Notes under the pieces: generated by a model
Told to the model about the DNA's origin: nothing
The model's input: the letters and a program-made list of their open reading frames with translations, nothing else
Database searches by the model: none
Position numbers and translations under genes: made by a program
Part shown: positions 1-64,000 of the stretch, one piece after another
Layout: each line of letters begins with the position of its first letter
How positions within the stretch are numbered: position 1 is the first letter of the stretch
Source: Flavobacteriaceae bacterium GF1
GTDB lineage: Bacteria > Bacteroidota > Bacteroidia > Flavobacteriales > Flavobacteriaceae
Assembly (NCBI GenBank): GCA_009797885.1
Contig: WNKP01000013.1
Coordinates: 62,001 to 126,000, forward strand
Length of the DNA stretch: 64,000 nucleotides
Direction of reading: 5' to 3'

Positions 1-907
1 CGTCCTTCAGGGAACAATCTATTTCCTCCATCAATTCGTCATCGAGCATATCGCTCTTGGAGATGGCCACCAACCGTTGCTTATCCAATAATTCCGGATT
101 ATACCTGCGGAGCTCGTCCAAAAGGATTTCATATTCTTTGGAGATGTCCTTACTGTCTGCGGGAATCAAAAACAGCAGGGTAGCGTTACGTTCTATATGC
201 CGCAAAAAATAGTGGCCCAATCCTTTTCCCTCGGCAGCCCCTTCAATAATTCCGGGAATATCCGCCATCACAAAACTCTTAAAATCACGATATTGCACGA
301 TACCTAGATTTGGCTTTAGGGTAGTGAACTCATAATCTGCAATCTTGGGTTTTGCGGAGGTCATTACCGAAAGCAAAGTGGATTTGCCTGCATTGGGAAA
401 ACCTACGAGGCCCACATCGGCCAAAACCTTCAACTCCAAGGTCAGGTTTTTTACCTGTCCCTCAATACCGGGTTGTGCGTAACGGGGAGTCTGGTTTACC
501 GAACTTTTGAAGTGCCAGTTTCCACGGCCACCGAGACCGCCTTTTGCTACGGTCCATTCCTGACCATCTTCGGTAATTTCAAAAAGAAGCTCGTTGGAAT
601 CGGTATCCCGGACTACGGTCCCCAAAGGCACTTCCAAATAAATATCCTGTCCATTGGCACCGGTACTTCGCTGTCTGCCCCCATGTTCCCCATGTCCCGC
701 TTTAAAGTGCCTTTTGAATTTGTAATGGACCAAGGTCCAAAGGTTCTTGTTGCCCTTTATGACGATGTGACCACCACGTCCCCCATCGCCACCATCCGGT
801 CCACCCATGGCCACAAACTTTTCGCGGCGCAGGTGCGTGGACCCCTTGCCCCCGTTTCCCGAGGAGACATGAATTTTTACATAATCAACAAAATTACCTT
901 CCGTCAT
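1..907 (-). CDS. obgE: GTPase Obg, N-terminal 302 codons (C-terminus beyond left edge)
   Basis: Ribosome-associated GTPase acting in late 50S assembly and stress response. Read on the minus strand, the protein opens with [12 protein letters not shown] and the glycine-rich Obg fold (repeated GGxGG and GGRGGHV segments), roughly residues 1-160. The GTPase domain follows, with G1 GFPNAGKST, the switch region TTLKPNLG and G3 DIPGIIEGA. The window ends before the G4/G5 motifs can be judged. The ATG at 907-905 overlaps the TGA of the upstream lipoprotein gene (ATGA), so the gene is probably translationally coupled to the HPT-adenylate kinase/lipoprotein operon. Identity is secure; only completeness is uncertain. 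Confidence 0.96.
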
Positions 908-1464
908 TCCAGCTTCTCTAATGCCATTACATCCCTAAAGTAATTGTTTATCTCCAGATACTCCTCCCGGTATATTTTTGTTTCTTCCGGGATTACCTCC
1001 TTCAATAGGGGAAGTACGGAATCCTTTGGCTTAAATTGCTCGGAAATCAATTGACGGCTGCGTCTAATGCCTATTCCTTCCCGTTCAAAGAAGTATTGCT
1101 TACTGAACAACAAAAAATCCGTACTACCGGTGACTTTCCCGTTCTGTTTTGCTATTCTGGGGGCAACTCCAATATAATGGGCATAAAGCACCTGTTCCCC
1201 TTTAAAATAGATATGTCTTTCAAAATAAATATAGCCTTCCCTTATGTGGCGAAAGACCGTTTTTTGCAATCCATTCCCCTCTTGATAAGGCTTTATTAGA
1301 ATAGCGGTCGATGAACCCGAGTCCACCGGATATTCCGCTTTGAGTTCTTGGGCCTGCTCGTCATATGCAATCACCTCTTTTAAAATATCCTCTTTCCACT
1401 GTAATTCTGAAGTACAGGAGAAACAAAAGGATAGGCAGAATACCAATGGAAAGATCCGATCCAC
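904..1464 (-). CDS. small predicted lipoprotein, unknown function
   Basis: A 186-residue protein with a short hydrophobic signal ending in a lipobox-like CFSC (Cys17), so probably an acylated envelope protein. The remainder is charged, with no domain I recognise. The start is GTG, two bases after the TAG of the HPT-adenylate kinase gene; AGGA inside that junction can act as ribosome binding site. Its stop overlaps the obgE start. Wedged between two conserved housekeeping genes, it is a candidate clade-specific insertion. Function unknown. Confidence 0.75.
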
Positions 1465-1466
1465 TC

Positions 1467-2573
1467 CTACAATTCATCGATTACCTTGCCCAATCGCTCG
1501 GTAATTTCGGCTATTCCACCAATCCCATCAACGGAGTGGAATTTGCCCTGGTTTTCATAGTAGTCCTTTAGCGGAGCCGTCTTTTCGTTGTACTCATCAA
1601 AACGGTTACGGATTTTATTTTCGTCTTGGTCATCACTGCGGCCGCTTTCCTTTCCTCTTTCCAACAGCCGCTGTATTAAAATCTCATCATCCGCTTCCAA
1701 AGCAATAGTGGCATTTACCTGCATGTCCTTGCTTTCCAGAAAGTTGTCCAAGGCCTGGGCCTGGGCCGTTGTTCGTGGGAATCCATCAAAAATAAAGCCT
1801 GCGGCATCCTGGTTCTTCTCCACTTCGTCCTGCAACATTTTTATGGTCACCTCATCCGGCACCAGATCACCATCATCGATATAAGATTTGGCCAATTTGC
1901 CCAATTCCGTGCCATTCTTAATATTATAGCGAAACACATCCCCTGTGGAAATATGCTTCAAATTGTATTTTTCCTTTAGGAACCCGGCCTGGGTCCCTTT
2001 TCCAGCTCCTGGTTTTCCAAAAAGAACTAGGTTAATCATATTGGTGTGGTTTAATTGATAAACTTCCTTTAAATTCCTTCCGAGCTCATTATAGTCAAGT
2101 CCATAGCCTACAATGAATTTAGTGGGTATTTCAAGCCCTACATAATCAATGGTATATTCCCCATTATAAATTTCAGATTTATAAAAAAGTGAGGCAATCT
2201 TAAATTCCTTTACATGGGTTTTCGAAAACAAATGCACCAACTTCTGTAATGTCCTGCCGGTGTCAATGATGTCTTCCAAGATAATGATACTGCGCCCTTC
2301 AATATCCTCGGAAACATCCAATAGGGTTTCCACAATACCGGTGGAGGTCAACCCGTGGTAGGAACTCAATTTCACAAAAGTCACCTCACAAGGATGGGGA
2401 TATTCTTTTAAGAGGTCCGAAACAAACATAAAGGCCCCATTGAGTACACCAACAAAAATTGGCACTTCATTTTTGTAATCGGCAGCAATCTCCTGTGCTA
2501 TCTTTTTAACAGCAGCTTTGATTTCAGCTTCACTTAAAAATGGCTCGAAATATTTATCATGTAACTTTATCAC
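1467..2573 (-). CDS. fused hypoxanthine phosphoribosyltransferase / adenylate kinase
   Basis: One 368-codon frame carries two purine enzymes. Residues 1-175 are a hypoxanthine(-guanine) phosphoribosyltransferase with the PRPP-binding motif IIILEDIIDTGRT at 96-108; this salvages hypoxanthine or guanine to IMP or GMP. Residues 179-368 are a complete adenylate kinase (AMP + ATP = 2 ADP) with P-loop GKPGAGKGT at 186-194, FDGFPRT and a short LID (GRSDDQDENK). The kinase begins at Met179 (MINLVLFGKPG), exactly where a free-standing adenylate kinase would start, after a linker of about three residues. The start is GTG at 2573. As given the frame is continuous, so this is a fusion; internal initiation at Met179 could also make free kinase. 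Genes downstream: lipoprotein, obgE. Confidence 0.92.
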   Translation of the reverse strand: MIKLHDKYFEPFLSEAEIKAAVKKIAQEIAADYKNEVPIFVGVLNGAFMFVSDLLKEYPHPCEVTFVKLSSYHGLTSTGIVETLLDVSEDIEGRSIIILEDIIDTGRTLQKLVHLFSKTHVKEFKIASLFYKSEIYNGEYTIDYVGLEIPTKFIVGYGLDYNELGRNLKEVYQLNHTNMINLVLFGKPGAGKGTQAGFLKEKYNLKHISTGDVFRYNIKNGTELGKLAKSYIDDGDLVPDEVTIKMLQDEVEKNQDAAGFIFDGFPRTTAQAQALDNFLESKDMQVNATIALEADDEILIQRLLERGKESGRSDDQDENKIRNRFDEYNEKTAPLKDYYENQGKFHSVDGIGGIAEITERLGKVIDEL

Positions 2574-2685
2574 CGAAATCCTTTAAACGAGGGGCGCTAA
2601 GATAGTGTTTTAGGATGTGTTTTACAGGTCCAATTCCAATGGAATCACGAATTCCGCGTATTTTTGTCCCCATTTCAATTGTGAT

Positions 2686-3840
2686 ATGGATTATTTCTCA
2701 TCGGATTTTAAATTAGGAATACTGGGCGGTGGACAATTGGGCAAAATGTTGCTCTATGAAACCCGCAAATGGGATGTTTTTACCAAGGTAATGGATCTTT
2801 CTCCGGAGGCACCTTGCAAAATAGCCTGTAATGATTTTGTAGAGGGAAGCCTATTGGATGAAGATGCCGTTTTCAACTTTGGAAAGGATGTGGACGTACT
2901 GACGATCGAGATTGAAAATGTGAATGTGGATGCTTTGGAAAAATTGGAAGCGGAAGGGGTAACGGTCTATCCCCAGTCCAAGGTACTGCGGACCATCCAG
3001 AATAAAGCGAAGCAAAAGTTGAGCTATCGCGACCATGATATCCCCACTTCGGATTTTTCCCGATTTGCGTATACTTCCGAAATTAAGGAGAGTATTGCCC
3101 ACGGTGGACTGCAATTGCCTTTTGTATGGAAAAGTGCACAGTTTGGCTATGATGGACAGGGGGTAAAAATCATTCGAAAAATCGAGGATTTGAAAGGTTT
3201 GCCCAATGTGGAATGCATTGCCGAGCAATTCGTGAACTTTAAAAATGAACTGGCCGTTATTGTGGCTCGAAATGCCCAGGGGGAAACCAAAACCTATCCC
3301 GTTGTGGAAATGGAATTCCATCCGGAGGCGAACCAGGTGGAGTACGTTCTCTGCCCGGCACGAATTGATGAAACCGTTGCCAAAAGAGCACAGGAAGTGG
3401 CCCTGAAAGTATCCGAGAGTTTTCACCATGTAGGACTGTTGGCCGTAGAGCTCTTCCAAACACATGAAGATGAAATTTTGGTCAATGAAGTGGCCCCAAG
3501 ACCCCATAATAGTGGCCATTACAGTATAGAAGCCAGCTATACCAACCAGTTTGAACAACATTTGCGTTGTATTTTGGGACTGCCCTTGGGTAAAACGGAC
3601 AGCAAAGTTGCCGGGGTCATGGTCAATCTGGTAGGTGCGGAGAGGCACAGTGGTGATGTTGTTTATGAGCACATTAAGGACATACTTGGCAAAAGGGGGG
3701 TAACCCCCCATATTTATGGAAAAAAGCAGACAAGGCCCTTCCGAAAAATGGGACATGTAACCATAGTTCACGAAAATATTGAACGTGCGAGGGAGATTGC
3801 CCAACAAGTAAAGGACAAAATAAAAGTTATCAGTAAATGA
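2686..3840 (+). CDS. purK: 5-(carboxyamino)imidazole ribonucleotide synthase
   Basis: Catalyses ATP- and bicarbonate-dependent carboxylation of AIR to N5-CAIR in de novo purine synthesis; cytosolic. The 384-residue product begins MDYFSSDFKLGILGGGQLGKM, with the ATP-grasp nucleotide-binding start GILGGGQLGKM. It continues with KSAQFGYDGQG, the ATP-grasp acidic segment VNEVAPRPHNSGH, and a C-terminal MGHVTI segment. I chose the ATG at 2686 because the 23 residues encoded upstream (open from 2617) do not resemble the family. The gene overlaps purE by four bases (ATGA), so the two act as a coupled pair. Confidence 0.96.
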   Translation: MDYFSSDFKLGILGGGQLGKMLLYETRKWDVFTKVMDLSPEAPCKIACNDFVEGSLLDEDAVFNFGKDVDVLTIEIENVNVDALEKLEAEGVTVYPQSKVLRTIQNKAKQKLSYRDHDIPTSDFSRFAYTSEIKESIAHGGLQLPFVWKSAQFGYDGQGVKIIRKIEDLKGLPNVECIAEQFVNFKNELAVIVARNAQGETKTYPVVEMEFHPEANQVEYVLCPARIDETVAKRAQEVALKVSESFHHVGLLAVELFQTHEDEILVNEVAPRPHNSGHYSIEASYTNQFEQHLRCILGLPLGKTDSKVAGVMVNLVGAERHSGDVVYEHIKDILGKRGVTPHIYGKKQTRPFRKMGHVTIVHENIERAREIAQQVKDKIKVISK

Positions 3841-4328
3841 GCAAAGTAGCCGTTATTATGGGCAGTACCAGTGACCTTCCGGTCATGCAGGATGCCGTGG
3901 ATATTCTAAAAGGATTTGATATTGAGGTGGATGTTGACATTGTTTCGGCCCACCGCACCCCCGAAAAGTTATTTGAATTTGGCAAAAATGCCCATAAAAA
4001 TGGATATTCGGTCATTATTGCCGGTGCTGGCGGCGCAGCACATTTACCAGGTATGGTAGCCTCCCTTTCCCCCTTACCAGTGATTGGTGTTCCCGTAAAA
4101 AGCTCCAATTCAATTGACGGATGGGACTCTGTATTGTCCATACTCCAAATGCCGGGTGGTGTACCCGTTGCCACGGTAGCCCTTAACGGAGCAAAAAATG
4201 CAGGGATTTTAGCAGCTCAGATTATCGGAAGTTCGGACAAATGTGTCCGCGATAAAGTTGAGGTATATAAAGAAGGATTGAAACAAAAGGTAATCGACGG
4301 GGCAAAAGAAGTGCAAACCAAGAAGTAA
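3837..4328 (+). CDS. purE: N5-carboxyaminoimidazole ribonucleotide mutase
   Basis: Converts N5-CAIR, the PurK product, to CAIR. The 163-residue protein shows class I PurE hallmarks: MGSTSDLPVM near the N-terminus, SAHRTPE, AGAGGAAHLPGM and GVPVKSS with a following QMPGGVPVATV. Its ATG overlaps the purK stop codon, fitting translational coupling of consecutive pathway enzymes. Downstream, 4374-4394 holds three tandem copies of CTTTAAC before the next gene. I see nothing unusual in the protein. Confidence 0.97.
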   Translation: MSKVAVIMGSTSDLPVMQDAVDILKGFDIEVDVDIVSAHRTPEKLFEFGKNAHKNGYSVIIAGAGGAAHLPGMVASLSPLPVIGVPVKSSNSIDGWDSVLSILQMPGGVPVATVALNGAKNAGILAAQIIGSSDKCVRDKVEVYKEGLKQKVIDGAKEVQTKK

Positions 4329-4414
4329 CGAATGGAAAACAAAGTTGCACCATAAACCTGCAATGTACGGCACCTTTAACCTTTAACCTTTAACATCAAA
4401 CGAAACCCCAGGTT

Positions 4415-6463
4415 ATGTCCCACACAATAGAAACCTCAATGAATCCATTACTCCAACCCTTTGATACGGCACCTTTTTCAAAAATCAAAAACGCGCACTT
4501 TAAACCCGCCTTTCTGAAGGCCATTGAAAAGACAAGGAGGGAAATTGATGCCATTGTTGACAATCCTGAACCCCCAACCTTTGAAAACACCATAGAGGCC
4601 CTGGACTATTCCGGATATCAATTGGATAGGGTCTCCAGTGTATTTTTTAATTTGAATTCCGCCGAAACCAACGATGAAATCCAACAAATTGCCCAAGAGG
4701 TGTCCCCATTGCTCTCAGAGTTCAGCAATGACATTACCCTGAATGAAGGTTTGTTCCAAAGGGTTAAGTCCGTCTTTGGGGAAAGGGAAAACCTAAACTT
4801 GGATAAAGAACAGAAGACACTTTTGGAAAAACGCTATAAAAGTTTCAGTAGAAATGGCGCCAATCTTCCACCGGAAAAGAAAACAAGACTGCGGGAAATA
4901 GATGCGGAATTGGCCAAACTCAAGTTGAAATTTGGAGAAAATGTTCTGGCCGAGACCAATTCGTATGAACTGCACTTGACCAAAGGGACCGATGTTGAAG
5001 GGCTTCCTGAAAGTACAAAAGAAGTCGCTTCCCAATTGGCAAAAAGTAAAAACAAGGAAGGATGGATCATTACACTGCAATATCCGAGCTACATTCCTTT
5101 TATGAAGTATGCCAAAAACAGGGAACTCCGGAAAAAATTATCCCTTGCCTTTGGCAGTAAGGGATTTCATGGGGGTGAATTGGACAATCAGGAAATTGTA
5201 CTTAAAATTACCAATCTCCGGCATGAAAGGGCCGATTTGCTTGGATATAGGACCCATGCCCATTATGTGCTTGAAGAACGTATGGCCAATTCCCCAAAAA
5301 AGGTGATGGACTTTCTTACCGAACTTCTGGAAAAAGCGAAACCGGCAGCACAAAAGGAGTTTTTGGAATTAAAGGCCTTTGCAAAGGAGATGGACGGTAT
5401 TGAGGACGTTCAAAAATGGGATGGCGCCTACTATTCGGAAAAGTTGAAACAAAAACTTTTCAACCTGGATGATGAACGGCTAAAGCCCTATTTTAAACTG
5501 GAAAATGTCATCAATGGTGTTTTTAAAGTTGCCGAAAAGCTGTTTGGGCTAAATTTTAGGGAAGTTTCCCATATTGAAACCTACCATGAGGAGGTAAAAA
5601 CCTTTGAGGTTTACGACGCGGACCAAAACTTTGTGTCATTGTTCTATGCGGACTTTCATCCCAGACCGGGAAAACGTGGTGGGGCCTGGATGACATCCTT
5701 TAAATCACAATTCCGAAAAAATGGGAAAAACGTGCGCCCACATGTGTCCAATGTTTGCAATTTTACTCCATCCACTGAAAGTAAACCTTCCCTACTGACT
5801 TTTAGTGAGGTGACCACATTGTTCCACGAATTTGGCCATGCCCTTCATGGCATGCTGGCCAATACCACTTATCCAAGCCTTTCGGGAACATCGGTGTATT
5901 GGGATTTTGTGGAGTTACCCAGTCAAGTAATGGAAAATTGGTGCTATGAAAAGGAAGCCCTGGAATTGTTTGCCCATCATTATGAAACAGGAGAGTTGAT
6001 CCCTATGGAACTGGTCCAAAAAATAAAGGAGTCCGCCACTTTTCAAGAAGGCATGCAGACCTTACGCCAACTTAGTTTTGGATTGTTGGATATGGCATGG
6101 CACAGTCAGGATCCATCGGACATCAAAAATGTGAAAGAATATGAAACTAAGGCGTTTGAGGGCACCCAATTGTACCCAGATACTCCGGAAACCTGCATGA
6201 GTACTGCGTTTTCCCATATTTTCCAAGGGGGCTATTCGTCTGGATATTACAGCTACAAATGGGCCGAAGTATTGGACGCCGATGCTTTTGCTTACTTTAA
6301 GGAGCATGGTATTTTTAATCCTAAAATTGCTAAAAAGTTCAAGGACCACGTACTCTCAAAAGGAGGTACGGAAAATCCCATGGAGCTTTACAAACGTTTT
6401 AGGGGGCAGGAACCGCAATTGGAAGCCTTGTTGGAACGTGCGGGCCTATTAAAGGCCGATTGA
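4415..6463 (+). CDS. M3 family zinc oligopeptidase
   Basis: A 682-residue thimet-type oligopeptidase or dipeptidyl-carboxypeptidase (M3A). The HEFGHALHG zinc motif has His471, Glu472 and His475, with a downstream third ligand region (DFVELPSQVMENW) typical of M3. No signal peptide is visible, so a cytosolic role in clearing short peptides is expected. The N-terminal half is the helical M3 cap. Met9 (4439, MNPLLQPFD) is an alternative start; neither start has a strong Shine-Dalgarno. Subfamily (Dcp versus oligopeptidase A) cannot be settled by eye. Confidence 0.93.
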   Translation: MSHTIETSMNPLLQPFDTAPFSKIKNAHFKPAFLKAIEKTRREIDAIVDNPEPPTFENTIEALDYSGYQLDRVSSVFFNLNSAETNDEIQQIAQEVSPLLSEFSNDITLNEGLFQRVKSVFGERENLNLDKEQKTLLEKRYKSFSRNGANLPPEKKTRLREIDAELAKLKLKFGENVLAETNSYELHLTKGTDVEGLPESTKEVASQLAKSKNKEGWIITLQYPSYIPFMKYAKNRELRKKLSLAFGSKGFHGGELDNQEIVLKITNLRHERADLLGYRTHAHYVLEERMANSPKKVMDFLTELLEKAKPAAQKEFLELKAFAKEMDGIEDVQKWDGAYYSEKLKQKLFNLDDERLKPYFKLENVINGVFKVAEKLFGLNFREVSHIETYHEEVKTFEVYDADQNFVSLFYADFHPRPGKRGGAWMTSFKSQFRKNGKNVRPHVSNVCNFTPSTESKPSLLTFSEVTTLFHEFGHALHGMLANTTYPSLSGTSVYWDFVELPSQVMENWCYEKEALELFAHHYETGELIPMELVQKIKESATFQEGMQTLRQLSFGLLDMAWHSQDPSDIKNVKEYETKAFEGTQLYPDTPETCMSTAFSHIFQGGYSSGYYSYKWAEVLDADAFAYFKEHGIFNPKIAKKFKDHVLSKGGTENPMELYKRFRGQEPQLEALLERAGLLKAD

Positions 6464-6721
6464 CCCAACTATTTAGCCCGCCATGGGTTATGGTTTGTCC
6501 ATGAAATCCAAGGCATGACACCTGTTCATCAGTCTTTGATTTCCATAGGCACTGTTACCGCACTTTACATTTTTCAAACTATCAAAACTGCTTTTTTATG
6601 TGATTGCCGTTGGTTTGTTAATAGATCCCCAAAGTTTGCGACCGTGAACTTCTTGTGATTTCTTTCCTGCTCATTTGTACGGAATATAACAAGAATCATT
6701 AACCAAAATCTACTACTTTTG
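6464..6721. other. intergenic region upstream of the sigma factor gene
   Basis: About 258 bases between the peptidase stop and the sigma factor start. I see no gene, convincing terminator or strong repeat. It is AT-rich toward its right end and presumably holds the promoter for the sigma factor/small-protein pair. Confidence 0.5.
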
Positions 6722-7291
6722 ATGTCTCGAAATAATACAATGCCAGTCCATCAGTTACATCCTGAAAATTGGGTCGATCTCTATGCCGATTACCTCTTTA
6801 ACTATGCAATAGCCAGGGTAAGTGATTCCGAATTGGCCAAGGATCTGGTTCAGGATACGTTCATAGCGGGATTAAAATCCGCCAAGAATTACAAAGGCGA
6901 CGCTGCCGAAAGAACCTGGTTGATCGCTATTTTAAAGCGAAAGGTAATTGACCATTACCGAAAGATAAATTCAAAAAAAGGGAAGGCGGAAGTAAGGATT
7001 AATTATTCCTCCGACGAAGGCGAAGGTGATTGGTTGGAAGAGCGCGTTGCCGACCCTTATAGCAAAGGGGGCGACGACTCCATTGAAAATGAGGAATTAG
7101 GAATGGCCATACAGGATTGCCTTTCCAAATTGCCGAAAAAACAAGCTACCGTGTTTAGCATGAAAACCATCCAAGGCATGAGTACTGAAGACATCTGTAA
7201 TGAATTGGGAATTAATCCGTCCAATTTATGGGTGATGATACACAGAGCAAGGACTGCCCTTATGGGGTGTATGAATGAAAATTGGTTTTAG
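6722..7291 (+). CDS. ECF-type RNA polymerase sigma factor
   Basis: A 189-residue sigma-70-family factor. Region 2 is recognisable in YLFNYAIARV...LAKDLVQDTFI and RTWLIAILKRKVIDHYR. Region 4 is in LPKKQATVFSMKTIQGMSTEDICNELGI followed by a helix-turn-helix reading SNLWVMIHRAR. It would redirect RNA polymerase to an unknown regulon, possibly including its own promoter. I place the start at the ATG 6722; a TTG sits immediately upstream. The 3' end is adjacent to, or slightly overlaps, a 76-codon partner gene, a spacing typical of a sigma factor with its regulator. Confidence 0.92.
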   Translation: MSRNNTMPVHQLHPENWVDLYADYLFNYAIARVSDSELAKDLVQDTFIAGLKSAKNYKGDAAERTWLIAILKRKVIDHYRKINSKKGKAEVRINYSSDEGEGDWLEERVADPYSKGGDDSIENEELGMAIQDCLSKLPKKQATVFSMKTIQGMSTEDICNELGINPSNLWVMIHRARTALMGCMNENWF

Positions 7292-7295
7292 ACGT

Positions 7296-7526
7296 ATGAA
7301 AATATCACGTGAAAAGGCAAAGGAAATTTGCACCAAAAGTCAATATGGAGAAGCCACTTGGTGGGAAATACTGCAACTTAAGGTGTATTTATTCTTTAGT
7401 AAGGAGCTGGCCCAGTTCTCCGCAAAGAACACTAAGCTTACCTCTTTGTGTGAACATGCCAATCTTCAAACCCTTTCTGAAAAGGACAAAGAGCAATTAA
7501 AGAAAGTGCTCGAGGAAAACAGTTAG
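7296..7526 (+). CDS. small protein downstream of ECF sigma factor, candidate anti-sigma partner
   Basis: Encodes 76 residues from ATG 7296 (or 83 from ATG 7275, which would overlap the sigma gene by 17 bases). It is rich in Lys and Glu, with two Cys and no confident membrane segment or HxxxCxxC zinc anti-sigma motif. I recognise no family. Position directly behind an ECF sigma gene is the only reason to suspect a regulatory partner. Its TAG overlaps the TAA of the converging membrane-protein gene. Confidence 0.65.
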   Translation: MKISREKAKEICTKSQYGEATWWEILQLKVYLFFSKELAQFSAKNTKLTSLCEHANLQTLSEKDKEQLKKVLEENS

Positions 7527-8347
7527 ATCAACTTGTCCATAGCGCTACCGATCAGCAATAAAAAAATTGGAATCCCCTCGATCCAAAATGAGGTATAGTA
7601 CTTGGATTGGCCCTCTTTGGTAAAATATAGTGCGGTAACCAATAAACCAAAGACCGCCAAGCTATACATCATACGCTTTGCATCCCCCCCATCGTTCATA
7701 AGTCTTAGCCCAAAAAAAGTAAAACTTAAAGCATATCCAATATATTTTGTATTTGTTACCCCAAAGCGCTGGGGCAGCGTTCTTAACTCCGGTTTGTCAT
7801 ATTCCAGGTCCCTTATTTCAAAAGGCAAAATCAATATTAATACCAATACAAAATTCTGAATGCCGAGTAATACAACTTGTTCAGGAAATCCAAGTTGATG
7901 TTCTACTGCTGGAAGCACTACGGTAAAACCTACCCAAACCAAGGCAACCAAAAAAATCTTAAGTCCACCTAGACTTCTCAAATTCCTTGAATTCGGTAGA
8001 AAGGGAATGGCATAAAGCGCAGAAACAACCGTTAAAACCCCGATAATGACCCAAAGTTGAAAGGGCAATAGAAAAAAGAAGTACAGGCAAATCCCAAAGG
8101 CCAAAAAACTAAAAACCTGAATGGGTTTATGTGAAGGTTTTGCAACAATGAGGTATTTATCCGCTTCCACCCCATATTTCACAAAATTATAACAGACAAT
8201 AGTAGCGAAAAATAGAAAACCCGTTACGTGGACATTGATTGAAATGTTTAAGTTTTGGGCACTTATGGTATAGAGGGAAATCACGGCCAAGGCCACATGT
8301 ATACTGGCATTGATATAAAATCGGAATAATCTCCTAAAAATCAACAT
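7523..8347 (-). CDS. polytopic membrane protein, UbiA-superfamily-like
   Basis: A 274-residue protein with about eight hydrophobic segments. The segment NFVKYGVEAD (about residues 54-63) and the later FEIRDLEYD (about 176-184) sit where UbiA prenyltransferases carry their two Asp-rich motifs. The first is degenerate: a UbiA NxxxDxxxD would need two aspartates. It may therefore be a divergent prenyltransferase or an inactive relative. It converges on the sigma/small-protein pair with overlapping stop codons. Function uncertain. Confidence 0.7.
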   Translation of the reverse strand: MLIFRRLFRFYINASIHVALAVISLYTISAQNLNISINVHVTGFLFFATIVCYNFVKYGVEADKYLIVAKPSHKPIQVFSFLAFGICLYFFFLLPFQLWVIIGVLTVVSALYAIPFLPNSRNLRSLGGLKIFLVALVWVGFTVVLPAVEHQLGFPEQVVLLGIQNFVLVLILILPFEIRDLEYDKPELRTLPQRFGVTNTKYIGYALSFTFFGLRLMNDGGDAKRMMYSLAVFGLLVTALYFTKEGQSKYYTSFWIEGIPIFLLLIGSAMDKLI

Positions 8348-8475
8348 TCAACAAATGTAATATGCTGCACCATTAGATTGACTTTAAGTTAAAAACTTTG
8401 ATGGAACACCGGCTGTAATTTGGGCTATTTCAGGGAATTATTCCCTAATTTTGGGCACTTTATTTTTCATAGCTA

Positions 8476-11328
8476 ATGAACACGGAATCTTTTGCAATCC
8501 GCCATATTGGCGTAAGGGAGGAAGACCTCAAAAAAATGCTCGAAATCGTTGGAGTGGAAACATTGGATGAATTGATGGAGCAGGCGATTCCTTCGGATAT
8601 TTTATTGAGGGAAAAACTGAACCTTCCAGAAGCCTTGAGTGAACCTGAGTTTCTAAACCTTATTGAGGCCCTGTCCAAAAAAAATCGCATCTTCAAATCC
8701 TACATTGGTTTGGGATATCACGAAAGTATGACCCCTTCTGTCATAAAGCGAAATATCTTGGAGAATCCAGGATGGTACACGGCATATACCCCATACCAAG
8801 CAGAAATCGCACAAGGGCGGTTGGAGGCCCTTCTCAATTTTCAAACCGTAGTTACGGATTTGACCGGCATGGAAATTGCCAACGCTTCCTTACTGGATGA
8901 GAGTACGGCCGCTGCAGAAGCAATGACCATGCTTTTTGATGTAAGGTCAAGACAGCAAAAGAAGAATAATGTATTGAAGTTTTTTGTCTCCGAGGAAGTG
9001 CTCCCACAGACCTTGAGTTTGCTGGAAACACGGTCAGCACCGCTCAATATTGAACTTGTCATTGGCGACCATCAAGAGTTTGATCTTACTCCGGACTATT
9101 TTGGGGCATTGCTGCAATATCCCGGTAAATACGGTCAGGTTCATGATTATACCGATTTTGTGAAAAAAGCACAGGATAATGATATCAAAGTGGCCGTAGC
9201 GGCGGATATCCTGAGTTTAGTGATGTTGACACCACCTGGGGAATGGGGTGTTGATGTGGTTGTGGGTACCACACAACGTTTTGGGATACCCTTGGGTTAT
9301 GGTGGTCCACATGCGGCCTTCTTTGCCACAAAAGAGGCCTATAAAAGACATATTCCCGGTCGTATCATCGGCCTTACCAAAGATACGGATGGCAATCCCG
9401 CCTTACGAATGGCCTTACAGACCCGGGAACAGCATATTAAGAGGGATAAGGCCACATCCAATATTTGTACGGCACAAGTATTATTGGCCGTTATGGCAGG
9501 CATGTATGCCGTCTATCATGGTCCCAAAGGACTAATGAACATTGCCCATAGGGTTCACAAGTACACTAAAACCGTGGCCCAAAGCATTTCTGCTTATGGA
9601 TTTGAACAATTGAATAATGTTTATTTTGATACCATACAATTTAAAGTGAACAACCTCACTGCCATTCGTGCCATTGCGGAATCCAGGGGTATCAATTTTA
9701 ACTATATTGACCATGAGACCATTTCCATAGCATTGAATGAGGCATTCACTGAAAAGGACATCCATCCGTTGGTGGGCTGTTTTGCTGAATCGAAGGCCCA
9801 GGACGGCGATGTACGTATCATGGAACATGAGGGACAGGTCATTCCTGCCGAGCTTGTTCGAAAGGGTACCTTTTTAACACATGAAACCTTTAATTCCTAC
9901 CACTCGGAAACGGAGTTGATGCGATACATCAAAAAACTGGAACGCAAGGATTTGGCCTTGAACCACAGTATGATTTCCCTTGGCAGTTGTACCATGAAAT
10001 TGAACGCCGCTTCCGAAATGCTTCCTTTAAGCTGGGCCAATTGGGGGAATATCCATCCTTATGCGCCAATTGACCAGGCCGAAGGTTACCATGTGGTCAT
10101 CAAAGAACTTGAAGAACAACTAAATGTCATCACTGGTTTTGCTGCAACTTCGCTACAACCCAACTCTGGGGCACAAGGGGAATATGCAGGGCTTATGACC
10201 ATAAGGGCCTACCATCGCTCGCGGGGGGAGGAACATCGGAATATTTGCATTATCCCGGCTTCGGCCCACGGTACCAACCCTGCTTCCGCAGTTATGGCAG
10301 GAATGCAGGTAGTGGTTACCAAAACGGATGAAAAAGGAAATATCGACGTTATCGATCTGGAAGAAAAGGTAAATCAGTATGCGGACAATCTGGCCGCCCT
10401 AATGGTCACTTACCCTTCTACCCATGGCGTCTTTGAGTCCTCCATTCGTTATATCACAAAATTGATCCATGATAATGGTGGCCAGGTGTATATGGATGGC
10501 GCCAATATGAACGCCCAGGTAGGACTGACCAATCCAGCTGCCATTGGCGCAGATGTCTGCCATTTGAACCTGCACAAAACCTTTGCCATTCCACATGGCG
10601 GCGGCGGCCCGGGAGTGGGCCCTATCTGTGTTGCCGAACAGTTAAAACCATTCCTCCCTTCCAATCCTATAATCAAAACAGGAGGGGAAAAGGCCATAAC
10701 GGCCATTTCAGCAGCGCCTTGGGGCAGTGCTTTGGCTTGCCTTATTTCCTATGGGTACATTAAAATGTTGGGAGCGCAGGGGTTGACGGATGCCACCAAA
10801 ATAGCCATTCTTAATGCCAACTATATCAAAGAACGGTTACACGGTTCCTACGAAGTACTCTATGCGGGAGAAAATGGGCGTGCCGCACACGAAATGATCA
10901 TTGATTGCCGTCCTTTTAAGGAACATGGTATTGAAGTGACCGATATTGCAAAACGCTTAATGGACTATGGTTTTCATGCACCCACCGTTTCATTTCCGGT
11001 TGCGGGAACCATGATGATAGAACCTACGGAAAGTGAAGGCTTGGCCGAACTTGATCGATTTTGTAACGCCATGATCAGTATAAAAATGGAAATTGATGAG
11101 GTATCCATTGACAATCCAAACAATGTGCTCAAAAATGCACCCCATACGCTGGCAATGGTAACCTCGGATGATTGGAACTTTACGTATTCCAGGAAGAAAG
11201 CGGCCTTTCCATTGGATTATGTTGCCGAAAACAAGTTCTGGCCTTCCGTAAGACGGACGGATGAGGCTTTTGGCGATCGTAATTTGATCTGTACCTGCCC
11301 TGCAATTGAAGAATATGCCGAAGTATAG
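8476..11328 (+). CDS. gcvP: glycine decarboxylase (P protein, homotetramer-type single chain)
   Basis: PLP-dependent P protein of the glycine cleavage system: decarboxylates glycine and passes the aminomethyl group to lipoylated H protein. The 950-residue length is that of the fused bacterial/eukaryotic type. The PLP site is HLNLHKTFAIPHGGGGPG with Lys701, and the other half-domain carries the paralogous GTTQRFGIPLGYGGPH. Start ATG 8476. No glycine riboswitch-like structure was apparent in the 128 bases upstream. A strong terminator follows at 11353. Confidence 0.97.
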   Translation: MNTESFAIRHIGVREEDLKKMLEIVGVETLDELMEQAIPSDILLREKLNLPEALSEPEFLNLIEALSKKNRIFKSYIGLGYHESMTPSVIKRNILENPGWYTAYTPYQAEIAQGRLEALLNFQTVVTDLTGMEIANASLLDESTAAAEAMTMLFDVRSRQQKKNNVLKFFVSEEVLPQTLSLLETRSAPLNIELVIGDHQEFDLTPDYFGALLQYPGKYGQVHDYTDFVKKAQDNDIKVAVAADILSLVMLTPPGEWGVDVVVGTTQRFGIPLGYGGPHAAFFATKEAYKRHIPGRIIGLTKDTDGNPALRMALQTREQHIKRDKATSNICTAQVLLAVMAGMYAVYHGPKGLMNIAHRVHKYTKTVAQSISAYGFEQLNNVYFDTIQFKVNNLTAIRAIAESRGINFNYIDHETISIALNEAFTEKDIHPLVGCFAESKAQDGDVRIMEHEGQVIPAELVRKGTFLTHETFNSYHSETELMRYIKKLERKDLALNHSMISLGSCTMKLNAASEMLPLSWANWGNIHPYAPIDQAEGYHVVIKELEEQLNVITGFAATSLQPNSGAQGEYAGLMTIRAYHRSRGEEHRNICIIPASAHGTNPASAVMAGMQVVVTKTDEKGNIDVIDLEEKVNQYADNLAALMVTYPSTHGVFESSIRYITKLIHDNGGQVYMDGANMNAQVGLTNPAAIGADVCHLNLHKTFAIPHGGGGPGVGPICVAEQLKPFLPSNPIIKTGGEKAITAISAAPWGSALACLISYGYIKMLGAQGLTDATKIAILNANYIKERLHGSYEVLYAGENGRAAHEMIIDCRPFKEHGIEVTDIAKRLMDYGFHAPTVSFPVAGTMMIEPTESEGLAELDRFCNAMISIKMEIDEVSIDNPNNVLKNAPHTLAMVTSDDWNFTYSRKKAAFPLDYVAENKFWPSVRRTDEAFGDRNLICTCPAIEEYAEV

Positions 11329-11352
11329 GAAACACTTATAAACACTACTTTA

Positions 11353-11386
11353 AACCCATTCACTTAGCCGGAGAATGGGTTTTTTA
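11353..11386 (+). terminator. intrinsic terminator after gcvP
   Basis: Perfect 9-bp stem, AACCCATTC (11353-11361) with GAATGGGTT (11373-11381), then a T run through 11385. It lies 24 bases beyond the gcvP stop. Confidence 0.9.
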
Positions 11387-11491
11387 TTGCTTTGGGAATC
11401 GAATTCAAAGCTGTTGGACATCGGGCAATTTATTATGCATGCATATTAATGGTTGGTTTAACCGTTACCTTGTAACCAGAATTTGGGTATT

Positions 11492-12550
11492 ATGGAAATT
11501 GCAATTACTGGAACCGGAAGCTATCTACCTTCCATTGTGACAAAAAACGAGGAATTCCTCGAACATGATTTTTTGGAAAGGGATGGTACGGCGATACAAT
11601 ATGGGAATGATACCATTATAGAAAAGTTTACCGCAATCACCGGGATTGTGGAAAGACGTTATGCCGAGGACGAACATAAAACTTCAGATCTAGGTTTTTT
11701 GGCAGCAGAAAAGGCAATTGATGATGCACAGATTGACAAAGAGCAAATTGACTATATCATTTTTGCCCATAATTTTGGTGATTTGACCAAGGGAAAAGTC
11801 CAAAGTGATACCCTCCCCAGTCTGGCAACACGTGTCAAACACATGCTCCAAATTAAAAATAGCTCCTGTGTAGCTTATGATATGATTTTTGGATGTCCCG
11901 GTTGGGTAGAAGCCGTTATACAGGCCAAGGCCTTTATTCAGAGCGGTATGGCCAATACCTGTTTGGTCATTGGCGGGGAGACCCTTTCCAGAATAATCGA
12001 TCCCAATGACCGGGACAGTATGATTTACGCAGATGGTGCCGGGGCTGCCATTATCCAAAAAGCCAAAGGTCAAGGAAGAATCCTGGGACATGCCAGTCAG
12101 ACCCACGCCAACGGGGAAGCCTATCACCTGTTTTTTGATAAAAGCTATCATCCGGATAGCTGCCCGGATATCCGCTACATTAAAATGTACGGCAGAAAGG
12201 TATATGAATTTGCGTGCACCCATGTTCCCCAGGCCATGAAGGAATGTTTGGATACAAGTGAAATTGCCATTGACCGGATCAAAAAAATATTTATCCATCA
12301 AGCCAATGAAAAAATGGACGAGGCCATTATCAAACGATTTTACCGTTTGTACAAAAAAACACCGCCTGTCGGTATTATGCCCATGATAATCCAAGAAACG
12401 GGCAATAGTTCCGTTGCCACAATACCTACGTTGTTCGATCGGGTCAAAAGAGGTTTGCTCCAGGACCATTCCATTGAAAAAGGGGACATCGTACTCTTTG
12501 CAAGCGTTGGTGCAGGAATGAATATTAATGCCATTGTCTACGAGGTTTAG
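11492..12550 (+). CDS. 3-oxoacyl-ACP synthase III-like thiolase-fold enzyme
   Basis: A 352-residue FabH-like condensing enzyme with a complete triad: Cys135 in FGCPGW, His269 in IHQAN and Asn305 in ETGNSS. In the family it would condense an acyl-CoA starter with malonyl-ACP. The ATG at 11492 is preferred over an in-frame TTG at 11483. It is longer than housekeeping FabH (about 320-330), with an extended N-terminus (EFLEHDFLERDG), and stands outside any fatty-acid operon, so a specialised substrate is possible. Downstream genes for a methyltransferase and a glycosyltransferase run in the same direction. Confidence 0.88.
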   Translation: MEIAITGTGSYLPSIVTKNEEFLEHDFLERDGTAIQYGNDTIIEKFTAITGIVERRYAEDEHKTSDLGFLAAEKAIDDAQIDKEQIDYIIFAHNFGDLTKGKVQSDTLPSLATRVKHMLQIKNSSCVAYDMIFGCPGWVEAVIQAKAFIQSGMANTCLVIGGETLSRIIDPNDRDSMIYADGAGAAIIQKAKGQGRILGHASQTHANGEAYHLFFDKSYHPDSCPDIRYIKMYGRKVYEFACTHVPQAMKECLDTSEIAIDRIKKIFIHQANEKMDEAIIKRFYRLYKKTPPVGIMPMIIQETGNSSVATIPTLFDRVKRGLLQDHSIEKGDIVLFASVGAGMNINAIVYEV

Positions 12551-12594
12551 TATTTTAATTTGGTAATTGTCTTTTAGAATTGGATTTTTGAACC

Positions 12595-13143
12595 ATGTAT
12601 GAAGGCAAATATCCCCATAAACGTTATCGTCTTACCCTAGCGTTTCTCAAAAAACACATTTCCACGGAAGAAGCTGTTTTGGATTTGGGTGTGGACAACC
12701 CATTTTCCAAAATCATGCGGGATGAAGGTTTTGATGTGCAGAATACGAAAGGTGAAGACCTGGACAATGATTTTTCCCTTAAGCAATATCCAAAAGTCAA
12801 TGTGGTTACGGCCTTTGAAATCTTTGAACATTTGGTTGCCCCCTATAATGTATTGACCCACATTAAGGCCAATAAACTTGTGGCGAGCATCCCCATGCGG
12901 TTGTGGTTTGCTTCTGCATATCGCAGTAAAACCGATCCTTGGGACCGACACTATCATGAATTCGAGGATTGGCAATTCAATTGGCTCCTGGAGAAAGCGG
13001 GTTGGGAAATAAAGGATTCCCTTAAATGGACAAATCCTACAAAAAAAATTGGGATACGACCGTTATTACGATGGTTTACCAATCGATATTATATTGTTTA
13101 TGCGGAACGGAGTAGCAAATTCCAAAACCCAAACTTCCCATAA
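12595..13143 (+). CDS. class I SAM-dependent methyltransferase-like protein
   Basis: A 182-residue protein with a compact Rossmann methyltransferase layout. AVLDLGVDNPFS is a degenerate motif I, since the usual DxGxGxG is reduced to DLGVDNP. KVNVVTAFEIFEHL matches the motif IV region, and KLVASIPMRLW follows. The WDRHYHEF segment resembles methyltransferase_11/23-type proteins. Substrate unknown. It lies between the FabH-like gene and a family-2 glycosyltransferase, perhaps as a surface glycoconjugate or lipid modification set. Confidence 0.75.
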   Translation: MYEGKYPHKRYRLTLAFLKKHISTEEAVLDLGVDNPFSKIMRDEGFDVQNTKGEDLDNDFSLKQYPKVNVVTAFEIFEHLVAPYNVLTHIKANKLVASIPMRLWFASAYRSKTDPWDRHYHEFEDWQFNWLLEKAGWEIKDSLKWTNPTKKIGIRPLLRWFTNRYYIVYAERSSKFQNPNFP

Positions 13144-13174
13144 CAAGGTGCAAAAATGGAATTTATTGGTTGTC

Positions 13175-13194
13175 ATTCCTGCGAAAGCGGGAAT
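13175..13194. repeat. REP-like palindrome
   Basis: ATTCCTGC-GAAA-GCGGGAAT is a short hairpin with one wobble or mismatch in the stem. This motif is a well-known dispersed intergenic repeat in many bacterial genomes; its spurious translation reads VIPAKAGI. It fills the gap between the methyltransferase and glycosyltransferase genes, where I see no real gene. Confidence 0.75.
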
Positions 13195-13281
13195 CCATGT
13201 ATTTTTGGATTCCATATCCCTGCTTTGCCCTATTATAACATGTGGTATATCAGGCGGGCACGAAGCACGGAGTAACTAGTT

Positions 13282-14130
13282 ATGTACATCACCATCATCA
13301 TCCCTGCCCATAACGAAGAAAAGTACATTGCGGACTGCCTCCATTCGTTCGTACATCAAACGGAACCACCGGAAGAGCTTATTATCGTGGACGACAATTC
13401 CACTGATGGTACCTTTGAGGTAGCTTCAAGGTTTGCCCAGGACCATCTCTGGATAACCGTGATACGACATACAAGTTCCAAAAAGCACCTGCCCGGGAAA
13501 AAAGTTATCCAGGCTTTTGATTTTGGCTTGGGCCATACCAAAAAGAAGTATGACCTTATCGGTAAGTTCGATGCGGATATTATCCTACCCCCCAACTACT
13601 TTGAACAGCTGCGGAACCATTTTAAATCCAACTGGTTGTTGGGAATGTGCTCTGGTCTCCTCTACATAGAAAAAAACGGGAAATGGGTGTATGAAAACAT
13701 TGCCAACAAAAACCATGTCCGTGGTCCGATCAAACTTTATTTTAGGCAGGTATTTGAGCAAATAGGGGGGCTTAGGCAAGATGTGGGATGGGATACCGTA
13801 GATGTCTTGCTTTGTCAATTTCATGGTTTTGAGGTAAAGACGGATCACTCCTTAATCGTAAAACACCTTAGGCCCACGGGTCATGGTTACAGTACCCACA
13901 ACTATCGTTCTAAAGGGGTAGCGCTGTACAGAATGCGCTATGGCCTACCTTTGGCCAAGTTGGCACTATTGAAGATGGCTTTGCACAGCAAAAGTCCCAA
14001 GCTTTATTTTCAAGGGGTCCTTGGCTATGTACGGGCATGGATAAAAAACCTGCCCAGATTTGTTACCAATACGGAAGGGAAGTTTATCCGCAAACTTCGC
14101 TGGAATGGGATTCTTGATCAATTATTCTAA
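13282..14130 (+). CDS. family 2 glycosyltransferase
   Basis: A 282-residue GT-A enzyme with the nucleotide-sugar binding start IIIPAHNEEKYI, VDDNSTDGT, and the metal-binding DAD in GKFDADIILPPNY. No membrane anchor is obvious; the enzyme is likely peripheral at the inner membrane. Target unknown, perhaps a surface lipid or polysaccharide. Its last nine bases overlap the 3' end of the convergent pafA gene. Confidence 0.9.
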   Translation: MYITIIIPAHNEEKYIADCLHSFVHQTEPPEELIIVDDNSTDGTFEVASRFAQDHLWITVIRHTSSKKHLPGKKVIQAFDFGLGHTKKKYDLIGKFDADIILPPNYFEQLRNHFKSNWLLGMCSGLLYIEKNGKWVYENIANKNHVRGPIKLYFRQVFEQIGGLRQDVGWDTVDVLLCQFHGFEVKTDHSLIVKHLRPTGHGYSTHNYRSKGVALYRMRYGLPLAKLALLKMALHSKSPKLYFQGVLGYVRAWIKNLPRFVTNTEGKFIRKLRWNGILDQLF

Positions 14131-15807
14131 AACTTCGGCAATTGGCTCCCCAGTAGTGCCATTGGGGAAGGCTATCCCTAACATACTGGCAATGGTCGGT
14201 GCAATATCCGGTATTTCCGTTCTTTCAAAAGTTTCGCCCTTTTTTATTCCGTTTCCAAAAAATAGAAGGGGAACATGGGTATCATAAATCATAGGGGAAC
14301 CATGTGTGGAACCCGTTTTTGGATAAGCAATAAAGCCCGGTCTCTGTACAAAAACTACATCACCAGAACGTTTTTGATGCCAACCCTGCTGAATTAAATA
14401 GGGAATTCCCGTGGATTGGGTGTAGTTGTTCCGCCATAACTGAAACCCGGTAAATACCTTATCCATATCATCATAGTTCAAGATTTCCAACGCGATTTCC
14501 TCTTGTACGGCATCAAGTTCCATATCCAGGTTATCAATGACATTTCTATCCAAAAAAACCTGATAGTTGCTAATGGTTTTAACAATATCGGTGGTTCCGT
14601 ACTTGTATTTTAGGAATTCGCTGAACTTTGTCTTTAAAGCACCGAAATCCAAATAGCCCGCAGGGATTTTTTGGTCTGCCAAAAACGCTGGTACATGAAT
14701 GGCCCCGTGGTCTGCAGTGAGAAAAACAGTATAGTTCCCCACTCCAACCTTACTGTCCAGTGTGGTTAATAATTTAGCCAAGTCCAGGTCCAATCGCAAA
14801 TACGTGTCCTGTACTTCCACAGAATTGACACCAAACATATGCCCTACATAGTCCGTACTGGAATAACTGACGGTAAAAAAGTCAGTGATGTCATCCCTAC
14901 CCAAATCCTCATTTTCCAAAACGGCCAAGGCGAAATCCGTAGTTATGGAGTTCCCATAAGCGGTAGCCCGTAAAATACTGGCACCTCCATTTTTTCCCCA
15001 GTGGGAAGGTAAATCATGGGGAAATGTGGTTGTGGCCTCCCCCCTGAATCTCCCTTCATAAATGTTTTGATCAGTGCCACTTTCCTGATATTCGGTAATT
15101 GGTCTTAAGGTTTCCCAAGGTTTTTTATAGCTTTCCACGGCATCCGAGGCGTTATAATCCATTACCCATTGTGGAAGGGCATCCATGTAATAAGTGCTGG
15201 TGACCCAATTGCCACTTTCCGTACCTTCAAACCAATATGCCGCATTGGCCGTATGTCCTCCCGGTAATACGGCCCCCCTATCTTTTAGGGCGACTGCAAT
15301 GGTTTTTCCACGCATTTGGGTATGCAATCTGTTTTGGTCGGTAATGGTCGTGGTGAGCATCCGATGGGGAGACATTTTTCCTGCATTTGAGGTCGTCCCT
15401 ACAGATTCATAGCTATCGTCGGAGGCTACATATACCTCAGTATCCGTTTCCTTATCGTACCAGTCATTCCCAATGATACCATGAACGGCGGGGGTTGTAC
15501 CAGTGTATACAGAGGCGTGGCCCGGGCCCGTACTGGTAGGCGCATAATTGAAATGATGGTTCTTACAAGTGAAACCCTCATTTATCAACCTTTTAAATCC
15601 TCCTTCGCCATAGTGGTTCCAGAATCGAGTCAAGTAATCATACCGCATTTGATCCACTACAATGCCCACTATGAGCTTTGGAGCCTTTACCTCAACCGGG
15701 GCGGGTTCTTTCTTCCTGTCCTTGTCCCTGCCCCTGCGTTGCGCTGTTACCATGAAAGTGGTACATAAGGCTAAGGTCAAAAGGGGAAATAGTACTTGTC
15801 TTTGCAT
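14122..15807 (-). CDS. pafA: PafA-type alkaline phosphatase, secreted
   Basis: Calcium-independent phosphomonoesterase that scavenges phosphate outside the cytoplasm. The 561-residue product has an N-terminal signal peptide ending near TAQ. The alkaline-phosphatase-superfamily metal sites are visible in VVDQMRYD (Asp52), SSTDYVGHMFG and TADHGA. The nucleophile segment is TSTGPGH (Thr91-93). Asn114 in GNDWYD and Lys175/Arg177 in ALKDRGA match the PafA residues that specify monoester substrates (N100, K162, R164 in the Chryseobacterium enzyme). No T9SS C-terminal domain is evident, so a periplasmic location is likely. Confidence 0.93.
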   Translation of the reverse strand: MQRQVLFPLLTLALCTTFMVTAQRRGRDKDRKKEPAPVEVKAPKLIVGIVVDQMRYDYLTRFWNHYGEGGFKRLINEGFTCKNHHFNYAPTSTGPGHASVYTGTTPAVHGIIGNDWYDKETDTEVYVASDDSYESVGTTSNAGKMSPHRMLTTTITDQNRLHTQMRGKTIAVALKDRGAVLPGGHTANAAYWFEGTESGNWVTSTYYMDALPQWVMDYNASDAVESYKKPWETLRPITEYQESGTDQNIYEGRFRGEATTTFPHDLPSHWGKNGGASILRATAYGNSITTDFALAVLENEDLGRDDITDFFTVSYSSTDYVGHMFGVNSVEVQDTYLRLDLDLAKLLTTLDSKVGVGNYTVFLTADHGAIHVPAFLADQKIPAGYLDFGALKTKFSEFLKYKYGTTDIVKTISNYQVFLDRNVIDNLDMELDAVQEEIALEILNYDDMDKVFTGFQLWRNNYTQSTGIPYLIQQGWHQKRSGDVVFVQRPGFIAYPKTGSTHGSPMIYDTHVPLLFFGNGIKKGETFERTEIPDIAPTIASMLGIAFPNGTTGEPIAEVLE

Positions 15808-15915
15808 TACTGGATTTTTATTCGGTCAAAGCTATTTAATATTACCATTTCAAAATTTAATTCAAGGTTAAATGCATTCAATATTCTTATTTTTACCAGC
15901 ACGAAGAGGAAACCC

Positions 15916-16653
15916 ATGAAGTACATCGCTGCCATTGGCAAGTATTTTATTATGGTCTGGGAGGTTTTTAAAAAGCCTACAAAATGGAGCATGATGCGCT
16001 CCCTAATTTTCAAGGAAATCGATGAGTTGATTTATGGCTCCATGGGAATCATCATTTTTATTTCCTTCTTCATTGGGGGTGTAGTCACCATACAGACCGC
16101 CCTGAACCTCACCAATCCATTCATTCCCAAAAGCCTTATTGGTTTTGCGACCCGACAGTCCGTGATCTTGGAATTTGCCCCTACATTCACCTCTATCATC
16201 ATGGTGGGAAAAGTAGGTTCCTATATCACCTCCAGTATAGGTACCATGAGGGTTACGGAACAGATTGATGCCTTGGAGGTAATGGGGGTAAATTCGTTGA
16301 ATTACTTGGTTTTTCCTAAAATAATCGCCATGCTGTTTTATCCCTTTGCCGTAGCAATTGCTATGTATATTGGCGTATTGGGCGGTTGGATTGCAGCTGT
16401 TTTTGGGAATTATGCTCCAAGTGGGGATTTTATACAAGGGCTGCAAATAGATTTCATCCCTTTTCATGTCACCTATGCCTTTATAAAGACCTTGGTGTTT
16501 GCCTTTATAATCGCAACAATGCCTTCCTATTTTGGTTATTATATGAAAGGAGGGGCCTTAGAGGTTGGTAAAGCGGCCACTACTTCCTTTGTTTGGACCA
16601 GTGTGGTCATCATCATCCTGAATTATGTACTCACACAACTATTGCTCGGTTAA
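15916..16653 (+). CDS. mlaE: MlaE-type permease of a phospholipid ABC transporter
   Basis: A 245-residue MlaE/YrbE-family permease with five to six hydrophobic segments and family signatures GVVTIQTALNL, FAPTFTSIIMVGKVGS and TEQIDALEVMG. With MlaF it moves phospholipid between membranes to maintain outer-membrane asymmetry. The ATG at 15916 fits the family N-terminus (MKYIAAIGKYF); open codons extending upstream to 15796 do not. The stop overlaps the mlaF start (TAATG). Confidence 0.94.
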   Translation: MKYIAAIGKYFIMVWEVFKKPTKWSMMRSLIFKEIDELIYGSMGIIIFISFFIGGVVTIQTALNLTNPFIPKSLIGFATRQSVILEFAPTFTSIIMVGKVGSYITSSIGTMRVTEQIDALEVMGVNSLNYLVFPKIIAMLFYPFAVAIAMYIGVLGGWIAAVFGNYAPSGDFIQGLQIDFIPFHVTYAFIKTLVFAFIIATMPSYFGYYMKGGALEVGKAATTSFVWTSVVIIILNYVLTQLLLG

Positions 16654-17420
16654 TGATAGAGGTCGAAAACATACACAAATCCTTTGGTGAAACCCACATC
16701 CTTAAAGGCATAAGTACGTCATTTGAACAAGGTAAGACCAACTTGGTCATTGGACAAAGTGGTTCTGGAAAAACGGTTTTCCTAAAATGTCTCCTGGGCC
16801 TTTTTGAACCTGAAGAAGGAAATATCTGTTACAGCGGAAAGGTTTATGCCGATTTAACCCGTGACGAGCGTAGGGACTTACGTCAGGACATGGGGATGGT
16901 CTTCCAGGGAAGTGCACTCTTCGACTCCATGACCGTTGAAGAAAACGTACGTTTCCCCCTGGAAATGTTTACCAAAAAAGACAAGCAAGAAATGCAGGAG
17001 CGCGTAGATACCGTGCTACAACGCGTTAACCTTGTGGATGCCCATAAAAAATATCCATCCGAGATTTCGGGGGGGATGAAAAAGAGGGTGGCCATTGCCA
17101 GGGCCATAGTCATGAACCCCACCTATTTGTTCTGCGATGAGCCCAATTCAGGTCTGGACCCAAAAACGGCCATTCTTATTGATAACCTGATTCAAGAAAT
17201 TACCCGGGAGTTCAACATTACCACCGTAATCAATACCCATGACATGAATTCCGTAATGGAAATTGGTGAAAAAATTATTTTCCTTAAGGATGGTTTCAAG
17301 GAGTGGGAAGGCACAAACAAAGAAATCTTTAAAACGGACAATGAGGCCGTAACAAATTTTGTGTACTCTTCCGAACTTTTCAAAAAAGTACGCCAGATGT
17401 ATATTGAGGAGAGAAATTAA
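16653..17420 (+). CDS. mlaF: MlaF-type ATPase of a phospholipid ABC transporter
   Basis: A 255-residue ABC ATPase with Walker A GQSGSGKT, signature SGGMKKRVAIARA and Walker B YLFCDEPNSGLD; the SGGM variant is typical of MlaF. It energises the MlaE permease encoded just upstream with a one-base overlap. No MCE-domain (MlaD) gene follows in this window, so the substrate-binding partner must be elsewhere. The next gene starts 83 bases downstream and is unrelated. Confidence 0.94.
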   Translation: MIEVENIHKSFGETHILKGISTSFEQGKTNLVIGQSGSGKTVFLKCLLGLFEPEEGNICYSGKVYADLTRDERRDLRQDMGMVFQGSALFDSMTVEENVRFPLEMFTKKDKQEMQERVDTVLQRVNLVDAHKKYPSEISGGMKKRVAIARAIVMNPTYLFCDEPNSGLDPKTAILIDNLIQEITREFNITTVINTHDMNSVMEIGEKIIFLKDGFKEWEGTNKEIFKTDNEAVTNFVYSSELFKKVRQMYIEERN

Positions 17421-17503
17421 CTGTCACTTTATTTAACCCAAACTTAATTTATTCCTCATACGGTATTTTCGGAATTTTTAGCAACTTTCCAAAAATTCCA
17501 AAC

Positions 17504-19333
17504 ATGAACCGTCTCCTAATTCCATTCTTGGCATTCGTATGGGTTTGCATGGGAACCGCACAGGACAAACCTACCATTTATATTGATATTCCCACTGATC
17601 GGAAACCCTGGAACCACACGGAATGGAACGATTCCGCCGAGCAATTTCAATTTGCGATAGTTACGGATAGAACCGGTGGTCGCCGACCTGGTGTTTTCCC
17701 GATCGGCATCAAGAAACTGAACTTATTACAACCCGAATTTGTAATGAGTGTTGGGGATCTTATAGACGGATATACCAGGGACACCTTAAAAATAAATGCG
17801 GAATGGAAGGAATTCATGGGCTTTATAGATGCCCTGGAGGCACCGTTCTTTTACGTCCCCGGAAACCATGATATCACCAATGAAGTGATGGAAGAAAAAT
17901 GGATGGAACTTTTTGGAGTCTCTTACTACCATTTTGTATACAAAGATGTCCTGTTTCTCTGTCTGAATTCCGAGGATAACTTGAGGGGTGCCGGTCGCGG
18001 TACTATTGATGATGCGCAATATGAGTATATAAAAAAGACATTGGAGGAAAATTCCGAGGTAAAATGGACTTTGGTGTTTCTTCACCAACCTCTTTGGGTC
18101 CAGGAAGATACCAAACGTTGGAAGGATGTTGAAAAACTATTGGAAAACAGAAATCACAACGTTTTTGCCGGTCACTACCATCGCTATTGGAAAACAAAAA
18201 GGAACAACGGTAAGTATATTGCCCTTGCCACCACAGGAGGAGGAAGTCGTTTGCGCGGAAAGGCCTATGGTGAATTTGATCACGTAGTATGGGCCACCAT
18301 GACGGAAGAAGGACCTATTTTGGCCAATCTTTTCCTGGATGGTATCTGGGACGAAAATGTGGTAACCGAAGAGTTGGTCGATCTTGTTCGAAATAGGCCC
18401 TTCCCGGTTCGCATTGAGCCCATCTACCTAGAGGAAACAACTCCAGGAAACATGTCCGCCTCCGTTAGGGCCACAAATGATAGTGACGGAAAAATGCATG
18501 TGGAGCTAACGGGTTTTACCAACGACGAACTGTTCTATCAGTTTGATAAGACTTCCTTTGTTGTGGAACCAAACGATGTGGCCGTCTTTAATTTGAGTTT
18601 GAAGAATATGGATAAAATTGCACTAGGTGATTTTTCCACCCTTAAAATCAAGGCAGAAATAACCTATGAAATGGAAAAAGCACCTAACGTTAGTTTTTCC
18701 TCGGTATTGAATTACCTTCCTTTTCCCAAACATACCATCCCAAAAAATGCCAAAATCAAACTGGATGGAAATTTAAAGGAATGGAAAGATGGGGATTGGA
18801 TTTCGGTTGAAAGTATGGATGGAACTCCCTTCGATTTTAATGGTCCAACGGATTGCTCCCTGAAATTTGCCAAAGCGTATGACGATGACTATTTCTATGT
18901 TGCCTTAAACATAATCGATAATGACCTTTACATAAAGGAAGAAGGTTCCCATTGGAATCAAGACAGAATAGTCCTGGGACTGGATGCCCGCACGACCAAC
19001 CTCAGTGCCTTTAATAAGGGCGAAGGGAGAGGAAGGGATTGGATCGCTTATTTACGAACGTTCAAGAAAGAAAATCCCGTGTACAATGAGAACAGACTCC
19101 CCACCGAAGTAAAAACCGAGGTAAAACGGAACGATACTGGCGTCACAATGGAAATTGCGTTTCCCTTGGAGTATATCAAAAAAATGGGGGGTGCCAATTG
19201 GTCCAGTCTTCGCTTTGGTTTGGGATATTATGATTATGACACCGACGACGAAAATCCAACTACGCATTTTTGGTTTCCGGCCTGGAATGCAAACGAGGAC
19301 ATTCCGGGGTCTGGGATGTTGTTCAAAGAATAG
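17504..19333 (+). CDS. secreted metallophosphoesterase with C-terminal CBM9-like domain
   Basis: A 609-residue protein with a signal peptide ending near GTAQ. Residues about 45-280 are a calcineurin-like phosphoesterase: IVTDRTGG (Asp with the usual H missing), SVGDLIDG, PGNHDI, FLHQPLW and AGHYHRYW supply the dinuclear metal ligands. Residues about 425-608 resemble a family 9 carbohydrate-binding or cellulose/xylan-binding fold (IKLDGNLKEW...KAYDDDYFYVAL...WNQDRI). A surface or periplasmic phosphodiesterase acting near glycans is plausible. Substrate unknown. Confidence 0.85.
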   Translation: MNRLLIPFLAFVWVCMGTAQDKPTIYIDIPTDRKPWNHTEWNDSAEQFQFAIVTDRTGGRRPGVFPIGIKKLNLLQPEFVMSVGDLIDGYTRDTLKINAEWKEFMGFIDALEAPFFYVPGNHDITNEVMEEKWMELFGVSYYHFVYKDVLFLCLNSEDNLRGAGRGTIDDAQYEYIKKTLEENSEVKWTLVFLHQPLWVQEDTKRWKDVEKLLENRNHNVFAGHYHRYWKTKRNNGKYIALATTGGGSRLRGKAYGEFDHVVWATMTEEGPILANLFLDGIWDENVVTEELVDLVRNRPFPVRIEPIYLEETTPGNMSASVRATNDSDGKMHVELTGFTNDELFYQFDKTSFVVEPNDVAVFNLSLKNMDKIALGDFSTLKIKAEITYEMEKAPNVSFSSVLNYLPFPKHTIPKNAKIKLDGNLKEWKDGDWISVESMDGTPFDFNGPTDCSLKFAKAYDDDYFYVALNIIDNDLYIKEEGSHWNQDRIVLGLDARTTNLSAFNKGEGRGRDWIAYLRTFKKENPVYNENRLPTEVKTEVKRNDTGVTMEIAFPLEYIKKMGGANWSSLRFGLGYYDYDTDDENPTTHFWFPAWNANEDIPGSGMLFKE

Positions 19334-19336
19334 TGA

Positions 19337-20791
19337 TCATTCGGCCGTTCGGACAATCAATGTGGAGTCCTGTAGTCTGGTTTTCAACCATAAGGAAAGC
19401 TTACGTTGGTCAGCATCCCTTTGGGATTGACGAACGCCATCCTTCCATTTGACCTCAAATACAGGAATGGTATCGGTTTTTTTAAAGTCGGTTTGAATTT
19501 GATAGGCAAACCCAACCGATGTCAAATTCCCATAAATTATTTTGGCTTCTGACATCACCTCCTGAAAGGGAATACTTTTGGATGCCGCTTTGCTTAGACT
19601 GGCCACCTCCTCTTCCAATACGCGAATACGTTCGTCCTTAGTAAGCAATTCCGCTTTCTTAGCTTCATAGAGTTCGGTCACATAGGTATATTTTTCCTGG
19701 GTGTCGTCCCTTCCGCCCTGTACAATATTGAATTCCGCTTCCTTAAGCCTGCTATAGGTGCTTTGTTTATTTCTCCATGAGCTGATAACATTCGCGGGAA
19801 TCTCCTCAGAACCCATGCATACAATTTCAATCAATGAACCATGGTCGTTGTCATATTCCAGTTTGGTAAGATTGTCCAAGTACCTTCCATTTTGGGCAAA
19901 TTCATAAATCTCTATGGTTTCCGATAAAAACTCTTGCGCTTGCTTCATGAACAACGATTCATTAAACGCAATATAGAAGGTATATCCAGCCGGAAGCATC
20001 ACTAAAAAACCAACGGCAGAGGCAATTCTTGCGATTCGGCGCCTTCGTTTTGAATTCGCATAACGCACCATGGGGAACCGCAAATATTTAATGACCAAAA
20101 AAGTTGCCAAACCAATAAAAATGGTATTGATCACAAACAGGTACATCGCACCCAGGGCATACCCATATTTACCAATGGCCAGTCCAAAACCCACAGTGCA
20201 CAAAGGCGGCATCAATGCGGTTGCAATGGCAACCCCAAAGATGACACTGGCTATCGTTCCTTTTTTAGCGCGGGCTATCACCAAGGCCAGACCACCAAAA
20301 AAGGCAATCAATACATCTCGGATATCCGGTTTTGTGCGTGCCAAAAGTTCCGAGGACTCATCCTGGATCGGAAAAATATAGAAAAACAAAAATGCGGTAA
20401 TCACACTCAGTACCACCATGACCACAAAATTCTTGATGGATTTGCGTAAGGTTTCCACGTCATTGATGGCCAAGGACATCCCCATTCCCAAAATGGGTCC
20501 CATTAAGGGAGAAATAAGCATGGCACCTATTACCACTGCGGTAGAATTGGCATTAAGCCCCACAGAGGCAATAAATATGGAGCAAATGAGAATCCAGGAG
20601 GTATGCCCTTTGAAAGGGATATCCGCAATAATCGACTCTTTAGTGGCGATCTGGTCCGTATTGCTACGAATCTCCAGCAATTCCAAAGTGAACTTTCGAA
20701 CGCTTCCCAGAAGTCCTTTAAAGTCCTTTTTTACCTCTTCGGAATTGGTTTCCGAAGTATGCCCATCTTCATTAAATAGATTCTGACTCAT
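19337..20791 (-). CDS. DUF389 integral membrane protein
   Basis: A 484-residue protein with the DUF389 (TIGR00341-type) membrane core. The conserved SVGLNANSTAVVIGAMLISPLMGPI is followed by further hydrophobic helices in about residues 75-270. The C-terminal part is soluble and contains a coiled-coil-like segment (ELYEAKKAELLTKDERIRVLEEEV). The molecular role of the family is not established. It is the last gene of a tight minus-strand set (sprT-like, manC, this gene), three bases after manC. Confidence 0.88.
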   Translation of the reverse strand: MSQNLFNEDGHTSETNSEEVKKDFKGLLGSVRKFTLELLEIRSNTDQIATKESIIADIPFKGHTSWILICSIFIASVGLNANSTAVVIGAMLISPLMGPILGMGMSLAINDVETLRKSIKNFVVMVVLSVITAFLFFYIFPIQDESSELLARTKPDIRDVLIAFFGGLALVIARAKKGTIASVIFGVAIATALMPPLCTVGFGLAIGKYGYALGAMYLFVINTIFIGLATFLVIKYLRFPMVRYANSKRRRRIARIASAVGFLVMLPAGYTFYIAFNESLFMKQAQEFLSETIEIYEFAQNGRYLDNLTKLEYDNDHGSLIEIVCMGSEEIPANVISSWRNKQSTYSRLKEAEFNIVQGGRDDTQEKYTYVTELYEAKKAELLTKDERIRVLEEEVASLSKAASKSIPFQEVMSEAKIIYGNLTSVGFAYQIQTDFKKTDTIPVFEVKWKDGVRQSQRDADQRKLSLWLKTRLQDSTLIVRTAE

Positions 20792-20794
20792 ACG

Positions 20795-21874
20795 TTATGC
20801 GAAATGTTCCCCAAAAGTATCGCTCACCTGGCTCCGGACTTTTTTAATATCCTGCTGTTTGGACTTGGGATAAATTAACAGCACATCGTCCTTATCCACA
20901 ATGATGAAATCCTCAAGTCCTTCAACTATCACTACCTTGTTTTTTGGTGACCGGATCATATTGCCGTTGGCGTCCGTCAAAAGTGTCTTGGCATTGACCA
21001 CGGCATTACCGGCACCGTCCTTGTCCAATTTTTCATAAAGTGCGCCCCAGGTGCCCAAATCATTCCAGTCAAACGAGGCAGGTAAGGTAAAAATGGCCTT
21101 GGACCGTTCCAAGATAGCGTAATCTATGGAAATGTTCTCCGCTTTAGGATAGTTCTTTTGAATAAAAGGTGCTTCAGCAGGAGTATTATAACAGGAAAAT
21201 CCCTGTTGAAATAGTTGGTACTGATCAGGTTGGTACATCTCAAAAGCGTTAACAATGGTTTTTACGCTCCACATAAAAATACCGGCATTCCAAAGAAAGT
21301 TCCCTTGGGCCAAAAAGTCCTTGGCCGTTGCTAAATCCGGCTTTTCCCGGAATTGTGCCACTTTTTTAAGTTGGACCGTTTCCTTCTTCGCAAATTCAAT
21401 ATAGCCAAAACCGGTATTGGGATAGGTAGGTTTTATCCCTAAGGTACATAGCACCTCTTCCTTTTCACATTTTTGAAAGCATAGTTTTACGTCATCTTCA
21501 AATGCTTGCTCATCCTCAATCCAGTGATCGCTTGGTGCTACGATCATCACGGCATTTGGATTGATCTTTTGGATTTTTAGGGCCGCATAAAGGATACAGG
21601 GAGCTGTATTGCGCATGGCCGGTTCCAAGACCACCTGTTCTTGTTTTACCAAGGGCAACTGTTCCAAAACCAAGTCATTGTAACGCTCGTTGGTAAGTAT
21701 CAAAATGTTTTCCGTGGGTATAAAGCGGTTTAAACGATCAAAGGTTTTTTGAATCAAGGTTTTACCAATTCCCAACATATCATGGAATTGTTTGGGATTA
21801 TTGGTGGTACTTACGGGCCAAAACCGGGATCCAACACCCCCGGCCATTAAAACGGCATAATAGTTTTTGTTCAT
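20795..21874 (-). CDS. manC: mannose-1-phosphate guanylyltransferase
   Basis: Makes GDP-mannose from mannose-1-phosphate and GTP for surface glycans. The 359-residue product has the nucleotidyltransferase signature MAGGVGSRFWP, downstream NPKQF, the PSDHWI metal site, and FLWNAGIFMW and DWNDLGTWG segments. It lacks the extra isomerase domain of bifunctional enzymes. The gene lies eight bases after sprT-like and just before DUF389. Confidence 0.95.
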   Translation of the reverse strand: MNKNYYAVLMAGGVGSRFWPVSTTNNPKQFHDMLGIGKTLIQKTFDRLNRFIPTENILILTNERYNDLVLEQLPLVKQEQVVLEPAMRNTAPCILYAALKIQKINPNAVMIVAPSDHWIEDEQAFEDDVKLCFQKCEKEEVLCTLGIKPTYPNTGFGYIEFAKKETVQLKKVAQFREKPDLATAKDFLAQGNFLWNAGIFMWSVKTIVNAFEMYQPDQYQLFQQGFSCYNTPAEAPFIQKNYPKAENISIDYAILERSKAIFTLPASFDWNDLGTWGALYEKLDKDGAGNAVVNAKTLLTDANGNMIRSPKNKVVIVEGLEDFIIVDKDDVLLIYPKSKQQDIKKVRSQVSDTFGEHFA

Positions 21875-21882
21875 CGATTTCT

Positions 21883-22497
21883 TCAGTCGGTTATTAATTC
21901 AACTTCTGCATTGGGCTGGAACAGGAACAATCGACCAGTTTCCAACTCAATACATTCATATCTTTTAACACGTTTATTCCCTTTTTTAAAGAGCTTTCCG
22001 TTGTACAGACGAAAGGTACTTCCCAAAGGTATTTCAAAAACGTAGGACTTTTCCGATCGTTGCGCCTCGTCAAATGCCTTTAAAGCTATGGATAACCGTG
22101 CATCCGTACTGCTACTTGCCTTTGGATTTTTAAAATGTTCCGCCACCAATGGAAGCAATTGGGTAGGAAATATTTCGGGGCGAATAAAGGGCAACATCAG
22201 TTCTTGAAATGTCCTTTTCCACTCCTTTCCATGGGGTTTGATCATTCTCCCATAGGTTTCAAATGCCACTAAATGGGCAATTTCATGAACCAAGGTGATC
22301 AAAAAACGGTATTTGTTCAAACTTGCATTTACCGTGATTTGATGTTGACCACTGGACGCCCGTCTATAATCCCCATGACGCGTTACTCGGTGATTCACAA
22401 TTTTAAGATGTACCGAATTGTTTTTAATGAGTTCAAAGCAAGGGCCTACGGCACGTTCCGGTAAATATCTCTGTAAGGTGCTGTTCACTATTGCCAA
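21883..22497 (-). CDS. SprT-like zinc metallopeptidase domain protein
   Basis: A 204-residue SprT-family protein with the zincin motif HEIAH (His71, Glu72, His75) and downstream HGKEWK. It has no signal peptide, so it is probably cytosolic. Bacterial SprT proteins are poorly characterised; the eukaryotic relative Spartan cleaves DNA-protein crosslinks. It is the first gene of the minus-strand set with manC and DUF389. Confidence 0.88.
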   Translation of the reverse strand: MAIVNSTLQRYLPERAVGPCFELIKNNSVHLKIVNHRVTRHGDYRRASSGQHQITVNASLNKYRFLITLVHEIAHLVAFETYGRMIKPHGKEWKRTFQELMLPFIRPEIFPTQLLPLVAEHFKNPKASSSTDARLSIALKAFDEAQRSEKSYVFEIPLGSTFRLYNGKLFKKGNKRVKRYECIELETGRLFLFQPNAEVELITD

Positions 22498-22713
22498 TTG
22501 AATTTACACGAAGTTACAAGCTACCTGCGAATATGTCCCCATAAAAACAACATTATCATTTTTTAGGGAAAAAATGGTTCCCTGCCATAGGCAATACCCA
22601 CATTGCCATTGACCGTTCCCCTATGGCCTGACCTTGTTGGATGGATTTTGCTATATTTCATTAAAATTAGCCGTACCATAAATCCGGCGTTTAGACGATT
22701 TAAAGGGAAAATC

Positions 22714-23196
22714 ATGAAAATAGGAAACAGAACTTGCAGCAATTGGGTTTTACTAATTTTATGTATTATGGCCCTACCGCTAGCGGTACACCCCCAAAAT
22801 GAAAATAGTAAAAATGAAATCTTGAAAAACGGGGAAATCATCCGAAAGGCCTTTTCAGATGGAGATATCGAAATAATAAGGTCACTTCACCACCCCGATG
22901 TCATTAAAGCGTTGGGATATAATGACCTTAAAATAGGTAGGGATGAAGTTATAAGCGGACTGGAAGAAACGTTAAGGAATTTCGATTTGGAATTCCTTAC
23001 GAATGATGTGGAAAGCATTTTAGTAAAAGACAATATCGCAATTGAGCAAACCAAGTTCTCCATTAAAGGAACACCAAAAAGTGGTGGCGAGCCCTTTATA
23101 TTTATGGGACGAACAATGGTCACCTATATTAGGTACGATAAAAGCCCTACAGGTTGGGCAACCATTCGTGAAATAATTCAACCAGCAACCAACTAA
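22714..23196 (+). CDS. secreted NTF2-like (DUF4440/SnoaL-type) protein
   Basis: A 160-residue protein. The N-terminal hydrophobic stretch WVLLILCIMALPLAV ends near HPQN and looks like a signal peptide. The mature part has the cone-shaped NTF2-like pattern: an initial helix pair (IIRKAFSDGDIEIIRSLHHPDV), then strands ending in FMGRTMVTYIRY and WATIREIIQPA. No catalytic residues can be assigned. Start ATG 22714 is chosen over upstream open codons from 22603 that lack a signal. Confidence 0.75.
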   Translation: MKIGNRTCSNWVLLILCIMALPLAVHPQNENSKNEILKNGEIIRKAFSDGDIEIIRSLHHPDVIKALGYNDLKIGRDEVISGLEETLRNFDLEFLTNDVESILVKDNIAIEQTKFSIKGTPKSGGEPFIFMGRTMVTYIRYDKSPTGWATIREIIQPATN

Positions 23197-23317
23197 AAAG
23201 AACATGGCAGGAACCCATTGATGGGTAAATTCATTTCCCCAGGGGCTTATGACATTCAAAAAAGCTATGCGAAAACCCCATTCTACTGGCTGTCCTGGCA
23301 TACAATGACCACTTTAT

Positions 23318-24877
23318 ATGAACAGAAAGACACTTTTTACCATTCGTATTGCCCTAATCGTTGCTTTGGGTGGCTTCCTTATGGGTTTTGACGCCTCAGT
23401 AATTTCGGGAGTGAACAAATTTGTTCAGATAGATTTCAATCTCACGGACCTGGAACTAGGTTTCTCCGTGAGTTCTTTAACCATCGTTGCCGCTTTGGCA
23501 ATGATGATCTCCGGACCATTGAGCGATCGATTTGGAAGAAGGACCATACTCAAAACCTGTGCAGTGGTTTTTACCGTATCGGCCATAGGTTCGGCTTTGG
23601 CCCCAAATTTTTTGTCTTTCCTCATCTTTCGGATGCTCGGCGGTGTAGGTGTGGGGGCATCCCTGATTCTGGCACCCATGTACATTGCTGAAATCTCCCC
23701 TCCTGAACAAAGGGGCAGGTTGGTTTCTTTCAATCAATTAAATATTGTACTGGGTATTACTATCGCTTTTTTTAGCAACTACTTTATTCTTTCCTTGGGA
23801 GACTCGGATGCCAATTGGGTACGGGCATTGGGAATTGCAGAAAACAACTGGCGTTGGATGTTGGGAGTTGAGGCACTGCCGGCAGTTCTGTATTTTTTTG
23901 GACTGCTGTCCGTACCTAGAAGCCCCAGGTGGCTACTCATGAAGGAGTTGGTAAAGGAAGCAAAAACCGTACTTAGAAAGTTCAGTTCGGAAGAACAGGC
24001 AGAGAAGGATATAAAGGCCGTAACAGCATCTTTGGAAAATGATAGGAACAAGAACAAGGTCTCCCTTGCGGAGTTGTTCCGGCCCGCCATGCGATTGGTG
24101 ATTACCATTGGCGTCGTAATAGCCGTCCTACAACAGATTACGGGAATTAACTCCGTATTCTTTTACGCACCCATGATTTTTGAGCAATCCGGGATAGGAA
24201 CGGATGCCTCCTTTATCCAAGCCATACTCGTTGGGGTGACAAACCTCATCTTCACCATTTTGGCCATGGTACTCATCGATAAGCTAGGGCGAAAACCACT
24301 ACTGGCATTTGGGGTAGCAGGAATAGGCGTATTTATGGTGTTATTGGCATATGGCTTCAATTCCGCAACCTACAGGCTAACCCAGGAACAAATCAACACA
24401 CTGCCGGACACGGAACTTAGGGAGGAACTCTCTATACTCGTAGGGAAGTCATTCGAAAACGATGTTCAGTATAAAAACGAGCTCAAATCAGTATTGGGAA
24501 CCGAAAGGGCCAAACAACACGAGTCGGAATTGATTACGGCCGCCATAGACATGAATCCATCCCTTATACTTATTGGCATTATCGGTTTTGTAGCTTGTTT
24601 TGCCATTTCCTTGGGTCCGGTTATGTGGGTGTTGTTCTCTGAGCTGTTCCCCTTAAAGATCAGGGGGGTTGCCATCTCTTTCGTTGGATTTGTGAATTCT
24701 GCCGTATCGGCGGGTGTTCAATTCATTTTCCCATGGGAGTTGTCCACTATTGGCAGTGCATTGACCTTCCTTTTATACGGGTTGTTTGCTTTTGTCGGCC
24801 TTATTTTTATTATCCGGGTCATTCCGGAGACCAAAGGCAAATCCTTGGAAGAACTTGAAGCGCAATTGGTAAAATGA
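23318..24877 (+). CDS. major facilitator sugar porter
   Basis: A 519-residue, 12-helix transporter of the sugar porter family (XylE/GLUT-like). Diagnostic motifs are DRFGRR after TM2, PRSPRWLL after TM6, QQITGINSVFFYAP in TM7 and PETKGKSLEELE at the C-terminus. Proton-coupled import of a hexose or pentose is expected; the sugar is not deducible. It has an unusually long, charged loop between TM9 and TM10 (about residues 350-410). It stands alone. Confidence 0.92.
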   Translation: MNRKTLFTIRIALIVALGGFLMGFDASVISGVNKFVQIDFNLTDLELGFSVSSLTIVAALAMMISGPLSDRFGRRTILKTCAVVFTVSAIGSALAPNFLSFLIFRMLGGVGVGASLILAPMYIAEISPPEQRGRLVSFNQLNIVLGITIAFFSNYFILSLGDSDANWVRALGIAENNWRWMLGVEALPAVLYFFGLLSVPRSPRWLLMKELVKEAKTVLRKFSSEEQAEKDIKAVTASLENDRNKNKVSLAELFRPAMRLVITIGVVIAVLQQITGINSVFFYAPMIFEQSGIGTDASFIQAILVGVTNLIFTILAMVLIDKLGRKPLLAFGVAGIGVFMVLLAYGFNSATYRLTQEQINTLPDTELREELSILVGKSFENDVQYKNELKSVLGTERAKQHESELITAAIDMNPSLILIGIIGFVACFAISLGPVMWVLFSELFPLKIRGVAISFVGFVNSAVSAGVQFIFPWELSTIGSALTFLLYGLFAFVGLIFIIRVIPETKGKSLEELEAQLVK

Positions 24878-24991
24878 AACTCCAACAACTTTATGGGTTA
24901 TAAGGGTTTGAAGCAAAAAGCAAAAAATGTTGGGTAACCAATTTTGTTTCATCGGATGGCTTCCCCAGAATCCGAAATCCACAAGAAAGCG

Positions 24992-25672
24992 TTAAGGTGT
25001 GGTACTGCTTACCTGTAGCAGCTTTCCATTGTAAAACTGATGGCCCGTTAAAGCAAAGTGTTTGATATAGTTTGCCATCTGTTTGGCCGTTAAAGGGGCT
25101 TCGTAGCCCGGAAAGGCTTCTGCCAACATCTCGGTCTGTACGGCTCCAATGGCCAAAACATTGAATGAGGGTCCCGTTTCCTTGAATTCTTCCGCCCAAA
25201 GCTCTGTAAGTGTAATTACCGCCCCCTTGCTGGAACTATATGCCGATAGACCCGGAAATTTTACACTTCCCTGCACACCTCCCATAGAACTTATCGTAAC
25301 CACATGACCTTTGTCCATTTTTGGTACCGCCAACCGGGTAAGTTCGGCCACTGCGAAAACGTTTACTTTGTAAATGGCCTCAAACTCATCGGTCGTCGTT
25401 TCCAAAAAAGGTTTGTTCAGCAATGCTCCTGCATTGTTTATAAGAATATCCACCCTTTCCCAATCCGCAATAAATTCCCTAACCTTTTCATAATCCTCTT
25501 TGCTGCATAAATCGCAGGAAAATGTGGCAATATTGGCATGGCCAACATCCAAAATAGGCCTTGGATTACGTGAAAGTGCCAGAACCTTATGACCGTCATC
25601 GGCAAAAAGCTTGGCCAATTCAAAGCCAATTCCACGACTGGTTCCGGTAATGATGATATTTTTTTTGGACAT
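24992..25672 (-). CDS. short-chain dehydrogenase/reductase
   Basis: A 226-residue classical SDR with cofactor motif TGTSRGIG, NNAG, catalytic Ser in TISSMGG and YSSSK. It would oxidise or reduce an alcohol/carbonyl with NAD(P)(H). Substrate unknown. It is shorter than the usual 250, ending soon after the substrate loop. Upstream minus-strand neighbour is the M28 peptidase, 75 bases away. Confidence 0.9.
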   Translation of the reverse strand: MSKKNIIITGTSRGIGFELAKLFADDGHKVLALSRNPRPILDVGHANIATFSCDLCSKEDYEKVREFIADWERVDILINNAGALLNKPFLETTTDEFEAIYKVNVFAVAELTRLAVPKMDKGHVVTISSMGGVQGSVKFPGLSAYSSSKGAVITLTELWAEEFKETGPSFNVLAIGAVQTEMLAEAFPGYEAPLTAKQMANYIKHFALTGHQFYNGKLLQVSSTTP

Positions 25673-25747
25673 GGTTTTCTATATTTCCATCGAAGATAGC
25701 AAGCGATTCCTCTTTTGGTATGCTCCCTTTAAGGGAACAACAATGTT

Positions 25748-26773
25748 CTACTTGTTCAACTTTACCTCTTGGGTTGGTGCATTGGCGATACCCTCAACAA
25801 CAGGAATCATTCTGTTCACTACATTGGCCATAAATTCAAAGTCCATTTCGGAGACCTCGTCACCCACTTTGTGATAGTATGGGAAATTGGTGAAATCAAA
25901 CGCGCAATAGGTATGCGAGGGGACCTTAAACAGCCTGTAGAAATAGTAATTGTCCGAACGCTGGAACAAGCCATAGTCCCTGGCCGTTCGGGAAAAACCA
26001 ATAAAATTTTCACCCCCATATCCATTGCTTACCTCAGCAAGGTTCGATTTATCGTATCCCGTAATGAACAACTCATAATCCTTTCCTTTCATCGGCACTC
26101 CAACCATTTCAAAGTTGAGCATGGTATAAAGGTTCAGTCCGTCCTCCTTCATGTTTTGGGCCATATGTTTGGAACCCAACAATCCTTTTTCTTCCGCACT
26201 GAAGAGCGCAAAAATCAAACTGCGCTTGTTGGATGTATGCTCACCAAAATACCGGGCAATCTCCATCACGGTGGTTGTTCCTGAAGCATTGTCATTGGCG
26301 CCATTGGCAATATAATCCCCTCTTTCCGGCTTTATGACACCTATATGGTCATAGTGTGCACCAATGACGATATATTCGTTTTTCAAATTTGGGTCATTGC
26401 CCTCCACAACACCTACAATGTTATAGGCCGATTTCCTGAAGTTCGACAATGTATCGCGATAGGTTCTGTAATAGGGGGCTATTCCATGGTCCCCAAAATA
26501 TTTTTCTATGAACTGCGCTGCCAGTTCTATTCCTTTGGAACCGGAATCCCGTCCTTCCAACTCGTCTGAGGCCAAGTAATTCATAAGAACCTCTATTTTT
26601 TCCTTGGAAGTGAATTCATCTGCTTCAACAACAGCTGTTTTTGGAGGCATCTCAGCCTTTACCCCTTCCGGACCTGCCGGTTTGGGAAGGGACTTTGTGT
26701 CCGTTTCCACAATTTGTGTGGAACCACAGGTCACAAAAAAAAGCGCATAAAGCAATACATACAGCTGTTTCAT
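25748..26773 (-). CDS. M28 family zinc peptidase, lipoprotein
   Basis: A 341-residue envelope lipoprotein (lipobox ending at Cys16) with an M28 aminopeptidase fold. Di-zinc ligands are visible in GAHYDH, NGANDNASG, SAEEKGLLGS and the C-terminal PYYHKVGDE. It probably trims extracellular or periplasmic peptides. It follows the pdhC terminator and so is likely transcribed separately from pdhA-pdhC. Confidence 0.9.
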   Translation of the reverse strand: MKQLYVLLYALFFVTCGSTQIVETDTKSLPKPAGPEGVKAEMPPKTAVVEADEFTSKEKIEVLMNYLASDELEGRDSGSKGIELAAQFIEKYFGDHGIAPYYRTYRDTLSNFRKSAYNIVGVVEGNDPNLKNEYIVIGAHYDHIGVIKPERGDYIANGANDNASGTTTVMEIARYFGEHTSNKRSLIFALFSAEEKGLLGSKHMAQNMKEDGLNLYTMLNFEMVGVPMKGKDYELFITGYDKSNLAEVSNGYGGENFIGFSRTARDYGLFQRSDNYYFYRLFKVPSHTYCAFDFTNFPYYHKVGDEVSEMDFEFMANVVNRMIPVVEGIANAPTQEVKLNK

Positions 26774-26805
26774 TTTCTAAGTATTTCCAGTACCTGATAA
26801 AGATA

Positions 26806-26830
26806 AAAAAAGCATCCCTAAAGATGCTTT
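26806..26830 (-). terminator. intrinsic terminator after pdhC
   Basis: Stem AAGCATC (26811-26817) with GATGCTT (26824-26830). On the minus strand it is followed by a run of T (plus-strand A run 26806-26812). It lies about 44 bases past the pdhC stop. Confidence 0.85.
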
Positions 26831-26873
26831 GATCGATTTTCGACTTTATAACTTAAGTGAACGTAGTAAAAAA

Positions 26874-28514
26874 CTAGGCCAACATAGTAACGGGATTTTC
26901 CAAATATGCCCTCAGCGTTTGTAAAAACTGTGCACCAGTGGCTCCATCCACGGTTCTATGGTCACAGGCCAAAGTTACCTTCATAGTACTCCCAGCCACA
27001 ATGGCCCCATTTTTAACAACGGGTTTTTCCACAATGGCGCCAACGGACAATATTGCCGAATTGGGTTGATTGATAATGGAAGTAAATTCCAAAATACCGA
27101 ACATCCCTAAGTTTGAAACCGTAAACGTACTCCCTTCCATCTCATCCGGCTTTATCTTTTTTGACCTGGCACGTCCCGCCAAATCTTTTACAGCCCCCCC
27201 TATTTGGGTAAGGCTCATTTGATCGGCAAATTTTAGGACGGGTACCACCAGTCCATCATCCACGGCCACGGCCACCCCCATATGTATATGGTGGTTGTAC
27301 CTGGTAGTATCCCCGTTCCAGGAGGTATTTACCTGTGGATGTTTCTTCAAGGCCATGGCACAGGCCTTCAATACCATATCATTGAACGATACTTTGGTAT
27401 CGGGTAAGCTGTTGATCTGCGATCGTGAAGCTTTGGCATTGTCCATATCCACTTCTATGGTCAAATAATAATGTGGTGCGCTAAATTTGGACTCACCCAA
27501 ACGTTTGGCAATGACCTTTCGCATGGTGGAGTTCTTCACCTCTTCTGAACCCTCTTCACCAACAGGCAATGAAACTGGGGCTACAGAAGCTGCTACCGCT
27601 GCGGTATCAGCCGTGGTCGCAACGGCGGCGACCTGAGGTGCAGCAGTAGTTGATGGTTTATAATTCTCAACATCGCGCTTGACAATCCTTCCATTATCTC
27701 CCGAACCATTGATTTGGGAAAGATCGATTCCCTTATCGGCGGCTATTTTCTTTGCCAAAGGTGAAGCAAAAATTCGTTCTCCTGAAGACGTACTTGAAAC
27801 CGCTACGGAAACTTCCTCTTTTTTTGCCGCTTCGGTAGTATTTTCCACGGGGGCAGTCCCTTTTTCTGAGGTACTGGCAGTGGAAGGCCCTGCATTTAGA
27901 ACGGCATTTACATCGGTTCCCTCCGGCCCTATGATGGCAAGCAAAGAGTCTACGGGAGCGCCTTCTCCTTCCTGGATTCCTATGTGCAATAAGGTCCCTG
28001 AGTAGAAGGATTCAAACTCCATGGTCGCTTTGTCCGTTTCAATCTCGGCCAGGATATCCCCTTCTTCAATGGAATCCCCAACTTTTTTCAACCAAGATGC
28101 CACCGTACCTTCTTCCATAGTGTCACTTAGGCGGGGCATGGTAATGATTTCGACACCTTCCGGGATAGCTCCACCTGCAGCCGGGGACGGAGAAGCCCCT
28201 TCGTCTTTTGGTTCAGGCACTTCGGGTTCCGTTGTTGCGGTTCCACTTCCATTTAATAGGGCAGAAATATCCTCCCCTTCCTCGCCAATAATTGCCAATA
28301 AAGAATCCACTGGAGCGCCATCCCCTTCTTGAATGCCTATATGCAAAAGCGTTCCCTCATGAAAGGACTCGAATTCCATAGTAGCCTTATCGGTTTCAAT
28401 CTCAGCAAGGATGTCTCCCTCTTCAACTTTATCCCCTACTTTCTTTAACCATTTGGCGACCGTACCTTCTTCCATGGTATCGCTCAACCTGGGCATATTG
28501 ATTACTTCTGCCAT
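26874..28514 (-). CDS. pdhC: pyruvate dehydrogenase E2 (dihydrolipoamide acetyltransferase), two lipoyl domains
   Basis: Transfers acetyl from lipoyl to CoA in the pyruvate dehydrogenase complex. The 546 residues contain lipoyl domain 1 (about 1-80, Lys43 in ETDKATMEF), lipoyl domain 2 (about 122-200, Lys162 in the same motif), an E3/E1-binding domain (about 247-284) and the catalytic core (about 325-546) with DHRTVDGATG. The domains are joined by Ala/Thr/Pro-rich linkers. The two lipoyl domains are nearly identical in protein but differ at many synonymous bases, so the duplication is not recent. pdhA lies four bases upstream. Confidence 0.96.
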   Translation of the reverse strand: MAEVINMPRLSDTMEEGTVAKWLKKVGDKVEEGDILAEIETDKATMEFESFHEGTLLHIGIQEGDGAPVDSLLAIIGEEGEDISALLNGSGTATTEPEVPEPKDEGASPSPAAGGAIPEGVEIITMPRLSDTMEEGTVASWLKKVGDSIEEGDILAEIETDKATMEFESFYSGTLLHIGIQEGEGAPVDSLLAIIGPEGTDVNAVLNAGPSTASTSEKGTAPVENTTEAAKKEEVSVAVSSTSSGERIFASPLAKKIAADKGIDLSQINGSGDNGRIVKRDVENYKPSTTAAPQVAAVATTADTAAVAASVAPVSLPVGEEGSEEVKNSTMRKVIAKRLGESKFSAPHYYLTIEVDMDNAKASRSQINSLPDTKVSFNDMVLKACAMALKKHPQVNTSWNGDTTRYNHHIHMGVAVAVDDGLVVPVLKFADQMSLTQIGGAVKDLAGRARSKKIKPDEMEGSTFTVSNLGMFGILEFTSIINQPNSAILSVGAIVEKPVVKNGAIVAGSTMKVTLACDHRTVDGATGAQFLQTLRAYLENPVTMLA

Positions 28515-28518
28515 CTAG

Positions 28519-29517
28519 CTACAATTTGTGTGGTATGAATGGATAATTTTCTTGTTCGTAAACCGTATCGTACAATTGTTCCACAGGAGGGTATTCGGAC
28601 TCTTCGGCAAACTTTTCACATTCAGAGACCAGAGCCTTCACCCTCTTGTCAATTTCCTTTATTTCTTCTTCCGTAGCATATTTCTTCTCCAAGAGCACAT
28701 CCTTGACCTGGGTAATAGGGTCGATTTTTTTGTATTCCTCAACCTCATCCTTGGTGCGGTAATGCTGTGCATCCGACATGGAATGACCGCGATAGCGATA
28801 GGTTTTCATCTCCAAAAATGTTGGACCTCCCCCGGTTCTTGCCCTTTCAATGGCTTTGTCCATTTCTTTGGCGACAATGGCAGGGTCCATCCCATCAACT
28901 GGCGCACAAGGCATTTCATAGCCCAGTCCCAGCTTCCAGATATCTGTGGTATATGCAGTTCTTGCAACCGATGTCCCCATGGCATATCCGTTGTTTTCAC
29001 AGATAAAAACAACCGGCAGTTGCCATAGCATGGCCAGATTAAAAGTCTCATGCAATGACCCTTGTCTTACAGCCCCATCGCCCATATAGCAAAGGGTAAC
29101 CGAATCCCTTTTGAAATATTTATCCGCAAATGCCAGACCGGCACCAAGGGGTATTTGGCCACCAACAATTCCATGGCCCCCATAAAAACGGTATTCCTTG
29201 GAGAAAATATGCATGGAACCGCCCATTCCCTTAGAGGTTCCCGTAACCTTTCCAAAAAGCTCTGCCATAACCTTTTTTGGGTCTACACCCATCCCTATGG
29301 GTTGAACGTGGTTTCGGTAAGCCGTTATCATACGGTCCTTGGTCAAATCCATGGCGTGCAATGCACCCGCCAAAACCGCTTCCTGTCCGTTGTACAAATG
29401 GAGAAAACCCCTTACTTTTTGTTGTATGTAAACGGCTGCGAGCTTATCCTCAAACTTTCGCCAAAAAAGCATGTCTTCATACCATTTAAGGTAAACCTCT
29501 TTTGTGATTTTCTTCAT
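28519..29517 (-). CDS. pdhA: pyruvate dehydrogenase E1 alpha subunit
   Basis: TPP-dependent decarboxylating subunit, 332 residues. The TPP motif runs from GDGAVRQGS to ENN (about residues 168-197), and phosphorylation-loop-like YRYRGHSMSDA follows. It needs an E1 beta subunit, which is not encoded nearby; only the E2 gene pdhC follows. This split arrangement, with the beta gene elsewhere, is common in Flavobacteriaceae. Confidence 0.95.
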   Translation of the reverse strand: MKKITKEVYLKWYEDMLFWRKFEDKLAAVYIQQKVRGFLHLYNGQEAVLAGALHAMDLTKDRMITAYRNHVQPIGMGVDPKKVMAELFGKVTGTSKGMGGSMHIFSKEYRFYGGHGIVGGQIPLGAGLAFADKYFKRDSVTLCYMGDGAVRQGSLHETFNLAMLWQLPVVFICENNGYAMGTSVARTAYTTDIWKLGLGYEMPCAPVDGMDPAIVAKEMDKAIERARTGGGPTFLEMKTYRYRGHSMSDAQHYRTKDEVEEYKKIDPITQVKDVLLEKKYATEEEIKEIDKRVKALVSECEKFAEESEYPPVEQLYDTVYEQENYPFIPHKL

Positions 29518-29607
29518 TGATGCAAATTGTTAGTTGTTCACTTTTTTTCAAGCGAAAAACAAAAATACACAAACATCTTATGTAGTGAAAAAATAGAATT
29601 AAGAATC

Positions 29608-30090
29608 CTATAAAAAAGAGTCATCAAACCCTAGGGGCAACAAATCGGAAATGGAGCCACATTTGTAAATGGGCCCTGCTTGTCCCCTCATGATGATGCT
29701 AATGGGGCTTCCCTGCTTTTTTTCGTATTCAACTATAGTCTGTCTACAAATACCACAGGGTGCCGCAGGAGAGGTCAGTTGATGTGATTGGGAGGCAGCA
29801 GTGATCGCAATGGCCTTTATCACCACATTGGGGTAATTGGTTCCAGCGCTGGACACCGCTACGCCCTCGGCACAAATTCCGGCAGGAAAGGAAGCATTTT
29901 CCTGGTTGCTACCCAAAACAACCTTTCCGTTTTCCAATAGAAGTGCTGCGCCAACACTGAATTTGGAATAAGGGGAATGGGAACTTTGTCTTGCTTTTTC
30001 CGCTTCATTCAATAGGGTTATGTCTTCCATGGGCATTTCATCCAACGAATGGAATACTGAAAGTTCGAAGCCAATCTGTTTTTTTTCCAT
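29608..30090 (-). CDS. cdd: cytidine deaminase
   Basis: Deaminates (deoxy)cytidine to (deoxy)uridine in pyrimidine salvage. The 160-residue product has the zinc motifs CAEG and PCGICRQ and the substrate-binding NQENAS/FPAGIC segment. Tetrameric small-type length plus an N-terminal extension of about 20 residues. It lies between porV and pdhA in the same direction, a common flavobacterial order. Confidence 0.96.
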   Translation of the reverse strand: MEKKQIGFELSVFHSLDEMPMEDITLLNEAEKARQSSHSPYSKFSVGAALLLENGKVVLGSNQENASFPAGICAEGVAVSSAGTNYPNVVIKAIAITAASQSHQLTSPAAPCGICRQTIVEYEKKQGSPISIIMRGQAGPIYKCGSISDLLPLGFDDSFL

Positions 30091-30276
30091 TTAGCTCTGG
30101 TTCATTTCTAAAAATGAGGTGATTAAACTTTTTGCGTTTAGGCGAAAATTAGGCATTTTTTGACCATTTGAAAGCTTTTTTGAGTTGCATGTCAGCGCTA
30201 CGGAAGGAAAAAAAGAAGAAAAATGGGCAAAAAAGGATAATTTTTTAGCAAATGGAAAAAGTTTAAATCACTTCAA

Positions 30277-30301
30277 TAAAAAACCCCGACGATTGTCAGG
30301 G
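30277..30301 (-). terminator. intrinsic terminator after porV
   Basis: On the minus strand the stem CCCTGAC/GTCGGGG (30301-30295 with 30290-30284, one G-T pair) is followed by six T. It lies about 58 bases past the porV stop. Confidence 0.85.
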
Positions 30302-30358
30302 TCCATACTTCAATATTTTTATATCTAGCCCCTGTTCGGGCATTTGTCAAGCAAGCTT

Positions 30359-31510
30359 TTAGTCGATATAAATCTCTTCACCAAAATTAAAGGTAAGGGA
30401 AAATCGCAACGTGTTTTCCAATGGATTGCGGACTTGTGCAGTGGAGAACAGATAGGACAGGTCTATCTGTGTGGATTTAAACTTGAAGCCCGCCCCCAAC
30501 GTAAAAAATTGGCGCGACCCCTTTTCTTCATTTTCATTGAAATATCCCGCTCTAAGCATAAAGGATTCCAAATAGCGATACTCGGCTCCCATGGCCCAAG
30601 TAACTTCCTGAAGTTCTTCACTAAATCCGTCCGGTGCATCTCCAAAGGATTCAAATATCCCATTGAAGAAGCTTATCTGTCGGTATTCATTGGTATCTTC
30701 GCCATCAATGTCCCCATCCCCATCAAAATCCCTGGGGGTCGGAACCAAAAGCTTGTTGAATTCCGTATAAATGCCCAAAACATTGTCCGGGTCAAAAATG
30801 AAATCGAAACCGCCACCAAATTTCAAATTTGTCGGCAAAAACTCTTCTTGGCCACCACCATCGTATTGGATCTTACCCCCCACATTGGATATATTAAAGC
30901 CTCCCCTCCATCTACCATTAAAGGAATTGTATGCGATTTCCCGGGAACGATAAAAACCTGAAACGTCCACTGCAAAAGCATTTGCAGCTTGGGAATCCTG
31001 TGTTCCTTCCTGAAACCTTAGGTTGGAACTTATGAACCTTCCCCCAACGGACATCGCAAAGGTTGGGCTCAATTTAAGGGAATACGAACCTTCCACGGAA
31101 AATTCGTTGGGCTCAACAATCCTTGGGTCCTCAGTTGCCGTTTGCCTTAATTCAATTTCACCCAGGCCAAAAAACCTGACCCCAAAACCAAAGGCACTTC
31201 CTTCATTGATCTTGTTATATACATTGGCGCTCAAGAGCGCAATATCCGTAACAATACTCTCCAAATAAGGGGTATAACTTACCCCTACACCCAGTTTTTG
31301 CTTTGCAAAAGCATATTTGGAAGGGTTCCATTGCTGTGAAAACGCATCCATGGGAGTGGCAACACCCATATCCCCCATACCGGAACTTCTTGCATCCGCG
31401 GCAATGTTCAAAAATGGCACAGCGGTAGTAATGGCCCGTTCTTGTTGGGAGGAAACTTTAGCGACTAACAGTATGGAAGCTAAAAGAATGAACTTTTTCA
31501 TTTTCGTCAT
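30359..31510 (-). CDS. porV: type IX secretion system outer membrane protein PorV
   Basis: A 383-residue FadL-like outer-membrane barrel. It has a signal peptide (MKKFILLASILLVAKVSSQ), the PorV N-terminal hallmark FLNIAADARSSGMGDMGVA and a C-terminal FSLTFNFG. PorV shuttles T9SS cargo from the translocon to the attachment complex. The starts at 31510 (MTKMKK) or 31501 fit the signal peptide; upstream codons to 31552 do not. gldJ diverges upstream. In the Flavobacterium johnsoniae arrangement as I recall it, porU lies between them; here it does not. Confidence 0.93.
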   Translation of the reverse strand: MTKMKKFILLASILLVAKVSSQQERAITTAVPFLNIAADARSSGMGDMGVATPMDAFSQQWNPSKYAFAKQKLGVGVSYTPYLESIVTDIALLSANVYNKINEGSAFGFGVRFFGLGEIELRQTATEDPRIVEPNEFSVEGSYSLKLSPTFAMSVGGRFISSNLRFQEGTQDSQAANAFAVDVSGFYRSREIAYNSFNGRWRGGFNISNVGGKIQYDGGGQEEFLPTNLKFGGGFDFIFDPDNVLGIYTEFNKLLVPTPRDFDGDGDIDGEDTNEYRQISFFNGIFESFGDAPDGFSEELQEVTWAMGAEYRYLESFMLRAGYFNENEEKGSRQFFTLGAGFKFKSTQIDLSYLFSTAQVRNPLENTLRFSLTFNFGEEIYID

Positions 31511-31842
31511 TTTATTGAGTAGTCGATTGTTCTTATTTATGACCAAAGTCAAAAATGTTTGGACATATTATGGTTAAACGGGCTTTTTGTGAAATTCTTA
31601 TATGCACCTATTACTTTTCGATAAAAGTTTAAAGTACGGAATTCTGTTAATTCTGCACCAAGTTGATACTATTGTGGTTGAAGCTACGTTTGTAAAGCAT
31701 ATGGGCAGGTAATTAATTGTGCGCAAATTTTTTGTACGGTAAAATATTGTTCCCAATTTTTCGTTTTAAAGCCGAAAACTGGTTTAAATCAAATGAAACT
31801 AAAGTGCCATTTATAATGAGAATGGCTCAGAACTCAAGTCTT

Positions 31843-33501
31843 ATGAAAAAATACGTTGCAAAAGTTGTTCTTTCTTCTTTACTAGTTGTGGGAACCCTTT
31901 CTAGCTGTAAAAATTCATCTTCTTCCTCTTCCAAAAACATATCACGGGCCACAGGTTGGAAAATTAATGCCAAGGAAGGTGGTTTTCAGTATAATTCCGA
32001 TTTTAAAGAGCAAGAAACCCCACCAGGTACGGTATTTGTGGAAGGAGGAACTTTCACAAAGGGAAAAGTTCAGGACGACATCATGCATGACTGGAACAAT
32101 TCAGCAACGCAGCAGCATGTCCAATCCTTTTATATGGACGAGACCGAGGTGACCAATGTAATGTATTTGGAATATCTGGATTACTTAAAAGCGGTATACC
32201 CTCCTGAAAATCCAATGTATGAAAACATTTATAGAGGGGCCTTGCCGGATACTTTGGTATGGAGAAACCGTTTGGGTTTTAATGAAACAATGACCAATAG
32301 CTATTTAAGGCATCCGGCCTATGCAGAGTACCCAGTGGTTGGTGTTAATTGGGTTCAAGCCACACAGTATGCGGAATGGCGTACGGATAGGGTCAATGAG
32401 ATCATGTTGGTAAGGGAAGGGTTCTTGTCCGAGGATGCAATGTACGGCGTTGTCAATGGCGAAGTCAATGGAACTTTTAGTACCGAAGCTTACTTAAATA
32501 ACCCCGAATCCGTTTATGGCGGTGAAATAGATTCACTTCAAGGAAAACAGAAAAGGGATTCCATCAATGTTTTTGCCAAACGCAGCAGTGGTATCATCAC
32601 CCCGGAGTACCGTTTGCCTACGGAGACCGAATGGGAATACGCCGCGCAAGCTTTGATCGGGACCAGGGAATACAACAATTACAGGGGTAGAAAAAAATAT
32701 CCATGGGAAGGTGATTATACAAGAAATGGTCAACGTGTAGGTCGTGGTGACCAATTGGCCAACTTTAAGCAAGGTAAGGGGGATTACGGTGGAATCGCCG
32801 GTTGGTCCGATGACGGAGCCGATATCACTGCAGAAGTTAAATCGTACAAACCCAATGATTTTGGCCTTTATGATATGGCAGGTAACGTAAGTGAATGGGT
32901 AGCTGATGTCTACAGACCTATTGTTGATGATGAAATTAGTGACTTTAATTACTATCGTGGGAATATCTATTTGAAAAAGGCGATTGGTGAGGACGGCAAA
33001 GTAGATGTCCTACGTGATGAAATAGTGTATGACACCCTACCAAACGGCAGAATTGTCGCAGTGAACCTACCGGGTGAAATCAAAGAGGTCCCCATTGGCG
33101 AGGAAGAAACCTACTTAAGGACAAACTTCTCGACCAGTGACAATAGAGGATTTCGTGATGGCGATCCCGGGTCTTCCAGATTCTTTGAGCGTTTTAGTGA
33201 TGAAGAAGAGGACAATAGAAAAATGTACGATTCCCCTTCACACAAAGTGGAAAGGGATTCTACGGGCAAATTGTTACGTCAGTATGATACCTCCAACTAT
33301 AGGACTTCCCTGATCAACGATGAAGTAAGGGTCTATAAGGGTGGTTCCTGGAGAGATAGGGCATTCTGGTTGGATCCTGCACAACGGAGGTACCTACCAC
33401 AATATATGGCTACGGACGATATCGGATTCAGATGTGCCATGTCACGGGTAGGATCTAAATCCAAAACCAAGAAAACGGTTAGGCATAAGAAAGCCAAATA
33501 A
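31843..33501 (+). CDS. gldJ: gliding motility lipoprotein GldJ
   Basis: A 552-residue lipoprotein (lipobox LSSC, Cys22) with a formylglycine-generating-enzyme-like sulfatase-modifying fold: GTVFVEGGTFTKG, DETEVTNVMYLEYL, RLPTETEWEYAA, GNVSEWVADVY, GGSWRDRAFW and IGFRCAM. GldJ supports the gliding motor and T9SS in Bacteroidetes and is structural rather than catalytic. ATG 31843 gives a clean signal; the open frame extends upstream to 31717 without one. murF follows after a terminator, the usual flavobacterial neighbourhood. Confidence 0.94.
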   Translation: MKKYVAKVVLSSLLVVGTLSSCKNSSSSSSKNISRATGWKINAKEGGFQYNSDFKEQETPPGTVFVEGGTFTKGKVQDDIMHDWNNSATQQHVQSFYMDETEVTNVMYLEYLDYLKAVYPPENPMYENIYRGALPDTLVWRNRLGFNETMTNSYLRHPAYAEYPVVGVNWVQATQYAEWRTDRVNEIMLVREGFLSEDAMYGVVNGEVNGTFSTEAYLNNPESVYGGEIDSLQGKQKRDSINVFAKRSSGIITPEYRLPTETEWEYAAQALIGTREYNNYRGRKKYPWEGDYTRNGQRVGRGDQLANFKQGKGDYGGIAGWSDDGADITAEVKSYKPNDFGLYDMAGNVSEWVADVYRPIVDDEISDFNYYRGNIYLKKAIGEDGKVDVLRDEIVYDTLPNGRIVAVNLPGEIKEVPIGEEETYLRTNFSTSDNRGFRDGDPGSSRFFERFSDEEEDNRKMYDSPSHKVERDSTGKLLRQYDTSNYRTSLINDEVRVYKGGSWRDRAFWLDPAQRRYLPQYMATDDIGFRCAMSRVGSKSKTKKTVRHKKAK

Positions 33502-33520
33502 ATATTTGATTTCATTTAAA

Positions 33521-33551
33521 AGCCCTTGATATTGAATCAAGGGCTTTTTTT
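33521..33551 (+). terminator. intrinsic terminator after gldJ
   Basis: Perfect 10-bp stem AGCCCTTGAT (33521-33530) and ATCAAGGGCT (33536-33545), followed by a T run to 33551. It ends 12 bases before the murF start. Confidence 0.92.
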
Positions 33552-33562
33552 ATCTTCGATTT

Positions 33563-34837
33563 ATGGATTTGGAACAATTGCACCAACTGTTTTTACAGTA
33601 CGGAAACGTATCAACGGACACCCGAAAAATCGAGCAAGACTCTCTTTTCTTTGCCCTGAAAGGACCGAATTTTAATGGAAATGCCTTTGCGAAGGAAGCA
33701 CTAAAAAAAGGGGCCGCCTATGCCATAATTGATGAACCTGAATTCCAACTTGATGCTAAGACCATTTTGGTGGAAGATGTGTTGAAGACCTTACAGGAAT
33801 TGGGCACCTATCACAGGAACCAGAGTAAAGCGATTGTAATTTCCTTGACCGGAAGCAATGGCAAAACCACCACAAAGGAATTGATCTACGCCGTGCTATC
33901 CAAAAAGTACAGAACCATTGCCACCCAAGGCAATCTCAACAATCACATTGGGGTTCCCTTAACCTTACTGAGCATAAGGGAGGATACCGAAATGGCCATT
34001 ATCGAAATGGGCGCCAACCACCAAAAGGAAATTGAGTTTCTTTCAAACCTCTCCCAGCCGGACTTCGGCTATATTACCAATTTTGGGAAAGCCCATTTGG
34101 AAGGTTTTGGGGGCATTGATGGTGTAATTAAGGGGAAAAGTGAACTATATGATTACTTACTGGCCAACAATGGACATGTCTTCCTAAACGCCGACGATCC
34201 CATTCAAAAGGAAAAACTATCACACTATGTGAAAAAGTTTGGTTTTAGCCAAACGGACGGTAACTATTACACTATAAAACTCTTGACCGCCGAACCTTTT
34301 GTTCAGCTCCAGTTTGAAAACATTACCGTGGAAACACAATTGGTAGGTGCCTATAATTTTCCCAACTGCTGTGCGGCGGTAGTCATCGGCAAGTATTTTA
34401 ATGTTCCCCCGGAGGATATCAAGAAAGCCATTGCTACCTACGTTCCAGGGAACAACCGATCGCAATTGTTGAAAAAGGCGGGGCACCACATTGTATTGGA
34501 TGCCTATAATGCCAATCCCAGTAGCATGGAGGTTGCCTTAAAAAGCTTTGCTAAGGTCAAGGCGAAACGCAAAATCCTTTTTCTTGGTGATATGTTTGAA
34601 CTGGGTGAAGCTGCAGCCAAAGAACACCAGGCCATTACGGACATGGCAGAAAAATTGGGATTTGACCAAATCTTTTTGGTCGGGGAGCACTTTGCGGACA
34701 CAAAGACCAATGCCCTTACTTTTTCTTCCTTTGAAGATTTGAAAAAATATCTTTTACAAAACCCATTGCCGCAGAGCACGCTTCTAATAAAGGGATCCCG
34801 GGGAATGGCCATGGAACGTATTCTTGATCTTCTCTGA
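33563..34837 (+). CDS. murF: UDP-MurNAc-tripeptide--D-alanyl-D-alanine ligase
   Basis: Adds D-Ala-D-Ala to the peptidoglycan precursor. The 424-residue Mur ligase carries the N-terminal STDTRKI uridine-binding segment, P-loop GSNGKTTTKE, EMGANHQKEI, and C-terminal DAYNANPSSM. It is not in a mur cluster here but after gldJ, from which a strong terminator separates it. Confidence 0.96.
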   Translation: MDLEQLHQLFLQYGNVSTDTRKIEQDSLFFALKGPNFNGNAFAKEALKKGAAYAIIDEPEFQLDAKTILVEDVLKTLQELGTYHRNQSKAIVISLTGSNGKTTTKELIYAVLSKKYRTIATQGNLNNHIGVPLTLLSIREDTEMAIIEMGANHQKEIEFLSNLSQPDFGYITNFGKAHLEGFGGIDGVIKGKSELYDYLLANNGHVFLNADDPIQKEKLSHYVKKFGFSQTDGNYYTIKLLTAEPFVQLQFENITVETQLVGAYNFPNCCAAVVIGKYFNVPPEDIKKAIATYVPGNNRSQLLKKAGHHIVLDAYNANPSSMEVALKSFAKVKAKRKILFLGDMFELGEAAAKEHQAITDMAEKLGFDQIFLVGEHFADTKTNALTFSSFEDLKKYLLQNPLPQSTLLIKGSRGMAMERILDLL

Positions 34838-34922
34838 TTTTGCCAAACTTTTCCTAAAAGTGGCATTTTATTGAAATGGTTCCACCTTTCCAGCGAACTA
34901 AAGCGTAACTAAACCAATTCGT

Positions 34923-35294
34923 ATGGAAAAGAACATCATCATCTTTGACGGGGAATGCAACTTATGCAATGGGGTTGTGGGCTGGTTGCTAAAATTTGCT
35001 CCATATGATATGTTCCAATTTGTTCCTTTTCAATCCCCAAAAGGACAACTATTGCTAAAACAGTACGGTTTTCCGACCGAAGACCTCACCACCGTTATCC
35101 TTTTTGATGAAAACGGCCCCCATACCCATTCCGATGGTTTTCTGGAAATTGTATCAAAAATTCCCAAGTGGCGATTGGTAGCCGCTTTGCTTGCCTACAT
35201 CCCAAAAATTATTAGGGATACCATTTACACTGTTGCCTCCAAAAATCGTGTGCGCTGGTTTGGTAAATCCAATGCCTGCACGGTAAGTTTTTAG
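34923..35294 (+). CDS. DCC-family (DUF393) thiol-disulfide oxidoreductase-like protein
   Basis: A 123-residue protein starting IIFDGECNLCNG; the DxxCxxC (Asp9, Cys12, Cys15) defines the DCC family, which has a thioredoxin-like fold. The C-terminal half carries RDTIYTVASKNRVRWFG, also typical. Redox partners are unknown. It stands alone downstream of murF. Confidence 0.88.
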   Translation: MEKNIIIFDGECNLCNGVVGWLLKFAPYDMFQFVPFQSPKGQLLLKQYGFPTEDLTTVILFDENGPHTHSDGFLEIVSKIPKWRLVAALLAYIPKIIRDTIYTVASKNRVRWFGKSNACTVSF

Positions 35295-35440
35295 AAAAAA
35301 TGGTTTTGGTCCTATCGTAATAGCCCTAATACTACCTTAGCAACATCATTCATTTCTGGTTTTTTCTACTTCAGGTATTCGTTATCTTAGGGATGTCCAG
35401 AGTGTATAAAATGGCCACTTTGAACCATAAAGCAGTAAAC

Positions 35441-35851
35441 ATGAAAAGTATCGTATTGCTCATTATAGCGATGGCCTATGGTATTTGTTCTTATGGACAA
35501 ATCCAACAAAGTGAGTTATATGGCCATTGGAAGGCAAAAAAGATAGTCAAAAAGTCGCCAAATCCCGAGCTTAGAGGTGTAATGGATGGTTTTAAAAATG
35601 CCACTTTTAGTTTTTTGGAAAATGGGGATTTTCAGTTAACGACCGAATCGAAAGCACCTACCTTTCAAATGATCCTCAGAATGGTTGAAGGTGCAAAATG
35701 GAAGTTTGATTCCCAAGAACAGCGCATCAAAATAGGTGCTGAAGAAGATGGATATTCAATTATGGGGATTTATCCCGCAAGAAAAAAATCCATAATGCGA
35801 TTTTCACTTGACGAAAGCGAGATGATTTTTGAGATGGAAAAGAATAATTAA
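35441..35851 (+). CDS. secreted lipocalin-like small protein
   Basis: A 136-residue protein with a signal peptide (IVLLIIAMAYGICSYGQ). The mature part starts GHWKAKK and alternates strands (FSFLENGDFQLTTES, WKFDSQEQRIKI, IMRFSLDESEMIFEM), like small Bacteroidetes lipocalin-type domains. No enzymatic motif. I place the start at ATG 35441; the frame is open from 35393 but only this start gives a signal peptide. Confidence 0.7.
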   Translation: MKSIVLLIIAMAYGICSYGQIQQSELYGHWKAKKIVKKSPNPELRGVMDGFKNATFSFLENGDFQLTTESKAPTFQMILRMVEGAKWKFDSQEQRIKIGAEEDGYSIMGIYPARKKSIMRFSLDESEMIFEMEKNN

Positions 35852-35877
35852 AAGAAGTCAGACTAGCCCTTGAAGAT

Positions 35878-35908
35878 GGAACCCCCCTTGGGTTATAAGA
35901 GGGGTTCC
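35878..35908 (+). terminator. possible terminator hairpin
   Basis: GGAACCCC (35878-35885) pairs perfectly with GGGGTTCC (35901-35908). No clear T run follows (only TTGTTATC), so it is a hairpin that may serve both converging units, the small secreted protein gene and the tRNA. Confidence 0.5.
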
Positions 35909-35919
35909 CTTGTTATCCG

Positions 35920-35994
35920 TGGAGTATACTGGATTCGAACCAGTGACCTCTGCCCTGTCAAGGCAGCGCTCTAAACCAACTGAGCTAATACTCC
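35920..35994 (-). tRNA. tRNA-Val (anticodon GAC)
   Basis: On the minus strand the acceptor GGAGTAT (35994-35988) pairs with ATACTCC (35927-35921), discriminator A. The D arm contains AGCTCAGTTGGTTTAGAGC. The anticodon stem CTGCC/GGCAG encloses loop TTGACAG, so the anticodon is GAC (valine). The T arm has GGTTCGAATCC. CCA is not encoded, as the next bases do not match. 75 nt. Confidence 0.95.
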
Positions 35995-36021
35995 AAAAAG
36001 TGCTGCAATATCGTAAAAATG

Positions 36022-36432
36022 TTACCAATCCCCATATTCTGCGGAATTCTTTTGTGTTTCATGCAAGGTGATATGCAATAATTGGCCTTCCCTGAGCTTG
36101 GGTTTCAAAATATCGTAAATAATTTTTACAAAATGTTCCGTGGAGGGAAAAACATCCTTAAACTCCGGGCAGTCTTCGTTTAGGTTTTTATGATCAAATC
36201 GTTCCTCTATTTCCTCCTTGATCAACTTCCCCAAAAAGGCCAAATCCATGACAAAGCCTGTATTGGGATCCACTTCACCTCGAATACGGACCTCGAGATC
36301 AAAATTATGGCCATGGTAATGGGGACTGTTACATTTCCCAAAAACCTCCACGTTCTTTTGATCGCTCCAGTTGGGATTGTGCAATCGATGTGCCGCATTA
36401 AAATGTGCCTTTCTACATATTGTTGCTATCAT
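36022..36432 (-). CDS. queD: 6-carboxytetrahydropterin synthase (QueD/PTPS family)
   Basis: Converts dihydroneopterin triphosphate to 6-carboxytetrahydropterin in queuosine/preQ0 synthesis. The 136-residue product has zinc ligands in AHFNAAHRL and HYHGHNF, the catalytic Cys in FGKCNSP, and FDHKNLN, PSTEHF and ETQKNSAEY. Start ATG 36432 (MIATICRKAHF) is chosen over upstream codons to 36471. Confidence 0.94.
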   Translation of the reverse strand: MIATICRKAHFNAAHRLHNPNWSDQKNVEVFGKCNSPHYHGHNFDLEVRIRGEVDPNTGFVMDLAFLGKLIKEEIEERFDHKNLNEDCPEFKDVFPSTEHFVKIIYDILKPKLREGQLLHITLHETQKNSAEYGDW

Positions 36433-36555
36433 GGCTGACCAATTACGAAAAGATGGACAAATGTAGTTCAAAAAAGACGGCTACATCCCCCCAGTGATGG
36501 CTTTTAAGAGTACGACTTGGTTGTTTACAAAACTAGCAATACATTGGGGAAAGAC

Positions 36556-36826
36556 AATTACCTTCCAGGGGATATTGGAACCGAACTTCAACTAAACCTG
36601 AACAATGAAAGGATAACAAAGACCATTACCGAAGCACATAATCCCCATTGGTAGGTGCGAACAAGGACCGATTCCGTGGGATAGCGTCTTATGTAAAGGA
36701 TTTTACATCCACAAAAATGGGGGAAATGACCTTAAAAAAGGTAAGGGACAACTGGCATTAAAGACCGTTTCCGTCCTGGGAAATTCATCAATGGACTTTA
36801 GGCTACCCCATTTCAAAAGCATATGA
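36556..36826 (+). pseudogene. decayed C-terminus of a secreted glycoside hydrolase or sulfatase
   Basis: Three frames together read as one protein tail. 36556 onward gives GDIGTELQLNLNNERI then EAHNPHW and a stop. A shifted frame gives ANKDRF, SYVKDF and KMGEMTLKK. A third gives KKGKGQLALKTV then SSMDFRLP and TGA at 36824. The order EAHNP - DR - SYVKDF - MG-LKKG-G-L-LK - MDFRL matches the terminal beta-domain I remember from Bacteroidetes GH29 fucosidases and some sulfatases. At least two frameshifts and a stop make it a relic. The rest of 36433-36922 holds nothing I can name. Confidence 0.55.
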
Positions 36827-36922
36827 ACTAAGTCAAGAAGCTTCCATGGTTATCCCCTTTGGGAAGGCCGTTAGGGATATGCTTATCCATTAGGAGTATG
36901 GATATTGTTGACTGAATTGGAA

Positions 36923-37816
36923 TCATTCCACATGCTTAAAGTTGTAGAACTTTTTTCTGTAGGCACTCGGGGTCAGTTTTTTTATCTTTTTAAAAATCCT
37001 ATTGAAGTTGGCTATGTTATTAAATCCACACATATAGGCAATCTCAGATATACTATAATCCATGCCCGCCAACAACCTGGCCGCGTTGTCGATCCGTACT
37101 TCGTTCAAATATTCGATAAATGTATGGTTGGTCGTTTTTTTCATGAACCTATTAAAGGAAACCTTGCTCATATTGAGCAACTGGGCCACCTCATCCAAGG
37201 TTATCTTCTTAGGGTAATTCTGTTGGATATAGTTATACAACAACTTGGTCTTATCACTATTTTCAAAATCATCCGCAGGGCGTTCGGCGGCCGAGAGCAG
37301 TTTCTGGCCCGGAGTTTTGGAAAGGTCATAGAGAATGGAAAACAATTCCAGAAAATAATCGATCCCGTCCAACTCGGAAACCTTCAATAATCTCGAGGCA
37401 ATTTTTTTGACCTCCTGCTTTTTGAATAAAATTCCATGCACCGATCTCTGGAACATTTCCTTTAAGGGGCGCATTAAGCTCCTCCGCAACAAACTTGAGC
37501 TAAAAAGATCGTTATGGAATTGAATGGTAACCTCATGAACCGCATGGTCACACTTGAACATATCCCAACCATGAAATACATTGGGTCCTACCAAAACCAA
37601 TTCGTAGTTATCAATTTCGTCGCTGGAATAGCCGACGTTACGTCGCATTCCCTTTCCATTGACAATGAAATTCAACTCCATTTCCGGATGAAAATGAATA
37701 GGATAATCAAAAGCATCACGGACCCTGTTCATCACCAAGAAACTATCTTGGTCAGACAAGGAGGTGATTTCACGTTGGTATTTTAGATTCTGTTCCAAGA
37801 AAAGAACTTTTTGCAA
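36923..37816 (-). CDS. AraC-family transcriptional regulator with cupin sensor domain
   Basis: A 297-residue regulator. The N-terminal half is a cupin-like ligand domain (IHFHPEMELNFIVNGKG). The C-terminal about 100 residues are a double helix-turn-helix of AraC type (KKITLDEVAQLLNMSKVSFNRFMKK, then YSISEIAYMCGFNNIANFNRIFKK). The frame opens with TTG at 37816, and a stop lies a few codons upstream, so either TTG is the start or Met29 is. It lies divergent from the susC gene and probably controls it in response to a sugar. A broken copy abuts its 5' side. Confidence 0.9.
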   Translation of the reverse strand: MQKVLFLEQNLKYQREITSLSDQDSFLVMNRVRDAFDYPIHFHPEMELNFIVNGKGMRRNVGYSSDEIDNYELVLVGPNVFHGWDMFKCDHAVHEVTIQFHNDLFSSSLLRRSLMRPLKEMFQRSVHGILFKKQEVKKIASRLLKVSELDGIDYFLELFSILYDLSKTPGQKLLSAAERPADDFENSDKTKLLYNYIQQNYPKKITLDEVAQLLNMSKVSFNRFMKKTTNHTFIEYLNEVRIDNAARLLAGMDYSISEIAYMCGFNNIANFNRIFKKIKKLTPSAYRKKFYNFKHVE

Positions 37817-37825
37817 TATTATACT

Positions 37826-38219
37826 TTTTTATCTTCTTAAAAATCCTGTTAGCGTTGGCCATGTTAATAACATCTACATAAGTATCAAATTACTTACATT
37901 CTGTAATACAATTACTTAAACAATCCGTCTGCGTTATCAATCTGTACTTCGTTCAAATATTCAATAAACGTATGACTGATATTTTTTTTTCATAAACCTA
38001 TCAAAGAAGACCTTGCCCATATTGAGCAACTGGGCAACCTCATCCAAGGTTATCTTCTTAGGGTAATTCTGTTGGATATAGTGGGGCAACAACTTGGTCT
38101 TATCTTTATTTTCAAAATCATCGCGGTTCCTCTTTATCACCAAAAAACAATCTTGGTTGGACAAAGAGGTGGTTTCCCGTGAATATTTTAGATGCTGTTC
38201 CAAAAAAAAGAACTTTTTG
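37826..38219 (-). pseudogene. degenerate, internally deleted tandem copy of the AraC-family gene
   Basis: Minus-strand reading repeats the neighbour's start (LKYSRETTSLSNQDCFLV), jumps from about residue 37 to residue 183 (DDFENKDKTKLL), and continues through KKITLDEVAQLLNMGKV and RFMKK. It then shifts frame to give SHTFIEYLNEVQIDNA and, after a scrambled stretch, NANRIFKKIKK. One extra A in an A run breaks the frame near the start, and a second A run breaks it after RFMKK. About 145 codons are missing. Sequence just upstream of both copies is shared (AAAGTATAATATTGCAAAAAG), showing a tandem duplication. Confidence 0.88.
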
Positions 38220-38235
38220 CAATATTATACTTTTT

Positions 38236-38559
38236 TATCAATACTATAATTTCTTACATATTTTCAATTTCAAAGAAAATTGAATGTTCCAATCAAACCT
38301 ACATTATTGAATTAATTTTTGATTGAACCCCACACGTTGTCTGCCCACTTTTTTAACAGTTTTATTGCACAATTACAAAATTATGATGGTTCGGGTGTTA
38401 AAATTTACCAAATGTTAAAGAAATAATAATAATACAATAAAATGACAAAATAGTATATGTTGAGTGTTACAACAATGTATAATTTTATCACTTACTCTAA
38501 CGGGATTGCATTTCATTGCAACGACCACCACAAGAATTAACATAACTTAATTAAACTAC
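38236..38559 (+). promoter_or_regulatory. upstream region of the susC-susD operon
   Basis: A 324-base AT-rich gap between the AraC pseudogene and susC, with no gene. It presumably carries the operon promoter and the AraC-family binding site. I could not single out a convincing -7/-33 pair or operator by eye. Confidence 0.45.
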
Positions 38560-41500
38560 ATGATTATGAAACAATCCATTGAACTTGGCTTTTTCAGCTT
38601 GAAGAAAAAGACCAGAACATTGTCAAAGTTGCTCCTGAATGGGGTTTTGGCAGTGCTAATGGTTTTTGGGGTTCAGGTGCTACAAGCCAAAACAAAAACG
38701 AACAGTAATGGTCTATTGCCATTGCAAACCACCGTTTCAGGTACGGTAACGGATTCAGATGGCGCTCCCTTGCCTGGGGCAAACGTCATCGTCAAAGGAA
38801 CCACAAATGGTACACAGACCGATTTTGATGGAAATTACACCATTACAGCAGATGATAATGCCACTCTGGTGTTCAGCTATATCGGTTTCGCCACACAGGA
38901 AATTCCCATCAATGGGCAAAGTACCATCGATGTGCAATTGACGGAAGATGCCAATAAATTGGATGAAGTGGTGATTGTAGGTTACCAAGCCCAAACCAGG
39001 GGGGACTTAACTGGGGCCGTTGCTTCAGTGGATTTTACCGAAGCTGCGAAACAGCCTTTGGTGAACGTGGCAGAAGCATTGGAAGGTCGTGCAACGGGTG
39101 TTAGTATCACCAATGCCGGTAACCCAGGTGCGGCTCCCATTGTACGTATCAGGGGACTTGGAACACCGAATAACAACAACCCCTTATATATTATTGATGG
39201 AGCCCAGACGCAAGATCCCAACATTTTAAACACCTTGAACCCACAGGATATTGCGCAAATGAACGTTCTTAAGGACGGTGCTGCTTCCATCTATGGGGCC
39301 AGGGCATCCAATGGTGTTATCATCATTACCACCAAAAGCGGGAATTACAACCAAAATAAATTATCGATAAATGTTGATGTTTCCACTGGGTTTTCAAGAG
39401 CGAACAGGTTACCCGATATTTTGAATCCGCAACAATTGGGGGATGTAATATTTGAAAGTTTGACCAACGACGCCATACGGACCGGGGAAGATCCCTCGGC
39501 CATTGTCCATCCACAATTTTTCCCCAATGGAGGTTCACCACAGGTGCCTTCACAACTATTGGGGGTTAGTTTTTTAGGAACAGGAGAAGAAGTAGTTGCA
39601 CCAGTAAGACCTGGGGGCACCAATTGGTTGGATGAGATTTTCAGAAGTGCACCAAGACAAAATGTTACGGCGACCTTTTCCAATGGTAATGAAACCTCTA
39701 AATACTCTGCAACTTTTGGGTATTTAAATCAGGAAGGTATACAACAAAACACAGGATTTGAACGAGGTCAGTTACGATTAAACTCAGAATTTAAAATCGG
39801 TAAACGCTTGACCATTGGTGAACACTTTAATGTTGCCTATAGCAACACCCAAGGTCAGCTTGGCGGTTCCGAAACCCAATTCGCCCTGCGCGCCAGTCCT
39901 TTGGTTCCTGTACGGGATAATTTAGGGAGGTTTGCAGGTGGATATAACAACGCAAACGGGCTTTCCAACGCAGAAAACCCTGTAGCTAATTTGGCTAGAA
40001 ACGGCGATGATTTTTTTAGGGAAACAAGATTGATTGGAGATATCTATGCCAGTCTGTTGATTACCGACGGACTTACCCTTAAAACCAGTATTGGTGGTAA
40101 CATTAGTTATCTTAGCCAAAGAGACTTTACGGCCTTGGACCCTGAATCTCCAGAACCTCGAGCCACCAACAGATTGACGGAACGCAATCAGCAGACGCAA
40201 AGTTGGATTTGGACCAATACCCTAAACTATGTCAAAAATTTTGGTGACCATACCATAAACGCCTTGGTAGGTTTGGAAGCGGTTGAAAATACGGGTAAAA
40301 GTTTGAGCGTATCGGCCACTGGATTCCTTTCTGAATCACCTGATTTCTATCTGTTAAGCAATGCTTCCGGTACACCTCTGGTCAATACTGATGATACCTT
40401 TGACTTTATCAATACCTTATCTTCGGTTTTTGGATCGTTCAATTATTCCTATGCCGATAAATATTTGGTGAGTGCCACAGTTCGTCGTGACCGTTCCTCA
40501 CGCTTTCTTGGTGATAACCAAACTGGGGTTTTTCCCGCATTTAGTGGGGGTTGGGTCATGAGCAATGAAGATTTCTTTCCACAAGATGGAATTGTCAACC
40601 GATTAAAGTTGAAAGCCTCTTGGGGTCAATTGGGTAATCAGGAGTTGCCGGTTGATAATCCGGGAATTAATATTAATAGTTTAAACAATGTCATATCCGA
40701 CTATGTCTTTGATGGTGGAAGCAGTCTCAGCCAAGGTGCAGTACTATCAGGTATTGCCAACCCGGATATACAATGGGAAACCAGTGAAACCTTTAATATT
40801 GGTGCAGAATTGGGACTTTTTGACAATAACCTTTCCATATCTTTGGAATATTATCAAATTACCACCCAAGATCTTATAGTTAAGGATGAGACTATTCTTA
40901 ATGATACCGCTATTGATGCACAAGACTTTTTTGTGAACAGGGGCAATGTTGAAAATTCGGGAATTGATTTGAACATTTCCTATCAGGGTAACGTTGGTAA
41001 CGATTTCAACTTTGGTGTTGACCTGAACTTTTCAACGGTAACCAATGAGGTGACCGAGTTGGAGGGCTTTCTTCTTGGGCAATCCTTTCGAGGTGGTCCC
41101 GTTACACGAACGCAGCAAGGACAACCCATTTCTTCTTTCTTTGGAAGGGTAGCCGATGGTATCTACCGAAGCGAAGCAGAAGTAAGTGCTGGTCCTGACC
41201 AAGGCTTTGATACGCCAGCCGATGGTGTTGGGCGAATTCGTTATAGGGATTTGAATGGTGACGGTGTCATTAACGATGATGACCGCGATTTTATAGGTAA
41301 CCCAACCCCGGATGTAATCGCGGGTCTTAACCTAAATGCCAATTATAAAAACTGGGATTTTAGTGCTTTCTTCAGTGGTCAGTTTGGAAACGATGTCTAC
41401 AACTATGACAAGATTTTTACGGATTTCGGCACATTCCCTGACGGAAACAGAAATGCCAGGGTATTGAACTCCTTTAATCCGACTACCAATCCAAATGGTT

Positions 41501-41820
41501 CTTTGCCCGCATTAAGTTTTACCGTACTTAATGGAGAAACAAATGCCAATTCCTTCTTTGTGGAGGATGCATCGTTCGTTCGTTTAAGAAACGTAGTCCT
41601 AGGATATACTTTGCCCAATGAACTAACGGACAAATGGGGCATATCCAGTTTGCGTATTTACGCAAATGTGGAAAACTTGTTTACCATTACGGGTTACGAT
41701 GGTATTGACCCTGAGGTTTTGCCATCTGGTGACGTTAACTCTGCGTTTACCATTGGCGTTGATGAAGACACCTTCCCGGTAGCGCAGACATTTCTGTTGG
41801 GTGTAAATTTAAAAATGTAA
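38560..41820 (+). CDS. SusC/RagA TonB-linked outer membrane transporter
   Basis: A 1086-residue SusC-family receptor: signal region (about residues 1-45), carboxypeptidase-like regulatory domain (SGTVTDSDGAPLPGANVIVKGT...TDFDGNYTI), TonB-box-like LDEVVIVGY, plug (YIIDGAQ, VLKDGAASIYGARASNGVIIITTK) and a 22-strand barrel. With the SusD lipoprotein encoded next it imports oligomers across the outer membrane. Start could be Met1 or Met3. The substrate is not deducible: no polysaccharide-degrading enzyme gene remains intact nearby. Confidence 0.95.
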   Translation: MIMKQSIELGFFSLKKKTRTLSKLLLNGVLAVLMVFGVQVLQAKTKTNSNGLLPLQTTVSGTVTDSDGAPLPGANVIVKGTTNGTQTDFDGNYTITADDNATLVFSYIGFATQEIPINGQSTIDVQLTEDANKLDEVVIVGYQAQTRGDLTGAVASVDFTEAAKQPLVNVAEALEGRATGVSITNAGNPGAAPIVRIRGLGTPNNNNPLYIIDGAQTQDPNILNTLNPQDIAQMNVLKDGAASIYGARASNGVIIITTKSGNYNQNKLSINVDVSTGFSRANRLPDILNPQQLGDVIFESLTNDAIRTGEDPSAIVHPQFFPNGGSPQVPSQLLGVSFLGTGEEVVAPVRPGGTNWLDEIFRSAPRQNVTATFSNGNETSKYSATFGYLNQEGIQQNTGFERGQLRLNSEFKIGKRLTIGEHFNVAYSNTQGQLGGSETQFALRASPLVPVRDNLGRFAGGYNNANGLSNAENPVANLARNGDDFFRETRLIGDIYASLLITDGLTLKTSIGGNISYLSQRDFTALDPESPEPRATNRLTERNQQTQSWIWTNTLNYVKNFGDHTINALVGLEAVENTGKSLSVSATGFLSESPDFYLLSNASGTPLVNTDDTFDFINTLSSVFGSFNYSYADKYLVSATVRRDRSSRFLGDNQTGVFPAFSGGWVMSNEDFFPQDGIVNRLKLKASWGQLGNQELPVDNPGININSLNNVISDYVFDGGSSLSQGAVLSGIANPDIQWETSETFNIGAELGLFDNNLSISLEYYQITTQDLIVKDETILNDTAIDAQDFFVNRGNVENSGIDLNISYQGNVGNDFNFGVDLNFSTVTNEVTELEGFLLGQSFRGGPVTRTQQGQPISSFFGRVADGIYRSEAEVSAGPDQGFDTPADGVGRIRYRDLNGDGVINDDDRDFIGNPTPDVIAGLNLNANYKNWDFSAFFSGQFGNDVYNYDKIFTDFGTFPDGNRNARVLNSFNPTTNPNGSLPALSFTVLNGETNANSFFVEDASFVRLRNVVLGYTLPNELTDKWGISSLRIYANVENLFTITGYDGIDPEVLPSGDVNSAFTIGVDEDTFPVAQTFLLGVNLKM

Positions 41821-41824
41821 AAAA

Positions 41825-43555
41825 ATGAAAAAGAAATTTATTTATGTATTAGCTATTCTCTTCGGCCTTGTGTCGTGCGGAGATGATTTTTCTACGACCC
41901 CGGCAATCGGGGCCTTAAGTGATGAAGCCCTGGCCAGTCCTCAGGGAGTTGACCTTTTGTTAACAGGCGCATATGGTATGTTGGACGGATGGCGAGGGGA
42001 TAATAACAGGGGAAACCAATTTGCTGTTGGCGGTGACAACTGGTGGTTTGATGTCATCTCTGATGATGCCCACAAAGGAAGTAACGATGCCGATCAAATT
42101 GAATTGTTTCAAATTGAAACGTACGATTGGCAAACAGCCAATGACTATTTTAGAGCCAAATTTACGGCCTTATACGCTGGTGTCAATAGGGCTAATGCCG
42201 TACTCTCGGTTATTAATGGCATAGACCGATCCACACTGGGCCCAACCGAAGATCAAGAAATTACCAATCAAGAAGGTGAAGCACGATTTCTTAGAGGGCA
42301 TTATTACTTTGAACTCACCAAGATTTTTGGCAACGTTGCCATTGTAAGTGTTGAGAATTATGAAAACCTGGAGTTTAGCCAACCCAACAACGGTCCGGCC
42401 TGGGAACAAATCGAAGCAGATTTTCAATTTGCTGTGGAGAATTTACCGGCAACTCGGGCAGATCAGGCCGATGCAGGGAGACCCACCGCTGTCGTCGCCA
42501 GAGCGTATTTAGGGAAAGCACATTTGTATCAATCGGATTGGGCCGCAGCATTAACTGAACTTACAGCCGTTATAAATAGCGGAGAATTCAGTTTAGATGC
42601 AGAATTTCTCAACAATTTCACTGCTGCTGGGGAAAATGGACCTGAATCCGTTTTTGCCATACAATTCGCTGAAGATACCAGTGAGTCGTTCAATGGCAAC
42701 AGGGGAGGTACATTAAACTTCCCAGGTGGAGGTCCTTTCGGTTCCTGCTGTGGGTTCTATCAACCTACCATTGACCTGGCCAACGCGTTTCGAGTTGATG
42801 CTGACGGACTTCCATTATTTGATGCCTACAATGATGACGATTTCTTAAATGATTACGGTATTGATAGTGATGAAGCCTTCACTCCAGATACCACTACCCC
42901 TGTGGATCCAAGACTGGACTACACGGTGGGTAGGCGTGGAATTGACTATAATGGATTTGGAGAACATATTGGAAAAGAATGGATTCGTGCCAACTTTAAC
43001 GATATTTCCGGACCCTATTTACCCAAAAAGAATGTGTATCAGGTAAATGAGTTTGCTGAAGATTCCGGACTCGGCGCCTGGGGACAAAATCATTCTGGAC
43101 TTAACTACAATGTTATTCGATATGCCGATGTTTTACTTATGGCTGCTGAAGCGGCGGTGGAAACCGGAGATTTGGCAACAGCTCTAAATTATGTAAACCA
43201 AGTTCGAGATAGGGCGGCAAATTCTTCCGTTGTTCAGGCCATAGATGGAAGTGGTCCCGCTGCTAATTATAATGTAGGGTTGTACACTGCTTTTCCCGAC
43301 GCCGGTTTTGCCATGGATGCGGTTCGCTTTGAAAGAAGGGTAGAATTGGGTATGGAAGGCCATCGCTTGTTTGACTTACGAAGATGGGGCGTAACCCAGC
43401 AAGTCATAACAGAATATATCACTAATGAAACAAGGACAATTGGAAATTTTGGTCCAAAGGTCAATGCTTATCAACCCCGTTTTGATCTATTGCCTATTCC
43501 ATTGACCTCAATTGATTTGAGCAACGGAGTCCTGCAACAGAATCCGGGTTATTAA
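41825..43555 (+). CDS. SusD/RagB lipoprotein
   Basis: A 576-residue SusD-family surface lipoprotein (lipobox LVSC, Cys18) with the TPR-like helical fold and C-terminal hallmarks RADVLLMAAE-like (YADVLLMAAEAAVE), RRVELGMEGHRLFDLRRWG and LLPIPLTSIDLS. It captures substrate for the SusC pore encoded four bases upstream. A terminator follows at 43600. Confidence 0.95.
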   Translation: MKKKFIYVLAILFGLVSCGDDFSTTPAIGALSDEALASPQGVDLLLTGAYGMLDGWRGDNNRGNQFAVGGDNWWFDVISDDAHKGSNDADQIELFQIETYDWQTANDYFRAKFTALYAGVNRANAVLSVINGIDRSTLGPTEDQEITNQEGEARFLRGHYYFELTKIFGNVAIVSVENYENLEFSQPNNGPAWEQIEADFQFAVENLPATRADQADAGRPTAVVARAYLGKAHLYQSDWAAALTELTAVINSGEFSLDAEFLNNFTAAGENGPESVFAIQFAEDTSESFNGNRGGTLNFPGGGPFGSCCGFYQPTIDLANAFRVDADGLPLFDAYNDDDFLNDYGIDSDEAFTPDTTTPVDPRLDYTVGRRGIDYNGFGEHIGKEWIRANFNDISGPYLPKKNVYQVNEFAEDSGLGAWGQNHSGLNYNVIRYADVLLMAAEAAVETGDLATALNYVNQVRDRAANSSVVQAIDGSGPAANYNVGLYTAFPDAGFAMDAVRFERRVELGMEGHRLFDLRRWGVTQQVITEYITNETRTIGNFGPKVNAYQPRFDLLPIPLTSIDLSNGVLQQNPGY

Positions 43556-43599
43556 AATTTTAAGTTTAGTTGAGTTTTTAGTTTAAGTTTAGCTAATGG

Positions 43600-43627
43600 A
43601 CAGGGCATTTTAAATGCCCTGTTTTTG
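43600..43627 (+). terminator. intrinsic terminator after susD
   Basis: ACAGGGCATTT (43600-43610) and AAATGCCCTGT (43612-43622) form a long stem followed by Ts. It lies 45 bases past the susD stop and separates susCD from the FG-GAP lipoprotein gene. Confidence 0.88.
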
Positions 43628-43674
43628 TTTTAAAATACAACAGTCCTTACCTTTATTTTATCCAATTTTCAATT

Positions 43675-46600
43675 ATGGTCAACTATTTTTGGAGAAGTGC
43701 CCTTCTCCTCATATGCATTGTTTTTATAGGTAGCTGCAGCACGGAAAAAAGTAGTTCCAAAGAGACTGCCATCTTTAAGAAATTGACCCCAGCACAAACC
43801 GGGGTTACATTTTCAAACAATCTAACCGAAAATGATTCCCTCAACTACTTTACCTATGCCTATATTTATATGGGAGGGGGCATTTCTACCGGGGACATCA
43901 ATAATGACGGATTGATCGATCTATATTTTACGGGCAATATGGTGCCCAACAAGCTATATCTGAACAAGGGAAACCTGCAGTTTGAGGATATTACCGACAC
44001 AGCAGGTGTTTCAGGGGATAATAGATGGTATACGGGAACCACAATGGTAGATATCAACAATGATGGTTTCCTGGACATTTATTGTTCCGTTGGCGGCAAA
44101 TTTGGGCCAAAGGAAAACCAATTGTTCATCAATAATGGGGACAATACCTTTTCCGAACAGGCAAACGCCTATGGTATAGATGATCCCAGCAATAGTGTCC
44201 AAGCCACTTTTTTTGATTACGATTTGGATGGGGATTTAGATCTATATGTGGCCAATTACCCTCCAACACCTTTTGATGCCCCCAATTATTTCTATCGTTT
44301 TAAGCAATATAGTCCCAAACCTCTGGAAACGGATCGTTTGTTCAAAAAGGAAGGGGAAACATTTATAGATGTTACCGAAGAAGCCGGACTAAAGACTTTT
44401 GGTTTGTCCTTAAGCGCAACAGTTGCGGATATAAACAAGGATGGATGGCCCGATCTTTATGTTTCCAATGATTTTAGCACCCCGGACTATATGTTCATCA
44501 ACAATAAGGATGGTTCCTTCTCAGATGTGGTAAGGCAGGCCACAAAGAACATTTCATTTTATGGTATGGGGGTCGATATTGCAGATTTTAACAATGATGC
44601 ATTACCCGATATCCTTCAAGTGGATATGACCGCACAGATCAACCGCCGTGCAAAGGCCAATATGGCCAGTATGAATCCTAAACTGTTTTGGAGTACCGTA
44701 AACTCCGGTTTTCATTACCAATACATGCAGAACAGCCTCCAGTTGAACAACGGTAATTTATTGGATACCCTACCCGACTTTAGCAATATATCACGAATCG
44801 CAGGGGTATCGTCCACAGATTGGAGTTGGGGACCACTATTTGCCGATTTGGACAATGATGGATGGAAGGATATTTTTATTTCCAATGGAACACGGCGGGA
44901 AATCAACAATCGCGACTTCTTTTTGGAAATAGAAAAAAAAGGTATTCCAAAAGATAGCACCCTTAAAAAGGCTTTGGAAATTCCTTCTGAAAAAATAGAT
45001 AATTACGCCCTGAAAAATAATCGCGATCTCACCTTTAAAAGAGTGAACAAGGAATGGGGCATTGAACACAAGGGGTTCTCCAACGGTTCCGTATATGTGG
45101 ACCTGGATAATGACGGCGATTTGGAAATTGTGACCAATAATATTGACGATGTCGCCTCCATTTTTGAAAACACCAGTTCTGACCATAGCAACCACCTCAC
45201 TGTAAAATTGAATGGGCCGGAGCAGAATAAAAATGGTCTTGGCGCCAAGGTAATGTTATTTAACAATGGGGAACTACAGTACCAGGAATTAACGCTGACC
45301 AGAGGTTTTCAATCCTCTGTTGCCCCACAACTACACTTTGGATTGGGCGATGTTGTCATGGCAGATTCCCTCCAAATTATCTGGCCGGACCAAAGACAAC
45401 AACTGGTAACCAATATTAAAGCGAATACTACCTTAACCCTGGACCATAGGGAGGCAGAGAAACCTAAGAACACCGAAAGCCAAACAGTTCCCAAATTGTT
45501 CGAAACCCAAAAAGACACCAAAACCATTGTAGAACATTTCTACAGGGATAACAATTACAATGATTTTATTGATGAGATTTTACTGCCCCACCAAACCTCC
45601 ATGTTCGGTCCCAATATTGCTGTGGGGGACTTGGACAATAACGGCCTCGAAGATTTGGTGGTAGGTGGCGCCTATGGTTTTACCACCTCCGTTTATATGC
45701 AGACCCATGAAGGTTTTGTACTAAAAGAACCCCAACCCTTTGAAATGGACAAAATGTCCGAAGATATGGGCATTCTTATTTTTGATGTCGAAGGCGATGG
45801 CGACAACGATATCTATATTGCCAGCGGGGGCAATGAATATGATACCAATGACAAAAAACTACAAGATCGATTATACCTTAATGATGGAAAGGGAAATTTT
45901 ACCAAAAGTATGGACGCTTTGCCAACCATGCTGACCAGCAGTTCCAGGGTGCATAGTCACGATTTTGATAAGGACGGGGATTTGGATCTATTTGTTTCCG
46001 GGCGACTTGTCCCAGGAAACTACCCGGTTCCGGCAAATAGCTATCTGCTCGAGAATGTTAGTGGTAACGGTAAGGTGAAGTTCATGAATGCCACTCCAAA
46101 AATTGCCCCTTTTCTTGAGGGAATTGGGATGGTTACCGATGCCAGTTGGACAGATATTGACCAAGATGGCTGGACTGACCTGGTGTTGAGCGGGGAATGG
46201 ATGCCTATCACCATTCTTAAAAATGACAATGGTTACTTTTCCGATGTCACCGAAAAAATGGGTCTTGAAGATTCCAGAGGATGGTGGTTCAGCATTAAGC
46301 CCGGAGATTTTGATGGGGATGGGGACTTGGATTTCATCGTGGGGAATTTGGGCCTCAATTATAAGTACAAGGCTACGGAGGAAGAAACCTTTGATATTTA
46401 CTTCAATGATTTTGATAACAATAACACGGGGGATATTGTACTTAGCTACTACAATGACGGGGAAAAATTTCCCCTACGGGGCAGGGAATGTTCCTCCCAG
46501 CAAATGCCAGGCATAAAGAATAAATTCAAGGATTACGAATCTTTTTCCCGAGCAACACTGGAGGACGTGTATACCGAAAAAAACCTGGAAAATTCCCTTC

Positions 46601-46983
46601 ACTACCAGGTCAAGTCATTTGCAAGCGTTTATTTGGAAAATAAGGACGGGAAATTTGTAAGGCATCAACTTCCCATTCATGCCCAATTGTCCGCCATCAA
46701 TCAGATCATTGTGGAAGATTTTAACGAGGACGGATATCTGGACGCACTTATTGCGGGAAATCTGTACGCCTCGGAAGTAGAAACCCCAAGAAATGATGCA
46801 GGTAATGGTCTTCTTCTTCTAGGTGACGGAAAGGGGAATTTCTCCCCGGTCCTTGCCAAGGAAAGTGGTTTTTATGCCCCCGGTGATGTAAAAGATATGG
46901 CCAAAATCGATATTGATGGACAAGCGCACCTAGTAATCGCTAAGAACTCAGATTATTTACAGTTTGTAAAGATAAAGTCATAA
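43675..46983 (+). CDS. FG-GAP/VCBS-repeat, ASPIC-UnbV-type surface lipoprotein
   Basis: A 1102-residue lipoprotein (lipobox GSC, Cys21) composed of many FG-GAP/VCBS repeats with calcium-binding DxDxDG-like loops (DINNDGLIDLYF, DYDLDGDLDLYV, DKDGDLDLFV, DFDGDGDLDFIVG), predicted to form beta-propellers. An ASPIC/UnbV module sits at about residues 500-590 (GPEQNKNGLGAKVML...RGFQSSVAPQLHFGLG). Such proteins often accompany SusCD pairs in Bacteroidetes and are thought to bind or display substrate outside the cell. Function unproven. It follows susCD after a terminator and may have its own promoter. Confidence 0.9.
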   Translation: MVNYFWRSALLLICIVFIGSCSTEKSSSKETAIFKKLTPAQTGVTFSNNLTENDSLNYFTYAYIYMGGGISTGDINNDGLIDLYFTGNMVPNKLYLNKGNLQFEDITDTAGVSGDNRWYTGTTMVDINNDGFLDIYCSVGGKFGPKENQLFINNGDNTFSEQANAYGIDDPSNSVQATFFDYDLDGDLDLYVANYPPTPFDAPNYFYRFKQYSPKPLETDRLFKKEGETFIDVTEEAGLKTFGLSLSATVADINKDGWPDLYVSNDFSTPDYMFINNKDGSFSDVVRQATKNISFYGMGVDIADFNNDALPDILQVDMTAQINRRAKANMASMNPKLFWSTVNSGFHYQYMQNSLQLNNGNLLDTLPDFSNISRIAGVSSTDWSWGPLFADLDNDGWKDIFISNGTRREINNRDFFLEIEKKGIPKDSTLKKALEIPSEKIDNYALKNNRDLTFKRVNKEWGIEHKGFSNGSVYVDLDNDGDLEIVTNNIDDVASIFENTSSDHSNHLTVKLNGPEQNKNGLGAKVMLFNNGELQYQELTLTRGFQSSVAPQLHFGLGDVVMADSLQIIWPDQRQQLVTNIKANTTLTLDHREAEKPKNTESQTVPKLFETQKDTKTIVEHFYRDNNYNDFIDEILLPHQTSMFGPNIAVGDLDNNGLEDLVVGGAYGFTTSVYMQTHEGFVLKEPQPFEMDKMSEDMGILIFDVEGDGDNDIYIASGGNEYDTNDKKLQDRLYLNDGKGNFTKSMDALPTMLTSSSRVHSHDFDKDGDLDLFVSGRLVPGNYPVPANSYLLENVSGNGKVKFMNATPKIAPFLEGIGMVTDASWTDIDQDGWTDLVLSGEWMPITILKNDNGYFSDVTEKMGLEDSRGWWFSIKPGDFDGDGDLDFIVGNLGLNYKYKATEEETFDIYFNDFDNNNTGDIVLSYYNDGEKFPLRGRECSSQQMPGIKNKFKDYESFSRATLEDVYTEKNLENSLHYQVKSFASVYLENKDGKFVRHQLPIHAQLSAINQIIVEDFNEDGYLDALIAGNLYASEVETPRNDAGNGLLLLGDGKGNFSPVLAKESGFYAPGDVKDMAKIDIDGQAHLVIAKNSDYLQFVKIKS

Positions 46984-47037
46984 AAAAACGAGATCATATT
47001 GAACTCCTATTGAAGGTTTTATTCCAGTTTTTAGGAT

Positions 47038-47253
47038 AATATAACGTGAGTTCGATATAAGAAAATTACGTCATTTTGAGTGTTTTTGCGACAGCAAAAA
47101 TGTATCGAAAAACCTGCCTGGTCGGCTAGGCCGGCAAGTAATTTTCTTGCAAAATCCTAATTTCGATACAATTTTTCTTCATTTCATTGCGAAAAACCAC
47201 TCAATTTGACGGATTTTGGTTGATAAAAATTGTATCGAACCCACGTTAATATA
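47038..47253. repeat. about 215-bp imperfect palindromic element
   Basis: Outer arms TAACGTGAGTTCGATA (47042-47057) and TATCGAACCCACGTTA (47234-47249) are inverted copies with one mismatch. Inner arms TTACGTCATTTTGAGTG and CACTCAATTTGACGG pair imperfectly, and further in TGTATCGAAAA pairs with the region of TTTCGATACA. The apex is GC-rich (GGCTAGGCCGGC). It codes for nothing obvious. It resembles a dispersed folding repeat or a MITE-like element and sits exactly where base composition drops. Confidence 0.8.
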
Positions 47254-47256
47254 AAC

Positions 47257-48045
47257 TCATATTTCTTTAAAACTTTTAAGTAATACGGAGAATTCTCGAG
47301 GATACTCACATAATTCAAGAAAAGTTAAATAATCCCTTTCGACATCAATATCATCGTTAGCTATTTCAAAATTGTTGATTAAGGAATTAACAGAAGTATC
47401 TTTCGGTATAGTGAGGTGCATTATGGTCTCTGTTGACCCATAGGAATCAATGTTTTCTACAATAGGGAGAATACTACCCATAAAAAACAACTCTTTCAGA
47501 ACATCTACTTTTTCTCTACTGTAATAATTTTGAATTCTATAGGATTCTGAAAAATACGATTCATAAAAATTCAATATTACCTTAGTGGAGGAGCATTGGA
47601 ATACGTTTAAAAAACATAAATTCTTTTTATATGGTTCAAATTCATTCGGTAATTCAGGAAAAATAATGGATGAAAGTTCCTTTTTAACTTTCTCTAAAAA
47701 AATAAAGGATATATTGGAAGCATTTTGAAACTCTTTGCAGTACTTTAACCTAAAGTCATAATAGACAAAATCAAAGCCTTTTTCGACCAGGCTCTTAAAC
47801 GCAAAAACCTTTACATCAGTTAAAACAACTTCCTCATTTGCGAGCATTTCTAAATCCGTAAACACATGGTCATAGGGAATATTTAATTTAACTATTAAAT
47901 ATTTACCATAAAAATCGGTCATCAGGAAAACCTTCTTGTGTGACTGTTTTAATTTGAGAAAACTTAAATAAAGATTGCTAACCGATTGAAGTATTAGTGT
48001 GGTATCTTTTATTTTTTTAGTCCAAAAAATATGAGTGGGATACAT
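47257..48045 (-). CDS. DUF6734-like protein, divergent glycosyltransferase-like
   Basis: A 262-residue protein whose layout parallels the 295-residue protein at 50984-51871: IFWTKKI near the start corresponds to QSFWSKPF, then LKLKQSHKKVFLMTDFYGKYL and LNIPYDHVFTDLE correspond to LQLKKFYDRVELITDSNGK and LIGLPYDTVRCDLD. The metal DxD of that protein is replaced by YYDFRLKY, so catalysis is doubtful. Its start overlaps the preceding gene by 29 bases. Last gene of the minus-strand operon; AT-rich like its neighbours. Confidence 0.7.
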   Translation of the reverse strand: MYPTHIFWTKKIKDTTLILQSVSNLYLSFLKLKQSHKKVFLMTDFYGKYLIVKLNIPYDHVFTDLEMLANEEVVLTDVKVFAFKSLVEKGFDFVYYDFRLKYCKEFQNASNISFIFLEKVKKELSSIIFPELPNEFEPYKKNLCFLNVFQCSSTKVILNFYESYFSESYRIQNYYSREKVDVLKELFFMGSILPIVENIDSYGSTETIMHLTIPKDTSVNSLINNFEIANDDIDVERDYLTFLELCEYPREFSVLLKSFKEI

Positions 48046-49645
48046 CGATTTTGGTTTTTATTTTTTTCTCATCCAACCGAAATAAAACAATTTTACTATT
48101 GTTTCCTTTATTTGGATTAAACTGTATTTTAAATTTTCTATTTTGATAATCACTGGAACTAACATCTTTATCATTAGCTTCACTTGTACGTTTTTGGTTT
48201 AAAAATCTTAGTGAATCGCTATGCCCAATGGAATCATTACACAAATGAAATGGGGCCAAATATTGATTTAAACCTATTTTTCTTAATCTAAGCGTTATCT
48301 CTGTATCCTCAAAACCATAATTTTCAATACCTAAATGATACCCACCTATTTTTTTAAAGTCAGAAGACTTTATCATTATTCTACCAAATGATCCTACGGA
48401 TGACAGTAAGGAGGGTCTTAAAAAGAAATTCTTTCTTTTCTTGATTACGGAAAGACAATAGGTTATGTAACTTTCACTTATATAATTGTCGGCATCTATG
48501 TTAATCAAATACAGTCCGTTCGACAAAAAATGAATGTAATTCTTAGGTAAGGTACGATGATAAAACTGCTGATCATAGTTTTTATAATAAAATAAAATAC
48601 CATCTTCAATGGCCATTTTAAACCAATTTTGTTTAAAAAGAAAGTCTTCCAATCCATCTTCTGAATTATAATCCAAAAGATTTATATTGATTATTCCCTT
48701 GAACTTATAGGCTATTTTGATATTGTATTTTAAAGTTCTTGAGATATGGTCAAATCTATTCATGACTACCGTACAGAGACTTATTACGGCAGTACCATTT
48801 TTATTTAAAACCATATTTTTAAAAAGTCTATCTATATTGGAAATCTCTGGTGATTGATTTGAATCATTACGTGTTTTGTGTACTGTTTCTTTATGGGAAT
48901 GATTGTTTTTGACACTTGTGAGTTTTGATTTCCCCTTGAATATCATGTTACAGGAACAGTTTTGCGACAGAACCGTTATATACAGTAGATAGTCCTGTAT
49001 TATCAAAGTGGGACTTGAAAGCTGTTTCGAAGATTTTGCGACATTCAAACATTTTAAAAAATTATTGACATAGACATTTTTCAAATCCAAATTGTTGAAC
49101 CCTATTATTTTTGTGTCATATGCATACTCATGATTGTTAACAAACTCATCCACATACTCTCCTTTAATGTCCATTAACCAAGAAAAGGTTTTTAATTCTC
49201 CATGAGTGATTTTAGGAGATTTGGTTACGTTCGATGCATGCGCGATGCTATATTTTGAAGCCACTATAACATCTTGATCATTATCAAAATGATAAATCCC
49301 CTTAATTGTTTCTTTCGAAAGGGATATATCCCAATCCAAATACAAAAAAGGCACGGATTGTTTGGCCAAACACAACATTTTGCGTTCAACAAATTCTATT
49401 TCATTTGAGTTAATGAATTCCAGGTCCAAAGAAATTCTGTCAATAGGCAATCCCTTAAAAAACCTACTTGTTGCAACATCAGTAAACAATTCAATTTCAA
49501 AATCAAAACTCTTAAAATCGTAAATCAATTTTTTAATACTGTTCACGGACATTTCCAACCTGTCATCAAAACCCGAATCAGCGTCATGGTTATCAACTTG
49601 ATTTGAAACATCAATTATGGAGAAACAAAAAACGATTTTTTTCAT
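48017..49645 (-). CDS. two-domain glycosyltransferase
   Basis: A 542-residue protein. The N-terminal about 270 residues look like the DUF6734-type fold with FLYLDWDISL (Asp104, Asp106). The C-terminal half is a GT-A family 2/galactosyltransferase-like domain with ISLCTVVMNR, NIDADNYIS (metal-binding DAD) and GGYHLGIENYGFEDTEITLRL, the GGxxxGxxxxGxED acceptor motif of beta-galactosyl/GalNAc transferases. Possible acceptors are the secreted peptide of this island or another protein. Overlaps the upstream gene by four bases. Confidence 0.8.
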   Translation of the reverse strand: MKKIVFCFSIIDVSNQVDNHDADSGFDDRLEMSVNSIKKLIYDFKSFDFEIELFTDVATSRFFKGLPIDRISLDLEFINSNEIEFVERKMLCLAKQSVPFLYLDWDISLSKETIKGIYHFDNDQDVIVASKYSIAHASNVTKSPKITHGELKTFSWLMDIKGEYVDEFVNNHEYAYDTKIIGFNNLDLKNVYVNNFLKCLNVAKSSKQLSSPTLIIQDYLLYITVLSQNCSCNMIFKGKSKLTSVKNNHSHKETVHKTRNDSNQSPEISNIDRLFKNMVLNKNGTAVISLCTVVMNRFDHISRTLKYNIKIAYKFKGIININLLDYNSEDGLEDFLFKQNWFKMAIEDGILFYYKNYDQQFYHRTLPKNYIHFLSNGLYLINIDADNYISESYITYCLSVIKKRKNFFLRPSLLSSVGSFGRIMIKSSDFKKIGGYHLGIENYGFEDTEITLRLRKIGLNQYLAPFHLCNDSIGHSDSLRFLNQKRTSEANDKDVSSSDYQNRKFKIQFNPNKGNNSKIVLFRLDEKKIKTKIDVSHSYFLD

Positions 49646-50982
49646 TTAGCAGTTTTTTTAACCATCAAAATGTTTCTATCAACAAGCTTCTCTATGAACT
49701 CTCGGGTAGTATTGTACAATCTATTTTCTTCTTGTGAACTTGACAAAGAAAAATTTTCAGAGAAAGTTTTATAGTTTGTTTCAATTGAAGAGTTGGCCCG
49801 AAAGAGTTCCATTAGTCTTTTGTCCCAATCATTAAGGATGTATTCATAAATCCCGTTCTTTGAAAATGAAGAAACTACCATACAGTTCATAAAATTCGCA
49901 GTTGGCATTAAAAGTTGTTTGGGCGGAAAATTAATTTCGGTGTCCCATGCTGCATTTTGTGCCCAGCGCCACTGAGTGTCAATGATTTTAATGAAAGGCG
50001 ACAAGACTAAATCGAATCCAAAAAAATCTTGTTTTGAGGAATTAAAAAACAATTGTTTTTGCTTTTCATGAATTAATTCCCTTCTGAAATCCAGTTGCAT
50101 GTTTTCTGATTTGCAAAGTAAATTCCAACCTTCTTTTTCATAATCATATAATTCCTTAATCCTCCTATAGAGGTCTTCGGATAAATATTCCTCACATTGA
50201 CTTATAAAACCATTCAGACATTCTACATAATTATCCAATTTTGAGTTTGATAATTCTGTAAGGAGTTTGTTAATTTCTTTAGGGGAAATAATAAAGCGCA
50301 ATAAAAGAAATGTTCTTTTGAAAGGTTGGGAAAGAATATTTTCAGCAAACTCTCTATTTGTTTCACTACAACTTTTAGTGCTGTGGTTTACTTTGATTTT
50401 ATTCTTGTATTCGGGCTTTATTTCAGAAAACAATTCTGATAAATTCTTTGTATCATAACCGAAATCAACACTGAATTTTTTGAGTTCAATTGGTCGGCTC
50501 AAAAGAAATTCATGCAATTGCCTGTTAGGATTCATTTTGTAAATCCTAAGGAGCAATAAAAAATCCGACCTTAATTCATTTTTCCAATTATAATGTACTT
50601 CCGGCAAGGCCGGATTGTCCAACAATGCCTTATAACTACTTAGATTTAACCGATCATTTGGAAACCCATAGATTTTAAAGTCAAAATTTATGATATAGTT
50701 TTCCATTAATTGACATGACCAATGTTCCAGGCTTTCATTATTCAATATTTTGGATAAATGCAAAAAAGCATAGACTAAACTCAAATTGACCTTACAGTCA
50801 GTTGTGTCTACTATCAAACCTATTCTAGAATGTACAGAACATTTTTGAATAATTTTATTGGCAAGCACTTCACATTCTTCAGTTGTAAGTTTAAAATGAG
50901 TGATGTCCCCACATATAGTACTTACAAAATTTGATTGGTTGTAAGATGATTCAAGTTTTATTACAAGTTTTCCGAAATCCAA
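49642..50982 (-). CDS. unrecognised 446-residue protein of the peptide island
   Basis: I do not recognise a family. The protein is mostly helical in appearance, without signal peptide, membrane segment or metal-binding cysteine cluster. An aromatic, Trp-rich stretch near residue 345 (IDTQWRWAQNAAWDTEINFPP) may be a functional pocket. It is translationally coupled on both sides: one base after the DUF6734 gene and four bases overlapping the two-domain glycosyltransferase. A peptide-binding or modification role is possible but is inference from context only. Confidence 0.75.
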   Translation of the reverse strand: MDFGKLVIKLESSYNQSNFVSTICGDITHFKLTTEECEVLANKIIQKCSVHSRIGLIVDTTDCKVNLSLVYAFLHLSKILNNESLEHWSCQLMENYIINFDFKIYGFPNDRLNLSSYKALLDNPALPEVHYNWKNELRSDFLLLLRIYKMNPNRQLHEFLLSRPIELKKFSVDFGYDTKNLSELFSEIKPEYKNKIKVNHSTKSCSETNREFAENILSQPFKRTFLLLRFIISPKEINKLLTELSNSKLDNYVECLNGFISQCEEYLSEDLYRRIKELYDYEKEGWNLLCKSENMQLDFRRELIHEKQKQLFFNSSKQDFFGFDLVLSPFIKIIDTQWRWAQNAAWDTEINFPPKQLLMPTANFMNCMVVSSFSKNGIYEYILNDWDKRLMELFRANSSIETNYKTFSENFSLSSSQEENRLYNTTREFIEKLVDRNILMVKKTAK

Positions 50983-50983
50983 A

Positions 50984-51871
50984 CTAAAGGTGATTATCTT
51001 TTAAAAGTGACATAATTTTAAAATACGTTTCGGGATAATCAATCATTAATCTTGATTCCAACTGTTTTGAGATCAATTCGTACTGTTTATATTTTCCGAT
51101 TAAATGCATAAAATCAATTCTTGTGGGTATTTTTCTAAAATCGGCTAAACCAAGGAAGTCTTTATCCATATTCTCCAAGAGACAGTTGACTTCTTTTTTT
51201 AAGTCAGTGGCTAGTGAATAAAACAGATATTGTTCAAATATTATATTAAACGCCCCTACATTGATCGTTTCTAAATAGTTGTAATTCTCGTGAATAAATC
51301 GGAAAGCCTCTTTGGTAAAATCTTGGAAAAAACCAACGTCGGATCCTCCTAAAATTCCAGCGTTGTACATAACGATAGTTTCCGGATAACTATTCATGGT
51401 TTTAGGAAAATAGGCCAAGTTTTCATAGGCTTCTTCCATTGCCTCAATTACCCCTGTAGGGATGTCATAGTCAAAATTTTGAGCAACCAATCCGCCATTT
51501 AATAGTTGCTCTGGAAATTTTCTGTATATGAAAATATCGTTATCAACATGTAAAAAGGAATCTTTTTGTAATTGGTAAGCCTTTAATTTTCCAATAGCCC
51601 ACAAATCTTCATGATAATCAACCAATTCGTCCAAGTCACATCTAACAGTATCATAGGGTAGCCCTATTAATTCGACCAGTATTTTTTTTCCATTGCTATC
51701 GGTTATCAATTCTACACGATCGTAGAATTTTTTAAGCTGTAAACAGCTAAGGGCACATGAAAAATAGTAGTACTTTTTATCTAAGAAGCCACCTGTTTTT
51801 CTGTCGAGGGCGAATCCTTTTCCTTTTTTCATAAAAGGTTTTGACCAAAAGCTCTGTACAATTTTCACCAT
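50984..51871 (-). CDS. DUF6734-family glycosyltransferase-like protein
   Basis: A 295-residue protein matching the DUF6734 pattern as I know it: VKIVQSFWSKPF at the start, GGFLDKKYYYFSCALSCLQL, VELITDSNGK, and HVDNDIFIY with a DxD (Asp110, Asp112) suggesting a GT-A nucleotide-sugar site; YNAGILGG follows. First gene of the four-gene minus-strand operon that reads away from the peptide gene. Activity not established for the family. Confidence 0.8.
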   Translation of the reverse strand: MVKIVQSFWSKPFMKKGKGFALDRKTGGFLDKKYYYFSCALSCLQLKKFYDRVELITDSNGKKILVELIGLPYDTVRCDLDELVDYHEDLWAIGKLKAYQLQKDSFLHVDNDIFIYRKFPEQLLNGGLVAQNFDYDIPTGVIEAMEEAYENLAYFPKTMNSYPETIVMYNAGILGGSDVGFFQDFTKEAFRFIHENYNYLETINVGAFNIIFEQYLFYSLATDLKKEVNCLLENMDKDFLGLADFRKIPTRIDFMHLIGKYKQYELISKQLESRLMIDYPETYFKIMSLLKDNHL

Positions 51872-52014
51872 ATACTTTGTTGGTCCAAAAGATTACGCGA
51901 TGCATTTATCCATTTAGATAAAAACCGGTGAAATAAGAATACATCAAGAACGATTGTACAAATTTTTATGTTTTTCAAAGTAGACTTACTGGTAAGAATA
52001 ATAGTTATGAAACA

Positions 52015-52044
52015 AAATATGCGTACCAATTAATACGCATATTT
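52015..52044. terminator. strong hairpin between peptide gene and glycosyltransferase operon
   Basis: AAATATGCGTA (52015-52025) pairs perfectly with TACGCATATTT (52034-52044), loop CCAATTAA. Read on the minus strand it is followed by TTTTG, so it may end transcripts from the peptide side or act as a partial read-through attenuator. Both strands remain possible. The rest of 51872-52155 holds no gene I can see. Confidence 0.5.
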
Positions 52045-52155
52045 AATTTCACAAAAAGTGGTTTTTAATACCCTTCACATTAGTGTTCACTTAAAAAAAA
52101 ACTAATTTTCAGTTGTTTGCAATCAAGGTCTTTTTCATTATTGTAATCTAGGTAA

Positions 52156-52400
52156 TTAAATAGCTAACAACTGGTTTACAGGTGTTTTGTCGAGCCATGG
52201 TATTCCAGGTACCTATAGGATTTCGTAAATCGGCCGTTGCAATTTTTCAGCCATAATGCCTTACCATACAGTAAGTCGTGATGGCCGAATAGATTTGAAT
52301 CCTAACGGCATTTTCGGAGTTTCCCCAGAACGACTTGGCCCTAAGGTGCTGCCTGATCTATTTGAAGAACCGATCGACCTGCCATCTTTGTATATATAGC
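52156..52400 (-). pseudogene. decayed 3' end of an IS4-family transposase
   Basis: On the minus strand the frame reads RWQVDRFFK, stop, IRQHLRAKSFWGNSENAVRI then QIYSAITTYC. After a shift it reads YEIL, stop, VPGIPWLDKTPVNQLL and ends TAA at 52156. FFKWIKQHL-IK-FWG-SENAVRIQIY and LLDKTPVNQLL are the C-terminal hallmarks of Bacteroidetes DUF4372-containing IS4-family transposases. Two stops and a frameshift show it is dead. It separates the peptide gene from the glycosyltransferase operon. Confidence 0.88.
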
Positions 52401-52514
52401 ATGGGGATTTAGACCGGTCATCTTGGGCCAATTCAAATCGCTATGCATTAAAAAGGCATGAAACTTTCAGATGTACAATAATTTAAAAGAACTTTTAAAT
52501 AGTTTTAGTGGACA

Positions 52515-52703
52515 CTAGCAAGTAGCGTACCCTCCACCAATTTGTGAACATGGCACGAAGCTCACAAAACAACTACCCCAGGGTGACAAACAACGATATG
52601 TAGGGGGATTTCCGACTCCGCCTCCACTTCCTCCTTTACTACTTAGCAATTCCGCCATTTCGACGGATTCAAAATCTTCTAAACTTAACTTTTTTGATTT
52701 CAT
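52515..52703 (-). CDS. double-glycine-leader, four-cysteine secreted peptide precursor
   Basis: A 62-residue precursor. Leader residues 1-25 (KLSLEDFESVEMAELLSSKGG) have hydrophobic Phe11, Val14 and Leu19 at positions -15, -12 and -7 before Gly24-Gly25, the expected cut site for a C39 peptidase. The leader resembles the Bacteroidetes natural-product precursor type beginning KLSLEDF. The 37-residue core is glycine-rich at first, then has Cys38, Cys45, Cys52 and Cys62 (spacings 6, 6 and 9), ending in Cys. Divergent hlyD, C39-ABC and VKOR-thioredoxin genes fit export and disulfide formation. Activity (bacteriocin, signal or other) unknown. Confidence 0.85.
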   Translation of the reverse strand: MKSKKLSLEDFESVEMAELLSSKGGSGGGVGNPPTYRCLSPWGSCFVSFVPCSQIGGGYATC

Positions 52704-52735
52704 AGGATTTCTTTTATAAATTATGTAAGAAAATT

Positions 52736-52759
52736 AGTAATAATTATTTAATAATTACT
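52736..52759. promoter_or_regulatory. AT-rich imperfect dyad in the divergent promoter region
   Basis: AGTAAT (52736-52741) is mirrored by ATTACT (52754-52759) around an ATTATTTAAT core. It lies in the 81-base gap between the peptide gene and the export operon, so it could be a shared operator. No adjacent regulator gene is present. Confidence 0.4.
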
Positions 52760-52784
52760 CTTAATTTGTAAAAAAATTAGGTGG

Positions 52785-54062
52785 TTGAATACCTTTCATA
52801 GTAGTCATATCAATTCAATTATTGAAAAAAAGCCGAGCTGGTTAACCCGATATGGAATTAGTTCAATGTTACTGATTTTGATAATGATTTTATGTGCAGG
52901 ATGGTTCGTTAAATACCCAGAAACGATTTCAACCAAAGTTTACATTACAACACCCTTACCTCCTGTTGATGTCATAGCAAAATCAAATGGATCCATTGTT
53001 AAGCTATTTGGATACTCCAAAAATGATACCCTACAAAAAGGGACTCCGCTAATACTACTTCAAAATAATGCTTCTTTTGGGCAAATATTGGCACTTCAAG
53101 AAGAACTCCTGCAAAAGAAAACCCTTGTATCAAATACGGGTAAAAACATTGAAACAATAACTTGGCTAGATAGTTTAGGTAATATTCAGCCAATTTATAA
53201 CAAGTACGTTCTAAGTATTTTAAACTTCAATGATTATCAACAAAATAATCCGTATGGGAAAAGAATAGCTGAATTAGAAGAAATAATTTCAATTTCAAAT
53301 CGAGGAATAGACTATACAAAAGAATATATTAAAAATAGCAATAATGATTATGAGTTAGAAAATTTAGAACTGGAACGATTTAAAAAATTGTACGATAGAG
53401 GGGTTGTCTCCTTATCAGAATTGGAAAAAATACAACAGCAAGTGATCAGAAAAAAAATGCAATTTTCCAATGATAACAAAATACTGGTAAATGAAAAGAT
53501 TTCTATCGCACAACTTTCAAAAGAAATTTTAGAAATAAAAATTCTGAAAACGAACTTAGAAAAAGAGTTAAGTTTTCAATACCAAAGCATTAGAAATGAG
53601 CTTCAAAATCAGTTAGAAGAATGGTTGGATCTGTATTTGATAAAATCCCCTATAGAAGGAAGACCTTCTTACTTTGAAAATCTGAATACGGGAGATTTCA
53701 TAAATAATGGTCAACATCTGCTTACGGTAATACCAACAAAAGAACAAAGACTGTTCGCCAGAGGTGTAGTTTCATCCAAAAATCTGGGCAATGTACTTCC
53801 CGGAAACAAAGTCATATTAAAGCTTGATGCCTATCCGTATCAAGAATACGGGGCTATAAATGGATCAGTATCCAGAATTTCTGAAATTCCTTTCGATAAT
53901 GAATACAGCATAGATATAGCACTGACTAATAATCTCGAAACCAACTACAATAAAAAAATAGTCTTTAGACAACGTTTATCAGCTACGGCAGAAATAATTA
54001 CAGAGGAGAAAAGCATCCTTAGGCGATTATTCTTTCAAATAGAAAGTTTACTGAAAAACTAA
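52785..54062 (+). CDS. HlyD-family periplasmic adaptor of peptide exporter
   Basis: A 425-residue membrane-fusion protein: one N-terminal transmembrane segment (about 27-43), a lipoyl/barrel-sandwich half (PPVDVIAKSNGSIVKLF), a long coiled-coil hairpin (about 110-280), the second half (IKSPIEGRPSYFENLNTGDF) and a beta-barrel. It links the inner-membrane ABC exporter to an outer-membrane channel. The only plausible start is TTG 52785 (in-frame stop at 52752-52754), placed against an AGGTGG sequence. First gene of the export operon, four bases before the ABC gene. Confidence 0.92.
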   Translation: MNTFHSSHINSIIEKKPSWLTRYGISSMLLILIMILCAGWFVKYPETISTKVYITTPLPPVDVIAKSNGSIVKLFGYSKNDTLQKGTPLILLQNNASFGQILALQEELLQKKTLVSNTGKNIETITWLDSLGNIQPIYNKYVLSILNFNDYQQNNPYGKRIAELEEIISISNRGIDYTKEYIKNSNNDYELENLELERFKKLYDRGVVSLSELEKIQQQVIRKKMQFSNDNKILVNEKISIAQLSKEILEIKILKTNLEKELSFQYQSIRNELQNQLEEWLDLYLIKSPIEGRPSYFENLNTGDFINNGQHLLTVIPTKEQRLFARGVVSSKNLGNVLPGNKVILKLDAYPYQEYGAINGSVSRISEIPFDNEYSIDIALTNNLETNYNKKIVFRQRLSATAEIITEEKSILRRLFFQIESLLKN

Positions 54063-54065
54063 GCA

Positions 54066-56219
54066 ATGTCCAGTTTTAAGCTATACAAGCAACACGACAA
54101 AATGGACTGTGGCCCAACATGTCTAAAAATGATTGCAAGTTTTTATGGTAAGGAGATAGCTTTAAGTCGTTTAAGGGAACTATGTTATTTAAATCGTGAA
54201 GGTGTTTCCATAATGGGAATATCACATGCAGCAGAGAGTATTGGGTTTAGTTCAATAGGAACAAGAGTGGATTTAAGTACTTTAATGAACAAGGTGCCAC
54301 TGCCTTGCATTGTCCATTGGAGGTACAGTCATTTTGTGGTTGTTTACAAAACAAGTAAAACACATGTATTCATAGCTGATCCGGAAGAAGGGAAGAAAAA
54401 AATGCATGCAAAGGAATTTAAAAGAGAGTGGTGTAGCGACGAGAAAAGTGGTCTTGTTCTATTATTGGAGCCAACCCCCGCATTTTATGAAAATCAAGAA
54501 GACAACAGGGCGACATTTACCTATTTTTTGAAATACTTCTTGCCTCATAAAAATTTGATAATACAAATTTTTATGGCCATTATTTTTTCAAGTATAACGA
54601 GTTTACTAACTCCCTTCTTTACTCAATCCATAGTTGACATTGGCATACTGGGTAATAACCTAAAGTTCATTTATATCGTTTTACTTGCCCAATTCATGCT
54701 CACAATGGGGAATGTATTTATTTCATTTATGCAATCTTGGGTTTCTTTGCATTTGAGTCTTAGGGTAAGTCTTTCTTTTATTATCGGTTATTTATCAAAA
54801 CTCTTACAAATGCCATTCACCTTTTTTGAACAAAAGACGGTTGGCGATATAACTCAACGAATAACGGATAATTCTAGAATAGAACGTTTCTTAAATGACT
54901 CTATATTTTCCCTTCTGGTGTCGCTATTTAATTTTATCATGTATTCGGGTATATTGGCGTTCTACAATATCAAATTACTCTTCGTTTTTTTTATTGGAAA
55001 CACGATTTATGTTGTTTGGGTGCTGCTCTTTCTGAAGAAAAGAAGAGAGTTTGACAATGAGAATTTCAAAATTACAGCTCAGAGTGAAAATAAAATTCTT
55101 CAATTGTTCTTTGGTGCTCGTGAAATCATTTTGAACAACATCGAAAAAGAAAAAAGATGGGAATGGGAATATGTGAAGTCCAAAGAATACTACTTGGAAA
55201 AGAAAATACTTTATTGGGAAGAGCTCCAGGTCTCGGGTGGAACACTAATCAACACCCTATCCGGTCTGTTGATTAGCCTTTTTGTAGCGTTAGAGGTGAT
55301 AAATGGAAACATGACCTTGGGAATGATGTTGGCTGTTCAATTTATTATGGGGCAAATCCAGGTTCCATTGAGTTCCTTTATAGGAATAGTACATTCCTAT
55401 CAAGATGCTAGAATAAGCTTAGAAAGGCTGACAGAGGTCTTCAATTATACGCATGACAAAAATGCTGTTCTAACCGATGTTGATGAAAACAGTGATATCA
55501 CTATGAAAAATGTAACTTTTCAGTATGGCGGACCGAATTCTCCAAAAATACTAGATAACATAAATTTAACTATCCCGTCCAATAAGATTACCGCTATAGT
55601 TGGCAGCAGCGGAAGCGGCAAAACAACCATATTGAAATTACTTTTGAAATTATACCAACCCATTGAAGGTGATATTTTAATTGGAAAGAAAAAACTTAAA
55701 TATATTCAAGATTCATTTTGGAGGGATAACTGTGGTGTAGTAATGCAGGACAATTACATTTTTGACGATACCATCTTGAACAACATAATCTTGAAGAATT
55801 TAAATTCAATTGATTACGAAAGATTGGAGTATTCCGTTGATATTGCTAACATAAAGGATTGGATTGATTCATTGCCCTTAGGTTATTCCACAAAAATAGG
55901 TCTAGAAGGGGTTGGTCTAAGTGAGGGGCAAAAACAACGTTTGTTAATTGCCAGAGCAATATATAAGAATTCCAAGTATATCTTTTTAGATGAAGCAACA
56001 AATTCATTGGATGCTAAAAACGAAAAAATAATAATTGAGAAATTATCAAAAGCCATAAAGAACAAAACAGTAGTAATAATTGCCCACAGGCTAAGTACAA
56101 TTAAGTCTTCGGACCAAATAATCTTATTACATAAAGGAAAGATTGTTGAAAGTGGAAATCACGACGAGTTGATTAAAAATAAAGGTCATTATTATCAACT
56201 AGTTAATAGTCAGTTGTAA
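54066..56219 (+). CDS. C39 peptidase-containing ABC transporter (PCAT)
   Basis: A 717-residue bifunctional exporter. Residues 1-130 are a C39 protease: Gln9, catalytic Cys15 in DCGPTC, His89 in YSHFVV and Asp105 in IADPEEG. It removes the leader after Gly-Gly. The ABC membrane domain with six helices follows (about 160-450), then the ATPase with Walker A GSSGSGKTT, signature LSEGQKQRL and Walker B YIFLDEATNSLD. The intact catalytic triad supports processing of the adjacent peptide. The stop overlaps the next gene's ATG (TAATG). Confidence 0.95.
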   Translation: MSSFKLYKQHDKMDCGPTCLKMIASFYGKEIALSRLRELCYLNREGVSIMGISHAAESIGFSSIGTRVDLSTLMNKVPLPCIVHWRYSHFVVVYKTSKTHVFIADPEEGKKKMHAKEFKREWCSDEKSGLVLLLEPTPAFYENQEDNRATFTYFLKYFLPHKNLIIQIFMAIIFSSITSLLTPFFTQSIVDIGILGNNLKFIYIVLLAQFMLTMGNVFISFMQSWVSLHLSLRVSLSFIIGYLSKLLQMPFTFFEQKTVGDITQRITDNSRIERFLNDSIFSLLVSLFNFIMYSGILAFYNIKLLFVFFIGNTIYVVWVLLFLKKRREFDNENFKITAQSENKILQLFFGAREIILNNIEKEKRWEWEYVKSKEYYLEKKILYWEELQVSGGTLINTLSGLLISLFVALEVINGNMTLGMMLAVQFIMGQIQVPLSSFIGIVHSYQDARISLERLTEVFNYTHDKNAVLTDVDENSDITMKNVTFQYGGPNSPKILDNINLTIPSNKITAIVGSSGSGKTTILKLLLKLYQPIEGDILIGKKKLKYIQDSFWRDNCGVVMQDNYIFDDTILNNIILKNLNSIDYERLEYSVDIANIKDWIDSLPLGYSTKIGLEGVGLSEGQKQRLLIARAIYKNSKYIFLDEATNSLDAKNEKIIIEKLSKAIKNKTVVIIAHRLSTIKSSDQIILLHKGKIVESGNHDELIKNKGHYYQLVNSQL

Positions 56220-57823
56220 TGCTTTGGAAAGAAAAAAAACATCCTTTATCCAGTTGCATACATGAGCTGTTTAAACTAATTAATATCAAAGTGACATTTC
56301 ACACGTTGAACAAATCACTTTTGGAGCATCCTGATTTCCCTTCTCTGTATGCTGTTTCTGGAGTTTTGTCTTTTTTTTCAGTTAAAAACAAAGGTGTTAG
56401 GATATGTAAAGAAGAGCTAACCCAGGTAGAAACACCGTTTCTCGCTAAGGACAGGGAGGATAATTTAGTAATAGTTGATAAAATTGAAAATGATAAAATT
56501 AGTTTATACTCCCATTCTTCGGGATGGGAAACAACATCATTAAATGATTTCTTGACCTTATGGAACAATGATATTTTGATTTTACTCGATAGTAGTTCCT
56601 CTTTTCAAGAAGAGAATTATCACAAGAAAAAAAGGCGAGAAACTTTAGTAAAAATGAGAGTTTCTTTTTCACTTGTTTTGTTGTTCTTGTGCCTTTTTTT
56701 TACCGCATTTAAATTAAACACCATTCTTGGTGTATCATATTTAATTCTGAAGTCAATTGGATTTTATGTGTCATTATTGCTAGCCGCTAAATTGATCGAC
56801 AACAATATTGATTACGCATTTTGCCATATAACTCCAAAGATGGATTGCAATGCTGTGCTGGATTCTAAAGCATCAAAACTTACGAGTTGGCTTTCACTTA
56901 CAGATATAAGCTTAATTTATTATTCAGGATCATTAATTTGTCTGATGTTGATTGGCTTAACTGATAGGCACAACGTTTATGGGGGCTTGAATGTCCTGTT
57001 TTTACTATCTCTATTAGCATTACCAATTACTTTTCTGTCAATTTTTTATCAAGGTATCAAGTTAAAAAAATGGTGCTTTCTTTGTCTTGTTCTTGTTTTG
57101 ATTATGTGGTCTGAAGGAACTTTGGCATTTTATTATTATACAACTGCCAATTTTGCGACAATAGAAATTCAGGAGTTTTATATAACGGCCTTTATATTTT
57201 TTATGAGTGGTCTGTTATGGCTTTTTATTAGGGACACTTCAAACAATTTAGAAGACCGAAAGAAAATCAAATATGAGTATGAAAGACTAACAAATGACCT
57301 CATGATTTTTGAAGTTATTCAAAACAAACAGGATAAGTATGATTTAGATTTTAAGACAACGGAAATCCTGGTTGGAAGTTCAGAAGCCAAAAACAAACTC
57401 ACTATTGCCATAAATCCTTTTTGTGGAGCTTGCTCCAAAGATTTTATCCAAATATATAAATTGGTAAAAAAGCATCCTTTGTTTTGTTCAGTTCGAATGA
57501 TCTTTTACGTAGATGTTAAATCGAAATCTGAAGAATTGGAATTGTCCTTGAAACTAGTTGAAAATTATCTTTTTGACAGGGATGGGTTTTTAGAGGTCTT
57601 ATTTGTTTGGTTTTCAACTAAAAAAATTATCCAAAAATCGCATGTTTTGAAAGAGAATGCATCTTTAAGTTCTAAGTCTGCGAACATATTGGAGCATCAT
57701 TACAACTGGTTGGTCAATAATAAAATTAGATTTACCCCTACTATTTTTTTTAACGATAGATTACTATCCCAAACCTATTCCATCGATAAAATTGAGAAAA
57801 ATATTGACATTCATAATTGGTGA
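56219..57823 (+). CDS. VKOR-thioredoxin disulfide-forming membrane protein with inactive C39-like N-terminus
   Basis: A 534-residue protein in three parts. Residues 1-125 resemble a C39-like domain without the catalytic Cys-His pair. Residues about 145-335 are a vitamin K epoxide reductase-type membrane domain with the two cysteine pairs Cys202/Cys210 and Cys286/Cys289 (WCFLC). Residues about 380-534 are a thioredoxin/DsbA-like domain with CGAC (Cys402, Cys405) and a TPT cis-proline segment. The enzyme should make disulfides outside the cytoplasm and recycle electrons to quinone. Its translational coupling to the exporter points to the four-cysteine peptide as substrate. Confidence 0.93.
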   Translation: MLWKEKKHPLSSCIHELFKLINIKVTFHTLNKSLLEHPDFPSLYAVSGVLSFFSVKNKGVRICKEELTQVETPFLAKDREDNLVIVDKIENDKISLYSHSSGWETTSLNDFLTLWNNDILILLDSSSSFQEENYHKKKRRETLVKMRVSFSLVLLFLCLFFTAFKLNTILGVSYLILKSIGFYVSLLLAAKLIDNNIDYAFCHITPKMDCNAVLDSKASKLTSWLSLTDISLIYYSGSLICLMLIGLTDRHNVYGGLNVLFLLSLLALPITFLSIFYQGIKLKKWCFLCLVLVLIMWSEGTLAFYYYTTANFATIEIQEFYITAFIFFMSGLLWLFIRDTSNNLEDRKKIKYEYERLTNDLMIFEVIQNKQDKYDLDFKTTEILVGSSEAKNKLTIAINPFCGACSKDFIQIYKLVKKHPLFCSVRMIFYVDVKSKSEELELSLKLVENYLFDRDGFLEVLFVWFSTKKIIQKSHVLKENASLSSKSANILEHHYNWLVNNKIRFTPTIFFNDRLLSQTYSIDKIEKNIDIHNW

Positions 57824-57826
57824 ATT

Positions 57827-58681
57827 TCATCCCAAATATTTACTAATCTCCTTATGGATACCGTTATTGGTATTTCTCCACCATAAAAGAATTTCTTTTT
57901 GCTGTTTAATTAGTTTTTCCTTTTGGGACAATAGCAATACACACTTTTCATAACCTTCTTCCCAATTCCTGGCAAATAACCAAGGTGGTTTTTTGTCATA
58001 AACAAATGTTTCTTCAATCTCTCTATTGATCCCTACCACAATAGGTATAGCACCACATATCGAAGCCTCATATAGTCTGAAACAATCAAGCTTTTCTCCA
58101 CCTCTGCCGCATGGAACAAAAATGGAATCAAGATAGATACTTTTCATTTTTCCAATGTCTATATTATCCGAGAAAAAATTATTGGGAATCCTACGCATGC
58201 TTTCTAGCATATAACCTCTATCTTCTTTATACATATTCCCAACAAAACTCCAATTCAATCGCCTCTCAGAAATAGGCTTTATTTTAATTGTGCTGGAAAG
58301 ATGACCATTTAACATCCCGGTACCATACCCCAAGGGTATTAGTTTAATATTTGAGAAGTTCAAATATGAAGGGTGATAATGTTGTCTTAGTAATAAACAT
58401 GTATATTTTGCTAAATTCTGATAAACACTTCTAGTACCGTATTCATCTGATAAATGAACAATAATCTTAGGTTTTAAATGTTTAACTATTTTCAAAATTT
58501 CTTCATAGGTAATATAATTTGAAGAAAAAGCTAAAACAATATCAGATTCTTCTTTTTTTAAGAAAAAATTTAAATTCAACAATTGTTCAGTAGTAGATTC
58601 CATTGTTTCCATTCCTTGAAAAACTTCTTTACAGATGTAGTCCTTTTCCCAAGAAGCTTCTTTATGGTAAATCAAAGTCAT
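57827..58681 (-). CDS. exostosin-like (GT47-type) glycosyltransferase
   Basis: A 284-residue protein with a GT-B C-terminal half typical of exostosin-like enzymes: WSFVGNM, FVPCGRGGEKLDCFRLYEA and SICGAIPIVVG. The nucleotide-sugar site would be in that segment. No signal peptide. It converges on the VKOR gene with only three bases between. Shared AT-rich composition suggests it belongs to the same island, perhaps as a further sugar transferase. Acceptor unknown. Confidence 0.82.
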   Translation of the reverse strand: MTLIYHKEASWEKDYICKEVFQGMETMESTTEQLLNLNFFLKKEESDIVLAFSSNYITYEEILKIVKHLKPKIIVHLSDEYGTRSVYQNLAKYTCLLLRQHYHPSYLNFSNIKLIPLGYGTGMLNGHLSSTIKIKPISERRLNWSFVGNMYKEDRGYMLESMRRIPNNFFSDNIDIGKMKSIYLDSIFVPCGRGGEKLDCFRLYEASICGAIPIVVGINREIEETFVYDKKPPWLFARNWEEGYEKCVLLLSQKEKLIKQQKEILLWWRNTNNGIHKEISKYLG

Positions 58682-58873
58682 GATTACTATTTTTCTGATT
58701 TAAATCCACTTAATTGAAGGCCTGAACAATTATAAACAGCCAAGTCCTAAAATACTAAAATATCTTGTTGAATATTTCGATTGAGAAAGAATAAAATCCA
58801 TACAGAATATTGAATGTCATTAGACTATAATTGATTATTCCCTCAAATTGCACGCTGGCCATAACTTGTATGA

Positions 58874-59177
58874 CTACCCTTTACGCCGTGTAACGTCATT
58901 CAATTTTTCAAGGACTTTTAATGGTGTTAAAAGGTCTTTTCCCCCTGTTTCCGTAACCTCCATAGGGACGTTCATAGTTGTACGTCTTGAGCCATTTGTA
59001 AAAATATTCCTGCAATTGTTTTATACAGTTGTGTATGGTATTTCTGAAGGCCTCGAAGGCGTTACTCAGTACTTCAGCTAGCCAAAATACCGACGAACGG
59101 TTCCTTGCCAGTTTCTCTTTTGAATCTTTGCTCTTGGTCTTTGTTTTTATGTCCTTTTGTGAAGTCAATGCTATCAA
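58874..59177 (-). pseudogene. decayed C-terminus of a DDE-type transposase
   Basis: Minus-strand reading ends in QLQEYFYKWLKTYNYERPYGG then NRGKRPFNTIK. After a one-base shift it gives LEKLNDVTRRKG and a stop at 58874-58876. LxxxLxxYNxxRPHxxLGxxxPxxxI is the C-terminal signature of integrase-core transposases (IS3/IS481 type). The upstream part has no recognisable catalytic core. Bases 58682-58873 show no gene. It marks the right end of the AT-rich island. Confidence 0.75.
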
Positions 59178-59200
59178 AAAACCCTCCGATTGGAGGGTTT
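59176..59200 (-). terminator. intrinsic terminator after second susD
   Basis: AAACCCTCC (59179-59187) pairs with GGAGGGTTT (59192-59200), loop GATT. On the minus strand a T run follows (plus-strand A run 59176-59181). About 30 bases past the susD stop. Confidence 0.9.
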
Positions 59201-59230
59201 TAAGAAATATAGTACACTAATGCTTTACCG

Positions 59231-60895
59231 TTAGTTCTGATCCGCTGGGGTCAAATTTGGATTGGCATCAATTTCCTGTTGCGGAATTTTAAAAATCCAA
59301 TCATCGTTCACAGAAGGCCTTTCCACTTGGTACGCCTCTTGATAGAGTACTGCGGAAGCTCCCGATCCACCATCTGCCTCATGATCGATTCCTTCGTCCC
59401 ATCGTATGTGATCGGTATATCCAAAACCTTCGCCCCATAACTCTACACGTCGCTGGAACTTAATATGATCCATCATGGCCTCTTGCGTATTAAAGACGGT
59501 AACGTCATATGCGCTATCACGCTCCTCGCCCAGAGGTCGTAACGCTTCCTGTGCCCCGGGGATATCCCCCATCATGGCCATTGCTTCGGCTTCGATCAAA
59601 TACATCTCTGAAGAACGCATATAGATTACATCGTCTGGATCGATGGAGCCAGGATTTGCATTCTTCATCTTAAAGTGCATGTACGGATGCAGGTTAAAAC
59701 GAGTGGTTATGCCATAGACCGCATTCAATGAATCCACAGCGGCATTGAACTCATCCTCATCCGTAAAGTTGGGATCGTTGCCGAAACCTCCTTGGTTATT
59801 GGCGGCCGAAGTATTGGTATTGGGGGCATTGATAATAAATACATCCTTTCTGTAATCTGTATCAGGAATGGCATCGACCACCCTTCGGTCCGCAATTTTA
59901 GGGTTGTTCCTAACCTGACTACCATTGAATGTATTGCTCATTAGGTAAAAATAGGAACGGAAAAATGTGGTCTCCGGGGCTATAACATTACTCCCCCAAA
60001 TAACCTCGGAAAGTTCATTGGTGTTAAACCCAGACTTCCAATCAGCTTCACCCATCAAGGGATAACCTTCACGGGCCATCACTGCGGCATCCGCAGCAGC
60101 TTGCCACTCACCTTTGGATAGGTGCGTCCTGGCCAAGAGACCGTAGGCCACATTCACATTCAATTGTGATTTAGCTGCTGCACCGGCACCACCCCCGGGA
60201 GCTGCCAATCCGGCATTCTCAAATGTAGTGATTGCTAAATTCAAATCAGATTCAATTTGAGTATAGACTTCCTGAACCGTCGATCTTGGCTCACTGGTAA
60301 ACGGCACTTCAGAGGAAAACAATAAGGGTACACCGGGATCTGAGGAAGGGTTCCCGATCAAATAGCCCCTGGCATAGTGCTGGACCAATGAAAGGTAGGC
60401 ATATCCCCTATAGGTATAGGCCTGGCCCAAAATCCCGTTCAATGTATTGGTTTCCACCAAACTCCCGTCTGCAACTCCCTCCGTAATTCTATTGATAAGG
60501 ATATTGGCCCCCAATATGGTATTGTAACGATGGTGCCATAAAATCCTACTTGTCAAAGAGGTGGGCAGGGTGTGGGAGTTCCATTGCATTTCCGTCCGCC
60601 ATCCCAAATTGTTGGCGTTTGCTGAATGAATGATCCCACCACTCAAAAGATCGCCCAGGGGCACCCAATAATGGTTACCTGCCCGCTGTGTACTACCCCC
60701 GCTGAAAATGGTTTGGGATTGGGAAAACAGGCTACGGTGCAATCCGTCAATAATAAGCTGCATATTGTTTTCGTTGGCAAGTGCTTCAGAAGCAGATATG
60801 GCATCCGTGGGCGTCCTTTCCAGAAAATCCTCATCACAAGATGTCATGGTAATCGCAAGGACTGCGAATAACAAGAATTTTATTTTGCTTGACAT
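59231..60895 (-). CDS. SusD/RagB lipoprotein (second pair)
   Basis: A 554-residue SusD-family lipoprotein (lipobox TSC, Cys20). The N-terminal CDEDFLERTPTDAIS is typical of the family, with the C-terminal YMRSSEMYLIEAEAMA and FQRRVELWGEGFGYTDHIRW hallmarks. It lies downstream of its SusC (25-base gap) and ends in a terminator. Only distantly similar to the first SusD in this window. Ligand unknown. Confidence 0.95.
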   Translation of the reverse strand: MSSKIKFLLFAVLAITMTSCDEDFLERTPTDAISASEALANENNMQLIIDGLHRSLFSQSQTIFSGGSTQRAGNHYWVPLGDLLSGGIIHSANANNLGWRTEMQWNSHTLPTSLTSRILWHHRYNTILGANILINRITEGVADGSLVETNTLNGILGQAYTYRGYAYLSLVQHYARGYLIGNPSSDPGVPLLFSSEVPFTSEPRSTVQEVYTQIESDLNLAITTFENAGLAAPGGGAGAAAKSQLNVNVAYGLLARTHLSKGEWQAAADAAVMAREGYPLMGEADWKSGFNTNELSEVIWGSNVIAPETTFFRSYFYLMSNTFNGSQVRNNPKIADRRVVDAIPDTDYRKDVFIINAPNTNTSAANNQGGFGNDPNFTDEDEFNAAVDSLNAVYGITTRFNLHPYMHFKMKNANPGSIDPDDVIYMRSSEMYLIEAEAMAMMGDIPGAQEALRPLGEERDSAYDVTVFNTQEAMMDHIKFQRRVELWGEGFGYTDHIRWDEGIDHEADGGSGASAVLYQEAYQVERPSVNDDWIFKIPQQEIDANPNLTPADQN

Positions 60896-60920
60896 AACGA
60901 TTATAGTTTTTATTTATGAA

Positions 60921-63900
60921 TTAGAATGATACGTTTAGACCTAAGGAAATAATTCTTGCTGGGCTAAAGTCATTACCCTGAGGTGCACCTGCAAATTCAA
61001 ACTGGGGATCCAATCCTGTTCTTTTACTCTTAAGATACAAATTTTCCCCTGTTAGTGTAACCCTCAGGCTATTGAGTCCTAATTGTTCTGAAATTTTATT
61101 GTTGAAAGTATACCCAAGGTTAACATTTCTCAAGGACCAAAATGATGCATCCGTTAAAAATCTGTCGGACAATTCCCTGACCAGGTTAGGATTTCCATTT
61201 TCCATTCTAGGTACACTGGTGATGTCCCCTGGCTGTCTCCAAGCGTTCATAATGTCCGGGTGAAGTGCCCTTCCAAAAGACCCGCTATGCATAATGTCAA
61301 AATATCCCCTATCCAGGACTTTACCCCCAATACCATAGGTTATCAAGACATCCAATGAAAACCCTTTATAGGTAAGGCTATTGGCAACCGAGCCTAAAAG
61401 ATCCGGTACGGAGGTATCCCCTGTGTAGGCCCTTTCCGTTTCTTGCCAGTCATTGGTGGTCATTTGATTTCCGTTGCCATCCAACACGGGAACGCTCTCC
61501 CCATTTTCATCAAGTTCGTACATTAGGAACAACTGGTCCCCATTATCCGGATCAACACCGGCCGTTCTCCACAAAAAGAAATCAAATCGGGATCGTCCCT
61601 CTGCCCATCGTGCTTCATCTTCTATGAAGGGAGTCGGCAAACTGGTAATCTCATTCTTAAATGTAGAACCCTGTAAGGTAAGGTCCCATCTAAAATCACC
61701 CGTATCAACCAGATGTGTGGTCAATCCTATTTCCCAACCGGAATTGAACATATCTCCTGCATTTGTAGGAAATTCGTTTATTCCATTACTTGGCGCTATG
61801 GGTAAGTTAATAAGTAGATCGGAAGAGTTCCGCTTATAGTATTCCACGGAGCCCTCCAGGAAATTGTCGAACAGTGCAAACTCCAATGCGACATCAAAAT
61901 TCTCCAACGTTTCCCATATTAAATTCGGATTACCTAAATCCGTAAATATGGCACCTGGAGCTGCGGCATTTGAAGTGATGGTGAACCTAGGTTGGGATAT
62001 GAAAAAGTCATCCACAAATTCGCCTACAGTATTAATGCTACCCAAGGCGTCATTTCCAACTTCACCATAGGAACCCCTTAGTTTTAATTGATTGACCCAA
62101 GATACATTTTCCATAAACGTCTCTTGATCTATTCTCCAGGAAGCACCCACGGAGTAGAACGTACCCCATCTGGTATCCCGGTCAAAGACCGATGAACCAT
62201 CCCTTCTGACCGAGGCACTTAAGTAGTACCTGTTGTCAAAGTTATAGTTGGTCCTCAAAAAGTACCCCTCAAGGCCTTTTTCGGTGGTCAATCCATCCAA
62301 ATCCACAATATTTGAGAAGTTGGCAAATTCAAAGATTCCATTGGATGCCTGCACAGTGGCCAAACCTTCGTTCTGTGAAAAAATCCGCTCAAAGCTCTCA
62401 TGCCCGGCCGTGATGTCTATGTTGTGGTTACCAAAGCTCTTGATATAGGTCAGGATTTGGTTGAAGTTCTCTACCGTTCTTCTGCCTCGTTCTTCACCAT
62501 ATCGTCCATCGGGCTGAGCATCCCCAATGATCGCATTTTCATACTCCTTCTCAATTTCTTCATTAATATCCCTACCATAATTCACCCTAAGGTTAAGACC
62601 ATCCAGGATTTCGATATCCGCAAAAAAACGGAATCCATAGGTGTTGTCCCTATCGCGTTCATCGTTTAAAAGAAGTTCTTGAAGTGCATGACGACCTTGG
62701 TTAATAGGTCTAGAACCGATATTGAACTCAGCAAAACCCTCACCGTTGTCAAATACAAGGTCCCCGAATTCATCCCTTACAAGGTTACCCTGTAAATCGT
62801 TCACATAAACAGGATAAATCGCACCCACATTGTTGGCAAAGCCAAAAGGGTTTACAATACTGTTCAATCCTGCAGAACTCGGCCCTACAGCCTCTGTAAT
62901 GGTAATGTTGGCACTACCTCCCATGGTAATACGTTCATTGACATCGAATTCGGCATTTAACCGAGTCGTTAACCTGTCGAAACTTGATGTGACCGCAAAT
63001 CCTTCTTCATCCAGATAAGATGCGGAGAAGAATACTTTATGGTTCTCTCCTCCCGCGGAGATATTGACATTGTAATTCTGTCTAACCCCGGTTTGCTCCA
63101 GTACATCAAACCAATCCAAACTCTGATAGATTACCTGCGCGTTCGGGTTTATTCGGCCGTCTGTTCCCACAATCTGGTCATTGGGTACGTTAAACGGGTT
63201 GTATCCCAATTGATTGTATATGTTCGCGGAGGCAAATGCGGGATCACCGCCACCTGCCGAGGAATTCTTTAAGGCTTCCCACATGATCTCATAATACTGC
63301 CGGGGACCGATCCGATCAAATGGGGGAACCGCTCTGGTGACCAGACCATATTGCATGGAGGCATTTACCTGCACCCCTTCCCTATTACCACTTTTTGTGG
63401 TAATCATCACCACTCCGTTTGCCGCCCTGGAACCGTAAAGGGCTGTAGAAGCGGCATCTTTCAATATGGTGAAGGATTCTATGTCTTCCTGGTTGATTGT
63501 GTTCAAATTACCTTCGAATTGGATACCATCAACAATGAAGAGGGGATCGGTATCACCGTTCAGTGTTCCCACACCCCGAATTACAATACTTGGTGTTGAA
63601 CCAGGTTGTCCATTTGTGGATGTAAACTGAACACCTGTTGCCCGACCTTCTATGGCCGCTATGGGGGATGTAACATTCCTTATGGCCAAATCCTCAGCAC
63701 CCACAACGCTGGCCGAACCCGTGAAGGCCTCCTTGGTAGTAGTACCATACGCGGTTACAATCACCTCATCCAGGGCTTGGGCATCCTCTTCCATTTGAAC
63801 ATTTATGGTATTGGCAGCCCCAACTACCCTTCGCTCCGTTTTTTGTCCTATATAGGTAAATAGGAGGGCCTGTCCCTCTGCAACATTGATTGCATAATTT

Positions 63901-64000
63901 CCATCAAAATCGGTTTGGGTACCAATGGTAGTGCCCTCGACAATAATGTTTACCCCCGGTAACGGAAAACCGGCTTGGTCCACCACGTTACCAGTGACCG
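60921..64000 (-). CDS. SusC/RagA TonB-linked outer membrane transporter, N-terminus beyond right edge
   Basis: At least 1026 codons of a SusC-family receptor. The frame continues off the window; an apparent GTG start at 63986 is internal, since VTGN precedes it in frame. Present are the carboxypeptidase-like regulatory domain (VVDQAGFPLPGVNIIVEGTT), TonB-box-like LDEVIVTAYGT, the plug (FIVDGIQ, TILKDAASTALYGSRAANGV) and the barrel to the final SLGLNVSF. Missing are the signal peptide and the start. Together with the adjacent SusD it forms a second uptake system. Confidence 0.95.
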   Translation of the reverse strand, partial: VTGNVVDQAGFPLPGVNIIVEGTTIGTQTDFDGNYAINVAEGQALLFTYIGQKTERRVVGAANTINVQMEEDAQALDEVIVTAYGTTTKEAFTGSASVVGAEDLAIRNVTSPIAAIEGRATGVQFTSTNGQPGSTPSIVIRGVGTLNGDTDPLFIVDGIQFEGNLNTINQEDIESFTILKDAASTALYGSRAANGVVMITTKSGNREGVQVNASMQYGLVTRAVPPFDRIGPRQYYEIMWEALKNSSAGGGDPAFASANIYNQLGYNPFNVPNDQIVGTDGRINPNAQVIYQSLDWFDVLEQTGVRQNYNVNISAGGENHKVFFSASYLDEEGFAVTSSFDRLTTRLNAEFDVNERITMGGSANITITEAVGPSSAGLNSIVNPFGFANNVGAIYPVYVNDLQGNLVRDEFGDLVFDNGEGFAEFNIGSRPINQGRHALQELLLNDERDRDNTYGFRFFADIEILDGLNLRVNYGRDINEEIEKEYENAIIGDAQPDGRYGEERGRRTVENFNQILTYIKSFGNHNIDITAGHESFERIFSQNEGLATVQASNGIFEFANFSNIVDLDGLTTEKGLEGYFLRTNYNFDNRYYLSASVRRDGSSVFDRDTRWGTFYSVGASWRIDQETFMENVSWVNQLKLRGSYGEVGNDALGSINTVGEFVDDFFISQPRFTITSNAAAPGAIFTDLGNPNLIWETLENFDVALEFALFDNFLEGSVEYYKRNSSDLLINLPIAPSNGINEFPTNAGDMFNSGWEIGLTTHLVDTGDFRWDLTLQGSTFKNEITSLPTPFIEDEARWAEGRSRFDFFLWRTAGVDPDNGDQLFLMYELDENGESVPVLDGNGNQMTTNDWQETERAYTGDTSVPDLLGSVANSLTYKGFSLDVLITYGIGGKVLDRGYFDIMHSGSFGRALHPDIMNAWRQPGDITSVPRMENGNPNLVRELSDRFLTDASFWSLRNVNLGYTFNNKISEQLGLNSLRVTLTGENLYLKSKRTGLDPQFEFAGAPQGNDFSPARIISLGLNVSF

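What the first reader, a model, noticed from the sequence alone, without database searches (positions are those of the whole stretch)
47257..58681. Putative glycosylated, disulfide-bonded peptide secretion system
One island combines a four-cysteine Gly-Gly-leader peptide, a matching active C39 ABC exporter, an HlyD adaptor, a VKOR-thioredoxin disulfide enzyme coupled to the exporter, a four-gene operon of DUF6734/GT-A-like proteins with an unrecognised partner, and an exostosin-like transferase. Export plus oxidation of the peptide follows from known families. Glycosylation of the same peptide is inference, but it would make this a glycocin-like system built from different enzymes.
Basis: partly seen in the sequence, partly recalled or inferred. 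Interest (0 to 1): 0.85.

Follow-up and report, generated by a model that had tools for sequence, protein, structure and literature searches.

The report
Peptide-decorating sugar enzyme with leader-binding partner
A Bacteroidota genome carries a gene set that probably makes, sugar-coats, disulfide-bonds and exports a small peptide, using a glycogenin-like sugar transferase paired with a protein that looks built to bind the peptide's leader; the pairing recurs beside such peptides across the phylum but has not been tested at the bench.

Summary
The genes are real and at the stated coordinates. (1) DUF6734 is predicted (pLDDT 95.5) to have a GT-A fold closest to GT8 glycogenin (Z 13.4) and keeps HxDxD and a late His and Lys in all 84 aligned sequences. 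(2) The "unrecognised" 446-residue protein is its partner: related C-terminal domains are fused to DUF6734 elsewhere (46 fusions), and its modelled C-terminal half resembles TglI and NGO1945, RiPP partner proteins of the leader-binding (RRE) kind (Z 13.9, 13.4). (3) Cys-rich Gly-Gly-leader ORFs are about 13 times denser within 1 kb of DUF6734 than 4-10 kb away; 26 of 28 fused-type clusters have such a peptide, a C39 exporter or a VKOR oxidase nearby. The same genome has a second such locus, and a VKOR/peptide locus without DUF6734. Caveats: 21 of 65 DUF6734 clusters lack these marks, some in NRPS or trehalose/glycogen settings; sugar, donor and site are unknown; the exostosin-like gene is not conserved.

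The parts
52515..52703 (-). Precursor peptide, 62 aa; leader 52629-52703 (25 aa, ends GG), core 52518-52628 (37 aa, 4 Cys)
   Evidence: ORF; no Pfam/NCBIfam family; Gly-Gly-leader peptides recur beside DUF6734
50984..51871 (-). DUF6734, GT8-like glycosyltransferase, 295 aa; invariant K95, H108-D110-D112, G172, G175, G176, H256, K262
   Evidence: PF20508 E 2e-94; alignment; AF2 pLDDT 95.5; glycogenin Z 13.4, LgtC Z 11.9
49642..50982 (-). Partner protein, 446 aa (TTG start in the ORF list): N-terminal alpha/alpha-toroid-like part (low confidence) plus C-terminal TglI/NGO1945-like part
   Evidence: No Pfam family; relatives directly follow DUF6734 in L084, L097, L114, L117; profile links to fused extensions run through those relatives; residues 205-443 match 8hi7 Z 13.9, 202-444 match 3dee Z 13.4
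48017..49645 (-). Glycosyltransferase, 542 aa: GT2/GT7C-like C-terminal half; possible DUF6734-like N-terminal half with DxD
   Evidence: Glyco_transf_7C 26.1 bits; DUF6734 profile only 11.4 bits over residues 32-256; BLASTP 6e-6 to 8e-4 to weak DUF6734 relatives in L047-L050; relatives in L056 (491 bp from DUF6734), L071 (overlapping it), L105 (8 kb away)
47257..48045 (-). Degenerate DUF6734 copy, 262 aa, DxD lost; possible pseudoenzyme or scaffold
   Evidence: PF20508 26.4 bits, below cut-off; family profile 26.3 bits over residues 26-83; alignment
52785..54062 (+). HlyD-family adaptor, 425 aa
   Evidence: HlyD_3 E 2.8e-10; TIGR01843 E 8.3e-24 but below its cut-off
54066..56219 (+). C39 peptidase-containing ABC exporter, 717 aa
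   Evidence: Peptidase_C39 1.9e-36, ABC_membrane, ABC_tran
56219..57823 (+). C39-like + VKOR + thioredoxin disulfide oxidase, 534 aa
   Evidence: VKOR 1.4e-11, Peptidase_C39 1.2e-4, Thioredoxin_4 6.5e-4 (sub-threshold)
57827..58681 (-). RXYLT1_C/GT47-like protein, 284 aa; link to the system uncertain
   Evidence: Sub-threshold families; no relative in the other 80 loci

Best explanation
The island most likely makes a glycosylated, disulfide-bonded RiPP. Step 1 (inferred): the C-terminal RRE-type domain of the 446-residue partner binds the leader of the 62-residue precursor. Step 2 (inferred): the partnered GT8-like enzyme DUF6734, from a nucleotide sugar and probably with a divalent metal held by DxD and a late His, puts a sugar on a core side chain; Ser, Thr or Tyr is likelier than Cys as a family rule, because some DUF6734-linked cores have no Cys. 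Step 3 (inferred, weakest): the 542-residue GT may extend the glycan. Step 4 (inferred from known families): the C39 ABC exporter and HlyD adaptor cut after GG and secrete the peptide, and the VKOR-thioredoxin protein forms up to two disulfides. Shown here: gene order, family matches, GT-A fold prediction, partner fold match, and recurrence. Biological role is unknown; an antibacterial peptide is the default guess.
For: DUF6734 model pLDDT 95.5; best PDB matches GT8 glycogenin (Z 13.4, 203 residues, 3.6 A) and LgtC (Z 11.9); HxDxD, G172, GG, His and Lys invariant in 84 aligned sequences (84 of 88 at hand, near-duplicates and L110 left out). Partner: C-terminal half matches TglHI 8hi7 (Z 13.9) and NGO1945 3dee (Z 13.4; Foldseek E 6.8e-4), the next rows being Z 9.3 and on the other half; both are described as RiPP partner proteins, NGO1945 with an RRE domain (PMC12452194, passages). 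Partner C-termini versus fused extensions: hhalign probability 94.8, E 5e-8. 46 fused proteins and 43 of at most 310 aa among 90 DUF6734 proteins of 81 loci. Peptide density 29 in 157.1 kb within 1 kb versus 11 in 769.0 kb at 4-10 kb; dereplicated at 70%, 24 in 125.7 kb versus 9 in 601.7 kb. 26 of 28 fused clusters and 18 of 37 standalone clusters have a C39 exporter or VKOR within 8 kb or a Cys-rich GG peptide within 3.5 kb. In 13 whole genomes, 7 of 15 strong DUF6734 places lie within 10 kb of a Peptidase_C39 match (C39-like parts of VKOR proteins included), about 0.2 expected from 43 matches in about 62 Mb. Second locus in the same genome.
Against: No chemistry. 21 of 65 dereplicated clusters have none of the three marks (19 standalone, 2 fused on contigs under 5 kb): among them NRPS clusters without visible precursor (L052, L055) and two beside trehalose synthase genes, L068 also beside a glycogen synthase. 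A divergent copy lies beside a phage tape-measure gene (L045). Only 3 of 12 VKOR places in 13 genomes have DUF6734 within 10 kb. The 446-residue protein's direct sequence link to the fused extension is weak: the extension profile does not find it (E 0.35) and the LanC-type partner profile gives 18.0 bits with bias 17.6 (E-values there are for 50 sequences). The partner model averages only pLDDT 72.9, and the aligner warns that mostly helical models without true relatives can reach Z 14. The extension profile finds no RRE among PDB sequences at a significant E (best relevant 0.43). The window precursor has Ser at -4, lies 643 bp from DUF6734 and lacks the commonest leader motif.
Confidence: 0.65

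Rival explanations
1. Bacteroidetocin-like: the peptide is only cleaved, oxidised and exported; the GT operon acts on a surface glycan or another substrate and is a neighbour by accident or by shared regulation.
For: Bacteroidetocins are 4-Cys GG-leader peptides with C39-ABC and thiol oxidoreductase; the paper's text has 0 uses of 'glycosyl'. A third locus of this genome has VKOR and a Cys-rich GG peptide without DUF6734. GT operon and exporter are divergently transcribed.
Against: Recurrent adjacency of DUF6734 to GG peptides, 26 of 28 fused clusters with at least one mark, a second locus in the same genome, and an RRE-type partner are not expected for a surface-glycan enzyme.
Confidence: 0.18
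2. DUF6734 modifies the peptide by a chemistry other than lasting glycosylation: a GT fold used for another nucleotide-activated transfer, or a sugar put on Ser/Thr as a leaving group, with the LanC-like partner domain helping ring closure.
For: 20 long standalone-type partners form one family; 4 of the 5 of them scanned match LANC_like and their profile matches LANCL1 and LicM2; two loci are LanB/LanC clusters. Why a GT should pair with a LanC fold is unexplained.
Against: 0 of the 20 long partners has the CHG of LanC zinc sites, while the 2 true LanCs beside DUF6734 do; the short partners of L084 and L011 and the fused extension of L035 have no LANC_like match.
Confidence: 0.08
3. DUF6734 and partner act on another substrate of the cluster, for example a non-ribosomal peptide or a carrier-bound precursor, and the RRE-like domain binds something other than GG leaders.
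For: NRPS genes beside DUF6734 and its LanC-type partner without visible precursor (L052, L055, L059).
Against: The nine window proteins include no NRPS domain, and most fused-type loci do have GG peptides, exporter or oxidase.
Confidence: 0.09

Closest known systems
Glycocins (sublancin, glycocin F, ThgA)
   Same: Cys-rich GG-leader peptide, C39 exporter, thiol-disulfide enzymes, a dedicated GT (PMC12457901, passages)
   Different: Known ones use SunS/GccA-type GTs and Firmicute thiol-disulfide proteins; here a GT8-like DUF6734 with an RRE-type partner and a VKOR-thioredoxin oxidase. That SunS is a GT2 enzyme is recalled.
Bacteroidetocins
   Same: 4-Cys GG-leader peptide, C39-ABC exporter, thiol oxidoreductase in Bacteroidota (PMC6671954, passages)
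   Different: No modifying GT in the passages seen; here a GT module is attached. The bacteroidetocin TM protein was not looked for
MNIO partner proteins TglI and NGO1945 (DUF2063/PME)
   Same: Fold of the partner's C-terminal half; RiPP partner role (PMC12452194, passages)
   Different: Partnered here with a glycosyltransferase; no DUF2063 match in Pfam; extra toroid-like N-terminal part
Bacteroidales clusters with radical SAM, LanC-like proteins lacking zinc ligands and, in BGC3, a glycosyltransferase
   Same: LanC-like proteins without zinc ligands, GG leaders (PMC10352776, section 13); L091 pairs DUF6734 with a radical SAM/SPASM gene
   Different: That paper has 0 uses of 'DUF', so overlap with DUF6734 is unknown; the window's nine proteins include no radical SAM
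GT8 glycogenin/LgtC
   Same: GT-A fold, DxD, late His/Lys
   Different: No PDB sequence match; acceptor predicted to be a secreted peptide
RRE domains fused to PF00535 glycosyltransferases
   Same: GT plus RRE idea (PMC12710340, passages)
   Different: Another GT family; DUF6734 not among the DUF mentions seen there

Membership tests
Glycocins | GG-leader Cys-rich precursor | tested here: met
   62 aa, 4 Cys
Glycocins | C39 peptidase ABC exporter in the cluster | tested here: met
Glycocins | Thiol-disulfide enzyme in the cluster | tested here: met
   VKOR-thioredoxin protein; a different kind from the Bdb/Gcc proteins named
Glycocins | SunS/GccA-type glycosyltransferase as the peptide GT | tested here: inconclusive
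   Main GT is DUF6734 with GT8-like fold; the 542-aa protein has a GT2/GT7C-like half and no PDB sequence match up to E 1 that is a GT; no direct comparison with SunS
Glycocins | Sugar on Cys/Ser/Thr of the mature peptide | not testable with these tools
   needs mass spectrometry
Bacteroidetocins | 4-Cys GG-leader peptide with C39-ABC and thiol oxidoreductase | tested here: met
   definition
Bacteroidetocins | Sequence similarity of the peptide, and the TM protein gene | not tested
   no comparison made
GT8-like GT-A glycosyltransferases | GT-A fold | tested here: met
   (predicted structure)
GT8-like GT-A glycosyltransferases | DxD and C-terminal metal-ligand His | tested here: met
   H108xD110xD112, H256, K262 invariant in 84 rows; their role is recalled, not computed
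GT8-like GT-A glycosyltransferases | Activity with a nucleotide sugar | not testable with these tools
   needs assay
RRE-containing RiPP partner proteins (TglI/NGO1945 type) | Fold of DUF2063-like plus RRE domains | tested here: met
   Z 13.9 and 13.4 over residues 202-444, next rows 9.3 elsewhere; predicted model of middling confidence
RRE-containing RiPP partner proteins (TglI/NGO1945 type) | Sequence profile match to DUF2063 or an RRE | tested here: inconclusive
   none in Pfam; E 0.43 to a PqqD-type chaperone with the fused-extension profile
RRE-containing RiPP partner proteins (TglI/NGO1945 type) | Leader binding | not testable with these tools
   needs binding assay
Lanthipeptide synthetase system | LanB or LanM, and LanC with its zinc site | tested here: not met
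   no such family among the nine proteins of the island; no CHG in the 446-aa partner; the rest of the genome was not searched

The most novel reading that the evidence does not exclude
DUF6734 with an RRE-type partner, separate or fused, is a general peptide-glycosylating module of Bacteroidota: an unreported route to glycosylated RiPPs in which a glycogenin-like enzyme, guided by a leader-binding domain of the kind known with iron-oxidase RiPP enzymes, decorates disulfide-rich, Cys-free and lanthionine-type peptides, and perhaps non-ribosomal ones. It could also explain some of the LanC-like proteins without zinc ligands seen in Bacteroidales clusters.
Probability: 0.5. Interest if true: 0.85.

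Novelty: new variant of a known kind. Interest (0 to 1): 0.75.

Why it matters
If true, it gives a function to a Pfam family of unknown function (PF20508; 299 pattern-matched stretches of the genome collection encode relatives), names an unrecognised partner family, and links glycosylation to RRE-guided RiPP chemistry in Bacteroidota. It makes a set of precursors directly testable: one fused DUF6734, one precursor and a few nucleotide sugars would settle it in a laboratory host.

Tried and rejected
Sequence search of PDB with the DUF6734 profile found no GT (best E 0.12); only the fold showed it. Profile comparison of fused extensions with partners failed on the first small sets and worked with the larger set. 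No held paper has 'DUF6734'; searches for glycocins in Bacteroidetes/Bacteroidota, RiPP GTs with LanC, GG leader with VKOR, RRE with GT, and glycogenin with RiPP showed no such pairing in the titles and abstract beginnings listed; subscription papers are not in that library. GT-RRE fusion as such is not new (PMC12710340, passages). The glycocin helix-loop fold was not tested; only Cys spacing was read. That VKOR-bearing loci hold Cys-rich cores while low-Cys cores (L061, L064, L066, L090, L099) lie in loci without VKOR fits the table by eye; no statistic was run, and L064 has little flank. Weak DUF6734 relatives (about 73-87 bits; L046-L050) were set aside as a different group.
Full report
What is there. 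The window lies at G000:C4:62001-126000 of a 5.28 Mb genome in 62 contigs. Two genomes of the same family (G072, G206) have DUF6734 contigs of the same lengths as records named Tenacibaculum, a genus of Flavobacteriaceae, so the window is probably Flavobacteriaceae (inference). Nine ORFs make up the island: on the minus strand a 62-aa precursor (52515-52703) and, 643 bp downstream, four abutting genes, DUF6734 (295 aa), a 446-aa protein, a 542-aa protein and a 262-aa protein; on the plus strand HlyD adaptor, C39-ABC exporter and a C39-like/VKOR/thioredoxin protein; then on the minus strand a 284-aa RXYLT1_C/GT47-like protein.

DUF6734 is a GT8-like enzyme. An alignment of 84 sequences (of 88 at hand; L054, L086, L110 and L126 left out) keeps K95, H108-D110-D112, G172, G175, G176, H256 and K262 in every row. 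AlphaFold2 gives mean pLDDT 95.5 and pTM 0.93. Foldseek finds 199 PDB chains at E up to 0.001; of the 50 shown, 49 are glycosyltransferases and one a nucleotidyltransferase. The second-look aligner ranks glycogenin first (Z 13.4, 203 residues, 3.6 A); LgtC has Z 11.9. PDB sequences give no GT match. That the DxD and the late His hold the metal in GT8 enzymes is recalled.

The partner. I examined 81 loci: 79 from genome contigs (the best 80 of 299 confirmed stretches) plus the two of this genome. Among 90 DUF6734 proteins of at least 250 aa in them, 46 carry a C-terminal extension of more than 90 residues and 43 are 310 aa or shorter. For 39 standalone genes a following ORF of at least 110 aa on the same strand within 250 bp was found: 20 are long proteins of 419-682 aa that form one family, several are short ones of about 180-250 aa, and a few are unrelated (for instance a glycogen synthase in L068 and a methyltransferase in L089). 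Of five long ones scanned, four match LANC_like. The last 170 residues of the partners are related to the fused extension (hhalign probability 94.8, E 5e-8). The 446-aa protein has relatives directly after DUF6734 in L084, L097, L114 and L117, which match the extension profile with 24 to 17 bits (E 6e-8 to 1.6e-5 in a set of 50 sequences). Its own match to that profile is not significant (E 0.35), and that to the long-partner profile is 18.0 bits with bias 17.6, so the link rests on the intermediates and the structure.

Its model (22 sequences, mean pLDDT 72.9; blocks of residues 211-446 mostly 76-94 with dips to 57-73) matches TglHI (8hi7, Z 13.9, 195 residues, 4.4 A) and NGO1945 (3dee, Z 13.4, 197 residues, 4.8 A) over residues 202-444; the next rows fall to Z 9.3 and cover the low-confidence N-terminal half, where they are alpha/alpha barrels. 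Foldseek's own E-values are 6.8e-4 for 3dee and 0.011 for 8hi7. The aligner warns that mostly helical models without a true relative can have a best Z near 14, so the match is read together with the RiPP setting. [quoted passage not shown] The profile of the 446-aa protein with the long partners matches LANCL1 (1.1e-21) and LicM2 (1.1e-13), but 0 of 20 long partners have CHG, against 2 of 2 true LanC proteins in the same set of loci. PMC10352776 (section 13) had noted LanC-like proteins without zinc ligands in Bacteroidales clusters.

Association with peptides. With a fixed leader rule, GG-leader ORFs with at least two Cys in the core number 29 in 157.1 kb within 1 kb of DUF6734, 15 in 151.5 kb at 1-2 kb, 7 in 146.1 kb at 2-3 kb, 3 in 145.3 kb at 3-4 kb, and 11 in 769.0 kb at 4-10 kb. 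After dereplication at 70% (65 clusters) the figures are 24 in 125.7 kb and 9 in 601.7 kb. The window's own precursor fails that rule at position -4 and is not among the 29. With a looser rule, 31 of 65 clusters have a Cys-rich GG peptide within 3.5 kb; 27 have a C39-ABC and 18 a VKOR protein within 8 kb; 44 of 65 have at least one of these (26 of 28 fused, 18 of 37 standalone) and 21 have none. Both fused exceptions, L110 and L121, are on contigs under 5 kb. 22 of 80 collected leader entries fit a motif ending acidic-x-M/L-K/R-x-I/V-(x)-GG, and it precedes cores with 0 to 8 Cys. Cores without Cys in L061 and L066 show that Cys cannot be the universal acceptor, if these are substrates.

Within whole genomes. 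PF20508 is found in 10 of 246 genomes of the order and 16 of 395 of the phylum, this genome and the weaker-scoring group included. In 13 genomes with strong matches, Peptidase_C39 has 43 matches and VKOR 12. Of 15 strong DUF6734 places (one broken gene and two near contig ends included), 7 have a C39 match within 10 kb, about 0.2 expected by even spread; conversely 3 of the 12 VKOR places have DUF6734 within 10 kb. In this genome, the C62 locus holds DUF6734, a 208-aa partner, a 4-Cys GG peptide and a VKOR-type oxidase with no ABC gene in the 20 kb seen, while the C11 locus holds a VKOR protein and a Cys-rich GG peptide without DUF6734, and the C44 and C22 exporters lack DUF6734 too. The GT module is thus an optional addition.

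Results against exclusivity. DUF6734 also occurs in LanB/LanC clusters (L062, L101), beside NRPS genes (L052, L055, L059), near a CmlA-type hydroxylase gene (L056), beside a tryptophan halogenase and further GTs (L071), beside trehalose synthase genes and, in L068, a glycogen synthase, and, as a divergent copy, two genes from a phage tape-measure gene (L045; PHROG E 2.4e-20). Relatives of the window's 542-aa GT occur in L056, L071 and L105 (the last 8 kb from DUF6734); relatives of the 262-aa and 284-aa proteins occur in none of the other 80 loci (phmmer E 1e-3).

Mechanism. Shown: anatomy, fold predictions, recurrence. Inferred: leader binding by the partner, sugar transfer by DUF6734, extension by the 542-aa protein, oxidation and export. 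The sugar, linkage, site and biological target are unknown.

Verdict. It would work like a glycocin system, but membership is not established: three features are met, the SunS-type GT is not shown, and the main GT is of another kind. It is filed as a new variant of glycosylated, disulfide-bonded RiPPs.

Noticed in passing
L068:7798-12560; L108:7775-10921: DUF6734, a glycogenin-like fold, sits beside a trehalose synthase/phosphatase gene, and in L068 directly before a PF05693 glycogen synthase (E 2.8e-111): a possible bacterial glycogenin-like priming pair.
   Followed up: partly
L045:7405-10752: Divergent DUF6734 (167 bits) two genes from a phage tail tape-measure gene (PHROG E 2.4e-20), so probably in a prophage.
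   Followed up: partly
L052, L055, L059: NRPS genes next to DUF6734 and a LanC-type partner, with no visible ribosomal precursor.
   Followed up: partly
L101:9068-17771: LanB, LanC, luciferase-like monooxygenase, two DUF6734 genes and three GG peptides with 8-10 Cys.
   Followed up: no
L046-L050: A second, weaker-scoring DUF6734 group (about 73-87 bits) in a conserved block with proteins of about 900, 1140 and 600 aa.
   Followed up: no
L092: A contig labelled Lachnospiraceae MAG with the same gene order as the Bacteroidales contig L091; probably a binning error.
   Followed up: no
L131:8320-10208: Third VKOR-type locus of this genome with an adjacent Cys-rich GG peptide and no DUF6734.
   Followed up: partly
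L044:9630-10220: A DUF6734 gene broken by stops in one genome.
   Followed up: no
window 51872-52514: A 643-bp gap between the precursor and DUF6734 genes; no second GG-leader ORF of 40 aa or more seen in it.
   Followed up: partly
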